Shown: in pieces, positions 1-64,000 of the stretch
How positions within the stretch are numbered: the first letter of the stretch is position 1
How the letters are laid out: every line of letters begins with the position of its first letter
NCBI GenBank assembly: GCA_001872575.1
Contig: MNWP01000006.1
Span: forward strand, 20,942 to 84,941
Length of the DNA: 64,000 nt
Direction: 5' to 3'
From: Candidatus Peregrinibacteria bacterium CG1_02_54_53
GTDB lineage: Bacteria > Patescibacteriota > Gracilibacteria > Peribacterales > Peribacteraceae
Made by a program: the position numbers and the translations under genes
Notes under the pieces: generated by a model
The model's input: the letters and a program-made list of their open reading frames with translations, nothing else
What the model was told of the DNA's origin: nothing
The model's database searches: none

Positions 1-655
1 AGACGATCACTCCGTTTTTCCATACACTCTGAAATGCCACAATCGATCCCGGCAAAAATTGCTGGGCGATGAATTGCCAGCCGACCCTTTTCGCCTCCCA
101 GTATCGGAGCCAGAATTCGGCGGTTTCCCGATTCTCTACAAGGCAGCTTCCCTTTCCTGAAGCTCCCTGACTGGCTCTGACCCAGTAGGGGTAATTAAAT
201 TTTTCTTCGGCGCTGAGAAGTGCCTGGGTATCGCTGCTGATGCGTAAGGTTTCCTGAATGGGTATTCCTGCGGCTTTCCATGCCTCGGCGGAGAGATGCT
301 TATCTTGGCATATGGCAATAGTTTTCTCTGCGGGGAGGCATACGGGGGCTTCGAGCTCGTTTCGATGTTCAGAATGAAAACACACCTCAGCATCCGTTTG
401 GGGATAAATGAGATCTATCTTTTCTCGTTTTACGATGTCGTTCAGGCATTGCAGATATGTCGGGTCATTGCAACGTGGAACGGTGTAGGCGCTATCCACG
501 CGGTTTTCAGGATGTGCATCGTCACGAATCCAGGCAAGATGGTACGGGTTTGAGTCGGTACCGATGAGAAAATATTTTTCAGGTGCAGATCGGAGTGAGC
601 GGATGAAGTTCACGCCTGCTGGGCCAGCCGCGCCGGCAATCAGAATGCGCTTCAT
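1..655 (-). CDS. Carbamoyl-phosphate-synthase-like ATP-grasp protein (partial, runs off window start)
   Basis: Reverse-strand translation from ATG at 655: MKRILIAGAAGPAGVNFIRSLRSAPEKYFLIGTDSNPYHLAWIRDDAHPENRV...; open to position 1. Missing from the ORF track because it is truncated. Confidence 0.7.
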   Translation of the reverse strand, partial: MKRILIAGAAGPAGVNFIRSLRSAPEKYFLIGTDSNPYHLAWIRDDAHPENRVDSAYTVPRCNDPTYLQCLNDIVKREKIDLIYPQTDAEVCFHSEHRNELEAPVCLPAEKTIAICQDKHLSAEAWKAAGIPIQETLRISSDTQALLSAEEKFNYPYWVRASQGASGKGSCLVENRETAEFWLRYWEAKRVGWQFIAQQFLPGSIVAFQSVWKNGVIV

Positions 656-657
656 AG

Positions 658-1368
658 TTAGCGGGAAGAGGGCGTGATTCGTGGAAGTATAACCAAATAG
701 AAGTAGAGCTTAAGCATATCGAACAATCCAACGAGGACCAGACGTACGTTTGCGCCACTATTATTGCCAGCGGGGTGTGCAACGATATCAACACTGCCAA
801 TGCGATATCCGTGTTTTTTTGCTCTGATAATCCGTTCTGCCTCTCGAAAGACCCCATTCGAAATGAGGGGAATATTCACAATTTCCTTCCTTTGAAGCTT
901 TGCACATCCCGGGTCAATGGTGTCGATTCCAAAGAGGAGGCGTGGAAGAAGACGAAAACAGTACGATACGAATGTACGCATCCATCCGTAGTGTGTTTCA
1001 GTTCTTCTGCAGATGATCATGTCGTGCTCTGGAATGAGCGGTAGCATCTTTTGCAGAATGTGTGGATCGACTTGGCCATCTGCCGCGAAATCTACCACAT
1101 ACTCCATTCGTGCGGCGCAATAGAGGTCTTCGTATGTTCGAGCAATGCCCTGGTTGGTGTCGTGTCGAAGCATTCGTATTACAGATGGAAAGCGCGTTAA
1201 CAGAAAAGCAATGACGTGCTCTGTTCCGTCAGAACTGCCATCATTGAGAATGATTATTTCATATGGAATTTGATACGCACTCAGACAATCCACCACTGCC
1301 CGCACCGTTGATTCGATGCAGGCTTCCTCATTGTATGCCGGTATCAATACCGATATTGATGGCAGCAT
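658..1368 (-). CDS. Family 2 glycosyltransferase
   Basis: MLPSISVLIPAYNEEACIESTVRAVVDCL...LNDGSSDGT: GT2 N-terminal signature. Confidence 0.9.
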   Translation of the reverse strand: MLPSISVLIPAYNEEACIESTVRAVVDCLSAYQIPYEIIILNDGSSDGTEHVIAFLLTRFPSVIRMLRHDTNQGIARTYEDLYCAARMEYVVDFAADGQVDPHILQKMLPLIPEHDMIICRRTETHYGWMRTFVSYCFRLLPRLLFGIDTIDPGCAKLQRKEIVNIPLISNGVFREAERIIRAKKHGYRIGSVDIVAHPAGNNSGANVRLVLVGLFDMLKLYFYLVILPRITPSSR

Positions 1369-1439
1369 TCGATCCTCTGCAGCCTAGCACATGCTCCACG
1401 CATTCCAGAAATATTCAACAATTTCCTGATTTCTATAAG

Positions 1440-2438
1440 TCACGTCATGGTCACAACACGATGCTCTTTGCCTGAAAGCTGAATTTTTTGAGCAATTATG
1501 AGCGCAGTAAGACTGTCGTGCCCTGTTACTGGCACTTCGCATCGACCGTGTATGGCGTCGAGGAAGATTTCGATCTCTCGTCGCAGGGGCTCTGTCTTTG
1601 TAATTGCATTGCGAATCATTTTGCCTTCACTGACTCCACGCAGGATTCCAAGCGTGTCCCACGTTGTACTTGGAGCTGATGCGTTTTCAAAGAATATGAG
1701 ATCTTGTGTGATGTAGTTGACCATGTACAGACCTCTCTCGCAATGAACGCGTATTTCGCGAATTTTTGTTGGCGTGATCCAATCGATATTAAGAGAAGCA
1801 ACGATTCCTCCTTTCAGGCGGAGGACGCTCGACAGCAGATCATCAGAAGCATCAGAGAAACGATTGATTTCGGCAAATACTCGTTCAACCTCGTCATCCG
1901 TGAGGTAGCGGATGATATCAATATCATGTACGGCAAGATCGATGATAACGCCACTGTCTTTATGGCGAGGAGGGAAAGGGCCTTGGCGGAATGCTTCAAT
2001 ATTGAATATCTTTCCCGCGCGGTTTTCACGCAACAGTTTGCGTAGTTCTTGGATGGCAGGATTGAAGCGTTCGATGTGACCGATCATGAGTATCAGTTTC
2101 CTGCGTCGAGCCTCTTCAATAATCTCCTGGGCTTCTTGCACACTTGGTGCAATGGGTTTTTCGATAAGCAGATGACATCCGTACTTCATGACATCCATGG
2201 CAACACGGTGATGCGCTAGTGTAGGAACGACAATGCTGACGGCATCCGGATGTGTTTCTTCAAGGAGGCGGCGATAATCGGTATATGCGGGTACACCGTA
2301 GCGTTTGGCAATAATTTGAACAGTCTCATCATTTGTGTCTGCGATACCCACAAGATCCACATCATCAATTTCATGGAGAGTTCGCACGTGGTGTTTACCC
2401 ATAGAGCCGACGCCAATCACAGCAATACGTATACTCAT
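1440..2438 (-). CDS. Gfo/Idh/MocA family oxidoreductase
   Basis: IAVIGVGSMGKHHVRTL Rossmann motif; LLIEKPIAPS. Confidence 0.92.
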   Translation of the reverse strand: MSIRIAVIGVGSMGKHHVRTLHEIDDVDLVGIADTNDETVQIIAKRYGVPAYTDYRRLLEETHPDAVSIVVPTLAHHRVAMDVMKYGCHLLIEKPIAPSVQEAQEIIEEARRRKLILMIGHIERFNPAIQELRKLLRENRAGKIFNIEAFRQGPFPPRHKDSGVIIDLAVHDIDIIRYLTDDEVERVFAEINRFSDASDDLLSSVLRLKGGIVASLNIDWITPTKIREIRVHCERGLYMVNYITQDLIFFENASAPSTTWDTLGILRGVSEGKMIRNAITKTEPLRREIEIFLDAIHGRCEVPVTGHDSLTALIIAQKIQLSGKEHRVVTMT

Positions 2439-3534
2439 ATGCGGTTCACAACTGCGGTAATCCTCTCGAGTTCGTCCAGAGAAAGATGTGGATGAATTGG
2501 AAGAGAGAACACGCGATCGGCCATTTCTTCGGCAACAGAAAACGATTGACCAGAAAATTCACCGACCAAATATGCCTGACGATGCACGGGGAGAGGATAA
2601 AAAATTCCTGCTTCAATGCCGTTTTTTCGGAGATCATCGACAATGACATTACGTTTTACGGCATCCTGGAACGGGGTTTTCACTGTAAATTGATGCCACG
2701 CATGCGTGTAATTATCTCGTACGATTGGCACGCCAACATTGTAAAGATGTGATTGAAGGAATTCGGCATTTTGCGCACGGCATCGCTGCATCTTGTCGAA
2801 TTGTGCAAGCTGGCACAGCCCGATTGCTGCAGAGATTTCATTCATGCGGTAATTAAATCCCAGCATTTCATGGTGATACCGCTGACGCATACCATGGTTA
2901 CGCACCATGCGACAGCGTTCCGCAATCGTGTCATCATCGGTGATGACGGCCCCCCCTTCTCCGCATGTGAGATTTTTTGTAGCGTAAAAACTGAAACATC
3001 CGGTCCCGAATGTCCCGGCATGTCTTTCCCGCAGTTTTGCACCGGCAGCCTGTGCAGCATCTTCAATAACAACAAGATGATGTTTCTGTGCGATGTCGAG
3101 GATATCATCCATGGCACAGAGATGCCCGAAGAGATGTACAGGCATGATTGCGCGTGTTCGAGGGGATATTGCGCGCTCGATCAGTGCAGGATTGATATTA
3201 AATGTCTCTGATTCAATATCGACAAGAATAGGAGTAGCGCCAACTGAGAGGATGCTATTGATCGTAGCGATGAATGTGAATGGTGTGGTGATCACTTCGT
3301 CTCCTCTCCCAATGCCATGAGCCAGGAGGGCCGTACAGAGAGCGGTTGTTCCAGATGATGTGGCCACTGCGTGCCGTGTTCCACAGAGAGCGGCGAACTC
3401 ATGTTCGAATCGGGAGACTACTTTTCCTTGAGCAATCTGTCCTGTGCGAAGCACGGCAATCACAGCTTCAGTCTCCGCGTCTCCCATGACGGGTCGTGAC
3501 AAGCGGATAAGTTCGGAGACGACAGTGGGTTGCA
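2435..3534 (-). CDS. DegT/DnrJ/EryC1/StrS aminotransferase
   Basis: TSSGTTALCTALLAHGIGRGDEVITTPFTFIATINSI...VIEDAAQAAGA...FSFYATKNLTCGEGGA. Start placed at ATG 3534 to avoid overlap with the next gene. Confidence 0.92.
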
Positions 3535-3554
3535 TGAAATGGGCCAGCTTTAGC

Positions 3555-5336
3555 TCATAGTACTGCGAAAATTGCCAGTGACGCAATGAGCATCACAAAG
3601 CTTGCCCAGTCAGAGAAGTGCTGCTGCGGAGAGATGTTCCACGTTACAGGAAGTCCATTGCGGAAATTCTCAAAGTTCTGCAAATCATTCACAGCAATGC
3701 GTGATCCCGGCGTACAACCATTGGCCTCAGGATAGGCATCGCATGCCGGGTTTATGAGATTAAACGTGTTTTCCTTAGTTTGGAATACATTGCCGGTACT
3801 CAAAACGGTACTGTGCGGAAAATTTTGAATCCAATAGAGGGCAATGGGACATCGCATTCCCGTTGCTCCATCGATGTATTGTTGCCACTTTGGTGACACC
3901 TTTGAAACAGGAAGTAACGCCCGGCCACGATCAAATTTCTGTTCAATGGATTTGCAATCATTGTAGGAACGGCTGAGCTCGAATATCGAAGCTATGGCAT
4001 TTGCATATCCCACATAGAAGCTTGCGAGGGTGATAAGTGACAAAAGGGCGACGATTACCCCTTCCCAGCGGCGAAAGCAAAACGGAAGAACGATACTGAG
4101 AACCCAGATACTAGCTGCAGAAAGAAATAAAAGCAGGACGTAGAGAAATCGCAAATTAACTCTCCAAGATGAGAGAATAGGAAGTTCGTGCAGAAATGGC
4201 ATGACTTCCCCTTTTCCCAGTATCATTTGTTGCATAAGCCATAGATAGAGGATCGTAAATACTGAGAATGCAAACAAGCGAGCCACCTTCCAAATCTGCC
4301 ATTTTTGCGATGTTTTATTTATTCCCACCTTAATGAGGACTAAAGGGGCAAGAAGTGTACCTAAGAACGTTACAGGAGATACCAGCATCGATTTTTCGTG
4401 AAATCCTCCTGGAATGACCATAGTGGCAATGCTTGATTGAGGAATCCTCCAGAAAACACTGAGTATTGGAAAAGAAACTATGCTTCCTCCTGTCATCCAT
4501 ACATCGACCTTTCGCGGATAGAATCTCATGACGCTGTAAATGGCCATGAGTTTACTTGCTCCAATAAGAAGGCTGGCGACGATGAAGCCCATTGAACGAA
4601 TAACGAGTGTGCGTGAACGTGCGGAATGCAATCCGTTCCAGAGTATTTCTGCCGGAATTGCGTACAACATGCCCACAAAAAAAGACATGAGTACAAAGTA
4701 GCCACCCGCATACAGAATCCATCCGCAGGTGAGTGCGAAGAGGGCAGTGCGCGTTAGTAGTGTGCGTACGGTGTCGGTTCTTCGGTCCAAGAGGCACCAA
4801 GCAAGGATGCCGATAAGTGGGAATGTAAGAAATGTAGCGTGTCCGAGAATGATGTGCGAAAGGTAGAAACCGTTTGAAATGATGATCAGTGCAAAGAGAT
4901 GAGCCCAGCTGCGCTTGAGGTGCAGAACATCCCGACCGACAAACATCCATGCGATGTATCCGATAATGAGATGGAAAACAATCGTGATGTTGTAGGCAAT
5001 CCAAAAGTCCATTAAGTATGCGAGTGCCTGTAACAGAGAGAAGAAAATATCTTCGGGATCTCCGTAGAGGGGCGCCCCTCCGCAGAGGTATGGCGAATAC
5101 CGCAGGGGGGTAGGGCCGTTGAGGTGCAGGTGCCAGTTTCCAATAAGAAGCTTGTCACAGAACATGGGAAAATCCCCTCCATGAAAGGGGAACCTGTAGC
5201 TGATAAACCAGAGGAAGATGGAGACAAATGCCGTGAAAACAAACCAAAAGTACCAACGTGACGGACTCAGGAACGCAGAGGCGATATTATACTTCGCTTT
5301 TTTGCCGCTCTTTCGAAGATCATTTCCACGACGCAT
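3555..5336 (-). CDS. Polytopic membrane protein, glycan-related
   Basis: 593 aa, many hydrophobic segments, sits in a glycan gene cluster. Confidence 0.7.
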   Translation of the reverse strand: MRRGNDLRKSGKKAKYNIASAFLSPSRWYFWFVFTAFVSIFLWFISYRFPFHGGDFPMFCDKLLIGNWHLHLNGPTPLRYSPYLCGGAPLYGDPEDIFFSLLQALAYLMDFWIAYNITIVFHLIIGYIAWMFVGRDVLHLKRSWAHLFALIIISNGFYLSHIILGHATFLTFPLIGILAWCLLDRRTDTVRTLLTRTALFALTCGWILYAGGYFVLMSFFVGMLYAIPAEILWNGLHSARSRTLVIRSMGFIVASLLIGASKLMAIYSVMRFYPRKVDVWMTGGSIVSFPILSVFWRIPQSSIATMVIPGGFHEKSMLVSPVTFLGTLLAPLVLIKVGINKTSQKWQIWKVARLFAFSVFTILYLWLMQQMILGKGEVMPFLHELPILSSWRVNLRFLYVLLLFLSAASIWVLSIVLPFCFRRWEGVIVALLSLITLASFYVGYANAIASIFELSRSYNDCKSIEQKFDRGRALLPVSKVSPKWQQYIDGATGMRCPIALYWIQNFPHSTVLSTGNVFQTKENTFNLINPACDAYPEANGCTPGSRIAVNDLQNFENFRNGLPVTWNISPQQHFSDWASFVMLIASLAIFAVL

Positions 5337-5345
5337 GATGTGAGT

Positions 5346-7184
5346 TTAGGACGAGAAAAATCCCAAGAAGAAAAGAAAGATTGTTGTCAGTGAAAAGAGA
5401 GCGTAGATCAAATAGATACCCACAGGCCGGAGAGCTTGTGGCCCCTCTCGAATTCCTGCTACTACATAGAATGCGAGTAAAGGAAGTATAGCAAGTGAGA
5501 ACCGGAAATCCTGATTTGCTGAGAAGGGGGCGTAAATGCGATAGAAGAAGTGCGCGGCCAGAACGAAAATCACAGTGATGCCGAGAGGGAACACTTCGTG
5601 TGAATGATAGAGAGTGAGTTTTACCAAACCGTATACCAGAAAGAGGAGAAGTGCGAGTGAACATGCAAGAATCAGTACGGCAACGGCACGCAATTCGTCA
5701 GCGTATGAGAACTCACCGAAAAATGCCGATCGAAAGAAATACTCCCAAAAGAATTCTCGTGATGATGTTTCCTTCCAGGGTTCCGCGTAGGGAGATTGCA
5801 GAATACGAATAGGATTAAAAATAAGAAATGTTCGTGCATCAGTTGGTACTGCAAGCTTCGAGTTCATAGTTTGGCTGCTGAATGTCAGACTGTTCGTTGG
5901 ATTTTTTTCGACAACAAAACGAACAAAGGGGAGCCAGCCAATGAGCAGAAGGAGCAAAATGGTGGAGAACAATGCCTGAGAGCACTTTTGTCTCCAGGAG
6001 ATTTTGTTATGAAATAGAAGCGAAAAACCCAGAACCGGTACGAAAACCAATGCACTTACTCGCGTTATGAATGTGAGAGCGAGGCACAAAATAAGAAGAT
6101 ACCACGAGCGGAGTGTCGGCCTCTTCCACCATTGGATCAGTAATACAATCAGGAGAAAAACAAAGAAGATATAGAGGCTATTGTTCGTGATACTCACGGA
6201 GTGAAAAATCAATGAAGGGAATGAGGCAACAAGGCATGCGAAAAGCAATCGCTCCTGTTTCTGTTTGCGTGGAAAAAGCAGAGTACCAATCCAAACGCCC
6301 AGAACGAGCGTTCCCAGTGAAAAAATCAGAGATTCGAACTGGATAATTCTTGCAAGAGCCTCTTTTTCAAATTGAAGCCACTGCCCCAATTTCATCCACA
6401 CAGCAGACAGAAAATAAAATAGGGGTGCTTGATGAAACTCCCACCCGTCACTTGCGGGTGGAATACTCCAGTGTGATGCGACGTGCGTTACATAATCCAA
6501 GTGTGCCTGAATGTCGTTTCCTCGTGCAGAATACGGCGTTACAAGAAAATAGAATATTCGCAGGAGCGCACCTCCGATACCGATAATCCACAGAGGATGA
6601 GAAGAAGATTTTTTGTAAATCGGCCACAAGAGCGCAAGCATGTAGAGAAACGTCAAGAGCAGGGGGCTGAGATTCAATAGGATAAATGGCGGTGTTGTGT
6701 AATGCGGAGCAATGCGGAGGCCGGCTTTCCCGCCAGTATCTTTCAGGCGGAAGACGAAGGTGTTTTCTCCGGTTTTGAGGTAGGAAGAGAGATCAAGTGC
6801 GCGGCCGTACTTTGTATAGTCACAGTACTTTGCAATATCGGGATTCACTTCTCTGTCATTGATCATCAGTGTTTCGATGCAGTCATCCGGTTTGATTTTG
6901 AAGGTCGTCGGCTGGCCGATAGGCAGCAAAAGGGAAAGACGCATGTAGAGGTACTCCCCTTCAGATTTCACGAAGAGGGGATTTGAGCCAGTGCCGGATT
7001 GCTTCCCGTCGAATCGGTAGGCTATCTCGCCGATTTGCGGTCGAACAGCAAGACATGCTGCAATCGAAATAACAAGCAGAACGGCATATGCAAATGTCAG
7101 TCCAAACGTCCGCCTGGTCAAAAACATTCTGCGAATCGGCTTGGTGCGCGATTGAGCCGGTTTACGATGGGTACGAGTGGCCAT
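5346..7184 (-). CDS. GT39/PMT-like membrane glycosyltransferase
   Basis: Polytopic; similar to the neighbouring 7187-8968 protein (WEFHQAPLFYF vs WEFYQAPLYYM). Start moved from 7466 to ATG 7184 to avoid overlap. Confidence 0.75.
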   Translation of the reverse strand: MATRTHRKPAQSRTKPIRRMFLTRRTFGLTFAYAVLLVISIAACLAVRPQIGEIAYRFDGKQSGTGSNPLFVKSEGEYLYMRLSLLLPIGQPTTFKIKPDDCIETLMINDREVNPDIAKYCDYTKYGRALDLSSYLKTGENTFVFRLKDTGGKAGLRIAPHYTTPPFILLNLSPLLLTFLYMLALLWPIYKKSSSHPLWIIGIGGALLRIFYFLVTPYSARGNDIQAHLDYVTHVASHWSIPPASDGWEFHQAPLFYFLSAVWMKLGQWLQFEKEALARIIQFESLIFSLGTLVLGVWIGTLLFPRKQKQERLLFACLVASFPSLIFHSVSITNNSLYIFFVFLLIVLLIQWWKRPTLRSWYLLILCLALTFITRVSALVFVPVLGFSLLFHNKISWRQKCSQALFSTILLLLLIGWLPFVRFVVEKNPTNSLTFSSQTMNSKLAVPTDARTFLIFNPIRILQSPYAEPWKETSSREFFWEYFFRSAFFGEFSYADELRAVAVLILACSLALLLFLVYGLVKLTLYHSHEVFPLGITVIFVLAAHFFYRIYAPFSANQDFRFSLAILPLLAFYVVAGIREGPQALRPVGIYLIYALFSLTTIFLFFLGFFSS

Positions 7185-7186
7185 AG

Positions 7187-8968
7187 TTACATTGTGACAA
7201 TGATTCCGCCAACGAAGACCACCTGAAGCACTATCGATGCGAGAACCACAACAATACCCAGCAATCGGCGAAAAGGAGAGCGAATGAAGTGCAGTCCCCG
7301 TATTGCAAAGAAGGTCACGGGCACACTCACGAGAAGCGAGAACCGGAAATCCTGTGCGCAACTGTGGGGTGTTGTAAAGCGATGAAGGGCGTGCCCAAGC
7401 AGCAGCCATCCGGCCGTGCTCCAGAGTGGTAAGGTACGCAGTCCTTCGCGGCGTATGCACATCCAAGCGCCGCAGACTGCGTAGAGGAGCATCAGAAGCC
7501 CGCAGGTGAGAACGGCAGAAGCGAGGGGTCTGAGTGCTAGTCCGAAGTCAAATTCGCCGAAGAATGCCGACTTAAAGAAGTACTCCCAGAAGTACTGGCG
7601 GCCAGAGGCATCGTCCCACGGATTATTGTACGGGCGCACAATCATGCGCAGTGGATTGAACTCTGTGAATGTTTCGACGGTGTTATTCACAAAGAGCCCG
7701 GGACTCAAGTTCCCCGTATTCACTACGAGAGGCTGATCCAGCGACATGCCGTCACGCAGCGTGAAGATCCAACCGGTGAGCAGGATGAGGGCAAACACAC
7801 TCGTCACGCCGACGAATGTTTTGGTCTTCAAAGCCAGTTTTCGTTTGAAGATAAGGAGTGTGAATGCGGCAGGAACCAGTAGCAACCCATTTGTTTTCGT
7901 GAGAATGGCAAGAGCGAGCATGGCGATTGCCAACCACCATGTGATCCACCGTCCCTTCTGCCACCAAGCAATGAGGAATCCAAAACAGAGCACCTCCCAC
8001 AAAAAGAGCAGTACGTCGTTATTGATTCTTGCCGAGAGAAAGAGCAGGCTCGGCAGAACGGCAAGAGATCCAAAGAAGAGCACGCGCTCCAGTTTTTCCT
8101 TCGGCTTGAACAAGGTCGTTGCTATCCATGCGATTCCTGCAAGCGTAAGGACGGAAGCGAAGAAGGCGAACCACTGCGTATCGCGTGTGAGGATCGGTAA
8201 AGCTCTTCCGAACGCCGTTCCCACATGGAGCCAAAGCCCCGTGAGCATGTAGTACAGAGGGGCTTGGTAGAACTCCCATCCGTCCCGAACCGAAGGGAGT
8301 GCGAGATGCTGGGCCACGTAGCGGATGTACTCGAGATGTCCGTCGGCATCGTAGGCACGGACTTCGTAGGATGTTGCGAAGATGTAGAACAGGCGCAGGA
8401 AAACGCCAAAACAGAATGTACCAAAGAAGAGATTCTGCCAGCGCGAGAATGAAAGCCCTTTGGCTATCAGTACGGCACCCGATAGGAGCCCCGCAAGCAG
8501 AAGAATGCGCAAACTGAGAAGGAGCGGATCCCACCAGGCAATGCGCCATGTGAAGGAGGCCGGTCCTCCAACGTTCTGAATAGTCATGGCGACCACGTTG
8601 TTCCCCGAATGAATCGCAGAACCAAGATCGAATGTTCGTCCTCGTGAGAGATCGCAGAAAGGAATAACCCCTTCCCCTATAAGCTGTTCATTGACCGCGA
8701 GTGCTTCGATGCAGTCATCGGCAATGAGCTGATAATACCGTGTATGCAGAGGATTGAGCTGCAGAACAAATGCAAGGTCAAGATACTGCGGTGTATCCGA
8801 AGGAGGCAGAGTATCGGTGAACGGAATCCATTCTCCGTTCTCTATATGAAACCGCCCGTCGGTGAGGCGTGGAGTGAGCTGGTGCGAGATGGCGACGTAC
8901 AGAACAGTCGTGAGGAGCAGCAGAACTGTTCCCGTTGACACCAGTAGAGGAGAGGATTTCGATGACAT
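7187..8968 (-). CDS. GT39/PMT-like membrane glycosyltransferase (tandem paralogue)
   Basis: 593 aa polytopic; shared motifs with the preceding ORF. Confidence 0.75.
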   Translation of the reverse strand: MSSKSSPLLVSTGTVLLLLTTVLYVAISHQLTPRLTDGRFHIENGEWIPFTDTLPPSDTPQYLDLAFVLQLNPLHTRYYQLIADDCIEALAVNEQLIGEGVIPFCDLSRGRTFDLGSAIHSGNNVVAMTIQNVGGPASFTWRIAWWDPLLLSLRILLLAGLLSGAVLIAKGLSFSRWQNLFFGTFCFGVFLRLFYIFATSYEVRAYDADGHLEYIRYVAQHLALPSVRDGWEFYQAPLYYMLTGLWLHVGTAFGRALPILTRDTQWFAFFASVLTLAGIAWIATTLFKPKEKLERVLFFGSLAVLPSLLFLSARINNDVLLFLWEVLCFGFLIAWWQKGRWITWWLAIAMLALAILTKTNGLLLVPAAFTLLIFKRKLALKTKTFVGVTSVFALILLTGWIFTLRDGMSLDQPLVVNTGNLSPGLFVNNTVETFTEFNPLRMIVRPYNNPWDDASGRQYFWEYFFKSAFFGEFDFGLALRPLASAVLTCGLLMLLYAVCGAWMCIRREGLRTLPLWSTAGWLLLGHALHRFTTPHSCAQDFRFSLLVSVPVTFFAIRGLHFIRSPFRRLLGIVVVLASIVLQVVFVGGIIVTM

Positions 8969-9025
8969 GCGTGCGCAAGATCCCCAGCATCATAATGGAT
9001 CTCAGGCAGAGAAAACACCCGTCCC

Positions 9026-10063
9026 TTACGAAAGCCACTTGAGCAGACGGATGATTCCCATTTTCGCCGGTTGACGATGTGCCGACGCGTTGCTCCGATG
9101 TTTCAGTTCTTCGCGATGCTGCGCGAAGTACTCGTAGGCCTTCCAGAGCATCTCTTCGTTGCGGAGTGTGGGTTGCCACGAGAGCATGCGTTTGATTTTG
9201 CTCGTGTCGAACTCAAAGTTCTCGGCGATCATTTTGTAGTGGTAGGGGCCGAGCGGTGAGCACTTGAGCCAATAGGCGATGCGCATGCCAAAAAGAGTCG
9301 GGAGCTTGGGGAGTGAGGCGATGCGCGCTCCGGTTCCCGCTTTTGTGGTGACATACTCATACACGTCTCTCAGTGACTTCACGTCATCCGAGCCTATGTG
9401 CAATATTTCCGATGAGGTTAGCTCCGTTGCTTTTTGAAAGGCGGCAATGAGGTCACCTGCATAGATGAACTGATAACGATTGTCCCCTTTGCCAACGACC
9501 CAGACCTTGCGGCCATCGGCGATGAATTCAAACAAGATGGCGAGCAGTCCCAGCCGCTCGGCATCCATAATCGTCGGGCAGCGGATGGACGTGATATTCA
9601 GGTGGTTTTGAAAAGGCTCCAATACCCGTTCGCCTTCCCACTTCGATCGACCGTAGAGCTCAATAGGATGCGGAGGATCATCTTCTCTAATGGGACGATT
9701 CATGCTCTCTCCCCAGAGACAATTAGATGATGTATATACCATCGATTTCACGCCGTGGCGTGCCGCCGCTTCGGCAATATTGCGCGTTCCATCAACATTG
9801 GAGGTCCAGAGAAAACGCTTATCCGGTGCACCGTGTGCGAGAATAGCGGCACAGTGAAAGACGCTATCGAAGCGGTTGGCCCCGAAGACCGTCTCCAAAA
9901 GACTCTTATCGCGAATATCACCCTGAATACTGGTGAGTGCAGGGTCCTGATCTTCGTCCTTCACCAAATCGATATTCGTACATTCCCATCCTTGTTTCAG
10001 TAAATGGCGCTTGAGCAGGCCGCCGAAGAACCCCGATCCTCCGGTGATGAGTGCAGACGGCAT
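9026..10063 (-). CDS. NAD-dependent epimerase/dehydratase (extended SDR)
   Basis: ITGGSGFFGGLLKRHL (GxxGxxG) and YGRSKWEGE (YxxxK). Confidence 0.9.
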   Translation of the reverse strand: MPSALITGGSGFFGGLLKRHLLKQGWECTNIDLVKDEDQDPALTSIQGDIRDKSLLETVFGANRFDSVFHCAAILAHGAPDKRFLWTSNVDGTRNIAEAAARHGVKSMVYTSSNCLWGESMNRPIREDDPPHPIELYGRSKWEGERVLEPFQNHLNITSIRCPTIMDAERLGLLAILFEFIADGRKVWVVGKGDNRYQFIYAGDLIAAFQKATELTSSEILHIGSDDVKSLRDVYEYVTTKAGTGARIASLPKLPTLFGMRIAYWLKCSPLGPYHYKMIAENFEFDTSKIKRMLSWQPTLRNEEMLWKAYEYFAQHREELKHRSNASAHRQPAKMGIIRLLKWLS

Positions 10064-10153
10064 GATTGCAGTCTAGCGGTCAATGTGCATCGGATCCATG
10101 GAGCGTTTTCATTGCGTCAAAGCCTCCTCCATGGTTACAGTGGCCATGTTCCC

Positions 10154-10846
10154 ATGCGTCTTTCCATCGTGCTTCCGTGTTTTAACGAGGAGCAGAACAT
10201 TGCAGGCACGGTTGCCGATCTGCGTTCTTGGTACATGCGCGAAGGAATTTCATGTGAAATTGTGGCTGTGGATGACGGATCTATCGATGGCACATGGCGC
10301 GTGCTGCAGGAACTTGCGGCACAGAAGCAGGATATCCGCCTTGTGCAGCATGAGCATAATCAGGGCTATGGCAGTGCCGTGCGCTCGGGTTGCGATGCCG
10401 CGACAATGGACTTCGTTGGATTTATGGATAGTGACGGCCAGTTCAAGGCGGAGGATTGGAGCAAGCTCCTTCCGTTTCTACAGGAGTATCAGTACGTGAC
10501 AGGTCGGCGACTGCATCGGGCAGATCCATTCATTCGCAAACTCAATGCAAAGCTCTTTGGCATTCTCACCTTTTTCGTATTAGGTGTATGGATTCGGGAT
10601 ATCAACTGTGCCATGAAAGTGTGGCACCGAGAGATCTGGCCGCGTATTCGTCCCGTGCACGCCACCGGGGCACTCATTAATGCCGAAATGTTCTATCAGC
10701 TTCACTGCTTGAAGATCCCGTGGAAAACGGTACCGGTAGGCCACTATCCGCGACTCAAAGGCGTTCAAACCGGAGCAAACCTGGGCGTAATTCTGCGCAT
10801 GTTCCGTGATCTTCTGGCATTGCGGTGGAAGGGCTTTCGGCGCTAG
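10154..10846 (+). CDS. Family 2 glycosyltransferase
   Basis: MRLSIVLPCFNEEQNIAGTVADL...VDDGSIDGT...GFMDSDGQF. Confidence 0.9.
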   Translation: MRLSIVLPCFNEEQNIAGTVADLRSWYMREGISCEIVAVDDGSIDGTWRVLQELAAQKQDIRLVQHEHNQGYGSAVRSGCDAATMDFVGFMDSDGQFKAEDWSKLLPFLQEYQYVTGRRLHRADPFIRKLNAKLFGILTFFVLGVWIRDINCAMKVWHREIWPRIRPVHATGALINAEMFYQLHCLKIPWKTVPVGHYPRLKGVQTGANLGVILRMFRDLLALRWKGFRR

Positions 10847-12382
10847 TTACTTGTCTTGGCAGGGAACGGCAAGGCTACTCGTTTTGTCACACTTCACGCA
10901 CGAGAGCTCCCAGAGATTGAAGAATGCGCGTCGTTTGAACTGCACGTCCGTTAAGGGCTGGTAGTACGTCAATGGCCGGTAAAATTGGAAGGCGCCGAAG
11001 ATGAGCAGGCCCAGCACAAGCAGCCCCATTTTTTTACCCTGCGTGCTGAAATCCCACTTCCAGAAACGCTTGAGTTCTAAGAAGACCAATCCCAGAATGA
11101 TGAAGCTGAAGAAAAGCGGAGGAAAGTAGTGATACAGGTACATCACGCGGTCCAGTTGGCTGATGGCGATCATGTAGCAGACGTACAGCGTGACGAAGGT
11201 AGTCAGTAGGAACCGGTGTCTGAGGGGTTCCCTGAATGGGAAGAAGAGCTGCGACAACAACATGCCGATGGCAAGCAGTATTGTGGCAAAGCTCACCCAC
11301 CAAACGACAGGGTTCACCTGCAGGTAGAGGTAGCGGTAGTCGGTACCGTCGGGTGTCTCCCACCGGAAGTTGATGGATCGTGCGCCGAGTGGCCAGAAGT
11401 AGAAGGGGCTGCCGTTCTCATCTCCTTTACAAAGATCCAATCGTGGCACACCGCGGGCGTAGTGCGAGGTGAACTTGAGCGAATCACGCAGCATAACGGG
11501 GAACGAGCTGATCGAACGCGTGAGACCCTGATCAAGAATGACTTTATACTCATCGGATGCCTGGTAATAACCGTTATCCGGCAGCGACGGGTTCACAATG
11601 TTCCCGATGGAAAAGTGCGCATACCACACGCCACAGAACACCACGGCGAATGCGAGTGCCATGGCCCCGAGCATGCGGCCGATTTTCTGCTGTGCTGCCC
11701 GCAGATCCGCATGGCCTTCTGACCACAGTTTCCACAGGAGAAACGGCACGAGCAGAATCAAAATGAGGGCGGTGTCTTTCGTCGTCATGGCCGCACCGAA
11801 AGCGGCGCCAAAAAACGCCGCAGCAGTGAAGAATGCATTGAAACGATCCCGGGTTTCCAAAAGGAGGAAGAATGCCAGAATGGTGAGCGCCATGAAAAAG
11901 AGCAGTGTCGAATCAAGCATGGCGCCACGGGCGTGCACGATGAAGGCGTTGTCGAATATATAGAGGAATGAAAGAAGTGTGGATTGTTGCGGTTTTCGCG
12001 TCATGAGCAGGAATATCAAGTACAGCACCGGTGCGGTGAGCCATGCCAGCAAGGTGGGGAAAAACCGGTAGCCGACGAAGGAGAATCCTTCGGGTAAATC
12101 GCGGGCGTAATCGGTGTTGATGAACTGATTGCCGAAGGGGTTGGGGTGATAAATTTTCTCGCCCAATGCGATGAGAAGCTTGGCGAGGGGAGGATGCGGT
12201 TCCATGAAATACACACCGTTCAGGTACTTCTGTGCACTGGCGATGTGGTAGTTCTCATCCCAGAAGAGTTGTGGGGGATAATTGTAATTCTGGAAATAGG
12301 TGAGGTAACTCAAGAGGAGTACCAGGAGACCGAAGAGCACGGCCGGGCGCGCGATGGCTTCTTTAATTTTGGCAACGTTCAT
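10847..12382 (-). CDS. Phospholipid carrier-dependent glycosyltransferase (PMT-like)
   Basis: FWDENYHIASAQKYLNGVYFMEPHPPLAKLLIALGE: PMT family DE...HPPL motif; start chosen at MNVAKIKEAI. Confidence 0.85.
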   Translation of the reverse strand: MNVAKIKEAIARPAVLFGLLVLLLSYLTYFQNYNYPPQLFWDENYHIASAQKYLNGVYFMEPHPPLAKLLIALGEKIYHPNPFGNQFINTDYARDLPEGFSFVGYRFFPTLLAWLTAPVLYLIFLLMTRKPQQSTLLSFLYIFDNAFIVHARGAMLDSTLLFFMALTILAFFLLLETRDRFNAFFTAAAFFGAAFGAAMTTKDTALILILLVPFLLWKLWSEGHADLRAAQQKIGRMLGAMALAFAVVFCGVWYAHFSIGNIVNPSLPDNGYYQASDEYKVILDQGLTRSISSFPVMLRDSLKFTSHYARGVPRLDLCKGDENGSPFYFWPLGARSINFRWETPDGTDYRYLYLQVNPVVWWVSFATILLAIGMLLSQLFFPFREPLRHRFLLTTFVTLYVCYMIAISQLDRVMYLYHYFPPLFFSFIILGLVFLELKRFWKWDFSTQGKKMGLLVLGLLIFGAFQFYRPLTYYQPLTDVQFKRRAFFNLWELSCVKCDKTSSLAVPCQDK

Positions 12383-12524
12383 GCCGGCCAGTGTAAATGG
12401 TTCCTCACTATCCGCCAATTGCCAATTGGGGAAATATTCCGTTGCAGATGTCTCTGACGGCTCCATGGAGCGTATTTTGCAGAAATCACGTGCCAGCCGG
12501 CATCTGCTTCGCTATTCTGTAGCC

Positions 12525-14450
12525 ATGGCTGTAGCGCGCGGACGACCCCCCGGAGGCAGACAGCAGATTCTCGGAATTCTGCTCTTTGTCATTCTCGTGG
12601 GGATGTCGATTTACTCCATCATGTCTCCCGCACGTTCCGATCAGGCGCAGGAGGCGCAGGCACGCGAGGTGCCTTTGAGCGAGATCACGCGGGGGTATGC
12701 CGATAAAGCTTTCACCAAGATCGCCATTCGCGACAACAAGGTCTTTGCCACCATGTCCTCGGGCTCCCTCTTAAGTTCATACAAAGAATCCACCGATTCT
12801 GTGAGCGATTTGGGCTGGAACGACCCCAGGAATCCCACGGTTGTCGAGGTTGAAAATCGCGAAGCCGCGAATATCTTTTTGGCGATTCTTCCGGATCTTC
12901 TCTTCTTTCTGCTTATCATCGGCGGGGTGATCTGGCTCTTTCGTGGCATTGCACGCAGTCAGAGTACGGCGCTCTCTTTCGGCAAATCACGTGCTCGTGT
13001 GGCAGATGCCACACAGGTGAAGTCACGCTTCGTCGATGTCGCCGGATGCAAAGAGGCCAAAGAAGATCTGGTGGAAGTGGTGGATTTTCTCAAGAATCCG
13101 CGCAAGTACATCAATCTGGGGGCAAAAATTCCCAAGGGGGTTCTTCTCGTGGGATCTCCGGGCACCGGCAAGACGCTGCTTGCCCGTGCCGTAGCCGGTG
13201 AAGCGGGCGTGCCGTTCTTTTCGATGGCGGGTTCCGAGTTCGTCGAGATGTTCGTTGGCGTGGGGGCCAGCCGCGTGCGGGATCTCTTTCTTCGTGCCAA
13301 ACGCAATTCGCCGAGCATCATCTTCATCGATGAGATCGATGCCGTGGGGCGCCAGCGCGGCGGAGCGGGATTTGGCGGCGGGCACGATGAGCGCGAGCAG
13401 ACGCTCAATCAGATTCTTACCGAGATGGATGGTTTTGAGCAGGGGACGAATGTAATCGTCATTGCCGCGACCAATCGGCCGGATGTGCTGGATATCGCAC
13501 TGCTCCGGCCCGGGCGCTTCGACCGCCGCATTTTCATCGACAAGCCCGATCTCGAGGCACGCGAGCAGATTCTGCGGGTGCATTGTCGCAATAAGAAGCT
13601 GGCCAAGGGCGTGCGGCTGCACGACATCGCCAAGCAGACCGTGGGGCTTACCGGTGCGGATCTCGAGAACATCATGAACGAGGCGGCGATCTTCGCCGCC
13701 AAGCGCCAGCATGTCTCGCTCACGCAGCGTGACCTGGTGGATGCCACCGAGAAGGTGACGGTGGGTCCCGAAAAGCGCTCACGCAAGCTGACCCCGCACG
13801 AGAAAGAGATTACGGCCTATCACGAGCTCGGCCATGCGATTGTGGGGCATCTGTGTCCCCAGAGTGATCAACTGCACAAGATTTCGATTGTTTCGCGCGG
13901 CGCGGCATTGGGCGTGACATGGTTCCTGCCACAAGAAGACACTTACACGACCAGTCGCAGCAAGTTTCTCGATGAGATTTGCGGGCTCCTCGGCGGTCGC
14001 GCCGCCGAGAAACTCGTCTTCGACGAGATTACGACCGGTGCAAGTTCCGATATTGAGCGCGCATCGCAAATTGCCCGTGCAATGGCCATGCGTTACGGAA
14101 TGGGCGATGGCGACCTTGGTCCGGTTTCGTATGGAGAGAAGCAGGGGACGATGTTCCTTGGCGCGGAGGCGGCGGTTGCCCGCAACTACTCCGAGGAGAT
14201 GGCTCGCAAGATCGACGAATTCGTGAAGAAAACCCTTCAGGATCAGTACGAGCGGGCGGTGGAATTTTTGCAGCAACATGAGAGCAAACTGGAGTCACTG
14301 GCAAAAGTTCTGATGAAGAAAGAGACCATGACCGTCGACGAGTTCCTCGATATTTTCGAGGGGCGCAAAGAGGTCCCCGATACGCCAGAAGAGCCGGAAG
14401 TCGAAGAATCGTTATCTGAGGAAGAAACCGAGGGAACCGCCACGGTCTGA
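12525..14450 (+). CDS. ftsH: ATP-dependent zinc metalloprotease FtsH
   Basis: [72 protein letters not shown] zinc motif. Confidence 0.98.
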
Positions 14451-15365
14451 CCTCAGATTCCCCCGTGATGTGCGAGGAGCATCGTGCTTCCGAAGTGTGC
14501 GATGCGCGCGGGTGGCCGGTGTGAGGTTTGCCGGTTTTTTTGCCAGAATATAGAGGCATGTGGTGAACCAGAGTAGTGGCCAACTCAAGGGCCAGAGAAC
14601 AAGGTGCCGCAGGGAGAACAAATCAATGGTGTTATGACGTTTCCGTTTCTTGAGCAGAGCGCGAATCACACACTGCGCAATGTATGTCCGGTAGATGCGA
14701 TGTAATTCAATGAGCGTGTAGAGCATCAAATGCCATCGGAGGCTGCTTCTGGTTTTTCGCTGTAAAACGCGCAATTCTCCGATGCGGTTGCCACGGACCA
14801 TTGCGCGGAACAGCACTTCCACATCGAAGGCGTAACTGGTTGTCTGGAGCCTGGAGAACGCCGCTTTCGCCACGGATGCGCGGAAGATCTTCATCGGTGC
14901 CTGCGTATCATGGTAGGGCATGCGAAAGAGCAGGAATGCGATCATGTGGAAAATCGTATGGGCCAGACGTCGCATCCAGTTCGTATGGTAGATTTTGCGC
15001 CAGGCGATGACGGCTTTCAGTGAGTAATCGCGCTCAAGCCATTTGAGTCCCCGCGTGACGTTGGATGGATCGATAGCCATATCGGCATCGATGAAAGCGA
15101 TTAATTGCCCGCGTGCGGAAAGTACACCGCTCCGCACCGCGACACCCTTGCCCCGGCGCATGCGATGGTGGATGACACGCACATGCTGTCGCTGTGCAGT
15201 GATGCGCGAGAGAAAGCGTGTCGTTTCATCCGTACTCCCGTCCACTACGATAATCACCTCGGTGTCTTTCGGACACACGCGACGGATACGCTCAATCGTG
15301 GCCGGCAGGCACTCCCCATTGTTATAGGAGGGGAGGATGATCGAGAGCAAAGGAGTGTTAGTCAT
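14412..15365 (-). CDS. Family 2 glycosyltransferase (dolichyl-phosphate glucosyltransferase-like)
   Basis: PLLSIILPSYNNGECLPATIERI...VVDGSTDETTRF...FIDADMAID; 3' end overlaps ftsH 3' end. Confidence 0.88.
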   Translation of the reverse strand: MTNTPLLSIILPSYNNGECLPATIERIRRVCPKDTEVIIVVDGSTDETTRFLSRITAQRQHVRVIHHRMRRGKGVAVRSGVLSARGQLIAFIDADMAIDPSNVTRGLKWLERDYSLKAVIAWRKIYHTNWMRRLAHTIFHMIAFLLFRMPYHDTQAPMKIFRASVAKAAFSRLQTTSYAFDVEVLFRAMVRGNRIGELRVLQRKTRSSLRWHLMLYTLIELHRIYRTYIAQCVIRALLKKRKRHNTIDLFSLRHLVLWPLSWPLLWFTTCLYILAKKPANLTPATRAHRTLRKHDAPRTSRGNLRSDRGGSLGFFLR

Positions 15366-15487
15366 GTGTTTGGTTAATTATAACATATTATTAGATAATT
15401 GTTAATTATTCGCTATTTACACACTCCTGAACGATATACGTGATTTCACCTTGGGAATTGCCCGTTTTCTTGGTACACTGTCAGCCC

Positions 15488-16801
15488 ATGGACGAGCTTT
15501 CTCCTCTGGATGGGCGCTACCGCAGGAAGACCGAGGTGCTGCGTCCGTTTTTCAGCGAAGAAGCCCTCATGCGCGCGAGAGCGGAGGTGGAAATGCGCTA
15601 TTTTCTTGCGCTCGCCGCAGAACCGCGTATCCGTGATCTGCCAAGACTCAAGGCAAAGCAAGTGAATGCTCTCATGAAAATTATTGAGCGCTTTTCTGCG
15701 AAAGATGCTGCCGCCATTCGCGGATTCGAACGTAAGACGAATCACGATGTGAAGGCGGTGGAATATTTCCTTCAGTCGAAGCTTGCGCGCATTGCCGGCC
15801 TTAAGGCACGCACATCATTTCTGCACTTCGCCCTTACCAGTGAAGACGTAAACAATCTTGCCTACGGAATCCTCGTTCATCGTGCCGTCAAAACTGTCAT
15901 CCTCCCAGATTTGAACGTGCTTCATCGCACTCTGGCGGCTATGGCCAAACGTTTGCGTAATGTGCCCATGCTCAGTTTTACACACGGCCAACCCGCCACA
16001 CCTACGACGCCGGGCAAAGAGATCGCCGTTTTCGCCGATCGGTTAAAACGGCAAATTATGCAATTGAAATCTTTCCGCATGCAGGGAAAATTTGGCGGAG
16101 CCGTGGGGAACTACGCCGCACACCGTATCGCCTACCCTGACGTGCAGTGGGAGGTTTTTGGTCGCAAATTCATGCGTTCTCTCGGCCTTGATCCGCTCAC
16201 TCACACGACGCAGATCAATCCGCACGACGATCTGGCAGAGCTCAGTCACATTATGGTTCGTATGAACACGATTCTGCTCGACTACAGTCGCGATGCCTGG
16301 CTCTACATCTCCCGCGGGGTCTTTGCACAGAAGCTGGTGGCAGGGGAGGTTGGCTCCTCCACCATGCCGCACAAGGTGAACCCCATTGATTTTGAAAATG
16401 CCGAAGGCAATCTGGGCCTCTCGACGGCACTCTTCTCACATTTTGCTCAGAAACTTCCGGTGAGCAGGTTGCAGCGCGATCTTTCTGATTCCACAGTCCA
16501 ACGCAACATTGGTGTCGCTTTCGGCTATCACCTGTTGGCTGTGGCTTCTCTGCTCAAGGGCATTGGTAAACTTACTGTGGACCGCGGCACACTGAAGCAC
16601 GAGCTCGATATGCATCCGGAGGTGCTGGCCGAGGCGATACAGATTCTCCTGCGTAAGCACGGCGTAGACAGCGCCTACGAGCAGCTCAAGAAGGTCACAC
16701 GGGGGGCAAAAGTTACACGTGCGTCGCTTCTGGAGTTTGCCGCGACGCTCCCGCTTACCAAGGCGGAACTTCAGCAGCTGAAGCACTGGCCGGTTGTCTG
16801 A
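15488..16801 (+). CDS. purB: Adenylosuccinate lyase
   Basis: DELSPLDGRY, TSEDVNNLAY, GSSTMPHKVNPIDFENAEGN signature. Confidence 0.97.
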   Translation: MDELSPLDGRYRRKTEVLRPFFSEEALMRARAEVEMRYFLALAAEPRIRDLPRLKAKQVNALMKIIERFSAKDAAAIRGFERKTNHDVKAVEYFLQSKLARIAGLKARTSFLHFALTSEDVNNLAYGILVHRAVKTVILPDLNVLHRTLAAMAKRLRNVPMLSFTHGQPATPTTPGKEIAVFADRLKRQIMQLKSFRMQGKFGGAVGNYAAHRIAYPDVQWEVFGRKFMRSLGLDPLTHTTQINPHDDLAELSHIMVRMNTILLDYSRDAWLYISRGVFAQKLVAGEVGSSTMPHKVNPIDFENAEGNLGLSTALFSHFAQKLPVSRLQRDLSDSTVQRNIGVAFGYHLLAVASLLKGIGKLTVDRGTLKHELDMHPEVLAEAIQILLRKHGVDSAYEQLKKVTRGAKVTRASLLEFAATLPLTKAELQQLKHWPVV

Positions 16802-16855
16802 TTGACCTGTTTTCTGTTGCTCCCATCGGGCGCATTGGTATGCTGCTCTTAAGCC

Positions 16856-18577
16856 TCATGCCGTGGTGGCGGAATTGGTAGACGCGCTAGCTTGAGGGGC
16901 TAGTGTCCGTTCTAGGACATGGGAGTTCGAGTCTCCCCCACGGCACCAAAGTTTCAGAACAGGCGAAAAATGAGCCTCCGCCTGTTTTTCGTCATGTTCT
17001 ATGGCATCGGAGACTGTTTCTAACCGCATGTTTTGCCGAGCGAAGATCGCCTTGGCATCAAAGATAGTGGCAAACGGCTCTGCCAAGCTGAAAGTCAGCT
17101 TTCTGTCTTTGAGTTCTAACCGTTGTCCGAGCAGACCGAGAATCTCAATCTTCACTTTCCGTGAACTGGTTGCATATTTCTCTTTGAGTTTCTGCGTGAT
17201 GCTGAGCGCAGTGATGATCTCCTGTGTCCACTGTGAGGCATTGGCATCAAAGTCTTGAATGAGCGCTGCTTGGTGCTTCTTGTCCTTCTCCATCTGTTCC
17301 AGCTTCGGCTTGAACGTTTCTTCGGGCAGTGCGGTTGCTTCATCCAATTGTCTGTCCACCAATCTGTCTATCTTGCTCACAAGCCCCTTGTAGTCCTCTT
17401 GGTACTTCCTGAGGGTCTGCCTATGCTGATGCTTCCTGTCCGTCTGTGTCGCTCTGAGCTTCCTGAGTGTCCATTTCAACAGTGGCTCAGGAACATTCAC
17501 AGTATCAACAACGGTAGCCAATTGCCGTTCAAGGTCGGGCTCCGTGGTGGAGCCCGACTGTTTGCACTGGCAACCCTTGCTGCGCTTTGAGCAGCGGTAG
17601 TACCTATACTCTCTCGTTTTGCCTTCTTGCTTGATGTACTTCCTCTTCACATCCACGATGATCTTGCAGTTGCACTTGCCACAACACTCGCCGCAGTGGA
17701 TGAGCCTGGAATAGGGAACCTCATTTTTGTGTGGTCGAGGTCTGCCTTTTCTCCCAAGTATTTCCTGCGCCTGATCGTATTCTGCAATGGAAATCATGGG
17801 TTTGTGCAGCCCTTGGCAGATTTCCCCATCCCACACAAACTCACCGTAGTAGAAAGGATTGGTGAAGACTTGGTAGAGAGTATTCCTGCTGAGCGGCCTT
17901 GACCCTTTTTTGCGCGAACCGAGAATAGTGAGTTTGAGTTTCTTCGTTGCATACGCAGTGATCTCAGGAACGGTCTTCGTTCCTGTGAGAAGCAAGTCCC
18001 AGCATGTTCGGACTTTCTCAAACCTTTCTGGGTCTACAAACACCGCCCGTTCACCTTTGAGACCGTGGTAGTCGGGCAAGTAACCGATTGGAGAAACGCC
18101 GGGCTTCCAGCCCATCTTTGCTTTTTGCTTCATGCCTCGCTTCACATCCTTACCAAGGTCTATGGAGTACTGCGTTGCCATGCCGAACTCCAAGAGCATC
18201 ATCAAGATGTTGTCACCGGGGAGATAGGTACGCTCTGGCGTGATGATGGCCTTGATGATTCCTTCTTGCAGCATCCACTGTATTTCGCCAGCCTCAATGG
18301 AGTTTCTAGCGAGTCGGTTGAGCTTCCAGCAGTAGAGCACCTCGATGATTCCCGCGAGGAAATCTTTGATCATCTGCTTATATTCATCTCGTTTACCGGG
18401 TTGCTTCGCTGACTTCTCCTCCGTGTACTTTTTGACGAGAGTATCTCCGGTTCGCTGGAGGATTTTCATGTTTTCCTCCTCCTGCCCCTCGGTGGAGAGG
18501 ATTTGTTTCTCATCTCCTTCGGAGCTTTTACGGCAGTACATCCCTGCCTTTCGGGATGCTTGGAATGTTGAGAACAT
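16856..18577 (-). CDS. Large serine recombinase
   Basis: GMYCRKSSEGDEKQILSTEGQ...YCWKLNRLARN...; recombinase domain; Zn-ribbon Cys motif CGECCGKCNC..C; coiled-coil C-terminus. C-terminal ~30 aa are translated from antisense tRNA. Confidence 0.93.
   Translation of the reverse strand: MFSTFQASRKAGMYCRKSSEGDEKQILSTEGQEEENMKILQRTGDTLVKKYTEEKSAKQPGKRDEYKQMIKDFLAGIIEVLYCWKLNRLARNSIEAGEIQWMLQEGIIKAIITPERTYLPGDNILMMLLEFGMATQYSIDLGKDVKRGMKQKAKMGWKPGVSPIGYLPDYHGLKGERAVFVDPERFEKVRTCWDLLLTGTKTVPEITAYATKKLKLTILGSRKKGSRPLSRNTLYQVFTNPFYYGEFVWDGEICQGLHKPMISIAEYDQAQEILGRKGRPRPHKNEVPYSRLIHCGECCGKCNCKIIVDVKRKYIKQEGKTREYRYYRCSKRSKGCQCKQSGSTTEPDLERQLATVVDTVNVPEPLLKWTLRKLRATQTDRKHQHRQTLRKYQEDYKGLVSKIDRLVDRQLDEATALPEETFKPKLEQMEKDKKHQAALIQDFDANASQWTQEIITALSITQKLKEKYATSSRKVKIEILGLLGQRLELKDRKLTFSLAEPFATIFDAKAIFARQNMRLETVSDAIEHDEKQAEAHFSPVLKLWCRGGDSNSHVLERTLAPQASASTNSATTA
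16860..16948 (+). tRNA. tRNA-Leu(GAG), class II, CCA encoded
   Basis: Acceptor GCCGTGG/CCACGGC, discriminator A, CCA; anticodon stem CTAGC/GCTAG with loop TTGAGGG (GAG); long variable arm TGTCC..GGACA; T arm GGGAG-TTCGAGT-CTCCC. Confidence 0.96.
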
Positions 18578-18605
18578 GGTCATGGGGGGTAGTGATGTAG
18601 AAATG

Positions 18606-18711
18606 CCCAAAGAAGGCAGTCCTGGGACTCACATCAGCCAGAAGCCTCTGTGCAGGACTGCCATCTTTGGGGGCAGCAAAACACTGACTTCTGACGCGGT
18701 GATGTGAGTCC
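18606..18711. repeat. Interleaved inverted repeats (A-B-A'-B')
   Basis: CCCAAAGAAGGCAGTCCTG 18606-18624 vs CAGGACTGCCATCTTTGGG 18653-18671 (18/19); GGACTCACATCA 18625-18636 vs TGATGTGAGTCC 18700-18711 (12/12). Confidence 0.85.
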
Positions 18712-18718
18712 GCAGGAA

Positions 18719-20050
18719 TCATAGCACAGGCGAGGGAAGAATGAGAGAGCGAAACTTGGGGTGTGGTTCGTATATCCACGTTTTCCCGTCAATATCCTTC
18801 ACCCGTTGCAAAACACCGAGATAGACCAACTGGTCTAGGTGACGTTTCACGGTCTTGTAGTTTTTATCCAGGATGTCCGAGCCTTCCTTTGCGGTCACCT
18901 TTGATTCCGCATGGAAGACACTCAGTGCCTCTGCACGTTGCACTGGCATTGAAGATAGAGCCACTCGTTTGGCAGTAAGGAACTCCTGCTGCGTCACCTC
19001 TTCCTTGCCTTTGAGTATGGCAAGAGAACGACAGAGTGCTTTGAGTTGATGCAGCGCACGGAACGGTTCTTCTTTCTGTATTTCCTCGACCTCCTCAAAT
19101 GTCTTCACTTCACCCTCTTCCGTTTCAAATTGTTGAGTGCGTGTACGCACCTCTCCACGGGCTCTTGCGACCAGTTCGGCAAGGAGGTTGAGTTGCCTCC
19201 GAATCTCCTCTGCTACTGGCTGCAACTGCACTCGGTATTTACGGATTCCTCCACAAAGTGAAGTGATATAATCGGATGCAGTCTGCGATGCGGCAGTAAT
19301 GCGCTCTTTGAGGTCTTCTGACCAAGCAATTCCAAAACACTCTTCACGCTGCTCATCATTCAACTCTGAGACACGGATGGTGAGGAAACGAGCGCCCACT
19401 TGATTCATGTACCTTTGCCTCTGGCTGAGACCCATCGGAGTAACACAGCCGATGTGTGAAAAGGCAGCTTCATAGCGAATCGTGCCACGGGCTCCACTGT
19501 GTTTGGAAAAATTGCCATCGTAGATACTGACCAGATCGCTGAGAAGTTGTTTCACCGTCTCCTCACTGCGCCCGAAAAATGAGGTGTAGTCCTTCACGAT
19601 GAAACACTTGCCATCGAGTTTCGGCAGCAAATCCTGGGGCTTTTCCTTGTTACTGAGTCCACTGATGAAAGGATTGGTGGTCAGCACGTCAATCATCACC
19701 GTGTCCACTGCCTTCGCAAGGAGCGTGACAAGTTGCGTCTTATTGGACGAAGGATTGCCGACCAGCATGATCCATATAGGGTTACGCTTCTCTATCTCCT
19801 TGCTAATGTAGGCGGCAAGTACGACCTCAACCAAGTCATCATCCAGGAGACCGATTGTGCGTGTGCGTTCCAGCACATCCTCCAAGAGGAGGGGCGGGGT
19901 AGTGCCGCCCTTAGGAGTTTCTGTCCTTTGCGTTGGCAATGGTGAACTACCTATGGTCTGCGACTCTGACATTGAAGGAGTTGGGAAAGGGGAACGAGTT
20001 TCCATCTCTTGAATCGAGGGCTGGTTGCACCCGTGTACGCTTCCGTCCAT
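18719..20050 (-). CDS. AAA+/P-loop ATPase with C-terminal winged-helix-like region (replication/mobilisation candidate)
   Basis: IWIMLVGNPSSNKTQLVTLL Walker A-like; arginine/sensor-like GLSQRQRYMNQVGARFL; ITLDKNYKTVKRHLDQLVYLGVLQR-type HTH (read as DILDKNYKTVKRHLDQLVYLGVLQR). Confidence 0.65.
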   Translation of the reverse strand: MDGSVHGCNQPSIQEMETRSPFPTPSMSESQTIGSSPLPTQRTETPKGGTTPPLLLEDVLERTRTIGLLDDDLVEVVLAAYISKEIEKRNPIWIMLVGNPSSNKTQLVTLLAKAVDTVMIDVLTTNPFISGLSNKEKPQDLLPKLDGKCFIVKDYTSFFGRSEETVKQLLSDLVSIYDGNFSKHSGARGTIRYEAAFSHIGCVTPMGLSQRQRYMNQVGARFLTIRVSELNDEQREECFGIAWSEDLKERITAASQTASDYITSLCGGIRKYRVQLQPVAEEIRRQLNLLAELVARARGEVRTRTQQFETEEGEVKTFEEVEEIQKEEPFRALHQLKALCRSLAILKGKEEVTQQEFLTAKRVALSSMPVQRAEALSVFHAESKVTAKEGSDILDKNYKTVKRHLDQLVYLGVLQRVKDIDGKTWIYEPHPKFRSLILPSPVL

Positions 20051-20167
20051 GTCAGTTCTTCGTCAAGGACAAGGACTTTTGGCTCTATGGTGTCTGAGCT
20101 AAAATGGGGCATGTTCAATAGGGAAAAGAATCAAAGATGCTAACTCCATCGGGGTTCTTTTCCTGTG

Positions 20168-20332
20168 CTAAGGAGGCTCTTCGTGATCGGGAATAGAGGG
20201 GTCAATCGCAAACTGCACCAACGCAATGAGCTTGGTTGCATAAGTCCTCGCCTGATCGTCGGTGATCTGCTTACCCGTGGCTTGTAACCAGGCCTCCTTG
20301 AAACTGCCGATGTCTGTATCGGTCAGGTTCAT
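20168..20332 (-). CDS. Small 54-aa ORF of mobile-element type
   Basis: MNLTDTDIGSFKEAWLQATGKQITDDQARTYATKLIALVQFAIDPSIPDHEEPP; below the ORF-track length cutoff. Confidence 0.6.
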   Translation of the reverse strand: MNLTDTDIGSFKEAWLQATGKQITDDQARTYATKLIALVQFAIDPSIPDHEEPP

Positions 20333-20586
20333 GGCTGAGACCAGAGAAGGGATTTGAGATGCTTGTGTGATGCCAGCAGACGAGAAGGCACCATTGACAC
20401 CTCCCTTCCGCTTGCGAAAATCTGCAACAGCTTTTGAATGTCTGCCGTATGCTCAAACTGAAACTCACTCCTCCTTTCATCAATCCTTTCAATCTTTACC
20501 AGTGGGATTCCTGCTGCATGGAGGAACGATGCCTGTGGTAAATCTGACGTATTGTACGTCTCATGTGTACTCATGCCCGGCAGCAT
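20329..20586 (-). CDS. Small protein resembling DUF5659
   Basis: YNTSDLPQASFLHAAGIPLVKIERIDERRSEFQFEHTADIQKLLQIFASGREVSMVPSRLLASHKHLKSLL; pattern recalled, not searched. Confidence 0.55.
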   Translation of the reverse strand: MLPGMSTHETYNTSDLPQASFLHAAGIPLVKIERIDERRSEFQFEHTADIQKLLQIFASGREVSMVPSRLLASHKHLKSLLWSQP

Positions 20587-20619
20587 GAGCGGGAAACTTT
20601 TTGACCGAGAAAGAACCTT

Positions 20620-21387
20620 CTAGGGAATCTTTTTGACCTCGATTCCGATACCCTCCCTGAAAGATATCCACTCCTCTTTGAGGTTCCTCAATGGAACATC
20701 AGAAAAACGGGAAACCAATTCAAGAAGTTTCTTCACATCGTCTTTGGTCACATGTATTCGCATATCTTTTCGCAGATTGAGTTTCGATGTGACGTAATCA
20801 TCCAGCTCTCGTTGCGTTTGATGTCCTTTGTCGCAATGTTCCCAACAGAACTCCCAAATATATCGTCTTTTGGCCTTATTCAATGTTTGTCCGTTCTCTT
20901 CTTCTCCCTCCTTCCATATTCGATATGTTCGGAAATTAGTAATGCTATTACCAACTCGGAAAAAATTATCGTCATTATTTGCGGTTTCCTTACCCTTGCC
21001 CTGTGTTTGAAGCTGCTGAGATTGCTCTGTTCCGAGTCTATAACAAGTACTCAGATAATCACGGTAGCGAGTGAAGAACTCCTTTCTGCCCTCTCGTTGG
21101 TGCTTCTGTATGTCAGCTTCAATTGCGTCTGCTTTTGGTTCGGGCAAGATTACATCTCTCACAGATTGCAAATTAGGATGCCTGTAATCCTCTTCAAAAG
21201 TGAAACCCAAAAGCTCTACGAAGTCTTTTGGCACAGGAACAATCTCATTCGCATATCGTAGAAATATTGTGACCCCATCAAGCCAACTCCTCTCCTCCAA
21301 AGAACCTCTCTGCAAAGAATCCACTTGTGCAGCAAGTGCATCCAGCTCAGCAATAATCTGGTCTTTGTTCATGCTCATAATGCTCAA
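20620..21387 (-). CDS. Hypothetical protein
   Basis: 255-aa ORF in operon-like arrangement on the element. Confidence 0.6.
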   Translation of the reverse strand: MSIMSMNKDQIIAELDALAAQVDSLQRGSLEERSWLDGVTIFLRYANEIVPVPKDFVELLGFTFEEDYRHPNLQSVRDVILPEPKADAIEADIQKHQREGRKEFFTRYRDYLSTCYRLGTEQSQQLQTQGKGKETANNDDNFFRVGNSITNFRTYRIWKEGEEENGQTLNKAKRRYIWEFCWEHCDKGHQTQRELDDYVTSKLNLRKDMRIHVTKDDVKKLLELVSRFSDVPLRNLKEEWISFREGIGIEVKKIP

Positions 21388-21413
21388 ATCCTAGCCCATT
21401 GGTTCAGAAGAGA

Positions 21414-21701
21414 CTACATCTGTTCCTGTGAAACTTTTGCAGAGCTTGCGTACATCAGACCCAAGCAATTGCGGCATTTGAAATGCCCGAAGTCGGTGCT
21501 GTATAGGGACTCAAATAGTTCCTGGCAGTCTGCACACAGAAAGAAATACCGATAACCATTCTTCAGGTTCGTGACTCGACCAACCACCTTGATAGCCTGT
21601 GAGCCAACCTGCAACACAGCACCTATTGCCTGGTTGGGAATGGCAGCCCTCACATCACCGATATGCAGCCTGTCACACTGTTCCAGGATGGGCTTTCTCA
21701 T
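21414..21701 (-). CDS. Small zinc-ribbon-like protein
   Basis: FFLCADCQELFESLYSTDFGHFKCRNCLGLMY: paired CxxC; start chosen at MRKPILEQ. Confidence 0.6.
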   Translation of the reverse strand: MRKPILEQCDRLHIGDVRAAIPNQAIGAVLQVGSQAIKVVGRVTNLKNGYRYFFLCADCQELFESLYSTDFGHFKCRNCLGLMYASSAKVSQEQM

Positions 21702-22290
21702 GGTTGGATTGAGTAGGTGGAATACCCTGGTTGATCTGCATGTTCTGCGCCACAATTGCATTTTTTGCCCTCACCTGAATCTGTGGCATGGAGAGATTTT
21801 GGAGTGCCTGTGCTAGCCGAATGATCTGATCGTTGGAGCTTTCCATTCCCTTCCGAACTTCTGCCAAGTACTTCGTTCTTTCTGGGCTACAATCGAAAGC
21901 AAGGCCTCCCTCCTCTTGCTTATACTTGATTGCTGCAAACATACGTTCGTATGACCAGGCCTGGTTCCAAGCAGAGACAAGACGATGGATAAGGAGCTTT
22001 TTCTGCGGTGTATCGGAACCGAATTGATCTTCCAACTCATTGTAGATTCGCTCTATGCCATTCTTCATGTCTGCATCGGCAAGAGACATGGGAAGCTGCG
22101 GACTGTTGACGGAAGCATAGGCAAGGAGAGATGTTTGCAATTCTTGGTATTTCTTCTCCTCTTCTTTGGTGCGCTTACCCTTGTCGTGCAACTGGAAAAA
22201 AGTCTCTCTCTGCACACGATCTTGGGATTGGAGTTTGGACTCCTTCTTCTGCAACTGCTCACCTTTGACGAGTGCAAGTGTCGAAGACAT
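21673..22290 (-). CDS. Hypothetical protein
   Basis: 205-aa charged ORF, same strand, overlaps next start. Confidence 0.6.
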   Translation of the reverse strand: MSSTLALVKGEQLQKKESKLQSQDRVQRETFFQLHDKGKRTKEEEKKYQELQTSLLAYASVNSPQLPMSLADADMKNGIERIYNELEDQFGSDTPQKKLLIHRLVSAWNQAWSYERMFAAIKYKQEEGGLAFDCSPERTKYLAEVRKGMESSNDQIIRLAQALQNLSMPQIQVRAKNAIVAQNMQINQGIPPTQSNHEKAHPGTV

Positions 22291-22408
22291 GCGTAAATTG
22301 TATCTAAATCCTTAGGAGACCCTTCTCATGGACAGAAAGTCCTAGGAGAGAGAAGGCAATTCCTTTCGGCTTCAATACCGAGCCCCAAGAGACGTTCCAT
22401 CAGTACAT

Positions 22409-22438
22409 GGTAACTTCGCGCTTTGCGCGAAGGTTACC
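22409..22438. repeat. Strong hairpin in divergent intergenic region
   Basis: GGTAACTTCGCGCTTTGCGCGAAGGTTACC, 13-bp arms with one bulge. Confidence 0.8.
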
Positions 22439-22502
22439 AGAAGAGTGAATGGTCTATCGAACCGCTCTCTTATCAAATCTGATCTGATAGACTGTACAAC
22501 GA

Positions 22503-23492
22503 GTGAGTAGCGCACTGAAAATTGTTGGCTTGGTGATCCGTTGGCCTCTCAGCGTTTTCCTGCTCCTCCTGAGCGTAACTGGCGTGATTACCGGGGATGT
22601 CATGGCAGGAATCGGTATTGCACTCATGGGGGCGGTGCTCTTGCCAGTGCTTCGACAGGTTGGGGGGATCAAGCTCACACCTTGGGTGCGTGTCGGTGTC
22701 GTTGCCGTGGGATTCATCGTTTTCGCCATCGGAGTTCCACGAAAGAGTTCATTGCCCACTCCGGTTGTTGAGACAGAGAGCATGTCATCCGCCACGTTCT
22801 CCGGCGGATCGCAGGGGAGCGTCGGTGAGTCGCAGCAAGTCTCTCAGACGGCGGAAGTTGTCTCCGTCATAGACGGTGACACCATCAGAGTGAAACTTGC
22901 CGATGGGAAGGAGCAGAAGGTGCGTGTCATCGGGCTCGATGCGCCGGAAGTAAGCCCCTTACAATGCTTCGGCAAGGAATCATCGAATCATCTCTCTTCG
23001 TTCATCGCAGGAAAGGGCGTGACGCTCGAAAGCGAACCTCAGGATGACCGGGACATCTACGGTCGGCTTCTGCGCTATATCTCGTTCAATGGACAGGATA
23101 TCGGCGCTGCGATGATTCGTGACGGCTATGCCGAGAGCTATCGCAAGTACCCGCATCCGCGCATTGAGTCCTACAACTCCCTTGAGGCGAGCGCCAAGGA
23201 GCGCAAGGCGGGTCTGTGGAGCGCCTGTGCGGCTCCGGTGGCCGTATCGAGCAAAGCTGCCGTGGCGACACCCCTCACTCAGCCGACGAGTCCGCAGCCC
23301 CAAGCGCAAACAGGAAATGGGGAGTGCGTCATCAAGGGAAATGTGAATGCCAAGAAAGATAGGATTTATCACCTTCCCGGTTGCGGGTCATACACACAAA
23401 CGCAGATCAGACCGGGGGAAGGAGATAGATGGTTCTGTACAGAAGCGGAGGCGCAAGCGGCGGGGTTCCGAAAGGCTGGGAATTGTCGGTAG
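22503..23492 (+). CDS. Membrane-anchored thermonuclease (SNase) with C-terminal sunset-like domain
   Basis: VVSVIDGDTIRVKLADGKEQKVRVIGLDAPE...; C-term IKGNVNAKKDRIYHLPGCGSY...WFCTEAEAQAAGFRKAGNC. Confidence 0.9.
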   Translation: MSSALKIVGLVIRWPLSVFLLLLSVTGVITGDVMAGIGIALMGAVLLPVLRQVGGIKLTPWVRVGVVAVGFIVFAIGVPRKSSLPTPVVETESMSSATFSGGSQGSVGESQQVSQTAEVVSVIDGDTIRVKLADGKEQKVRVIGLDAPEVSPLQCFGKESSNHLSSFIAGKGVTLESEPQDDRDIYGRLLRYISFNGQDIGAAMIRDGYAESYRKYPHPRIESYNSLEASAKERKAGLWSACAAPVAVSSKAAVATPLTQPTSPQPQAQTGNGECVIKGNVNAKKDRIYHLPGCGSYTQTQIRPGEGDRWFCTEAEAQAAGFRKAGNCR

Positions 23493-23494
23493 GT

Positions 23495-24088
23495 TTACTG
23501 GCTCAGGTATTCCTCTGCCTCTTCTTCGCTCATCAGATGCATGAAGTCCTCCTTCCGTGGCGGTCGCATAGGCCTCTCCGTGGCCTTCAGACCGTTCTTC
23601 AGGACGTGGAGGAGTAATTCCCCGTACTGACCCCTTGAAACGTCCTTGTCCGCAATGAGGATGCCCTCCACGTCCCTCCATGTGGCGAATGGGAACGGGA
23701 CTTCCGAGAGCAAGGATCGCATGTCCTGAAGGAAGACGGAGGCACAGTTCTCAAAGAGTCCGTCACCACCGCGTTTTCCTCTGAGCAGAACCCAAGGATT
23801 CGCATGTGTACCCGTGATCCCGTATTCCACTTTCGGGAACATCGTGAGGTATCGAAAGTCGGTATAACCACCGGAAAAATGTGTGAATATCACTTCGTCC
23901 ATGAGTACGCCGAGGGCGCAGAGGCACACAAAGAGAGAGCGGTATTTTCCATCTGCGACACTCGGAACGCGTTCTGCGAAGTCTTGAACATGGAAGTAGT
24001 CCTCATCCCCAAAATTGTGAGAGTACCGCCTGACGGCCTCTTGCAGGTCGAGGGGGAAGCGCCGATGGTAGTAGGTTTCTAGGGTCAT
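23495..24088 (-). CDS. Hypothetical protein
   Basis: 197-aa ORF convergent with the nuclease. Confidence 0.55.
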   Translation of the reverse strand: MTLETYYHRRFPLDLQEAVRRYSHNFGDEDYFHVQDFAERVPSVADGKYRSLFVCLCALGVLMDEVIFTHFSGGYTDFRYLTMFPKVEYGITGTHANPWVLLRGKRGGDGLFENCASVFLQDMRSLLSEVPFPFATWRDVEGILIADKDVSRGQYGELLLHVLKNGLKATERPMRPPRKEDFMHLMSEEEAEEYLSQ

Positions 24089-24124
24089 CAGGTGTCAGTA
24101 CGAAAGATGCATCATCGCCGGATT

Positions 24125-25024
24125 CTACGGTAGCCATCCGCGCAGCCGAGCGGCAATCTTCGCTGCTAACTTCACTGTCTCCGGTGTGATGTAGCCGAGT
24201 CTCACATTGCGTTCGTAGAAGCCAATGATGTAGTAGGTCATACGAGAGGTGTGGTATCCGTAATACAGTGGAGAACCAAAGCCCAAGTACACAGCCACAA
24301 GGTCAGTCAGTATCTCATTCTGCGCCGGATCGGGGGCATCCATTCTATGCTCATGCATGTAGTGATGTGTGGATTCGTGAGCGAGGATTGCGACGATGTT
24401 CTCGATTCTAAACTCCTTGTTTCGTCGTATGCAGATTTCCCTTTGCCATTGGTTCTTTGCCTGATAAGAACCTGCGTGATTCTCATTATCATTCCAATCC
24501 GTCACACGGACTTTCACAGGAACGTGGATGCCGAGAAAGGCAGCCATGTGTTCAGCAATGCGCTGAAGTGAAGGCTCCGCAAAGTCTGAGTCCTGTGCCT
24601 CGGTTTCCATCCATCGTGGAAGTTCGTACAGACCGTTGACTGATGTCGGGGGCTGCGGTGTTTGCTCATGTATTCGCTTCAACAGAGCTTCAATTTCTTC
24701 CTGTGGAATCTGTTTTCGCTTTCCCGAAAATAATTCATCAAGACCGGGTTGCCCCGGAAACATCGCTTGAAAGACCTTTGAGAAGTCCTGGCTCGGATCG
24801 TATGCCCAACTTCGACGCATATCGTCTACAGCCCTCATAAGACCGCGCCAGATATTCAATAATCTTGATCGAAAACGGCGGAAGTGATTCTCGAAAGAAT
24901 AGACGCGCAAGTTTCGCCTAAAGTTGTAAGCGGCCTCCTTGAGTGGCTCCGACATTGTGCTGAGCAGCTTCCTCATTCGCTGCTCACTTCTTTCCGCCGA
25001 TTCCGACTCTTTGGAAGACTTCAT
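24125..25024 (-). CDS. Putative zinc metallopeptidase
   Basis: NIVAILAHESTHHYMHEHRMDAPDPAQNEILTDLVAVYLGFG (HExxH plus downstream NExxTD); start at MKSSKESES. Confidence 0.65.
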   Translation of the reverse strand: MKSSKESESAERSEQRMRKLLSTMSEPLKEAAYNFRRNLRVYSFENHFRRFRSRLLNIWRGLMRAVDDMRRSWAYDPSQDFSKVFQAMFPGQPGLDELFSGKRKQIPQEEIEALLKRIHEQTPQPPTSVNGLYELPRWMETEAQDSDFAEPSLQRIAEHMAAFLGIHVPVKVRVTDWNDNENHAGSYQAKNQWQREICIRRNKEFRIENIVAILAHESTHHYMHEHRMDAPDPAQNEILTDLVAVYLGFGSPLYYGYHTSRMTYYIIGFYERNVRLGYITPETVKLAAKIAARLRGWLP

Positions 25025-25040
25025 TGTTGAAGGAAATGGC

Positions 25041-26246
25041 TCAATAACAAACCGCCGGAGCCGCACGGAACTCCTTTTCGATTTCCGACACATCATGCTC
25101 GATTCGTTCGTAATCGAATCGCCAAGGATCGCGTTGAACATTCAACGTGTTATCAAACTGTTCCGACCACTCCGACCAGTAATAATCCGTAAGGGGTATC
25201 TCGGTGGGATTGATGGCTCGGTATATGGCGAGGTAATCGTTGAACAGTGGGATGAACCGTCCCTCAATCTCATCGAGGATGGTGATGCAACGAGACCCGT
25301 TCTCCTGCCGAGCCAGTTCTTGGGCTTGCGCGACCATCCTCTCATGGAGCTTGTCCCATGCGGCGATCTTGCCCTTCATGCGTTCGAGCAGAAGCGGATC
25401 AGGTGAACATGTCTGAGATTGAGGTTCTGTTCCATCTGGGAAGAGGCAGGAAGCGTTTTTGAGTGTGCAGGTGACGCTTTGTTGCCCATCAATGCACAGA
25501 GAAACAGGTTCACATTCCCAGTCATACTGTGTACACCGATAGTAAGTTGTTCCTGAGGTCTTCGACGATGTAGAGGGAGCAGAAGTCCCGCGCTGGGCAG
25601 GAGCAGTCGGCAGTTGATAAGCCTTCCCTTCCGCAGCACAGTTCGGATACACCAAACCCCTTTTCAGTCGGTCGAGCATCACCACCATCTCCGCGCGGTT
25701 CATATTGTTGGAGGGGCGCACTTTTTCTGTCCCAGCATCACCTTGCAAGATGCAGTTCGAGGCGGCGAGGCGTATAGCCTCCGTGAACCACTGACCCTCA
25801 GGGTTATCTTGGAAGGCAGGGGCTTCTCCTTGGAGACCGATGCCGAAGGCACGTTGGAGGATCGCAGAGGCCTCAGCACGATTGATAGGGCTTTCGGGCT
25901 TCGCAAGACAAGGGTGAGTACCCAGGCAGCTTCCTGCCCCCTTCATCCATCCTGAGGCTGCTGCTTGCTCAAAGGGAGCGTAGTAGACAGCGTTCGGGCT
26001 CACGTCATCGAAGCTCTGTCCCGTAGAAGCCACGGTGACCCCGCCTTGCAGTTTGACGATGAGTTCGATGAACTCCGCTCGCGTGGCGTTATCTCCCGGC
26101 CTGAAGGCCGTGTTGCCGGGGAAGTATCCGGCATCCGTGAATGCGGAGACCGTATGGGCATACCACGCGCCCTGAGACACGTCCGGCGGGGCGGCGAAGA
26201 CCGTGAAGGGAAGAAGACCAATAATGAGAAGAAGTGCAGTTCTCAT
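25041..26246 (-). CDS. Secreted SLH-domain protein
   Basis: Signal peptide MRTALLLIIGLLPFTVFA; SLH repeats WYAHTVSAFTDAGYFPGN..FRPGDNATRAEFIELIV, INRAEASAILQRAFGI, NNMNRAEMVVMLDRL. Confidence 0.85.
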   Translation of the reverse strand: MRTALLLIIGLLPFTVFAAPPDVSQGAWYAHTVSAFTDAGYFPGNTAFRPGDNATRAEFIELIVKLQGGVTVASTGQSFDDVSPNAVYYAPFEQAAASGWMKGAGSCLGTHPCLAKPESPINRAEASAILQRAFGIGLQGEAPAFQDNPEGQWFTEAIRLAASNCILQGDAGTEKVRPSNNMNRAEMVVMLDRLKRGLVYPNCAAEGKAYQLPTAPAQRGTSAPSTSSKTSGTTYYRCTQYDWECEPVSLCIDGQQSVTCTLKNASCLFPDGTEPQSQTCSPDPLLLERMKGKIAAWDKLHERMVAQAQELARQENGSRCITILDEIEGRFIPLFNDYLAIYRAINPTEIPLTDYYWSEWSEQFDNTLNVQRDPWRFDYERIEHDVSEIEKEFRAAPAVCY

Positions 26247-26278
26247 GGAAAGAGGGGAAGTGTAGGTGGATATACCCA

Positions 26279-26409
26279 AGCGGGCATCCAACCTGGCACT
26301 CCTACTGCACCGCTCCTTGCGGAGATCGGACGGTAGGCAGGCGGATGCCCGCTAAGACCGTCGTTTCTCCGTGGGGAAAATCCCCAAGGGTGCGATGCCG
26401 TAGGAGTGC
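26279..26409. repeat. Structured intergenic region with interleaved inverted repeats
   Basis: AGCGGGCATCC 26279-26289 / GGATGCCCGCT 26343-26353 (11/11); GCACTCCTAC 26296-26305 / GTAGGAGTGC 26400-26409 (10/10); local hairpin GGGGAAAATCCCC. Confidence 0.75.
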
Positions 26410-26469
26410 GTCAGTATGTTACTACTGCTTCACAGGCTTTGCACTGCATCAATCCTGTAAAATGAAGGC

Positions 26470-27228
26470 ATGTGTGCGATCACCATCCGTCATCACTACC
26501 TCCCACAGTGCTACCTCAGAGGATTTCTTGATGAAGAGGGATACCTGCATGTCTACGACAAACAAGAGCAACGCTTTTTCTCTACCAAAGGAACCAATGA
26601 CGTTTTTCAAGAGAAGCACCGGAACTCGATACAATCTCCCCTCACAGGAGAAAGGCATGATGTGTTTGAGGGGCTCTATTCAGACTTTGATTCTCTGATG
26701 GCACCACTGTTGAAGAAGATCATTGATTCCAAGTCTACCGAACCTCCACCTCTCGACTTGGAAGAAAGATGGAAAATGATGCTCTGTCTGGGCTTTCTTT
26801 ACTGGCGTGTTCCTTCCAGGGATGCACAGGGCAAGGAACTGGTAAACAGGTTTGGATTCAGAAGTGACTTCTTCAACATTCACGACAAAAAAACAGGTAA
26901 GCCCATTTCCGATGAAGAGATGCGGAAAATTGCAGGTTTTGACGGCATGGACACCGCCTACAAGATGGGGCTTTCTTTTGCACCGTTTTACAGCGCAGAA
27001 AGCTACAAAACTGCACAGCATTGGAAGTTCTTGTACCAAGACCCAGGTTTTCACATCACTGGTGACAACCCGATACTGTGTCGAAAAGACGCGCAGGATT
27101 TCAAAGAGATTCTTGATGAGTTCATTTTTCCCGTCTCATCAGGGATGAGTTATCATCAGCAACAAACATTACCCAAACCAAAACCCTGGGCGCGATTTCT
27201 GCTTCAAGTTGAGTGTGGCGATCATTGA
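26470..27228 (+). CDS. DUF4238-like protein
   Basis: MCAITIRHHYLPQCYLRGFLDEEGYLHVYDKQEQRFF; N-terminal HH(Y/F)xPxxYL pattern. Confidence 0.75.
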   Translation: MCAITIRHHYLPQCYLRGFLDEEGYLHVYDKQEQRFFSTKGTNDVFQEKHRNSIQSPLTGERHDVFEGLYSDFDSLMAPLLKKIIDSKSTEPPPLDLEERWKMMLCLGFLYWRVPSRDAQGKELVNRFGFRSDFFNIHDKKTGKPISDEEMRKIAGFDGMDTAYKMGLSFAPFYSAESYKTAQHWKFLYQDPGFHITGDNPILCRKDAQDFKEILDEFIFPVSSGMSYHQQQTLPKPKPWARFLLQVECGDH

Positions 27229-27419
27229 GCAAGCTCATCGTTTTGTCTGCGCCAGGAACATGGATTATTTGAAACTATTGGTCAATTTGCATCAACGGTC
27301 TCATCAGGTATTTTCAAAGGCAGGAACAAATGTGATGGAGTACCTATACGATGAGAAGAGGTTTTGAGTCGGAATGCTCCACTGTTCCGATCTTACATTT
27401 CATGGCTATACTGGATGTG

Positions 27420-27899
27420 ATGAAAAAAATCATTGAGATTTTGGGCAAAGTAGTAGTCGCAGTGGTCAGCATCGGTTTTTTTGCGGCATGGTTGGCACTG
27501 CCAATCTACAATGATTACTCATGGGATGATGCGGTCATTCGGCAAAGAGAGACAGAAGGATGGGCAGTTGCATCCACCCTTGGCAATGTAATTGACATAA
27601 CTGCACCGTGGACAATCTTCAAACAACCGATTGACCAGATCGCCTTTGTAAAACCCGATGAGATTAGCATTGCGCCAACGGGATTCATCTTCATAGATGT
27701 TCTGTGGGTACGACGCGGGATGAGAAAAGAGACTGAGAGCGAAACATCCTTTACTGCCTTTGATTGTGAACGGGGCATGAGTGCGTATGTGGATTTGGAT
27801 GAAAAAGATTTGGGCAAAGCATTGCAGTTTGAGTGGCGCAGTTTCAATGAAGGTCTGCCAGGTCACGATGTGATTTCTTTTGTTTGCAGCCATGTATAG
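27420..27899 (+). CDS. Hypothetical single-TM protein
   Basis: MKKIIEILGKVVVAVVSIGFFAAWLALPIYN. Confidence 0.5.
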   Translation: MKKIIEILGKVVVAVVSIGFFAAWLALPIYNDYSWDDAVIRQRETEGWAVASTLGNVIDITAPWTIFKQPIDQIAFVKPDEISIAPTGFIFIDVLWVRRGMRKETESETSFTAFDCERGMSAYVDLDEKDLGKALQFEWRSFNEGLPGHDVISFVCSHV

Positions 27900-28146
27900 A
27901 GTCCTCGCCATTCTTTGCAAAATCTTCTACATCATCTGGGGTGCGGGTTATGCTTTCCTTTTTCTTTTTTCGCTCTACGTTCGTTTCGTAGCCGAGCCAA
28001 CAATCACTCACGGAATTGGGGCGGTTCTGTCAGCAAACGATCCCCTCAGTACCGCGCAAACTATTACCTCCATTCTTCTCCTACTACCTGCGATACTGGC
28101 GTATCAGGGTGAGCAATTTTTCACAAAAAAAGCCAATGGTAGATGA
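27880..28146 (+). CDS. Small two-TM membrane protein
   Basis: 88 aa with two hydrophobic helices; overlaps genes on both sides. Confidence 0.5.
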   Translation: MFAAMYRVLAILCKIFYIIWGAGYAFLFLFSLYVRFVAEPTITHGIGAVLSANDPLSTAQTITSILLLLPAILAYQGEQFFTKKANGR

Positions 28147-28726
28147 ACTGAAACAGTTACTCCCTCCTCCTGGGTGTTGGCTGTTTGGGAAAGATGCCCC
28201 AAAGCCTGATGAGAACGGGAAGTTTCTTGAAATGTTCAAGGAACCAGAGGAGGCAAAGATCGTGATTGAGAAATACCAAGGCAGCCATGCCAATGCCGTT
28301 GATCTCCTGGGAGAGGCAAAACTGCTTTACCAGAATAAACGATATGCCAGAGCGGTTGCGTTGGGTATCTCAGCCTGGGAAGAGTTGGGCAAGTCACAGA
28401 TGGCTGCTGACTACTACACGGGCGTGATACCTGAACCTGTATATAAGAAGGCATTTACGGATCACAGAGCCAAAACCTCATATCTGCACCGAACAGCAGT
28501 GGTGAAATCTACTGGCAAGATGGGCGTTGTCTATGACAAGCAATCAGGAGAAGCCCTGGAAAAAATACGGCAGGACGCACTGTACATTTCCGATTCAAGC
28601 ACCCCAGACAAATACACCAAGGAAGATGCTGAGTTCATCATGCAAAGAGTCTTTGAGCATCTGCACTTCATTCACTACGCAGAGGAATTGAATGATCGCA
28701 TCGGGTCAAAAGGGATATTCAAATAG
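28136..28726 (+). CDS. AbiV-family-like abortive infection protein
   Basis: AVDLLGEAKLLYQNKRYARAVALGISAWEELGKSQMAADYYTGVI...FTDHRAKTSYL: EELGK and H..K motifs. Confidence 0.7.
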   Translation: MVDELKQLLPPPGCWLFGKDAPKPDENGKFLEMFKEPEEAKIVIEKYQGSHANAVDLLGEAKLLYQNKRYARAVALGISAWEELGKSQMAADYYTGVIPEPVYKKAFTDHRAKTSYLHRTAVVKSTGKMGVVYDKQSGEALEKIRQDALYISDSSTPDKYTKEDAEFIMQRVFEHLHFIHYAEELNDRIGSKGIFK

Positions 28727-28817
28727 CTCTCTATGGACACCAACTCCTAGGTCAGGTTGAGGCTTTGGAACCTACTCAGAGAGCCCACCACGGTTCTAAC
28801 TTCGTACAGTCTGGCGC

Positions 28818-28873
28818 ACCATTCGTCCCGCAATTGCGGGACTCATGGCAAGCCATATGTTGCATGTCTACAT
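28818..28873 (+). repeat. 56-bp direct repeat copy 1 (upstream/start of GIY-YIG gene)
   Basis: ACCATTCGTCCCGCAATTGCGGGACTCATGGCAAGCCATATGTTGCATGTCTACAT; contains palindrome GTCCCGCAATTGCGGGAC. Confidence 0.9.
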
Positions 28874-29108
28874 CCTTGAACTGGAAAATGACTCCTATTA
28901 TGTCGGTCATACCGACAACCTACGACGAAGACTGATGGAGCATGAACAAGGAATTGCATGTTCACATACGAAAAAATATCCGATGAAGCAACTCCTTTGG
29001 TCAGAGTCACAGCCAAATCGGAATGCTGCTCGCATGAGGGAAATTGAGATCAAGGGTTGGCGACGCAAAAAGAAGGAACGTCTCTGGCAGAAAGTGAGCT
29101 TGCCCTGA
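28845..29108 (+). CDS. GIY-YIG endonuclease
   Basis: MLHVYILELENDSYYVGHTDNLRRRLMEHEQG...MREIEIKGWRRKKKERL. Confidence 0.9.
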   Translation: MASHMLHVYILELENDSYYVGHTDNLRRRLMEHEQGIACSHTKKYPMKQLLWSESQPNRNAARMREIEIKGWRRKKKERLWQKVSLP

Positions 29109-29126
29109 CGAGAGAAGCGAGGAAGG

Positions 29127-29144
29127 GTCTCCCCCACGGCACCA
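29127..29144 (+). repeat. attR-like copy of tRNA-Leu 3' end
   Basis: Exact 18/18 match to 16931-16948; no full tRNA upstream. Confidence 0.85.
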
Positions 29145-29311
29145 TTCGTCGGCCCTTTGGGCCTCCTCATGGTGAACCATTCTACTGCTTCTCTTGAATA
29201 AGCCCGATATTTCCTACAAGCAGCCGAGGCGAATGACAGTGAGCGTAGCGAAGCGAAGCCGGGCATATCGATTTCAACTGAAACCAGATAGTAAGCTGTT
29301 CTATCCTCGTT

Positions 29312-29367
29312 ACCATTCGTCCCGCAATTGCGGGACTCATGGCAAGCCACATGTTTCATGTTTACAT
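29312..29367 (+). repeat. 56-bp direct repeat copy 2 (remnant GIY-YIG 5' end)
   Basis: 53/56 identical to copy 1; encodes MASHMFHVYI then diverges. Confidence 0.88.
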
Positions 29368-29375
29368 TCATTCAC

Positions 29376-30758
29376 TCAATAGCTCAGATCATCCAATAAC
29401 AGGTACTGCTCGCCGTTCTGTTCCGCAATTTCTTTGCGTTCGCGGTATTTCTCAATGAGAGGAGCAGACAACTCAAGCACGCGCAGCAGAGGCTCCACAT
29501 TTTCTCTATATTGCGCAGAGATAGCTGGAGGACGGATTTCAAAGGGAATGGTTTCAATAGGAGTGAGTGTGCTGTCTGGGTTGAGTTGCAGAAGGTGGAA
29601 GTCCCCGGATTGCATTGGATGTAATTGATTTTCGTACCAGAAGGATCGCAGTGCTTCTCGAATACCCGTTTGTTCAATGGCATTGAAGGACTCTACCTTA
29701 ATGACACGCCTAAAGTGCAGGAAAGCAGCATCAGGATCTTCGAAGAGGAATGCAAATATTCGGGTATTCTGCTCGCGTGGGCCGGTCATTGCCTCAATGG
29801 TTTGCACAGGGAATCCTTGTTTTTGTTTCAAGAGTGCGATGGAACCGAAAGGAATATTGGTCTCTCCGTTGAAAAAGCTCTGTTGCAGGATGATTTTTCC
29901 CGACAGTGTGTGATAGGCATGATCGGTAAAATTCGACGAGAGTATTTCGTAGGCTCCGGTACGCAGGTGATACCGCACTGTCCCCCAGTGATTGCGATCA
30001 AGTACACTGAAGAGAAGCGTCTGATTGTCGATGAAAAACGGCGAAAAGTGGAGTTGCTCAGAATCGAATGAGGGGGCAGAAAGTGTGCGACTGTCCCAGC
30101 TGAGCGTATCAATAAGTGTAATGCGTGAAAGCGTGTTATGGCTTAAGAGAGCAAGGGACATTTCTGTCGGAGAAAGAACGATTGTGTGTTGCATAGGGAT
30201 ACCCAACCTTTCAAAAAGTTGTTCTGGCGAATACCATTCTTCCCTCGCCGGAAGGGAGATATTTTCGATTTCTCCACATTCAGAATATCGAACATGAAGA
30301 TGTGGATGATCCTCTTCGTCCGTAAGGAAGTAGACAAAGTTGGTATCACGACTGAGGTACACGAGTGGACTATTCTCTTCGTCCGTAAGCAGCTTGTAGT
30401 TGTACGGAGATCCCATATCTTGTACATGTGCCTGGTTGCCAGAACCGATGAGCGTTGCTCTCGGCGAAACAAGGCGAAGTTCTGTGGAATACTCGTTGCT
30501 ACTTTGCAGTATTTTTCTTGAGTACACCAGTCCTGTTCTAAACGTATGAGTGGCATAGACGTCCTGGTCAGTGCCTTTCCGAAAGAGCAATGCCTGCAAT
30601 GTTACTTTAGCCCGGATTTCATTTGGATCGTTGACAGGCTGCATCAGTGATGAAATCAGAACGAACGTTGAATATGCGAAAGCGCACAAAAGAACAACAC
30701 ATACGATCACATGTTTCCAGGTGCGGAACACGGCCAAGATGTATGGGGGCACACGCAT
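29376..30758 (-). CDS. Membrane-anchored hypothetical protein
   Basis: 460 aa, N-terminal TM (VIVCVVLLCAFAYSTFVLI). Confidence 0.65.
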   Translation of the reverse strand: MRVPPYILAVFRTWKHVIVCVVLLCAFAYSTFVLISSLMQPVNDPNEIRAKVTLQALLFRKGTDQDVYATHTFRTGLVYSRKILQSSNEYSTELRLVSPRATLIGSGNQAHVQDMGSPYNYKLLTDEENSPLVYLSRDTNFVYFLTDEEDHPHLHVRYSECGEIENISLPAREEWYSPEQLFERLGIPMQHTIVLSPTEMSLALLSHNTLSRITLIDTLSWDSRTLSAPSFDSEQLHFSPFFIDNQTLLFSVLDRNHWGTVRYHLRTGAYEILSSNFTDHAYHTLSGKIILQQSFFNGETNIPFGSIALLKQKQGFPVQTIEAMTGPREQNTRIFAFLFEDPDAAFLHFRRVIKVESFNAIEQTGIREALRSFWYENQLHPMQSGDFHLLQLNPDSTLTPIETIPFEIRPPAISAQYRENVEPLLRVLELSAPLIEKYRERKEIAEQNGEQYLLLDDLSY

Positions 30759-30762
30759 GGAA

Positions 30763-33603
30763 TTATGTATTTGTTGCAGAAAATCCCTCCGGATCGGTGA
30801 GACGTATTTCAGGTGGAATAACAGTATTGTCTGCAGATTTTTTGACCAAGAAAAGAAGAATTCCTTCGACGACGAGAGGATTGTCGTCTTGTTTTATCAG
30901 ATGTAACCAGCGTTGTCCCTTGTGGAGAGCAACCACGCCAAGGGAAGTATAACTGAATGTATTGGTGACCGGTGCAATGCTGTTCGGGATGGATTTCGAG
31001 ACAGTTTCAGGCGTTTCCCCCGAGACATCCACAGGAAGCTTTTTTCCAAAGGATGCGCTATTGCTCAAGACATAGTGTGTCGGTGAAGAACGGGTATCGA
31101 GTGGGACTGAAAATGATTCCTGATGATCGATCTGAAACGACAGTCTGTTCATTGTTGTCATTCCCCGGAGGAAAAGCTCATATGTACCAGATTCATTCAC
31201 CGCGATAGGAAAACGAATCGTGGTTTTCTTTGGTAAGCCAACAAAAGAAGTGGTTATTGTATCAAATGGGCCAGGGAAGATAATGCTCATAGAATTATAT
31301 TTGTTCGTTGTCAGGAAATTGAACATGGAGGCCGGAGTATTAAAGTACTGAGAGCTTGGCACGTGGTCAGCGTTAAATGCGAAACTGGTTGGGTCAGGTC
31401 GTACAAATTGTGCCGGATGTGATATGGCGAACCAATCGAGAAGTGTTTTCTCTCTGTTGTTCGAAAGAACAGTGAGAGAACCTGACGAATGCCTCATTTC
31501 GACACTATTGAGGAAACGCATTTTCCACTCTTTGGAGAAGACGGGATTTCTCTGAAGGCATACGAAAGAGCTCCAGTCGATATCCATAAGTACTTCCTGG
31601 GCATCTGGTGATTGTGGATCTATGAATTCATACAATGCGAAGCTTTCATTTTCTTTGAGTAGCGTAAGGAATTGTGGAAGCTGACGAGGCTGGTTCACAG
31701 TGAATCGGCCTACTTGCTGCAGAAATTGGCTGATATCCGGATTATTCCATTGTAATTCTTTGTTGATGATGAGGTAGTGGATTTTCAGGTTACGAAGCAC
31801 GTTGATCCAACCCAGATCATTGCGCAATAAAGATTGCATCATGAGAAAGAAATAATATTTATTTTGTATCTCGCCAGTGGCACCGGAGTAGTAACTGGGC
31901 CGGTTCAGGAAATAGATGTAGAACTTGTCGATGAATTTATATTCTCCCCCCCCTGGATCCTGCAACGTCCAATTGGCATCACTTGAAGGAAGAACGATGA
32001 TTCTATCTCTGGGTAACGTACTGAGAACGTCCTTTATTTCGCGGATATTATTGAGGTTGTACGGACGAACCAGACCACCGACATCCCCTGAAATAAGCGC
32101 GACTCTGTCTTCCCAGTGTGCAAGAAGAGGAACAAAGAAGAGGAGTGTTAAGAGGCAAGTAAACGTCGTTTTCACTCTCGGTTGCAGACGGGAAGAAATC
32201 GGATGGAAACTCTGTCGCAGAGTAATGATGCCGAGTGGCATCAGGATGCTCACTATTGCAAGATAGATGAATTGGAACCGGTGAGGGAATCTTAGAACAT
32301 GGATGATTTGAGAAATTATATTTCCTCCAGCCTCCGCGAGTGGGGATTGCATGAGGTAAAATCGATTGAACAGGGCGGCCAATATTTGATGGAATGTGGG
32401 TGCCCATTGAATGCTTGTGTAGCCCAGGCTGCACCACATAGCGAAGAAAAGTGGGCCCGCAATCAATCCGAGAAACAGGCGAATACGATGGTGTGAGCGA
32501 TCTTGGCAGGGAATGGCGATGAAAAACGGAAGAAAGACCACGAGGGAGTAGAAGATTTTTCCATAACGGGGAGTACTCGAGACGTATTGGCCAATCAGAT
32601 TGTTATCTGAGACGGATCCCAAGCTAAAGGTAAGCTGGTTCAGTAGGGAAAGGGAGCTTGTTCGAATAGCCTGAAAGGTGTCTGGGACAAGGTCAGAAAG
32701 ATCGGTAATACCCTGCAGAACAAATGATTTCACGAATAACGCATACGGAATGACGGTGAAGAGCAACGTACAGAAAAGAGCTGCCAGCAGACGTTTCCAA
32801 ATCATCCCTATATCACTCTGCGATGAAGTTGGTTTCCGCTTTTTTTGACGAGCGACGAGAAGTACGAGAGCAATGCTAACGAATAGCAAAGCAACAGTGA
32901 TTGGATAGAGAACCAAATAATGGACACCTGGGTTCAGGAGCATAATCACGCTGGCTGCAAATATTTTTTGAATTGGTCGGCGTTGTTCGACAAAAATTCC
33001 TGTCAATAAGAGAACAATGGCAATAGTGAAAACATAGAAGCCAAGAATTAAGGTGTAAAAGTGTGTGAGTTTTGCCGGGAGCAGGATGAGCTCAATTAAT
33101 AGTGTGCTGACAGCAGTGCCATGAAGAATGCGCTGCCATGAAACATCTGGTATAAGCTTTCGAAGAAACGCGTACACGACGAGGAACGCCAGAAATGCGC
33201 CGACGAGAGGAGAAAACACGACGGCAAAAGGCAAAATGAGGTAATAGCGCATCCACGTGGTAAGGATGGAGTAGCGCACGCGAAATTCAGGTCCATTTGT
33301 GAGTTCGCTGAACTTCCCTCCGGCCTGCTCAAAAAGCTGCGTAGAAGGGTCGAAGAACGGTACGAGCTCGCTGGTGTTCAATACCGCTTTCCCGGCAAAG
33401 ATATCGGGAATTTTCACAAGCACTCCACGGAACATGAAGAGATGGACGCACAGGAATATCAGAAAAACCCATAATATTGATCTACGCTCACGTCGTTTTT
33501 CATCAATGGTGATCGCTGTTTCGATCGCGGCATGTTCTGCCACCGGAACAGCAATTGTCGTATCTGATTCCTGCGTGCCGATCTGAACCGGTTGCTCGTT
33601 CAC
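30763..33603 (-). CDS. Large polytopic membrane protein with C-terminal beta-sandwich-like domain
   Basis: 946 aa, ~12 hydrophobic segments then soluble C-terminus; operon with glycan genes. Confidence 0.75.
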   Translation of the reverse strand: MNEQPVQIGTQESDTTIAVPVAEHAAIETAITIDEKRRERRSILWVFLIFLCVHLFMFRGVLVKIPDIFAGKAVLNTSELVPFFDPSTQLFEQAGGKFSELTNGPEFRVRYSILTTWMRYYLILPFAVVFSPLVGAFLAFLVVYAFLRKLIPDVSWQRILHGTAVSTLLIELILLPAKLTHFYTLILGFYVFTIAIVLLLTGIFVEQRRPIQKIFAASVIMLLNPGVHYLVLYPITVALLFVSIALVLLVARQKKRKPTSSQSDIGMIWKRLLAALFCTLLFTVIPYALFVKSFVLQGITDLSDLVPDTFQAIRTSSLSLLNQLTFSLGSVSDNNLIGQYVSSTPRYGKIFYSLVVFLPFFIAIPCQDRSHHRIRLFLGLIAGPLFFAMWCSLGYTSIQWAPTFHQILAALFNRFYLMQSPLAEAGGNIISQIIHVLRFPHRFQFIYLAIVSILMPLGIITLRQSFHPISSRLQPRVKTTFTCLLTLLFFVPLLAHWEDRVALISGDVGGLVRPYNLNNIREIKDVLSTLPRDRIIVLPSSDANWTLQDPGGGEYKFIDKFYIYFLNRPSYYSGATGEIQNKYYFFLMMQSLLRNDLGWINVLRNLKIHYLIINKELQWNNPDISQFLQQVGRFTVNQPRQLPQFLTLLKENESFALYEFIDPQSPDAQEVLMDIDWSSFVCLQRNPVFSKEWKMRFLNSVEMRHSSGSLTVLSNNREKTLLDWFAISHPAQFVRPDPTSFAFNADHVPSSQYFNTPASMFNFLTTNKYNSMSIIFPGPFDTITTSFVGLPKKTTIRFPIAVNESGTYELFLRGMTTMNRLSFQIDHQESFSVPLDTRSSPTHYVLSNSASFGKKLPVDVSGETPETVSKSIPNSIAPVTNTFSYTSLGVVALHKGQRWLHLIKQDDNPLVVEGILLFLVKKSADNTVIPPEIRLTDPEGFSATNT

Positions 33604-36074
33604 GATGCGGTGTGGTGATGATTGAAATCAGGCGTTCTGGCCCTGAGAATGTGATTGAGCTCTGGCGCGGGAAGATCTTCGACGTCCTTCGCAATATCCA
33701 TGAGCAACTCTTCATTTATTTGCGCGCGGGCCATTAGGCGTTCTGCCTGTTTTTGCAGATGGTGCCGGACATCAGCAAAATGATTGACGAGTTCTGTATG
33801 GAGGGCGAAAAGTTTCTCAGAAGAGAAAGAATCGTCCAAGGTGATACCCCACGAAGTGCAGTCGATTTCCTCGAGGAATTTTTTCACTTTTACATCGTAA
33901 ATGAGGGCAACGAAAGGTATGGCATACAAACAGGCGAGAATAATCGAGTGCAGCCGCATACCCCAGAGCACATCAATGGATGAGTAGATTTCATCTATGC
34001 GGTCCATGCCAAACGGCTCTGCGATGCGACAGCGGTGACGCTGCCCCACATGCGCGAGCATTTCGTTACTCACAATGATGTCATTGTGGGCATTAAAGCC
34101 CGTTTGGAAAGGCAGAAAAAGTGCCGATTGTTTCGGATTCATTCCCAAAAAACTATCTATCGCTTTTCCAGTTTCTTGTGTGATGCGTGTGTATTGTTCT
34201 GCGTGATCGATATTGAAAACGGGCGCGATTCCCAACAGGTGTGTCTCTGAAGGTGTCTTGTGCCGATGCGTTGCTGTGTTGAGAAAGGCAAGATCGGCAG
34301 CAAGAAACGCATGTGCACGAGGAGCGAATTTGCGACAGAAATTGTAACTTTCCTGTTCTCGAAAACTTACGGCAGTTGCCAATTGGAGAGTGCGTATCGT
34401 GAGAAATCGTGCGGTAAATGTTGAAACATTGCCAATCCCCACACTAATGAACAGAACGGATTTCTGTAATACACGCCCAAAGAGCGTTAGAAGAAAACAC
34501 CGGAGCAGGAGTGAATAACGAGCCCTATTCATTGAACGTTTCAATAACTTGAATTGATCGCCGCCTCCAACCACGACGATACGGGCCCGAAGGAAGTGTC
34601 GCAAAAGAGAAAAAAGCCTTTTGTGGGAGTGCACAGAGAATACGTGGTGCTGATCTTCGGTGAGTGATGGTTGTGATGACGCTACGGTACAGCGTTCGCG
34701 TGGCAGGAGAGACAAGCATTGATGCAGCAGCAGTTCATCGCCTGTATTCTGTTGTCCGTATGCTCCAACCAGCAGGATGTCTGTTTGGTGGGTGGTGCGC
34801 TCGCGAGAACGTTCGTATGCTCGGATCGTTAATCCAGCCACCGCATTCCATCGATGCCCCTCCCGAAGATCTCTGAGAGGGCTTGTGAGCGCCTCTCTCT
34901 GTAACGGCGTGAGCGAAGAAAACGCATCCAGTTTTTCTGTGAGAGCGCCACTCTGCAGAGGGAACAGCAAGCCATCGTAGGGCACGAGTGGCCGCAGGGC
35001 TTCGGATGCGAGAAACGGTGTCGAACTTCCAATGGCATAAGACAGAGGGCCACTCGATGCGAAGCAGAGCCGGTAAGGCAGGACAAGGCAGTCGATCAGC
35101 CGGAAGAATGGACCTACGTGCGTATCTTGTACTGCTCCGTACCAGATGACCCGTCCCGGCACAGTGCGCTCCGCTCGTTGATGGAGATCGTGAACGTAGG
35201 AGCTATAGGATGTTTTCCCGTCATGCACATAATTGGGCATGCCCCCAATAAGCAGAACGCTTTTGGGAAACTTACGTGCATGTTTACCAAATTCATCCAA
35301 CAGGAACTCGATTCCTTTGTATCCCGTAAAGTACCCAAAAAATCCAAAAATTGTTCCTGCATCTTGCGGAATATTGAATTGCCGGAATAGAGCATGTTTG
35401 TCTCGTGTGGCGACGGAGGCGGTTAGATCTTCCGCGCCATGTGGAATCACAACAATGTGTTCACTGGGAATATCATATTCTTGTATCAGTGTTTCCTTGA
35501 AGAGATTGTCGTGCACGATGATTGACGGCGCAAAAAGGCCGAGAAGTCGATAGAAAATTACATAACCCCACCGAATGATTATCGGGGGAATGTGTGTGTG
35601 ATGCATATGGGCAAATGTCCTATCAACCTGATTGGGGCGGACGACGTGATGCAGTGTGACGACGGGCACAGTGTATCTGCGTACCAATCCGATGAAGAAT
35701 GGGAAAAGTACCATACTCAATGGTCCGCCGTACAGGTGCGTTTCGTGTTGAAAATGGACAAGGTCAAAACGCCGACGTCGAATGGCCAGAAGCAACTGGA
35801 CGAATCCCAGGCTGCTTTTCCTGAAGCATCGCTCAATACGTATGGGAGGCGATGTGAGCGTTTCTGTCGTGGGCGGTGTTGCCTGATCTGAACGTGTATG
35901 TTTGCGGTCACTGAGAATGGTAAGGGTCCAGGAAGGCGGCATCGACGAATAGATTTGCGCTAAGAGGTGCAAAGCATATGCCGTTACTGCATTCATGGAA
36001 GTATGCGCTTTCGGTAGCGCGATATGAGGACAGACGTAGGCAACCTTGAGTGGGTGAGAGGGGGGAGTTTGCAC
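33600..36074 (-). CDS. Fusion: family 4 glycosyltransferase + polysaccharide pyruvyl transferase-like domain
   Basis: N-term KVAYVCPHIALPKAHTSMNAVTAYALHLL...GFFGYFTGYKGIEFLL; C-term DILLVGAYGQQNTGDELLLHQCLSLL...VVVGGGDQFK. Confidence 0.82.
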   Translation of the reverse strand: MQTPPSHPLKVAYVCPHIALPKAHTSMNAVTAYALHLLAQIYSSMPPSWTLTILSDRKHTRSDQATPPTTETLTSPPIRIERCFRKSSLGFVQLLLAIRRRRFDLVHFQHETHLYGGPLSMVLFPFFIGLVRRYTVPVVTLHHVVRPNQVDRTFAHMHHTHIPPIIIRWGYVIFYRLLGLFAPSIIVHDNLFKETLIQEYDIPSEHIVVIPHGAEDLTASVATRDKHALFRQFNIPQDAGTIFGFFGYFTGYKGIEFLLDEFGKHARKFPKSVLLIGGMPNYVHDGKTSYSSYVHDLHQRAERTVPGRVIWYGAVQDTHVGPFFRLIDCLVLPYRLCFASSGPLSYAIGSSTPFLASEALRPLVPYDGLLFPLQSGALTEKLDAFSSLTPLQREALTSPLRDLREGHRWNAVAGLTIRAYERSRERTTHQTDILLVGAYGQQNTGDELLLHQCLSLLPRERCTVASSQPSLTEDQHHVFSVHSHKRLFSLLRHFLRARIVVVGGGDQFKLLKRSMNRARYSLLLRCFLLTLFGRVLQKSVLFISVGIGNVSTFTARFLTIRTLQLATAVSFREQESYNFCRKFAPRAHAFLAADLAFLNTATHRHKTPSETHLLGIAPVFNIDHAEQYTRITQETGKAIDSFLGMNPKQSALFLPFQTGFNAHNDIIVSNEMLAHVGQRHRCRIAEPFGMDRIDEIYSSIDVLWGMRLHSIILACLYAIPFVALIYDVKVKKFLEEIDCTSWGITLDDSFSSEKLFALHTELVNHFADVRHHLQKQAERLMARAQINEELLMDIAKDVEDLPAPELNHILRARTPDFNHHHTAS

Positions 36075-36159
36075 GGGTTTTGATGTGAGTGTCTTCTATC
36101 AGATTCTACACCATTTTGCGCTTTAATGCAATATTCCTCAAAGGAGCCGCACGGTGACA

Positions 36160-39100
36160 TCACCGATCCAATGGGGGGAGTGTATTATTCTTCACACGAA
36201 AACCAATGGCCCGATAGAGGTCCCCTTTTAGCACAGGGGTTTGCAGGAGATTACTTGCCGACAGATTCTTCAGTTTGTCGTCGAGGAGCCCCAGTTGTTT
36301 GCTCTTCGCGACCAATGCTTCGCCTTCCAGATTTTCTCCTATGGCAACAGGTAGCAATGCCTGATAGGTGAGGACGCCATCATGATGCTCCAGAAGTTGC
36401 GTAACGATGCTGTCATCGGAGGCAGAGAGTGCCTGATTGCTATCAATGCTGTAGTTCAGCCTGTCAACGCTGAGAGGGGGCACATGTACACGGGGGATGA
36501 GTGAACCAGTCAAGATGAGGTACTGAGTGCCAAGGAGCAGGAGAGGATCATTACTGATATTGTCGATGGGATAGAGCACCGTTCCCTCACGAATCATTGC
36601 CAGCTGAAGTTGACGCAACGGTGTTCCCTCCAATGCAAAGGGATTCTGATCTGTTGCGAGGCAGTAACTGAGCACGCGGCCAATGGCCTGACCGATAGCT
36701 ATTTCATTCACGTGGGTGCGATAGAAACTATTGGCGATCTGGCTCACCCCGGTATTCAAAGATGCAGGAAAAATATTGGCCCCATTCGCGGGGAGCAGCA
36801 TGTTCAACGATACTTCTGCAGGTTTGGACAGAGAAAAGACACTCGCAATTTCAAGAATGCTTGGGAAATTATTCAATAATTGCCTATTTGCCTCGAGAAG
36901 AGGAAGTACAGAAGCGTAATACTCCTCGGTTGTATAGATCCCATGGAAATCAAGTTGGTACTGCACGGCTGCCAGCGCATCCTCGAACAGGACGGCAGTT
37001 TGGTTTTTTGCCACACACCAATCAGGAAAATTCTTACCGGTGAAGCAGTCACTTGGGCATTTCTTGTCGGGGCAATATTTTGTATCGATACGAAGGTCTT
37101 CCTGTGTAACTATTTTTTTCGAAACGAGCCGTCTGCCCTCCCGAATGTATGGCTGATTGAAAAAGGGGCTATAGTGGTCCGTAGCAAGCCCAATCACCAG
37201 TTGCATACGTTTTGGAGTACAAGTGAAGTGCGAAGGGTCGCATCCGTATTTCTCAGGTAAAGGTGCAGCAGCATAACGCATCCAATATGCATATGCCGCA
37301 GCACGCTCGCGCGATTGTTCAATGAGTTTCGGTGAATCGATGTCCGCGACAGATACAGTTTTCAAATCACTTGCGGGAGTGACTACCAGCGTTATTCCCA
37401 TAGTGTTTTTCCCTATATTAGAGGGAATGAGCCCCACAGGTTCGCCCTTGAGTACATTGGCCGGAGAAACAATATTGCGGTGCGTGAAGAGTGAGACGGA
37501 GAGAGGATTCTGCTCACTTGTCATCGGAGGGAAGAAGTCAAAGGTCCAGGTAGTGGACAATGGAGGAATATCTTCAAAGAGATAGAGAAAGCTCTCTTTC
37601 TGCTCGGAACCGGTGTGCGTATCAAATTGGATAGGATCCTGTCGAATGATGAATGGCCTCTCTAATATGCAAATATCGTTTCCCTCCACATGAGTCCAGG
37701 CAAATGTGGTATTGATAGAACCATTCTCCTCACGAATCGTAGCCTGTGAGGGACAGGGGGCGTCGTGTGAGAACATGGCTGACCGATACAACCCCGGAGG
37801 GAGTGCTGCGAAGGTAGATGAAAGGGGGGGCTGGAGAGAATTACTGTTTCTTCTGTACACATCGACCGATGGCGAAGGAACTGCGATCATCTGTGCAAAA
37901 ATATCCGAGGCCCTGATCGTAACGCCCGGAAACAGAAAGGCCTTGCCGGCATACTCATATTGTTTCGTTCTTCGTATTGTGTGATGGAGAGGTGTGGGGG
38001 TGGTAGAAGGTTGAGTGGCGATCGTGAGTGCTTGCTGCTTGGCAGATCGAATCCAGATATCATAGATGCCGGCAGGGGTGGGCAGAGCTTTAGAGGCATT
38101 GTCAGAGAAGTATGTCGATGAGTTTTCAACAGAGTCAATAATCAGTTGGACATTACCCCATGGCCTGTCATTCGAGGATGCCAGCCGTAGCTTGTATTTT
38201 TTCCCTTTTGCAAGCGAAGAGAGGAACAATGGTTGTAATAGTCGATTCTCCATTTGAGTCGAGAAGACTTGAGATTGTATTTTTGTGTTGGAGTCTGCAT
38301 CGAGAAGCTCCATGGCCCACCAGCGGGATATGGTGTCGCTGATTGAAGATAGGTAGAGCGCATCTTCGGTCACTGAAAAATCCCACTCATGCACGGGCTG
38401 TTTGATGTTTCTGAATGGGGAGTTATATGCCCATTTTTCGTTCGTGAGCACACGGCTTGATCGGGTGAGGTCGAAAACCTGCGAGCCTGCCGAGACTTTG
38501 GTGGGAATAATGACGATCGCCGATGGTTCCAGTTGCTCCACCGCAAGGTCGGTAAGAGTCATTCCATTCCGCAGTTCAGGAATTTGGATACGGGCGAGAA
38601 ACGGGCTGAGCTGTTGCATCTCAAGATGGTGACCCCGGAAGGTGAGTTTCGGTAGGGTTACGGGCAAGCGCTCTCGCGTCATGATCAGAGCCTCTGCTGC
38701 ATAGGCGGGAAATCCTTTCCACTGAATGCTGCTTCGGATGAACGGAGGGCGCAGAACCAGTGCCTGTTCGTGGAGGATGTTTTTTTTCACCAAAATCAAT
38801 CCTTCGATTTTAGTGGAGGTGCCATGCTGTGCCACGAGAGAAAACGAGACGGTGCGTCCGGCCTCGATTGGGAATGCCCCGACGCGTGTGTACTGCTCAT
38901 TGGCAGGAAGTGCGAGGTCAAATGAGAGCGGCAGATCCTGCCAGAGGGGCGAGGCAGCAAATACTCTTACCGAGCCACCCTGATGCACGAGGTACACGTC
39001 AAAGATATCGGAGCTTTCTGTGGTAACGGGGATTTCGAGTGGGCAGGGAATGTCGGATGACACCAGTACAGAGGCATCTGCAATGGCACTTCCGCTTCCC

Positions 39101-39936
39101 GCCTTTTTCCAGCACCTTTGCTGTTCTTTTGGAGGAAAAAATTCACCGGGGTATCCACGATCCAGCAGAAAAAAAGCCGAGGTCATTGCCTGAGTACGAT
39201 TTCCCAATCCCCCAATCACCTGTCCCTTTTCGTTTGTTTCTCCTTCAATAAATCCACGCCGCACTTTATCATGAAGGGCAGAAATCTCTTCTGTGGCGCT
39301 CTGTGCATCGATGCCAAGATTGAAAGGAGTTTCTGTCATTGCCAGCAGCTTTCCGGTTGTTGTTCCATCAACCAGATAGTGATAGCGAATGCGGATAACA
39401 TCATGCGTTTGAATATCCCTGAGCAGCGCTTCACTCCAGAGTCCCCCCTTTTTTCGCACTTCAATGAGCCGTTGTCCTGTCAGGAGATTGATATTCTCGT
39501 GCTGCAGTCGGGAACGGAAGAATTCCTCGAAATCATCGGGGATGCTGGCCGCTCTGCCGACCACTGCTTTGCCCAGACCAACGTTGCTGCCGGTACCGCC
39601 TCTTTTCTTTTGAAGAAAGAGAAGAAGATCCCCGTAGATTCCATTATCTTCCCAATTTCTTCTTACGTCGTCGAAGGCACTCATGCCTGCTTCGGTTGCC
39701 TGCCCTCCCACCGTTTCGCTTTCTGTAGCCAGTACGACCTTCGCTCCGTGCTCTGCTGCGGTTATAGCGGCACTTGTGCCGCCGAGGCTGGCACCGTAGA
39801 TCAAAATGTCAGTCTCTATGGTTGTTGTAACGGGGATTCTGTTTCGTATTAGATTAAGACCTACAACGATGCAGGTTGTTGCAATCAGAAGTACCGACAA
39901 GATGAGAGCGATTTTTCGAAACATAGCCGCAGACAT
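36160..39936 (-). CDS. Membrane-anchored FAD-dependent oxidoreductase with large insertion
   Basis: TDILIYGASLGGTSAAITAAEHGAKVVLATESETVGGQATEAGMSAFDD; PYIREGRRLVSKKIVTQEDLR late in the protein. Confidence 0.8.
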   Translation of the reverse strand: MSAAMFRKIALILSVLLIATTCIVVGLNLIRNRIPVTTTIETDILIYGASLGGTSAAITAAEHGAKVVLATESETVGGQATEAGMSAFDDVRRNWEDNGIYGDLLLFLQKKRGGTGSNVGLGKAVVGRAASIPDDFEEFFRSRLQHENINLLTGQRLIEVRKKGGLWSEALLRDIQTHDVIRIRYHYLVDGTTTGKLLAMTETPFNLGIDAQSATEEISALHDKVRRGFIEGETNEKGQVIGGLGNRTQAMTSAFFLLDRGYPGEFFPPKEQQRCWKKAGSGSAIADASVLVSSDIPCPLEIPVTTESSDIFDVYLVHQGGSVRVFAASPLWQDLPLSFDLALPANEQYTRVGAFPIEAGRTVSFSLVAQHGTSTKIEGLILVKKNILHEQALVLRPPFIRSSIQWKGFPAYAAEALIMTRERLPVTLPKLTFRGHHLEMQQLSPFLARIQIPELRNGMTLTDLAVEQLEPSAIVIIPTKVSAGSQVFDLTRSSRVLTNEKWAYNSPFRNIKQPVHEWDFSVTEDALYLSSISDTISRWWAMELLDADSNTKIQSQVFSTQMENRLLQPLFLSSLAKGKKYKLRLASSNDRPWGNVQLIIDSVENSSTYFSDNASKALPTPAGIYDIWIRSAKQQALTIATQPSTTPTPLHHTIRRTKQYEYAGKAFLFPGVTIRASDIFAQMIAVPSPSVDVYRRNSNSLQPPLSSTFAALPPGLYRSAMFSHDAPCPSQATIREENGSINTTFAWTHVEGNDICILERPFIIRQDPIQFDTHTGSEQKESFLYLFEDIPPLSTTWTFDFFPPMTSEQNPLSVSLFTHRNIVSPANVLKGEPVGLIPSNIGKNTMGITLVVTPASDLKTVSVADIDSPKLIEQSRERAAAYAYWMRYAAAPLPEKYGCDPSHFTCTPKRMQLVIGLATDHYSPFFNQPYIREGRRLVSKKIVTQEDLRIDTKYCPDKKCPSDCFTGKNFPDWCVAKNQTAVLFEDALAAVQYQLDFHGIYTTEEYYASVLPLLEANRQLLNNFPSILEIASVFSLSKPAEVSLNMLLPANGANIFPASLNTGVSQIANSFYRTHVNEIAIGQAIGRVLSYCLATDQNPFALEGTPLRQLQLAMIREGTVLYPIDNISNDPLLLLGTQYLILTGSLIPRVHVPPLSVDRLNYSIDSNQALSASDDSIVTQLLEHHDGVLTYQALLPVAIGENLEGEALVAKSKQLGLLDDKLKNLSASNLLQTPVLKGDLYRAIGFRVKNNTLPPLDR

Positions 39937-40052
39937 CAGATTACCAGTAACTTCTAATAGTTACCATTTATGGACTGATTGAACGCATTTTCCCTCATCA
40001 CAACGAGACGGTAAACCCTCGCATTCTCTCAACCAATAACACGGTAGTGAGG

Positions 40053-42530
40053 TTATCTCTTTCGTCCGTTCTTTTGCAGGGGAATGACATGCCCATCGAG
40101 CAGCTCTACAGAGCCACCGCCTACGCCCAATGCCCATGGCGCTCCAGCCTGTGCGGGCATGCGCTTTTTCTCCTTGTTCTCAAAAAGCAGAGGATCACCA
40201 CTTACAGTTGGGGGTGCGGCTAACGAGACATGCGCAAGAGGCTTGGAATCGCCGTTTCCTGCAATCTGTGCATCAATCGCCATGCCCCCCGGAACTACTC
40301 GAACCGTCACGAGACACATGTATTCCCGGCCATCTTCAGTGATAACAGGCTGTTGATGATCGCCGAATGCTGCGGTATCGCGCCTCTGACTACTGAAGAA
40401 TGACGTCCCTTCCAGATCAAAACCTGATCGGTACGCGCCAGCTGCTTTCTTGTCCATGTTTCCATCCCAATAGAGACTAATGCTCCTGCCATTGGGAAGG
40501 GGAACCGCGAACGCGGTCACGCCTTGCATGCCATCTGGCCAGCGACCATTTGCAGTGCGTTTGAAAACGAAACGAAATGCATACTGCCCGCTTTGAATAA
40601 CCTTTTGGCTTTCAGCAGACAACGGAAGATTGATGGCGGCAACCCAGGCGTGAGTTCCGGAACTTCCTTGCAGGAGTTTTAATTGTCCTTCTTTATTTTT
40701 TACCTGCCATCGTTCGCGCGCAACAAATCCTTTCTTGATGAGAGCTTCGAGATCTTCGCCTAACAGATCCACGGCTCCAGGAGGCAGTATATTCGGCACA
40801 TCAACGCGAACGTCAGGTGGTTCTGTCTGTGCAACTTCAACCGGTGGACGCATCGGTGCACCTCTGAAGAAGCCCAGATCACCGGAATGCTCATGCAGGA
40901 GCCTACGTTTCATGTCTTTGACGCGTGCCGTGAGGATCGCAGAATCCGATTTCGGCTCTGCAAGCTCCAGACAGTGTACTGCCATGGCTACTGCTCCAGG
41001 ACCTGCCATATCGGCAGAGACGAGGTCTTGTGCGAGCTGATAGAGATCAGTTGCCGGAAGGGTGTCACTCTGGTCAACACGTGCCGCCAGATTGCCGAGT
41101 ACAGAGCCTTTTTGGGTTTGTAATGCAGTAGAGAACGACCAGTCTCCCTGTTCAAGACAGCGATACGCACCCACTGCCCCATTTGCCTCAGGATCGTCGG
41201 GATTTGAGGCCAATGTCTGTCGGTGAGCGGCGATTCCCTGCGATGCGAATGTTTTTTCAAGCTGGGTCACCAAGCGGAGCATGTCAGCGCATTCCTCCGT
41301 ATCGGCTGAGGGGCTCCTTCTCAGAGAAGCCAGGAATCGCTTCGCTCCATCGAAATCATCCTGCGCACACAGACTGCGGGCCACTCCGGAGGCATGTGTC
41401 ATAACCTGTTCAATGTTTCCACCCTTCTGTTTGGCGGCCTCCTGCACGGCAGCAATGGCCTGCCCAATCATCGAATCATCAACATCAAACAGGCGCTGCA
41501 TTTCTGCAAGCACGGTCATGACGGTGCCGAGGTTGTTTTCGCCACGCGCTTTTTCAAGAGCGACCTGGAGCAAAACCCACTGTTCCACGGGTTTCTCAGT
41601 TCGCTGTATCTGTTCCAGTAACTGCTCCACGCTCTGCTTACGCAATGTGGGGCTCCGGAACAGGTCGTTGTAGGGAGCCAGTTCTTCGTCAGTGGGCTGC
41701 GCCCGGCGCTTGGGAGGCGAAGGCTCGATGGGGGCGGCCTCCTTCGATTCGGGAGTAACGGGGGTAACATCAGCAGGCTCCGGCCTTATTTGCGGCTCAG
41801 CAGGTGATTCGGGTTGGAAGAGAGGAGGAAGTGTCGGTTCCTCCTGCTGAGGGATGACCTGCGGTTCCGGCTCAACAATGTCGACAGGTTCTGCGGGGAC
41901 TGCAGGTTCTTTAGTCACCGGTTGTGGCTGCGTGAGTTCCGGTGTGTTCGGTGGCAACATTCTCTCAGCAGATACTGTCGGTTGCTTGTCGGGAATCGAT
42001 GATTTATTCGCCAGAACTCCGCCGACTGTAGCGGCGATACCCGCAGCCGCAGCGGTTATCCACGGGTGGCGCTTGATTCTTTCGGCTATGCCTGCGAGCG
42101 GCTTCGTCGGGCGACGGACGACAGCTGGGGTCAATTCGGCGATCGTATCGTGGGTCGCTGATGTTTCGCTGTTTACATTCTTTCCGTTGCCATTTCCGTT
42201 ACCCAGGCGACTGAGTTTTTCGTCGTACTTCCCTCGTTTTTCTGTCGTCAAAAGAACTTCTGCTGCGGCGTTCACTTCATCGAGAATATGACCTGCTAAA
42301 TGCGCATGTTTGGGATCTTCTTTCTGCTCCCTCGCAAGAAGATCTCTGCGCGCGTGAACCGCCATAGCAATGGTGCTCTCATCGGCACCATTTGTAATTC
42401 CAAGCAGCTCATAGTATGAGCAAGGTCTGTGATCCTTTGGAATATTGAGCCATTCAGAATACGGATCAAAGCCATTCCCGTGCTCGTGGCGTCCGTGTGC
42501 CCCGTCTGTCGGATGATCAGTGGTGGCCAT
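40053..42530 (-). CDS. Large protein with planctomycete-style N-terminal motif, one TM, Pro/Glu-rich linker
   Basis: DPYSEWLNIPKDHRPCSYYELLGITNGADESTI...ILDEVNAAAEVLLTTEKRGKYDEKL; TM WITAAAAGIAATVGGVLA. Start at MATTDHPT. Confidence 0.7.
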   Translation of the reverse strand: MATTDHPTDGAHGRHEHGNGFDPYSEWLNIPKDHRPCSYYELLGITNGADESTIAMAVHARRDLLAREQKEDPKHAHLAGHILDEVNAAAEVLLTTEKRGKYDEKLSRLGNGNGNGKNVNSETSATHDTIAELTPAVVRRPTKPLAGIAERIKRHPWITAAAAGIAATVGGVLANKSSIPDKQPTVSAERMLPPNTPELTQPQPVTKEPAVPAEPVDIVEPEPQVIPQQEEPTLPPLFQPESPAEPQIRPEPADVTPVTPESKEAAPIEPSPPKRRAQPTDEELAPYNDLFRSPTLRKQSVEQLLEQIQRTEKPVEQWVLLQVALEKARGENNLGTVMTVLAEMQRLFDVDDSMIGQAIAAVQEAAKQKGGNIEQVMTHASGVARSLCAQDDFDGAKRFLASLRRSPSADTEECADMLRLVTQLEKTFASQGIAAHRQTLASNPDDPEANGAVGAYRCLEQGDWSFSTALQTQKGSVLGNLAARVDQSDTLPATDLYQLAQDLVSADMAGPGAVAMAVHCLELAEPKSDSAILTARVKDMKRRLLHEHSGDLGFFRGAPMRPPVEVAQTEPPDVRVDVPNILPPGAVDLLGEDLEALIKKGFVARERWQVKNKEGQLKLLQGSSGTHAWVAAINLPLSAESQKVIQSGQYAFRFVFKRTANGRWPDGMQGVTAFAVPLPNGRSISLYWDGNMDKKAAGAYRSGFDLEGTSFFSSQRRDTAAFGDHQQPVITEDGREYMCLVTVRVVPGGMAIDAQIAGNGDSKPLAHVSLAAPPTVSGDPLLFENKEKKRMPAQAGAPWALGVGGGSVELLDGHVIPLQKNGRKR

Positions 42531-42590
42531 CGGGTACAGTCTCCCGCAGAACAGATGAATTGTCAAGTTATCTTCACATAGCCAATGCTA

Positions 42591-44858
<2,268 letters not shown>

Positions 44859-44982
44859 TCACCTCTCGGACCCTCCTAACTTCTAAAACCTCCTGAACTT
44901 CTTGAACTGTCAATTGCATTCCATTTCGGAAGAGTGAAGATGCCGCCGACAGTTCATCCACCTTCCTTTTCGCCCCTCTTTT

Positions 44983-45219
44983 ATGATGATGACCGATGAC
45001 ATTCTGGCAACGCTTGAAAAGATCGACCAACAGATCGTTCGCCTTATTGCAGACCGTCGCGATCTCGTGGCACAGGTGCCGGGGGGCCTGAGTGCGGATC
45101 AGGAGGTGGAAGCCATGAGCTTGTGGATAGACGAGGCCGTAGAGCGTGAGCTGCCCGAGGACCCCATGGAGAAGATGGGCAAGCTGTTGAGCCAGGTGTG
45201 CCGGAAGAGAGGGGAGTAG
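44983..45219 (+). CDS. Small chorismate-mutase-like (type II) protein
   Basis: DDILATLEKIDQQIVRLIADRRDLVAQV. Confidence 0.5.
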   Translation: MMMTDDILATLEKIDQQIVRLIADRRDLVAQVPGGLSADQEVEAMSLWIDEAVERELPEDPMEKMGKLLSQVCRKRGE

Positions 45220-45238
45220 ATGGGGAACTTAGGCTTCG

Positions 45239-45267
45239 TTGCAAAATACGTTATAAAGATGTATAAT
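45239..45267 (+). promoter_or_regulatory. Sigma70-type promoter
   Basis: TTGCAA - 17 bp - TATAAT, upstream of the 45298 glycosyltransferase start. Confidence 0.75.
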
Positions 45268-45297
45268 TGCACTTACACATACAAACTTCCCCACCGT

Positions 45298-46056
45298 ATG
45301 CCGAAGCTCTCGATTATCCTTCCGTGCTACAACGAAGAACAGGTGATCGCCATGACGGTGCAGCGCGTCATGCAGTGGCTGGGAACAGGCCGCCATGATG
45401 CGGAAGTGATTGCGGTGGATAATGCCTCCACAGACAACACCCCGTCCGTTCTGCGTGAGCTCTGCCAGAGATATCCGATTCTTCGCGTCGTCACGCGTGA
45501 GCTCAACGGGGGCTATGGTTCATCCGTACGTTCCGGATGTGATGCCGCACAGGGAGAGATCATTGCCTGGATGGATGCGGACGGCCAATTCGATGTGCAG
45601 GATTTTGATACCCTCCTCCCCCATCTCGCCTCCGTTGATTTCGTCTCGGGCATCCGCGCGAAGCGTTCTGATTCCTGGATGCGCCTGCTGCTCGGCCGCA
45701 TGTGGGACGGTGTCATCCGCATCTGTTTCGGCATCCGCGCACGCGATATTGATTGCGGCATGAAGGCGTTTCGGCATGATGTCTGGCCGCTCATCCGCCC
45801 GACCATCACGGTCGGCGACGCGTTCAATTCAGAGTTGTTCTTCCGTTTGCAGCGGTGCGGTCTTACATGGCAGCAAAAGCCGGTCCGGCACTTGCCTCGT
45901 CTGACCGGAAAGTCAGGGAGTGTGCGACTTCCAGATATTCTGAAGGCAGTCATCGACACAGTCAGACTGTTCTTTGCGGCACGGTTCGGCAGTCTCCGAT
46001 GCCCTCCGCCACACCATCGTCCAGATCTTGCCGTCGTTCCCCCTATGCATACATGA
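45298..46056 (+). CDS. Family 2 glycosyltransferase
   Basis: MPKLSIILPCYNEEQVIAMTVQRVM...VDNASTDNTPSVL. Confidence 0.9.
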   Translation: MPKLSIILPCYNEEQVIAMTVQRVMQWLGTGRHDAEVIAVDNASTDNTPSVLRELCQRYPILRVVTRELNGGYGSSVRSGCDAAQGEIIAWMDADGQFDVQDFDTLLPHLASVDFVSGIRAKRSDSWMRLLLGRMWDGVIRICFGIRARDIDCGMKAFRHDVWPLIRPTITVGDAFNSELFFRLQRCGLTWQQKPVRHLPRLTGKSGSVRLPDILKAVIDTVRLFFAARFGSLRCPPPHHRPDLAVVPPMHT

Positions 46057-46880
46057 AAATTATTCTTCTCTGCGGCGGCAAAGGTACGCGACTTCATGAG
46101 GAGACGGAGTTCAGACCGAAACCGATGGTAACCATTGGCGGACGGCCCATTCTGTGGCACATCATGAAAACATTTGACTATTACGGTTTCTCCGATTTCA
46201 TCTGTTGTCTTGGGTATCGTGGTGAGGTCATTAAAGATTACTTTCTCAACTACGAATCAATGCACAGAGATTTGACCGTCTCACTCGACCGACAGAAGCC
46301 AGTTATCTATCACGGAGAGCCAAATGAACGACATTTTCAGGTAACCCTCGCGGAGACGGGATCGGAGAATAATTCGGGTTCCCGTGTGAAACAGACCCGA
46401 AAGTACGTCGATGGCGATGGCGATGATATTTTCATGGTGACGTATGGCGATGGAGTGGCCGATATCGACATTCCCAAGCTTCTCGCCTTTCATCGTTCCC
46501 ACGGAAAGCTGGCCACGGTCACGACGGTGAATCCTGCCTCGCGTTTCGCGCTCATCCAGTTCGACGAGAGCGGCAAGGTGGTGACGTACAAAGAGAAGCC
46601 GAAAATGCACAGCTGGATCAGCGTGGGCTACTTCGTCTTCGACAAGCGCGTGTTCGACTATCTGAGCGAGGCGCCCGAAAGCATGCTCGAAAAGGAGCCG
46701 CTCGAGCGGCTCGCGCGGGAGGGGCAGCTGATGGCGTACAAACATGACGGATTCTTCTATGCCATGGATACGTTCCGCGACTTCACTTTCCTCAATGACC
46801 TCTGGAACCAGAGCAAGGCCCCGTGGGCGGTCTGGGACCAGGAGCGTCATGGTTCCTCCACGCTCGATGTCAGCCTCTGA
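46053..46880 (+). CDS. rfbF: Glucose-1-phosphate cytidylyltransferase
   Basis: [50 protein letters not shown]. Confidence 0.93.
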
Positions 46881-47868
46881 CCGATCCGCCTTCTGGCGCG
46901 ACCGTCCCGTCCTCGTGACGGGAGGGACCGGCTTTGTGGGTTCCTGGCTTGTGGCACGGCTTCTGGAGCTTGGGGCGAACGTGGTCTGTCTGGTGCGCGA
47001 TTGGGTGCCCGAGTCGGAATTGATCCGCTCCGGATCCATCAGACGCGCGACACTGGTCCGCGGCGATCTGTGCGATGCATCACTGCTCGAGCGCACACTG
47101 GCGGAGTATCAGATCGATACGGTTTTCCACCTCGCCGCACAGGCGATCGTGGGCGTGGCGAACAAGAGTCCGGTGCCGACCTTCCACGCCAATATCGAGG
47201 GCACGTGGTTGCTGCTGGAGGCCTGCCGGCGCACGGAGGTGAAGTCCATTGTCATTGCGTCTTCGGACAAGGCCTACGGCGAGCACGACGTTTTGCCCTA
47301 CACCGAGTCGATGGCCCTGCAGGGGCGGCACCCGTACGACGTCAGCAAATCGTGTGCGGATCTGATCGCGCAGAGCTATGCCGTGTCTTTCGCCCTCCCC
47401 GTCGCCATCACGCGGTGTGCCAACTACTTCGGGGGCGGGGACCTGAACTGGAACCGCGTCGTGCCGGGCACGCTTCGATCCCTTCTGCACAATGAGCGTC
47501 CCAGTCTTCGCTCTGACGGCACGTTCGTGCGCGATTACCTGTACGTGGAAGACGGCGTCGAGGCGTATCTGCTTACGGCGGAGAAACTCTCCGTTTCACC
47601 CGACCTCAAAGGACAAGCCTTCAACTTCTCGTACGAAATGCCGCTCTCGGTACTGGATATCGTCCGGAAGATCATTGCCCTGATCGGATCTGACCTGAAG
47701 CCGGATATCCGCAACGAGGCCTCGAATGAAATTCCCCGGCAGTATCTGGATTCATCCAAGGCGCAGAAAGTATTGGGCTGGGCATCGCGCTTTGGATTCG
47801 ACGAAGCGATGCAACGAACCATTCAGTGGTACCGGGAGTACTTCTCACGAAATACTTCTTCGCATTAA
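46867..47868 (+). CDS. rfbG: CDP-glucose 4,6-dehydratase-like SDR
   Basis: [32 protein letters not shown]...[23 protein letters not shown]; follows rfbF. Confidence 0.88.
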
Positions 47869-47872
47869 GCAC

Positions 47873-48892
47873 ATGAAACTCACTCCACAAGTCGTCTTTG
47901 CACAGGCACGCGAACGCAACGCATCCGATGTGCACGTGACGGCGGGGTATCCCATCTTTATCCGCGTCGACGGCGAGCTCGTGCCCTTAAGCGACGAGAA
48001 GATGATGCCCGAGGCTACGGAGGCGTTCGTGCGTGCGGTGCTGGGGCCCGAGGTGTGGAAGCGTTTCGAGCACGACCGCGAGATCGACCTGTCGTTCGCC
48101 GCGGAAGGTGACGGTCGGCTGCGCGTGAACTGCCACTTCGAACGGGGGCAGCCGGGCCTCGTCGCCCGCCTCATTCCCACGCAGGTTCCCTCACTCAACG
48201 CAGTCGGCCTGCAGGGGATTGCAGAACCGCTCTGTGCGCTCTTAGAAGGGCTGATCCTGCTCACGGGTCCCACGGGCTCGGGCAAATCGACCTCGCTTGC
48301 CGCCATGATCCAGCACATCAATACGGAGCGCGCGGCGAGCATCGTCACGCTCGAAGATCCCATCGAGTTTCTCTTCCCCGAAGGCAGGAGCGTCATCCGC
48401 CAGCGCGAGCTGGGTTCCGATTTCACCACCTTTCCCGAGGCGCTGCGGCATGTGCTGCGGCAGGACCCCAACGTGATCATGGTGGGCGAAATGCGCGACC
48501 TTAAGACCGTTGCATCGGTGCTCACGCTCGCTGAGACGGGGCACCTCATCCTCGCGACTCTCCACACGCCCAATACCGTGCAGACCATCGACCGCATCGT
48601 GGATGTCTTCCCCCCGCACCAGCAATCACAGGTGAGGTCGCAGCTCTCGCTCTCGCTCAGGGCCGTGATCGCGCAGAAGCTGGTTCCGTCTTCGAAGGGA
48701 GGGCGCGTAGCGGTACGCGAGATCCTCATGAATACGCCGGCCGTGGCCAATATCATCCGCGATCACCGGCTGCAGGAGCTGCCTTCCGTGCTTCAGACGG
48801 GCGGTGAGCAGGGGATGCGGATGTTCGAAAAAGATGCGGAGCGTCTGGTGAAAGAGGGGATCATCACGAAAGAAGTGGCGAAGGGGATGTAG
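47873..48892 (+). CDS. pilT: PilT-type twitching-motility ATPase
   Basis: ARERNASDVHVTAGYPIFIRVDGEL; LLTGPTGSGKSTSLAAMI; GEMRDLKT. Confidence 0.93.
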   Translation: MKLTPQVVFAQARERNASDVHVTAGYPIFIRVDGELVPLSDEKMMPEATEAFVRAVLGPEVWKRFEHDREIDLSFAAEGDGRLRVNCHFERGQPGLVARLIPTQVPSLNAVGLQGIAEPLCALLEGLILLTGPTGSGKSTSLAAMIQHINTERAASIVTLEDPIEFLFPEGRSVIRQRELGSDFTTFPEALRHVLRQDPNVIMVGEMRDLKTVASVLTLAETGHLILATLHTPNTVQTIDRIVDVFPPHQQSQVRSQLSLSLRAVIAQKLVPSSKGGRVAVREILMNTPAVANIIRDHRLQELPSVLQTGGEQGMRMFEKDAERLVKEGIITKEVAKGM

Positions 48893-48900
48893 GGGAAGGT

Positions 48901-48985
48901 GAGGAAAGTAAGGAAGGTAAGGAAAGGCAGGAAAGTAAGGAAGGGAAGGAAGGGCAGAAAAGAAAGGAGAATGAAGAAAGCAAGG
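48901..48985 (+). repeat. Purine-rich degenerate repeat tract
   Basis: GAGGAAAGTAAGGAAGGTAAGGAAAGGCAGGAAAGTAAGG...; 30-bp unit GTAAGGAAAGGCAGGAAAGTAAGGAAGGGA (48917-48946) recurs exactly at 49898-49927. Confidence 0.85.
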
Positions 48986-48999
48986 ATAAGGAAAACACT

Positions 49000-49383
49000 T
49001 CATTTCTTTCCATGAGACTCCCATCCGGGTGGTGGTGGCCTATCTCGCCAGCCCGGAGGTCCCTCTTTGGTACCGATCATGATCGGTGGGGATCCGGTGC
49101 ACTCGCGCATCTCCATGCCGTCGCGGCTGCAGTTGATGATCCTGAAGTTCTCGAAGCGGCAGCGGACGAAATCAACATCGTCCATGTAGATATTCTCGAA
49201 CGTCGTGTTGCGGAAGGTGCAATCCTCGAAGAGGGAGCCAGTCATACTTCCGCCGGTAACATGGGCTTCGATAAATTCCCTGTTTTTCCATGGATAATCC
49301 AGACTGTATCCCTTTTCGGAAAGTATGAATTCTCCACTGAAATGTTGCCGACTCAAGACTGCATCCAGATTTTCCATCATTGA
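49000..49383 (-). CDS. Pentapeptide-repeat-like protein
   Basis: GSLFEDCTFRNTTFENIYMDDVDFVRCRFENFRIINC; start at MMENLDAV. Confidence 0.6.
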   Translation of the reverse strand, partial: SMMENLDAVLSRQHFSGEFILSEKGYSLDYPWKNREFIEAHVTGGSMTGSLFEDCTFRNTTFENIYMDDVDFVRCRFENFRIINCSRDGMEMRECTGSPPIMIGTKEGPPGWRDRPPPPGWESHGKK

Positions 49384-49487
49384 CAATGGTACAGAGAGAG
49401 AGCTAGTCCGCAAAGCTCAAGTTGCAAGGCTTGAGGATTCGAGAGCTGTTCTTTGAAAAGAATCCGAGGAGAAAGGAGGTGATATTC

Positions 49488-49703
49488 ATGGCTGATGCTA
49501 TTAAGCGCAACAATGGTGAGTGGCTGATTCCACTCCCCGGTGCGACGAATACTCATCTTAACCACTACCATGTGGCCGCAGATGGGACGATTCTGTCGAT
49601 CGTGGAGAACGGAGTCCATCAGTACAATCGCCAGGAAATTCGCGACAATATCAGCACAGCGACAGGAATGACTTTCCCGCCACATGACTTCCGTAGGGAG
49701 TAG
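49488..49703 (+). CDS. 71-aa orphan protein
   Basis: MADAIKRNNGEWLIPLPGATNTHLNHYHVAADGTILSIVENGVHQYNRQEIRDNISTATGMTFPPHDFRRE preceded by AAAGGAGGTGAT. Confidence 0.7.
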   Translation: MADAIKRNNGEWLIPLPGATNTHLNHYHVAADGTILSIVENGVHQYNRQEIRDNISTATGMTFPPHDFRRE

Positions 49704-49756
49704 CCTTGCCGCTCTGACTTGAGATGAGCAGCATCTCATCAGCTGAATAGCTCTCT

Positions 49757-49787
49757 AGGCCCGCCTCCTCGGTGCGGGTCTATTTTT
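49757..49787 (+). terminator. Rho-independent terminator
   Basis: AGGCCCGC-loop-GCGGGTCT followed by ATTTTTG. Confidence 0.7.
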
Positions 49788-49937
49788 GTGCAATGGAGTT
49801 ATTGGTTTTATAAGGGCGTGATCATCAAAGAGGCCTGCCCGGCGTAGCTCCGCAGTTGTAGAGAGGAGTCGGGTGGCGAAGGAGATGTAAAAGATAAGTA
49901 AGGAAAGGCAGGAAAGTAAGGAAGGGACATTACCAAT

Positions 49938-50147
49938 TTGTCATGCTGAGGAATCCCGCGTAGCGGGATGTCTCGAAGCATGAGTACAAGACGATTAGCT
50001 CTTTCTTAGAAGTAACCACCCGCTTGTCACACTGAGGAGCCCGCAGGGCGTCTCGAAGTGCGACCGAGAGTTCCTCGGAGCCACTGCCCGTTGACGGTGT
50101 CGCCCTTCGAGACGTCGTCCCCCGGGACTCCTCCTCAGGGTGACACC
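49938..50147. repeat. REP-like repeats (two direct, one inverted copy)
   Basis: TTGTCATGCTGAGGAATCCCGCG..TCTCGAAG (49938), TTGTCACACTGAGGAGCCCGCAGGGCGTCTCGAAG (50024), inverted CTTCGAGACGTCGTCCCCCGGGACTCCTCCTCAGGGTGACACC (50096-50147). Confidence 0.8.
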
Positions 50148-50452
50148 TTTATCTGTTTCTTGAAGGCAGTTCTTCTTCGGGAGAGCTCCGGAAGTTGTTC
50201 ATATTCTCGTCTGATCAACGCCTCTTTCTTCTTTCTGCTCCATCTCTTGACTTTCTTTTCCCAGCTGATCGCCTCGTTGATATCCTGAAAATCAGCAAGG
50301 TAGACCAGTTTTACGGGTCTTCGGCTATGTGTGTAACTCGAAGGGTCCAGACCATCACCGTGTTCCGTGAGTCTTCGCTCATCATCATTCGTTACGCCGG
50401 TGTAGTAGCTCCCATCTGAGCAACGAAGAATATAAACGAAGTATTCATACAT
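50135..50452 (-). CDS. GIY-YIG endonuclease
   Basis: YFVYILRCSDGSYYTGVTNDDERRLTEHGDG...EKKVKRWSRKKKEALI. Confidence 0.93.
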   Translation of the reverse strand: MYEYFVYILRCSDGSYYTGVTNDDERRLTEHGDGLDPSSYTHSRRPVKLVYLADFQDINEAISWEKKVKRWSRKKKEALIRREYEQLPELSRRRTAFKKQIKVSP

Positions 50453-50655
50453 GGTTCCATTTTCCTGCGATATCTTTGAGTGTCTTTGTTCGTCTGCGAA
50501 GACATTTCTTTCGGATACGTATCTTTGGCTTCACAAAGCCAAAATCAGACGTTCCATACCATCGCAGAACGCCCGCGTTTTCTCATGTCTCCCGCTGGAT
50601 GAAATGCGCAAGGAGCTTTACATAGCCAAAAAGTCGGGTAGAGTGCAGGTTTGGA

Positions 50656-52908
50656 ATGACTGATCTCCCCGCCAGTATCGAGGCGTATCTTACGGATGCG
50701 GGCTTCTCTGCCACCGAGATCCTGGTGCTCAAGAAACTTCTTGAGGGCGAGGCGCTTACATTGCGTGAACTTGCTGCGAAAACAGGTAAATCGACCGGGG
50801 TATTAGATCTTGCAGTGAAGAAACTGCTGCAGCGTCGCATCATCAGTCGCGAGATGGTGAATGACACACCCAAGGTATTGCTCAAGTCGCTCAACGCCGT
50901 TATGCAGTGGATGCAGGATGATACGGAACAGAAACTTAAAGCCATGAAGAGTCGCGCACAAGACTTCGAGTCGTTCATCAATTCTCTCGAGCGGGAGAGT
51001 AGGCGGCCCGGGATGGAACACTTCGAAGGGGAAGAGGGTATCAAGAAGGCGTATCTTAAACTTCTTGATCTTGGCGCGAAGGAGTTTCTGCACTACCGGC
51101 CCATAACAACAAAGGAGGAGGAGGACCCGCTTCGTGATTTTCGTGTGCAGTATTTTCGTGCGCGGTACAAGCGCGGCATCTTTTCCAGAGTGTTGGCGCC
51201 TGAACATTCTCTCGGTCGCAGATTTCAATCGCGAGATCCCTTCGAGTATCGCGAGACGCAGCTGGTGCCCGATGCCGTGTTTCCCATCACGTTCGAGAAG
51301 ATCATCGCCGGCGAGACGGTGGCCTGCTTTAACCATGCGGAACAGCGCGCATGCATTCTTAAATATCCTGAGTTGGCGCAATGTGAGCGAACCGTATTCG
51401 AGCTTCTGTGGCGCCGCGCCAAAGAACCGGCAAGTCAGCCGCAGACGGTAGCGGTGGCTCTTTCGCAAACACCAGAGTCCTTCATCCCTTTGAGCACGCG
51501 ATCGCTCTCAAGCCTGCGGGAGTTCTTTTTGAGTAAGAAGAGTGTGGTGATCTTTCTGATGGGTGCGGTGCTGGCTGCAGGGGTCACGTACGGGCTGTGG
51601 AGGCATACGTACAATCTGAATCGGGAACGAGTTAAGGAGCGGGCCATGGCCATCGCCGCGACGGCTGCCATGGAGTTTGACGTGCGGGATATCGATCAGC
51701 TTCGTACGAAGGAGGATGTAAAGAAGCCGGAATTCATGAAGCTCGTGACGCACCTGCGCGAGATCAAGACGCGCAATGAGAACATCCGATTCGTCTACAT
51801 CGATCGTCCGGCAGAGGCGGAGGGTGCGTCGTGGGAGGTAGTGGCGGATGCCGATTACGGCACGCCGGATGATGATCTGAACGGGGACGGCATCATCGAG
51901 GATTTCGAACAGCTCACCATGCCCGGACAGGTGTATCCGCACGTGGATCCGTTATTTCAAGAGAGGTTACAAAAACCGGCGGCAGATTTTCTCAGTGATG
52001 AATGGGGAGAGTATTGCGATGCATCTGCCCCTATTTTTGATGCTCAGGGCCATGCGGTGGCGGTGCTTTTCGTTGATATCGATCTGCAGCAGGTCCGTGA
52101 TCTTACTTCACAGTCGTTCAAGGTGGTGTATGCCTTCCTTGGCTTATTTCTCCTCTTTGTCTTCATCCGTCTCGCGGCCTTCAATCGGCCGCTTTTCTTT
52201 GAGTTGCTGAAAATTTTTCGGTCCAAGACGGTGCTTTCGGTGCTGGGGCTGTGTGCCGTTATCGCCCTTGGAGTGACGTATGGGATGTATCGGTACACTT
52301 TAGGTTTGATGAAAGAGCAGGTGGGACAGCGGTTGATGGCAATTGCCACAACGGCAGCTGTAGAGATTGATGCGAAAGATCTGGAGCCCCTTCGATTCGC
52401 GCGTGATATGGAGAGATTGGAATACCAGAGGGTATTTAAGAAACTTAATGAGATTCGGGATAGAAACCCCGATAGTCACATTATGTATGCCTATATTTTC
52501 CGGCCAACATCTGATCCCACTCTCTGGGAATTTGTAGCAGATGCAGATTCGAATTATGACATCCCACTCCTGTCGGGGGATCATAATGGCGACGGAGTGA
52601 TGGATGAGGGGGACGAGAATATTTGGCCTGGAGTGATCTATTATGCAGGAGGGCAAAAATTCGTTACTGAGGGCCTAAAGAAGCCCATGGTCGAAGACTT
52701 TGCCAGTGATCAATGGGGAACGTTTTTGACAGGAGATGCCCCAATTCGTGATGAAAATGGAGATGCAGTTGCCATCCTAGGGTTGGACATGAATGTTACT
52801 GATTTATATCGTGAGGTGAAAAGTAAATATGATCCATACATGTGGTTCTTTTCGGTCTTCGGAGTTCTGATGATTGTGGGAGTGGGTTTTTCTTTTAGGA
52901 AACGGTGA
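50656..52908 (+). CDS. TrmB-like HTH regulator fused to two membrane-embedded extracytoplasmic sensor domains
   Basis: N-term ...LTDAGFSATEILVLKKLLEGEALTLRELAAKTGKSTGVLDLAVKKLLQRRII; TM VVIFLMGAVLAAGVTYGLW, sensor 1, TM AFLGLFLLFVFI, TM TVLSVLGLCAVIALGVTYGMY, sensor 2, C-term TM. Confidence 0.8.
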   Translation: MTDLPASIEAYLTDAGFSATEILVLKKLLEGEALTLRELAAKTGKSTGVLDLAVKKLLQRRIISREMVNDTPKVLLKSLNAVMQWMQDDTEQKLKAMKSRAQDFESFINSLERESRRPGMEHFEGEEGIKKAYLKLLDLGAKEFLHYRPITTKEEEDPLRDFRVQYFRARYKRGIFSRVLAPEHSLGRRFQSRDPFEYRETQLVPDAVFPITFEKIIAGETVACFNHAEQRACILKYPELAQCERTVFELLWRRAKEPASQPQTVAVALSQTPESFIPLSTRSLSSLREFFLSKKSVVIFLMGAVLAAGVTYGLWRHTYNLNRERVKERAMAIAATAAMEFDVRDIDQLRTKEDVKKPEFMKLVTHLREIKTRNENIRFVYIDRPAEAEGASWEVVADADYGTPDDDLNGDGIIEDFEQLTMPGQVYPHVDPLFQERLQKPAADFLSDEWGEYCDASAPIFDAQGHAVAVLFVDIDLQQVRDLTSQSFKVVYAFLGLFLLFVFIRLAAFNRPLFFELLKIFRSKTVLSVLGLCAVIALGVTYGMYRYTLGLMKEQVGQRLMAIATTAAVEIDAKDLEPLRFARDMERLEYQRVFKKLNEIRDRNPDSHIMYAYIFRPTSDPTLWEFVADADSNYDIPLLSGDHNGDGVMDEGDENIWPGVIYYAGGQKFVTEGLKKPMVEDFASDQWGTFLTGDAPIRDENGDAVAILGLDMNVTDLYREVKSKYDPYMWFFSVFGVLMIVGVGFSFRKR

Positions 52909-53019
52909 GAGAAGATTGTGTTGTATTGGTGGCTTGAAGGAGTTTTTGTAGTACTTATCATAATATTGATTCTTTTTCAGGTTCTGCTATTCCGTAGAAA
53001 AGTATCCGTGAGGCAGTAA

Positions 53020-53412
53020 CTAGCCCCTCTTAATTTTCGTCACTCGAAGTTTTTTCGAGCCAAATACCTTTGCGAGATATTTAAATCCGATAGTGTGTCG
53101 CATTTTTCCACAAGAAAACAAATCGACGGCTGCGTATTGATATTCAGGCCATGTATGAATGGCGAAGTGGGACTCTTTGATGACAACCACGCCTGAAAGG
53201 CCATACGGATTAAATTTATGGAACAGTGATTGCACCACATGAGCACCCATCAGTTGAGCTGCTTTTTGCATGTGAATCTGCAATGATTTCAGGTTGTCAG
53301 GGAGTGTCGAGCAATTCGCGAACTCCCCCAGTATCAGATATCCCGGACGGTGCTCCAACGGGCGAAGGGTCGTTCCTTTTGGCCGTTTACTTGCGGAGCG
53401 CTTCTTATGCAC
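53020..53412 (-). CDS. speD: S-adenosylmethionine decarboxylase proenzyme
   Basis: [32 protein letters not shown] processing site and HTWPE motif; GTG start. Confidence 0.95.
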
Positions 53413-53463
53413 TAAAGTTAAGAATACATTTCAAATTCACCATTGTAAAGTTACATTATTACC

Positions 53464-54150
53464 GTGATTGCAATTATTGCACCCATGCAGGAAGAACTGG
53501 AGGAGTATCTCAAGAATATTCCGCATCTTGTTCATAGTGATCTTCTGAATACTATTTCGTATAAAGGGGAATGGAAGGGCAGGCCTTTGATCGTTGTGAA
53601 GTCCGGTGTTGGCAAAGTCAATGCCGCAATGGCAACCCAATATTTAATCAGCCATTTTCCTCTCAGTGCGGTGATCAGTCAGGGGGTGGCCGGTGCGGTG
53701 CATCCGGCGTTGAATATCGGGGATATTGTCCTTGGAGAGAGTCACGTGCAACACGATCTTAATGTGACTGCTCTTGGATTTCGCAAAGGAGAGATACCTT
53801 ACTCTGCAGTGCATGATTTTCCGGGGGACCCCGTTCTGCTCGAAAAAGCGAAAAAGGCGTGTGAGAAATTGGGTTTTTCATACATGGCTGGCCGGATTAT
53901 TTCCGGCGATCAATTTATTTCTGACTCCGAGACTATCCGGCAACTGAGCCGGGAATTTTCCGCTCATGCGGTGGATATGGAAATGGCAGCCATTGCGCAG
54001 GTTTGCCATATCAATCGGATGCCATTTTTGAGTGCAAAGGCTATTTCTGATCGCGCGGACCGGATGGCTCATACAGATTTTCCTAAATTTTTGCAAAGCT
54101 CAGCAAAAAAATCATTTCAGCTCGTAGAAGAGCTGCTATCTAGTTTATGA
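53464..54150 (+). CDS. mtnN: 5'-methylthioadenosine/S-adenosylhomocysteine nucleosidase
   Basis: IAIIAPMQEELEEYL...SQGVAGAVHPALNIGDIVLGE...AVDMEMAAIAQV...AISDRAD. Confidence 0.92.
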   Translation: MIAIIAPMQEELEEYLKNIPHLVHSDLLNTISYKGEWKGRPLIVVKSGVGKVNAAMATQYLISHFPLSAVISQGVAGAVHPALNIGDIVLGESHVQHDLNVTALGFRKGEIPYSAVHDFPGDPVLLEKAKKACEKLGFSYMAGRIISGDQFISDSETIRQLSREFSAHAVDMEMAAIAQVCHINRMPFLSAKAISDRADRMAHTDFPKFLQSSAKKSFQLVEELLSSL

Positions 54151-54685
54151 GATCACCCTCGTTGAATTGTACCAATGAGAAAATATCGTAGTTCTTGAGA
54201 TTTGATCTCCCCGGGAGGTAGAGCAATTCCGCAAGAAAGGACATCGACACGATTTTTCCTCCCTGTTTCTCCACCAGCTGGGCACATGCCTTGGCAGTTC
54301 CACCTGTTGCCAGTATATCGTCGACAAAGAGCACTTGATCACCCGGGCTGATTGCATCCCGGTGCATTTCAATTGAATCCGTTCCATATTCCAGAGCATA
54401 TGTTTGCTTTACTACTTCATAAGGTAATTTGCCCGGTTTTCGAATGGGAACAAAACCAACACCCAATTCTTTTGCAAGTGCGCATCCAAACATGAATCCG
54501 CGTGATTCCGGAGCCACCACCTTGTCGATTTTCAGTCCACTCGTAATGTAATGTAACTTTGTTTTGTCGAAGATTGATGCCAGTGTTTTATGATCGAGTA
54601 AGAGCGGTGTGACATCCCAAAATGTAATGCCTTCTTTTGGAAAGTTTTGAATTTTCCTAAAATGCGATTTAAGTATATTTCCCAT
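54140..54685 (-). CDS. apt: Adenine phosphoribosyltransferase
   Basis: NFPKEGITFWDVTPLL; ESRGFMFG; VLFVDDILATGGTAKA PRPP motif; start MGNILKSH overlaps speE. Confidence 0.94.
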   Translation of the reverse strand: MGNILKSHFRKIQNFPKEGITFWDVTPLLLDHKTLASIFDKTKLHYITSGLKIDKVVAPESRGFMFGCALAKELGVGFVPIRKPGKLPYEVVKQTYALEYGTDSIEMHRDAISPGDQVLFVDDILATGGTAKACAQLVEKQGGKIVSMSFLAELLYLPGRSNLKNYDIFSLVQFNEGDLIN

Positions 54686-55514
54686 ATAATTGATTGTGGA
54701 GAAATTCAGGTAGTTGGAAACAGGCAGTATGAATTTTTGCATTGTAATATTTACATGTAATTTCTTTCGATGGACCACCACGTTGTCGTTTCTTCAGTGA
54801 TATTGCTTCAGAGGAAGCTAGTGCAAACGACCAGCATCCAGACTGATACATAGGAACATAAGCAAGATAGTGGTGAACATGGTTAAATGTCGATTTCAAT
54901 GCTTTATCGATCTTATTAACAATCCCCTTTTCACAGAAAGGCGTTGACCCAATTGTACAAAAAATGCCATCCTGCTTTAGGCATTTTTTTGCTAGATCGT
55001 AAAATTCTCCAGTAAATAGGGCAGCAGCTGGACCTGTTGGATCGGTTGAGTCATTGATGATTACGTCATAAACATGTTTGTCGGATTTTCTGAGGAAATC
55101 CAATCCATCTTGAAAATAAACTCGTACGCGTCGATTTTCAAATGATCTTTTTGCGAAAGGAAAGAAATGCTTCGAGATTTCGATGACATCTTTGTCAAAT
55201 TCGCATAAACTTATTTGATTCACCATTCGATGCTTTAAGCCTTCCCTAACACTGCCGCCATCTCCCCCTCCAATTATTAATAAATTGCGGGGTTTTCTAT
55301 GAGAAAAAAGTGGTATGTGTACAAGCATTTCATGATATGGAAATTCAAATCGTTCTGAGAGCATCAATAAGCCGTCAATAACCAACAATTTCCCGTTCTC
55401 TTTTGAATCAAAGACTTCGATTGTTTGGGATTTGCTGGTCTTTTTGAAAATTCTTCTGGCTTCATAGCAGTATTTTGTCCCGGGAGATTGCTTTTCGCAG
55501 TACCAGCTTTTCAT
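54669..55514 (-). CDS. speE: Spermidine synthase
   Basis: YHEMLVHIPLFSHRKPRNLLIIGGGDGGSVREGLKH...DVIINDSTDPTGPA. Confidence 0.94.
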   Translation of the reverse strand: MKSWYCEKQSPGTKYCYEARRIFKKTSKSQTIEVFDSKENGKLLVIDGLLMLSERFEFPYHEMLVHIPLFSHRKPRNLLIIGGGDGGSVREGLKHRMVNQISLCEFDKDVIEISKHFFPFAKRSFENRRVRVYFQDGLDFLRKSDKHVYDVIINDSTDPTGPAAALFTGEFYDLAKKCLKQDGIFCTIGSTPFCEKGIVNKIDKALKSTFNHVHHYLAYVPMYQSGCWSFALASSEAISLKKRQRGGPSKEITCKYYNAKIHTACFQLPEFLHNQLYGKYT

Positions 55515-55553
55515 CTTGGCAAGAATACCCTATTGGGTTATACTTTTGGAGGT

Positions 55554-55991
55554 ATGTTTTTGAAAAGCACGATCTGGAGTCTTATCTTATCTTTTGCACT
55601 AATTTTAGTGGCCGCTGTGGGAGTGGTAGCATTTAGATGGAAAGTTAATTCAGATCAGGTCTTGGCCTATAAAGAGCAACGTGATTTCGACCGCTTAACC
55701 CATGTGAATACGCTTGCTAGTGCTGTGCGGGAGTATATGACTGAGTATAATGGAAAACAGCCAGGCTTGATTAGTAATGAACCAAAGTACATTTGCCGCT
55801 CCGATTTATTTGATAATTGTGAAGATTTGGTTGACCTGCGGCCACTCCTAAGTTCATTTATTATTGCGATTCCTTCTGATCCGACCGCAGAAGTTGGCCC
55901 GAATACACATTATTTAATAGAAATTGAGGATGGGAAGGTGGTGGTTTCTGCACCAGAAGCTGAAACCGAAGAAATTCTTGCGACTAGGTGA
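55554..55991 (+). CDS. Membrane-anchored pilin-like hypothetical protein
   Basis: N-terminal TM then soluble domain; IPSDPTAEVG..THYLIEIEDGKVVVSAPEAE typical of prepilin-like C-termini. Confidence 0.5.
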   Translation: MFLKSTIWSLILSFALILVAAVGVVAFRWKVNSDQVLAYKEQRDFDRLTHVNTLASAVREYMTEYNGKQPGLISNEPKYICRSDLFDNCEDLVDLRPLLSSFIIAIPSDPTAEVGPNTHYLIEIEDGKVVVSAPEAETEEILATR

Positions 55992-56021
55992 GAGAGTGTG
56001 TTTGTGGTATAATTCTATGTT

Positions 56022-57491
56022 GTGAGACAAATAATAAAAAGCATTGTTGGGTGGGCAAACGAGTTTGGGAAAAGCTACCTTCTACTTGGGCTAAGTGCTG
56101 CATTCGCATGCGGTATTGGTTACGCCCTTTTTGCATATACACAAAATATTCTACTCGAACGACTTCGCGAAAAACTAATTACTATAAGTACTACAGCCTC
56201 TTTGCTCTTTGATGAACAAGAAATAAGCGAATTGATCGAGGAAGGGGAAAAGAGTGTGAACACAGATCTGTATCGTAAAGCGGTCTTGAACTTGAGAAGG
56301 ATCAAAAGACGTAATCCAGATATTAGATATGCTTACATATTTGCAAAAACTAAAAGGCCGGAATCAGTTTCTTTTGTGGCAGATGCGGACATGATTGCGC
56401 TCCGATCTAATCTTAATTACACGGGGGATGAAATAGACGAAGGTGATTGGGTAGGGTCTCAATACGATACAGATGAATCGTCCGCATTAAATGAGGGCTT
56501 TGCTTTCAAAGAGGCAACAACAGATCAAGATTTCTCTGATACATCGGAGGATTGGGGAACCGTATATTCGAGTTATGCACCTATCCGTAACCATCCGAAG
56601 GCAGTTTCAGATGCTGTTTTAGGTGTGGATGTCGATGTGACTTCTTACCTGAGTTTTGTAAATGCAACCCTGATTCCATTTGTAGTGGCTGTCGTTTTTC
56701 TTCTGTTGTTATTGGCTCTGCTCACACTATCTTTGGTTCGAATGTGGGGTTCAAAAGTCGACCTTCTCAAAGACCTCGATCGCCAGAAAGACGAACTCAT
56801 CAGTATCGTCAGCCATCAACTTGCAACACCGGTAACCTCAGTAAAGTGGTACATCGAGATGCTGCTGGACGGAGATTCCGGAGAGCTCACCGAGGAGCAG
56901 AAGAAGCAGCTCATGACCATGCAGGGAGTGACGGCTGACCTTGTAGACCTCGTGGGCATGATCTTGGATGTCTCGCGCATTCAGTTGGGTCGTATGAAGG
57001 TGGATCGTGGCGACCTTGATCTTGGCACTTTCTTCACTGAAGTGTTGGCGGTGATCGAGCCCAAGGCCACAGTCAAGAAGCAGCAGTTCATCAAGTCGTT
57101 GCCCAAGACTTTGCCCACAGCTTCTCTCGATAAGCGCCTGATGCGTATGACACTCGAAAACCTGCTCAGTAACGCCGTCAAATACACACCGGAGGGCGGC
57201 CAAGTGGAGCTGAATGTTTCGTTCACAGACCACACACTGTGCTACGAGGTGAAAGACACGGGTTGCGGAATCCCCAAGGAGGATCAGGAAAAGATCTTCG
57301 GCAAGCTCTTCAGGGCCACCAACGTGCGCAATACGGAAGGCAACGGTCTTGGACTCTTCGCCGCCAAGGGTGCCGCCGAGGCACAGGGTGGCAAGGTGTG
57401 GTTCACAAGTGAGTCGGGCAAGGGCACCACGTTCTACGTGGAGGTGCCACTCACAGAGGCGAAAGGGGCTGAAAAAAGTGAGGCACAATAA
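56022..57491 (+). CDS. Membrane sensor histidine kinase
   Basis: LISIVSHQLATPVTSVKWYIEMLLDGDSGEL (HisKA); NLLSNAVKYTPEGG, DTGCGIPKEDQEKIFGKLFRA, GNGLGLFAAKGA. Confidence 0.95.
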   Translation: MRQIIKSIVGWANEFGKSYLLLGLSAAFACGIGYALFAYTQNILLERLREKLITISTTASLLFDEQEISELIEEGEKSVNTDLYRKAVLNLRRIKRRNPDIRYAYIFAKTKRPESVSFVADADMIALRSNLNYTGDEIDEGDWVGSQYDTDESSALNEGFAFKEATTDQDFSDTSEDWGTVYSSYAPIRNHPKAVSDAVLGVDVDVTSYLSFVNATLIPFVVAVVFLLLLLALLTLSLVRMWGSKVDLLKDLDRQKDELISIVSHQLATPVTSVKWYIEMLLDGDSGELTEEQKKQLMTMQGVTADLVDLVGMILDVSRIQLGRMKVDRGDLDLGTFFTEVLAVIEPKATVKKQQFIKSLPKTLPTASLDKRLMRMTLENLLSNAVKYTPEGGQVELNVSFTDHTLCYEVKDTGCGIPKEDQEKIFGKLFRATNVRNTEGNGLGLFAAKGAAEAQGGKVWFTSESGKGTTFYVEVPLTEAKGAEKSEAQ

Positions 57492-57501
57492 TTGTCATCC
57501 T

Positions 57502-57567
57502 GAGCTCTGTCGAAGGATGAGAATTTGAGGTGGGCTATGTACAGGGTGTCATGGTTCGACAGAGCTC
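57502..57567. repeat. Inverted repeat between convergent genes (REP-like)
   Basis: GAGCTCTGTCGAA 57502-57514 / TTCGACAGAGCTC 57555-57567 (13/13), within TTGTCATCCTGAG...CACCATGAC. Confidence 0.8.
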
Positions 57568-57587
57568 ACCATGACATGTAGTTTCGC

Positions 57588-58595
57588 TTAGGCCCGTGAT
57601 TCCATCGCGAAAGCTTTTTCGATCACTTCGGTCAGGTCCACCTCTTCCATGCGCAGTTCCTCAATGGGGAAGCTTTTGAGTATCCACTGGGTGGCGGCCG
57701 AAAGATCCTTTCGCGGTACCGCGATGCGGTAGGTGAGGGGATCGATCTGCTCCAAGTGCCGGTTTTTAACCATCTCGGCGATTTGCGCGGTCTGATCTGT
57801 TTTCAGCCGCTCGCGCTGAAAGCGGATGATGCCGCTGCGCTCCGGTTCCAGGCGATTGACCAGCGACTCGAACGCGCCGTCGAAGACCTTTTTACCCTGA
57901 TTGAGAATGATCACGTTTTCGCACAGGTTGGCAATGTCGTGCACGTAGTGGGAGGTGAGGATCACCGTCATTTTCTCTTTTACCTGATAAGTGTCGAGAA
58001 ATTCCCACAGGTGCACCTGCGAGATCACGTCGAGGCCGATGGTTGGCTCGTCCAAGAAGAGCACCTTAGGCTTGTGCAGGAGCGAGGCGATGAGTTCGCA
58101 CTTCATGCGCTCTCCCATCGAGAGTTGCCGCACGGGGGTGCCGAGAATGTGCCCTACCCGAAGGAGCTCTGTCATGGTGCCCAATGTGTCATTCCACTGA
58201 TTGCGCGGAATCTCGTAGAGATCCCTGTGGAGCACAAAGGTATCGGTGGGTGGCAAATCCCAGATGAGTTGTGTTTTCTGACCCATCACGAAGCCGATCT
58301 GCTTCTTAAATGCTCGCTTGCGATCAGAAGGGTTGAAACCAAGAACAGTGCAGGAGCCGGATGTGGGCGTGAGGATGCCCGAGAGCATCTTGAGCGTGGT
58401 CGTCTTGCCGGCGCCGTTGGGGCCCAAAAATCCCACAAAACTGCCTTGGGGGATCGTGAAGCTCACATCATCTACGGCGTCCACATCGTTCCATTCGCGC
58501 CACACAACGCTCTTGAGGGTTGGGAGCAATCCCGGCTTCTTTTCGTAGTGCCGGAACGTGCGTTTCAAATCTTTGACGACGATGGCATCGGTCAT
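57588..58595 (-). CDS. ABC transporter ATP-binding protein (ABC-2 type)
   Basis: FLGPNGAGKTTTLKMLSGIL; LSMGERMKCEL; VLFLDEPTIGLD. Confidence 0.95.
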   Translation of the reverse strand: MTDAIVVKDLKRTFRHYEKKPGLLPTLKSVVWREWNDVDAVDDVSFTIPQGSFVGFLGPNGAGKTTTLKMLSGILTPTSGSCTVLGFNPSDRKRAFKKQIGFVMGQKTQLIWDLPPTDTFVLHRDLYEIPRNQWNDTLGTMTELLRVGHILGTPVRQLSMGERMKCELIASLLHKPKVLFLDEPTIGLDVISQVHLWEFLDTYQVKEKMTVILTSHYVHDIANLCENVIILNQGKKVFDGAFESLVNRLEPERSGIIRFQRERLKTDQTAQIAEMVKNRHLEQIDPLTYRIAVPRKDLSAATQWILKSFPIEELRMEEVDLTEVIEKAFAMESRA

Positions 58596-58605
58596 GATGA
58601 GGTTT

Positions 58606-59361
58606 TTAAGAGGAAGCGGAACCGTAGGTGCGGATGAGAAGCTTGAGCATAAGGAGGGCAAGGGACCACACGCCGACAGAGATCAAGAGGAGGATCAAAA
58701 GCGAGAGCCTTCCGGTGATCACTTCGAGGGCGAGAGAATACTGTAAAACACCGAAAGAAGCAAGCCATAACATAAAACTGCCACTTCGTCCAATAGGGAT
58801 AGAACGGGCGTTTTCCATGTATTCCCACAGACCTTCGTAGGGATCCCACCTGCCCCACCGGATCGAGGGGATGCAGAAGAGAAGTACGAGTGCCATCTCG
58901 ATGGTGCTGGCAACGAAAGCGGTCAAAAAAGCCATGAACCAGAGTGAAACAGGGAAGGCCCAGAAGATGATGCCGCTCCCCACCACAACGTGCGGCCAGT
59001 ACCATACAATGCCCAACTCTTCCGTCACGAGGCGGAGCAGGAACGGAGGGGGCTGCAGGAGCCAGTGATCCAGATTCCCACGCCAGACAGCCTTATTGAG
59101 CGAGATGATCACGCCAACGATGATTGATTCTGCGATGCCGGTGGCGACGAGTGCCATTCCAAAATAACCAATGACCTCATTGGCCGTGTATCCGAAGAAA
59201 TTCCCGCCGCTGACCGTGAAGGTGACGTAGAGGAAGACCGCCTGAATGCCGAGAGTGCACCAGATGGTCACGATCCAAACCAGCACATCGGCGCGATAGC
59301 GACCCCAGCGCAGGAAGTGGAGGTTGATAGCCCGTTGGTAAATAGAGAGGAGGTACCGCAT
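58606..59361 (-). CDS. ABC-2 type permease
   Basis: Polytopic; start at MRYLLSIYQRAINLHFLRWGRYRADVLVW; downstream of second permease. Confidence 0.85.
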   Translation of the reverse strand: MRYLLSIYQRAINLHFLRWGRYRADVLVWIVTIWCTLGIQAVFLYVTFTVSGGNFFGYTANEVIGYFGMALVATGIAESIIVGVIISLNKAVWRGNLDHWLLQPPPFLLRLVTEELGIVWYWPHVVVGSGIIFWAFPVSLWFMAFLTAFVASTIEMALVLLFCIPSIRWGRWDPYEGLWEYMENARSIPIGRSGSFMLWLASFGVLQYSLALEVITGRLSLLILLLISVGVWSLALLMLKLLIRTYGSASS

Positions 59362-59366
59362 ACAGA

Positions 59367-60164
59367 TTAGCCACCCACAGTATCGTAACGCCGTATGCCG
59401 GCGCGCCAGAGGAGGATGACTAAGCCAAAGAGAAGGATGCTCCACAGCGCCTGTCCGAGGAGCAGGGCAGAAAGCGCGGCAGACTGTGGATGCAGGATGG
59501 CATCCACCGGGCCGGAGATGCCAAACCTGAGCGGGAGCACGCGACTGATGCGCTCGAGCCAAGCAGGGAGCAGATCCAAGGGGAGGAGCCGGCCCCCGAA
59601 GAACTCCAGGATGAGCATGGCCAGAGCGAAAATGCTATCCGTTTTGATCACCCAGAAGGCACACATGCCGACCGCAGTACTGAGGAGGCTGAAGAGTACC
59701 AGTGAGAGGGGCATTACGATGATGGCATTGATGAGTGACGCGAATGAGAGCTCCGCAAAGACAGAGGGGAAGATCCACAAACACAGAAGCAGTGCGGTGA
59801 GCGCAGGGATCAGCAGGAGGACGATGCGCGCCAGAATGATACTCACGGTCGTTTCGAGAAATGTGAGCGGACGGATGAGCCACTGGTTCAGCGTGCCCAT
59901 ATGTACCATCGAACTCATCTCGTAATGGAACTGGATATCGGTGAAGATCCCGATGATGAACACGAGCAGGTAGTAGGCGATCATGTCATTCTCGGCCCAT
60001 CCGCCGAGGGCATCTGCCTGTGCGTGATCAAAGATCGCTTTCCACGCGAGCAGAGGGATCGTGAGCGGCAGAATGCGTTCCAGAAAGAGCTGAAGCCAGA
60101 ACTCCCGATGGAGGAGTTTCTGCTGCAGGTGCACCGAAATCGTGGATGCAAGCACTCGAATCAC
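59367..60164 (-). CDS. ABC-2 type permease
   Basis: 265 aa polytopic, adjacent to ABC ATPase and first permease. Confidence 0.85.
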   Translation of the reverse strand: MIRVLASTISVHLQQKLLHREFWLQLFLERILPLTIPLLAWKAIFDHAQADALGGWAENDMIAYYLLVFIIGIFTDIQFHYEMSSMVHMGTLNQWLIRPLTFLETTVSIILARIVLLLIPALTALLLCLWIFPSVFAELSFASLINAIIVMPLSLVLFSLLSTAVGMCAFWVIKTDSIFALAMLILEFFGGRLLPLDLLPAWLERISRVLPLRFGISGPVDAILHPQSAALSALLLGQALWSILLFGLVILLWRAGIRRYDTVGG

Positions 60165-60201
60165 TGGATGACTATACCTTGTTTTTTCGCATGGTGAAGG
60201 C

Positions 60202-60870
60202 CTAGTGAGCCTCTTCCATCAGGCGTGCAACGTTCTCTTCGAGCATCGTGAGGAGCAGGCGGTAGGCCTCGAGGTGTCGGCTTTGGCGCAATTCCTCGCG
60301 CTCAAGGAGTGACAGATAGAGTGCAGAGGTTTCGTTGAAGAGTGCCTGCCGGTATGCGGGAGCGCAGAAGTGCGCGGTTTCGAGATTATGCAGCCGGTCG
60401 GCCATCTTGATATGCAGCACGTAGGGGATGAGCGTATTGGCCTCGACCATTTGAGCGAGGTAGTCGCGCTCATGATCGTCGATAGACACACCCTTCGGCC
60501 GCTTGGGCCGCGTGAGCGCATCCACGGCAGCTTCCACTTCATTGCCGAATGTTGCGCGGATCTGCGGGAGCGTTGCCTTTCCATCCTCCACCGTATCGTG
60601 CAGCAGCGCAGCGACGTACGCTCCATAGGGTAGCTTCATACTCACGGACCGCAGGATCTGCAGCACGGCCAGCGGGTGGCTGAGGTATGCACGGCCATCC
60701 GCTCTCTTCTGCCCCGCGTGCGCACTGCGGGCGAAGGTGATGGCATCACGGAGGGTGAAGTAGTCACTGAGGGTGAGTGGAGCAGCAGGAGGGCACACAG
60801 GCGCCAGAGGATCCAAGTGGCACGCGACGATCGTGCAGGTTTCAGGCCGATGATGGAAGGTGGTTGCCAA
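60202..60870 (-). CDS. HD-domain phosphohydrolase (RelA/SpoT-HD-like)
   Basis: FARSAHAGQKRADGRAYLSHPLAVLQIL...AALLHDTVEDGKATL. Confidence 0.88.
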   Translation of the reverse strand: MATTFHHRPETCTIVACHLDPLAPVCPPAAPLTLSDYFTLRDAITFARSAHAGQKRADGRAYLSHPLAVLQILRSVSMKLPYGAYVAALLHDTVEDGKATLPQIRATFGNEVEAAVDALTRPKRPKGVSIDDHERDYLAQMVEANTLIPYVLHIKMADRLHNLETAHFCAPAYRQALFNETSALYLSLLEREELRQSRHLEAYRLLLTMLEENVARLMEEAH

Positions 60871-61009
60871 GTTGCTCAGTATGAATTCCCCGAAGGGGCG
60901 TGCATACTAGCGTCCTAAAAAATGAAATCGAGCAACTTTGGTTTACGGCTTGTTTAAGCCACCATACTTGCTCAAAAGGGCGTTCTGGGTGGTGGTGGAA
61001 CGTGGGTGA

Positions 61010-61579
61010 TTACTGCGGGGCTGCTTTCCCAAAATAGAACGAATTCCGAAGATCCGGGTATTTCTGCCATGCCTCAAATTTCAGAGTGCATCCTGCGCGA
61101 ATAACATCGTTCCGGATCGGGAGACAATCTGCGGCATTGCGGTTTCTGTGTGCGCGGAGCAAATTACACCAATCCGCTCGTAAAGGATCAGATTGCGGTT
61201 TACTGCACTCGTCCCATTCAAAGAACCCGGAATCCATGTGGTCTTTGTATTCCTGTGCGGTGACATCATTGATGCAGCTCAATCCATACTCACTCGGCAT
61301 CAGAAGCTCGCATGCGGAGGGGTCGAAGGTGAGTTTGGCGTAGGTATAAATGCACAATGCTCTTTGCTCCGCTGCAGAGGGAGCCATAATCTCAAACCAT
61401 ACCAGATCCCAGCATTCGCTGGCAGGTCTCTGATTCTTCACAAGATATTCAGCCAGATCCCATGGCATCCAGTTGACGTAGGGCCGATGCCAACCAAACA
61501 CAGCAATCCATCCGTAGGCGAGCAGCGCCAAGACAGTCAGAGCCAAGGAACCAGACACGAGTGGTGAGCGGAGCTTCAT
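61010..61579 (-). CDS. Membrane-anchored hypothetical protein
   Basis: N-terminal TM then Cys-containing soluble region. Confidence 0.6.
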   Translation of the reverse strand: MKLRSPLVSGSLALTVLALLAYGWIAVFGWHRPYVNWMPWDLAEYLVKNQRPASECWDLVWFEIMAPSAAEQRALCIYTYAKLTFDPSACELLMPSEYGLSCINDVTAQEYKDHMDSGFFEWDECSKPQSDPLRADWCNLLRAHRNRNAADCLPIRNDVIRAGCTLKFEAWQKYPDLRNSFYFGKAAPQ

Positions 61580-61580
61580 G

Positions 61581-64000
61581 CTAATTGCCTAGAATAGGAG
61601 AACCGTTTTCATCCTGTGCGTAAAACTGGTAGGCGGTTGCCAGCCATGCCTGCTTTCCTGCATCCGCCCCGCTCGTGAATGTCGCCAGCGAAGGGTGTGC
61701 GTAGAAATAGCCTTCCCAGCTGTCGGGGCGCACAGTGAATTCCGAAGCGTTCGAGCGGAGGTTCTCCGGAGAGAACCGGCTTGCGACGGCATCCCCGGGA
61801 TTCTCTTTTTGCCGCCTCAGGATTTCCGAAAAGAGAGAAACGGCAAATCCGTGCTCGCGGAACGCATCAATGACTTCGTCGGCAGTCTCAGCGCCCAGCG
61901 CTGAAAGGTAGCGCTGCGAAACGAGCATTTGCGCAGTAATGGCGTCCCACGAGTTCTGCTCGTAATTCTCGGGGGCCAGGATATCGAAGGCATACTTGGC
62001 CGTCAGTGCTTTTTCCCTGTTTCCCAATTCGCTGGAATGGAAGGCGTACGAATTCGCCGTGACATTGGCGAACGAGAAATTGGGATCCTCGATTCCTTTG
62101 TACTTCCCCCCGCCCAGTAGTCTGGAATCCGCTGCCGGATCCAGCGCAATCAAGGTCTGTACTCCGTTCGGTATCCGCTTGCCGATTTCGTATGCCACGT
62201 ATGTGCCCCAGCTATGACCGACAACGCAGATGTTCTGGGAACCGAAACCGGCGGCTCGAAGTTGATTCGCAGCCCACGTCCCCACACCTTCGATCCATCG
62301 TGATCCTTCCAGACCTATGGGCGTTCCATTATCAGCTGCTCCGTCATGCCAGTCCACGGTGACGACCTGCACACCCAGCGCCTGCAGGCTTCTTGTCAGT
62401 TCTGCGATCTGGCTACTCTCTTCGCTGTTGGCCCTCCCATGCACCACCACCCAGACGGGCTTTTGGGGATCAAGTCCGTTTTTAGCTTCTGGAAGGCGCA
62501 AGCCTGTATTTGAGTCAAACTCCGCCACACTCATGCTCACCGGCATCGTCACGCCACGCTCCGCAATACTGATCCGCCCTTCGATCTTCTGGGTGGTGTA
62601 GGGCCTGATCTCGTAGTGCACGGGGACGGTGGGCATAGTGACACTGCTTGTTCCGGTTGGATATGAAGTGATATCCCGAACAGCCAGGGTGTAGGTGCCG
62701 GCCGGCAGCACCGTGCTCACGGATTCTCCCGCAAAATCTACGCTCTTGCTGGACACATCTTTCTTGTCAGAGGAATACGAAATGCCGTTGCCGCTGAGGG
62801 TCAGTGACAGATTCGGATACTGCGGCATCGCGAGTCCGTAGCTCAGCCCCACCTTGTCGTCTTTGCCCGGTTCATCCGGTCCGAAGTCTGTCCACAGGTT
62901 CACCATCATGGGGCCCGTGAGCTCGAAGGTGATCTCACGCTCGCCGCCCTGAGGCATCTGCAGCATCGCTGTGTCGACCAAGTTGTCTGTGGCAGCGATT
63001 GTTCCAAGATTTCGCACGAGTGCCGCGATCACTTCGATCTCGGGATTCGCCATCACCTCCTCAGCAACAATCGTCGCATCCCCGCCGTTCTCCTGAGTGG
63101 ATTTTTCCGTTTCCGTGGCAATGAGATCGGCCTCTGCCTTTGTGATGACGATCTCCGTCATGCCACCGGCAACCTGCCGCTTCCGCTGGATGTTGGTCTC
63201 GTTGGCGGCTGCAACGACGACCCGCACGCGCGAGTCGGTGCCGTAGCCTGCGAACTGCTGAAAGAGCCGCGCGGCGCGCGCGAGCCTGCGTTGCTCGCTC
63301 CTATCCAGCTCTTCGGGCGAGTACCCGTCGGCCGTGTTCTTACGCAGCCCCAGAACGCTGATGTTCGTCAGACCGTCGTTGCGTGCAGCCATCCACTGTG
63401 CGTTCTGCTGACGGAGGTCTAAGTTGGCGATGAGACGCCGGTCTTCGGATTGCGTACGCAGCAGCTCCAGAATCTTGTCATCGACGATGTGTTTGGCTTC
63501 CGCGATGACCTGCTGTCTCGTCGGTAGTTTCACGCCGATGCCGGCCAGACGTCCCACGGCTTCCCAGTATCCTCGGTCAGTAATGAGTTGATCAAGCTCA
63601 AAGAGGAGCGGTCCTTCGGGTTGCCCCTGCCGGACGGCAAGGCAGACCTCCACGCCCTTCTGCATGATCTCGGCCACGGCCGCCGCGTACACGTTCAGAT
63701 CGCGGTCATAGCGGCCCATCATGTCCAGAATGACGCCGTTGAGCCAGTCGCGGGTATCGCCGCTGGGCCCGTTGCACCCGCCTTCTTGCCACATGCGCAT
63801 GACCGTTGCCTGAAAGTTCTCGGGCCGCCAGTCGGGATGCACGGTGAAGAAGTACTCGTGCATCTGTTCCATAGAGACGAAGAGCCCCGAGCGCTCGTAG
63901 AAATTCTTGGCTTGCACCCTGCCGAGCTCCACGTTGAGGTCGCTCACGCCGATGCCATTCAGGCCCATCTGCCTGCTCAAGAGCAATTCCAGTCGTTCCT
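61581..64000 (-). CDS. Large protein with PPC-like and alpha/beta-hydrolase (lipase-like) domains (partial, continues past window end)
   Basis: VWVVVHGRANSEESSQIAELTRSLQALGVQVVTVDWHDGA...NICVVGHSWGTYVAYEIG (GHSWG nucleophile elbow); reverse frame stays open to 64000 (ERLELLLSRQM...). Confidence 0.75.
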   Translation of the reverse strand, partial: ERLELLLSRQMGLNGIGVSDLNVELGRVQAKNFYERSGLFVSMEQMHEYFFTVHPDWRPENFQATVMRMWQEGGCNGPSGDTRDWLNGVILDMMGRYDRDLNVYAAAVAEIMQKGVEVCLAVRQGQPEGPLLFELDQLITDRGYWEAVGRLAGIGVKLPTRQQVIAEAKHIVDDKILELLRTQSEDRRLIANLDLRQQNAQWMAARNDGLTNISVLGLRKNTADGYSPEELDRSEQRRLARAARLFQQFAGYGTDSRVRVVVAAANETNIQRKRQVAGGMTEIVITKAEADLIATETEKSTQENGGDATIVAEEVMANPEIEVIAALVRNLGTIAATDNLVDTAMLQMPQGGEREITFELTGPMMVNLWTDFGPDEPGKDDKVGLSYGLAMPQYPNLSLTLSGNGISYSSDKKDVSSKSVDFAGESVSTVLPAGTYTLAVRDITSYPTGTSSVTMPTVPVHYEIRPYTTQKIEGRISIAERGVTMPVSMSVAEFDSNTGLRLPEAKNGLDPQKPVWVVVHGRANSEESSQIAELTRSLQALGVQVVTVDWHDGAADNGTPIGLEGSRWIEGVGTWAANQLRAAGFGSQNICVVGHSWGTYVAYEIGKRIPNGVQTLIALDPAADSRLLGGGKYKGIEDPNFSFANVTANSYAFHSSELGNREKALTAKYAFDILAPENYEQNSWDAITAQMLVSQRYLSALGAETADEVIDAFREHGFAVSLFSEILRRQKENPGDAVASRFSPENLRSNASEFTVRPDSWEGYFYAHPSLATFTSGADAGKQAWLATAYQFYAQDENGSPILGN

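Follow-up and report, generated by a model that had tools for sequence, protein, structure and literature searches.

The window, by which we mean the whole stretch of 64,000 nucleotides analysed from contig MNWP01000006.1 of Candidatus Peregrinibacteria bacterium CG1_02_54_53 (Peribacteraceae, a family of tiny, uncultured bacteria), carries a single uninterrupted frame at 50656–52908 of the plus strand, running from an ATG to a TGA and encoding a protein of 750 amino acids (Table 1). The AlphaFold2 model of this protein (mean pLDDT 86.3, 38 sequences) comprises a winged helix-turn-helix (wHTH; residues 1–76), a long helix (79–115), an alpha/beta domain (119–256), a disordered linker (approximately 260–275), and two alpha/beta sensors, each anchored by transmembrane (TM) segments. 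Hydropathy places the four TM segments at residues 296–314, 490–508, 526–544, and 729–747, with flanks rich in lysine and arginine predicted to be cytosolic, and a domain search of the protein found no kinase or enzymatic output domain. A reading made earlier from the sequence alone had described a TM-sensor-TM-TM-sensor-TM arrangement devoid of such an output, and hence a membrane-bound one-component regulator; hydropathy, the model, and the domain search agree with the arrangement, and the one-component layout holds as a prediction, with a cytosolic DNA-binding domain, TM segments, and extracytoplasmic sensors in one chain that lacks a kinase. The concern raised there, that the frame might be an assembly fusion of two genes, can be set aside because orthologues of the same full length occur in many independent assemblies. 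An Rfam search at the regulator locus gave no match.

Table 1. Features of the regulator locus, in window coordinates.
Feature	Position	Strand	Basis
TrmB-type regulator with two tandem Cache sensors, 750 aa	50656..52908	+	Frame, AF2 model, Foldseek, orthologues
Winged helix-turn-helix, TrmB-like, residues 1-76	50656..50883	+	Pfam TrmB 18.4 bits (below 25.6), orthologue 28.0; Foldseek TrmBL2
PLD-like alpha/beta domain of TrmB half, residues 119-256	51010..51423	+	AF2 model; Foldseek TrmBL2, PLD3; common to soluble paralogues L004-L006
TM1	51541..51597	+	Hydropathy
Predicted extracytoplasmic Cache sensor 1	51598..52122	+	AF2; Foldseek KinD/CitA/chemoreceptors
EF-hand-like loop 1, DLNGDGIIEDFE, residues 407-418	51874..51909	+	Sequence; conservation
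TM2	52123..52179	+	Hydropathy
TM3	52231..52287	+	Hydropathy
Predicted extracytoplasmic Cache sensor 2	52288..52839	+	AF2; GC 0.467 vs 0.539 in remaining gene
EF-hand-like loop 2, DHNGDGVMDEGDE	52579..52617	+	Sequence; conservation
TM4	52840..52896	+	Hydropathy
Palindrome P1, GTTCCATACCATCGCAGAAC	50551..50570	.	105 bp 5' of regulator start codon
Palindrome P2, TTGGCTTCACAAAGCCAA	50525..50542	.	26 bp (start to start) upstream of P1
PilT-like ATPase (type IV pilus retraction), conserved upstream neighbour	47726..48892	+	Name from sequence inspection; synteny 21/43 loci
speD, adenosylmethionine decarboxylase	53020..53412	-	NCBIfam TIGR03330
mtnN, MTA/SAH nucleosidase	53464..54150	+	NCBIfam TIGR01704
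apt, adenine phosphoribosyltransferase	54140..54781	-	NCBIfam TIGR01090
speE, spermidine synthase	54669..55514	-	NCBIfam TIGR00417
Histidine kinase (HisKA, HATPase_c) with related extracytoplasmic sensor	56022..57491	+	

The cytosolic half had been taken for a TrmB-type helix-turn-helix protein, and comparisons of both structure and sequence support this. In a Foldseek search against the PDB, archaeal TrmBL2 was the top match (E 1.4e-9, approximately 270 columns), and PLD-like enzymes ranked after it as matches of the alpha/beta domain, whose likeness to TrmBL2 and PLD-like folds is one of structure only. TM-scores between the window model and TrmBL2 are modest (0.35–0.44, by target length), a result to which a different orientation of the two domains probably contributes. 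The Pfam TrmB model (PF01978) scores the window protein at 18.4 bits against a cut-off of 25.6, and the orthologue L042:8635- exceeds that cut-off at 28.0 bits. With the TrmB family (archaeal TrmB and TrmBL2; reviewed in PMC4158304), the protein shares a wHTH followed by a C-terminal alpha/beta domain, and an orthologue has the Pfam TrmB match. It differs in being bacterial and membrane-anchored, with four predicted TM segments and extracytoplasmic sensors; the TrmB effector domain (PF11495) gave no match in the window protein even at E values up to 10, and there is no evidence of sugar sensing. The same genome encodes three soluble TrmB-like paralogues, which have either the entire half or its second domain in common with the window protein. 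TrmB regulators had been described as normally soluble and as largely archaeal, and the latter misleads here because soluble TrmB-like proteins are common in this bacterial phylum; a literature search for TrmB in CPR bacteria gave nothing, which is weak evidence of absence.

Both sensors are predicted to adopt a Cache/PDC fold, in which an N-terminal helix and a beta-sheet ligand module lie between two TM helices. Foldseek matched them, with E values down to 5e-5, to KinD, CitA, and the chemoreceptor Cache domains of PctA and Tlp3, among which are sensors of amino acids, histamine, and carboxylates, so that the suggestion of Cache-like domains was borne out by structure prediction. They differ from these known Cache sensors in that Pfam Cache models hardly recognise them (no model matches more than 2 of 17 members, and the best E is 0.0011), in carrying a conserved EF-hand-like loop before a PG..Y motif, and in being borne here by a kinase as well as by a regulator; sequence-only searches of the PDB found no credible relative of the sensors. 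The EF-hand-like loops noticed in the original sequence are near-canonical and conserved throughout the family: 91 of the 108 distinct related sensors contain D-x-[DNS]-x-[DNS]-[GA], and the background rate in the remaining ORFs at these loci is 0.044 per 205 aa. These 12-residue loops are of the D-x-N-x-D-G-x-I type, with typical forms such as DLNGDGIIDEAD followed by PG..Y, and both loops of the window protein, the second being DHNGDGVMDEGD(E) with residue 642 as its first, fit D-x-[DN]-x-[DN]-G with an acidic residue at position 12. Binding of Ca2+ is plausible, and the loop could be structural or bind something else. A literature search for Ca2+-binding Cache sensors returned no paper, again weak evidence of absence.

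A scan of 84,980 species genomes, which searched with short conserved peptides and may overlook distant relatives, yielded 39 loci, 37 of them in genomes titled Peregrinibacteria or Peribacteria and two in genomes titled just 'bacterium'. In a profile search covering 380 genomes from the phylum, the fusion of TrmB half and sensors was confined to Peribacteraceae, an absence elsewhere that is weakened by the incompleteness of metagenome-assembled genomes; outside the family, the N-terminal half matched frames of approximately 250–400 aa. By number of sensors, the complete relatives divide into 21 with two, 16 with one, 3 with three, and 4 without any. Of these last four, one is a soluble 293-aa form (L102), one has about seven TM segments in place of Cache sensors, and the other two are frameshifted or close to the end of a contig. 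L080:12441-14087 is a paralogue in which the same TrmB half is joined to about seven TM segments and Cache sensors are absent, and at L049 and L073 TrmB-sensor genes stand in tandem, two or three together.

Conservation is uneven along the chain. Among 20 two-sensor proteins, mean identity is 57.6% in the N-terminal half vs. 41% in the sensors, and individual pairs depart from this average in different ways. The N-terminal halves of L066 and L068 are 95% identical and their first sensors 43%; L066 and L069 share 96% in the N-terminal half, 92% in the first sensor, and 53% in the second; and the corresponding values for the window protein and G003 are 85, 90, and 36%. Between the window protein and L067, which belongs to another genus, the first sensors (78%) are more alike than the N-terminal halves (62%). 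The sensors therefore look like exchangeable cassettes, swapped between species on a DNA-binding half that is kept constant. Local GC content falls from approximately 0.54 to 0.40 inside the second sensor of the window gene, stays mostly low across the polyamine genes and the kinase sensor, and recovers in the kinase domain. This low-GC stretch (window positions 52300–56700) begins within the regulator's second sensor and stops at the junction of kinase sensor and kinase, and it is possible that it represents an imported or exchanged block. The idea that sensors travel together with polyamine genes was dropped, as the second sensor of L066 is 77% similar, yet the polyamine cargo is absent there.

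Across 43 loci, recurrent neighbours of the regulator are ligA (29), a histidine kinase with a conserved catalytic part (29), a PilT-like gene (21), and an EamA transporter (14), counts that are lower bounds because of contig ends. In the window, the kinase lies 3 kb downstream and has a sensor of the same type as the regulator (37%), with speD, mtnN, apt, and speE between the two genes, a position that polyamine-synthesis genes also occupy in some relatives. The loci of relatives include agmatinase, 1,9-bis(guanidino)-5-aza-nonane (BGN) synthase or another deoxyhypusine-synthase homologue, homologues of AdoMet decarboxylase, and an EamA gene; one SpeD homologue from Peribacteria has proved to be an ornithine decarboxylase (PMC10407285). 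A SET-domain protein recurs between regulator and kinase (L042:11871-12389, L067, and L079:6654-7142). Two kinases (L066:13929-15617 and L069:14222-15874) are more than 90% identical to the window kinase in the catalytic part and have a different, non-Cache N-terminal part.

New here is a palindrome in the regulator promoters, P1 (GTTCYR-N8-YRGAAC), that is shared with comEC. It is accompanied by a second palindrome, P2 (TTGGCTT-N4-AAGCCAA), at a start-to-start spacing of 26 bp in the window and close relatives and of approximately 27 bp, in reversed order, in several more. The window genome contains 12 copies of P1 (backwards control, 0), and the mean per genome is 8.6 in 35 family members (control, 1.3) vs. 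0.6 in 23 genomes from other families of the class (control, 0.9). With one mismatch allowed, P1 lies upstream of 29 of 50 regulators and of comEC in 17 of 22 cases within the family vs. 0 of 7 outside it; no copy was found upstream of ligA (0/29), the kinase (0/30), or pilT (0/20), 0/79 in all, and it precedes EamA in 3/14, dprA in 3/19, and recA in 2/19, all of these being counts over orthologues that share descent and hence are not independent trials. Other genes behind P1 encode a ComF-like phosphoribosyltransferase, ssb, a PIF1-like helicase, LTD proteins, RNase Y, an HD protein, a Fic protein, and a GIY-YIG protein; an identification of the LTD-neighbour gene as RmuC was rejected, since Pfam assigns it to RNase Y. 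P1 is not favoured as an SOS box, given that just 2 of 19 recA genes carry it. The palindrome was found after many upstream regions had been viewed, and the main safeguard is the comEC result, which comes from a separate locus with negative controls.

The P1 site at comEC falls, in most genomes, within the 3' end of the upstream ksgA, and it was considered whether the site is a by-product of ksgA coding. Inspection of the codons, which was done by eye on rows partly chosen with a motif filter, speaks against this: a G precedes the Phe codon, and although the residue varies among Met, Leu, Ala, and Val, TTC and YR-GAA-C are retained. The Phe is absent from genomes that lack P1, and in G024 and G017 the site lies outside called ORFs at a similar distance. 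Because the bases are kept despite residue changes and the site can lie outside ORFs, constraint at the DNA level seems likelier than a coding by-product.

We read the window protein as a transmembrane one-component transcriptional regulator of Peribacteraceae, in which a TrmB-type half is joined to Cache sensors, acting in or with the DNA-uptake programme (probability roughly 0.6). The cytosolic wHTH and PLD-like domain would dimerise and bind DNA while anchored in the membrane, the two Cache sensors outside, each with its EF-hand-like loop, would bind a ligand and/or Ca2+, and a change in the sensors would reach the DNA-binding dimer via the TM helices. DNA uptake is brought in because P1 is common to the regulator and comEC and because a PilT-like gene is a neighbour; the regulator would work within or alongside the DNA-uptake/type IV pilus programme and the neighbouring polyamine and transport genes, and different sensors would feed different signals into one regulon. 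Whether the regulator itself recognises P1 is a separate matter, on which presence and absence across genomes gave no support: P1 stands at comEC in several family genomes that lack the regulator (G002, G010, G014, and G022), and G030 has the regulator and lacks P1. As P1 does not track the regulator, the latter may not be its binder, and the pattern argues that another factor can at least bind P1. The regulator could then be a target of the palindrome regulon and not itself a regulator of DNA uptake, which we hold to have slightly less than an even chance; set against it are two points, that no genes carry P1 more regularly than comEC and the regulator, and that a regulator co-expressed with the DNA-uptake genes, and adjoining a PilT-like gene, is likely to belong to the same programme. 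Much less probable is a membrane DNA tether, an architectural protein that holds DNA and does not switch promoters. TrmBL2, the closest structural match, is an archaeal chromatin protein, but its fold is common to the TrmB regulators as well, and the conserved promoter site, the variable sensors, and the single-locus arrangement look regulatory; we regard a tether as highly improbable.

What the sensors of the proposed regulator detect can be read in more than one way. They might respond to an amine or another small organic ligand, for instance polyamines made or exported by the neighbours, with the loop holding structural Ca2+ only. Small organic ligands are usual for Cache folds, the Foldseek matches to amino-acid, histamine, and carboxylate sensors agree with this, and polyamine genes lie beside the regulator, or beside the kinase that shares its sensor type, in the window and in relatives, with agmatinase, BGN synthase, and the EamA exporter among them; such genes, however, occur at the locus in a minority of family genomes (approximately 8), a ligand-specific pocket would be expected to vary more than the loop does, and the sensors are freely swapped, so that we hold this reading tentatively, at around one chance in three. 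That Ca2+ is itself the signal, its binding to the sensor loops switching DNA binding, is prompted by the frequency of near-canonical loops noted above, but a motif cannot separate structural from regulatory Ca2+, and retention of the loop in the shared kinase sensors and in swapped sensors also fits a structural role; we consider it unlikely. A bolder proposal joins these strands: through exchangeable Ca2+-loop Cache cassettes and the GTTCYR-N8-YRGAAC site, the regulator would control the timing of DNA uptake in Peribacteraceae, and the same uptake would swap its sensors between species, re-wiring the input while the regulon stays fixed. This we regard as doubtful, and put it forward as speculation.

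To our knowledge, almost nothing is known of signal transduction and the regulation of DNA uptake in Patescibacteria (CPR), which would gain a concrete, testable regulator and a candidate binding site common to comEC. The layout of a cytosolic HTH, TM segment, and extracytoplasmic sensor with no kinase output is that of the transmembrane one-component regulators CadC and ToxR/TcpP (comparable layout for CadC/ToxR, PMC7593790), TfoS and ChiS, and archaeal ArnR; the window protein differs from all of these in its TrmB-type DNA-binding half and in its tandem TM-Cache-TM units, whose number varies. In Vibrio cholerae, natural transformation is under the control of the membrane-anchored regulators TfoS and ChiS (PMC11856585), and ComEC-mediated DNA uptake has been shown in Saccharibacteria (PMC10633639). 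The TrmB family would gain a membrane-anchored architecture, and the apparent exchange of sensor domains on a constant DNA-binding half would be a clear natural case of its kind.

Some further copies of P1 may be recorded. A second one in the window (60982–61001) lies upstream of an HD_4-domain gene (60202–60870, minus strand), as it does for the HD_4 gene of G015 (L140). G028 has 30 copies, many with near-identical spacers of the CACCCCTA type, and these may be a repeat family and not independent sites. In G034 and G017, P1 is found near small proteins that resemble four-helix-bundle (S23-type) proteins (L146, L147, and L130).
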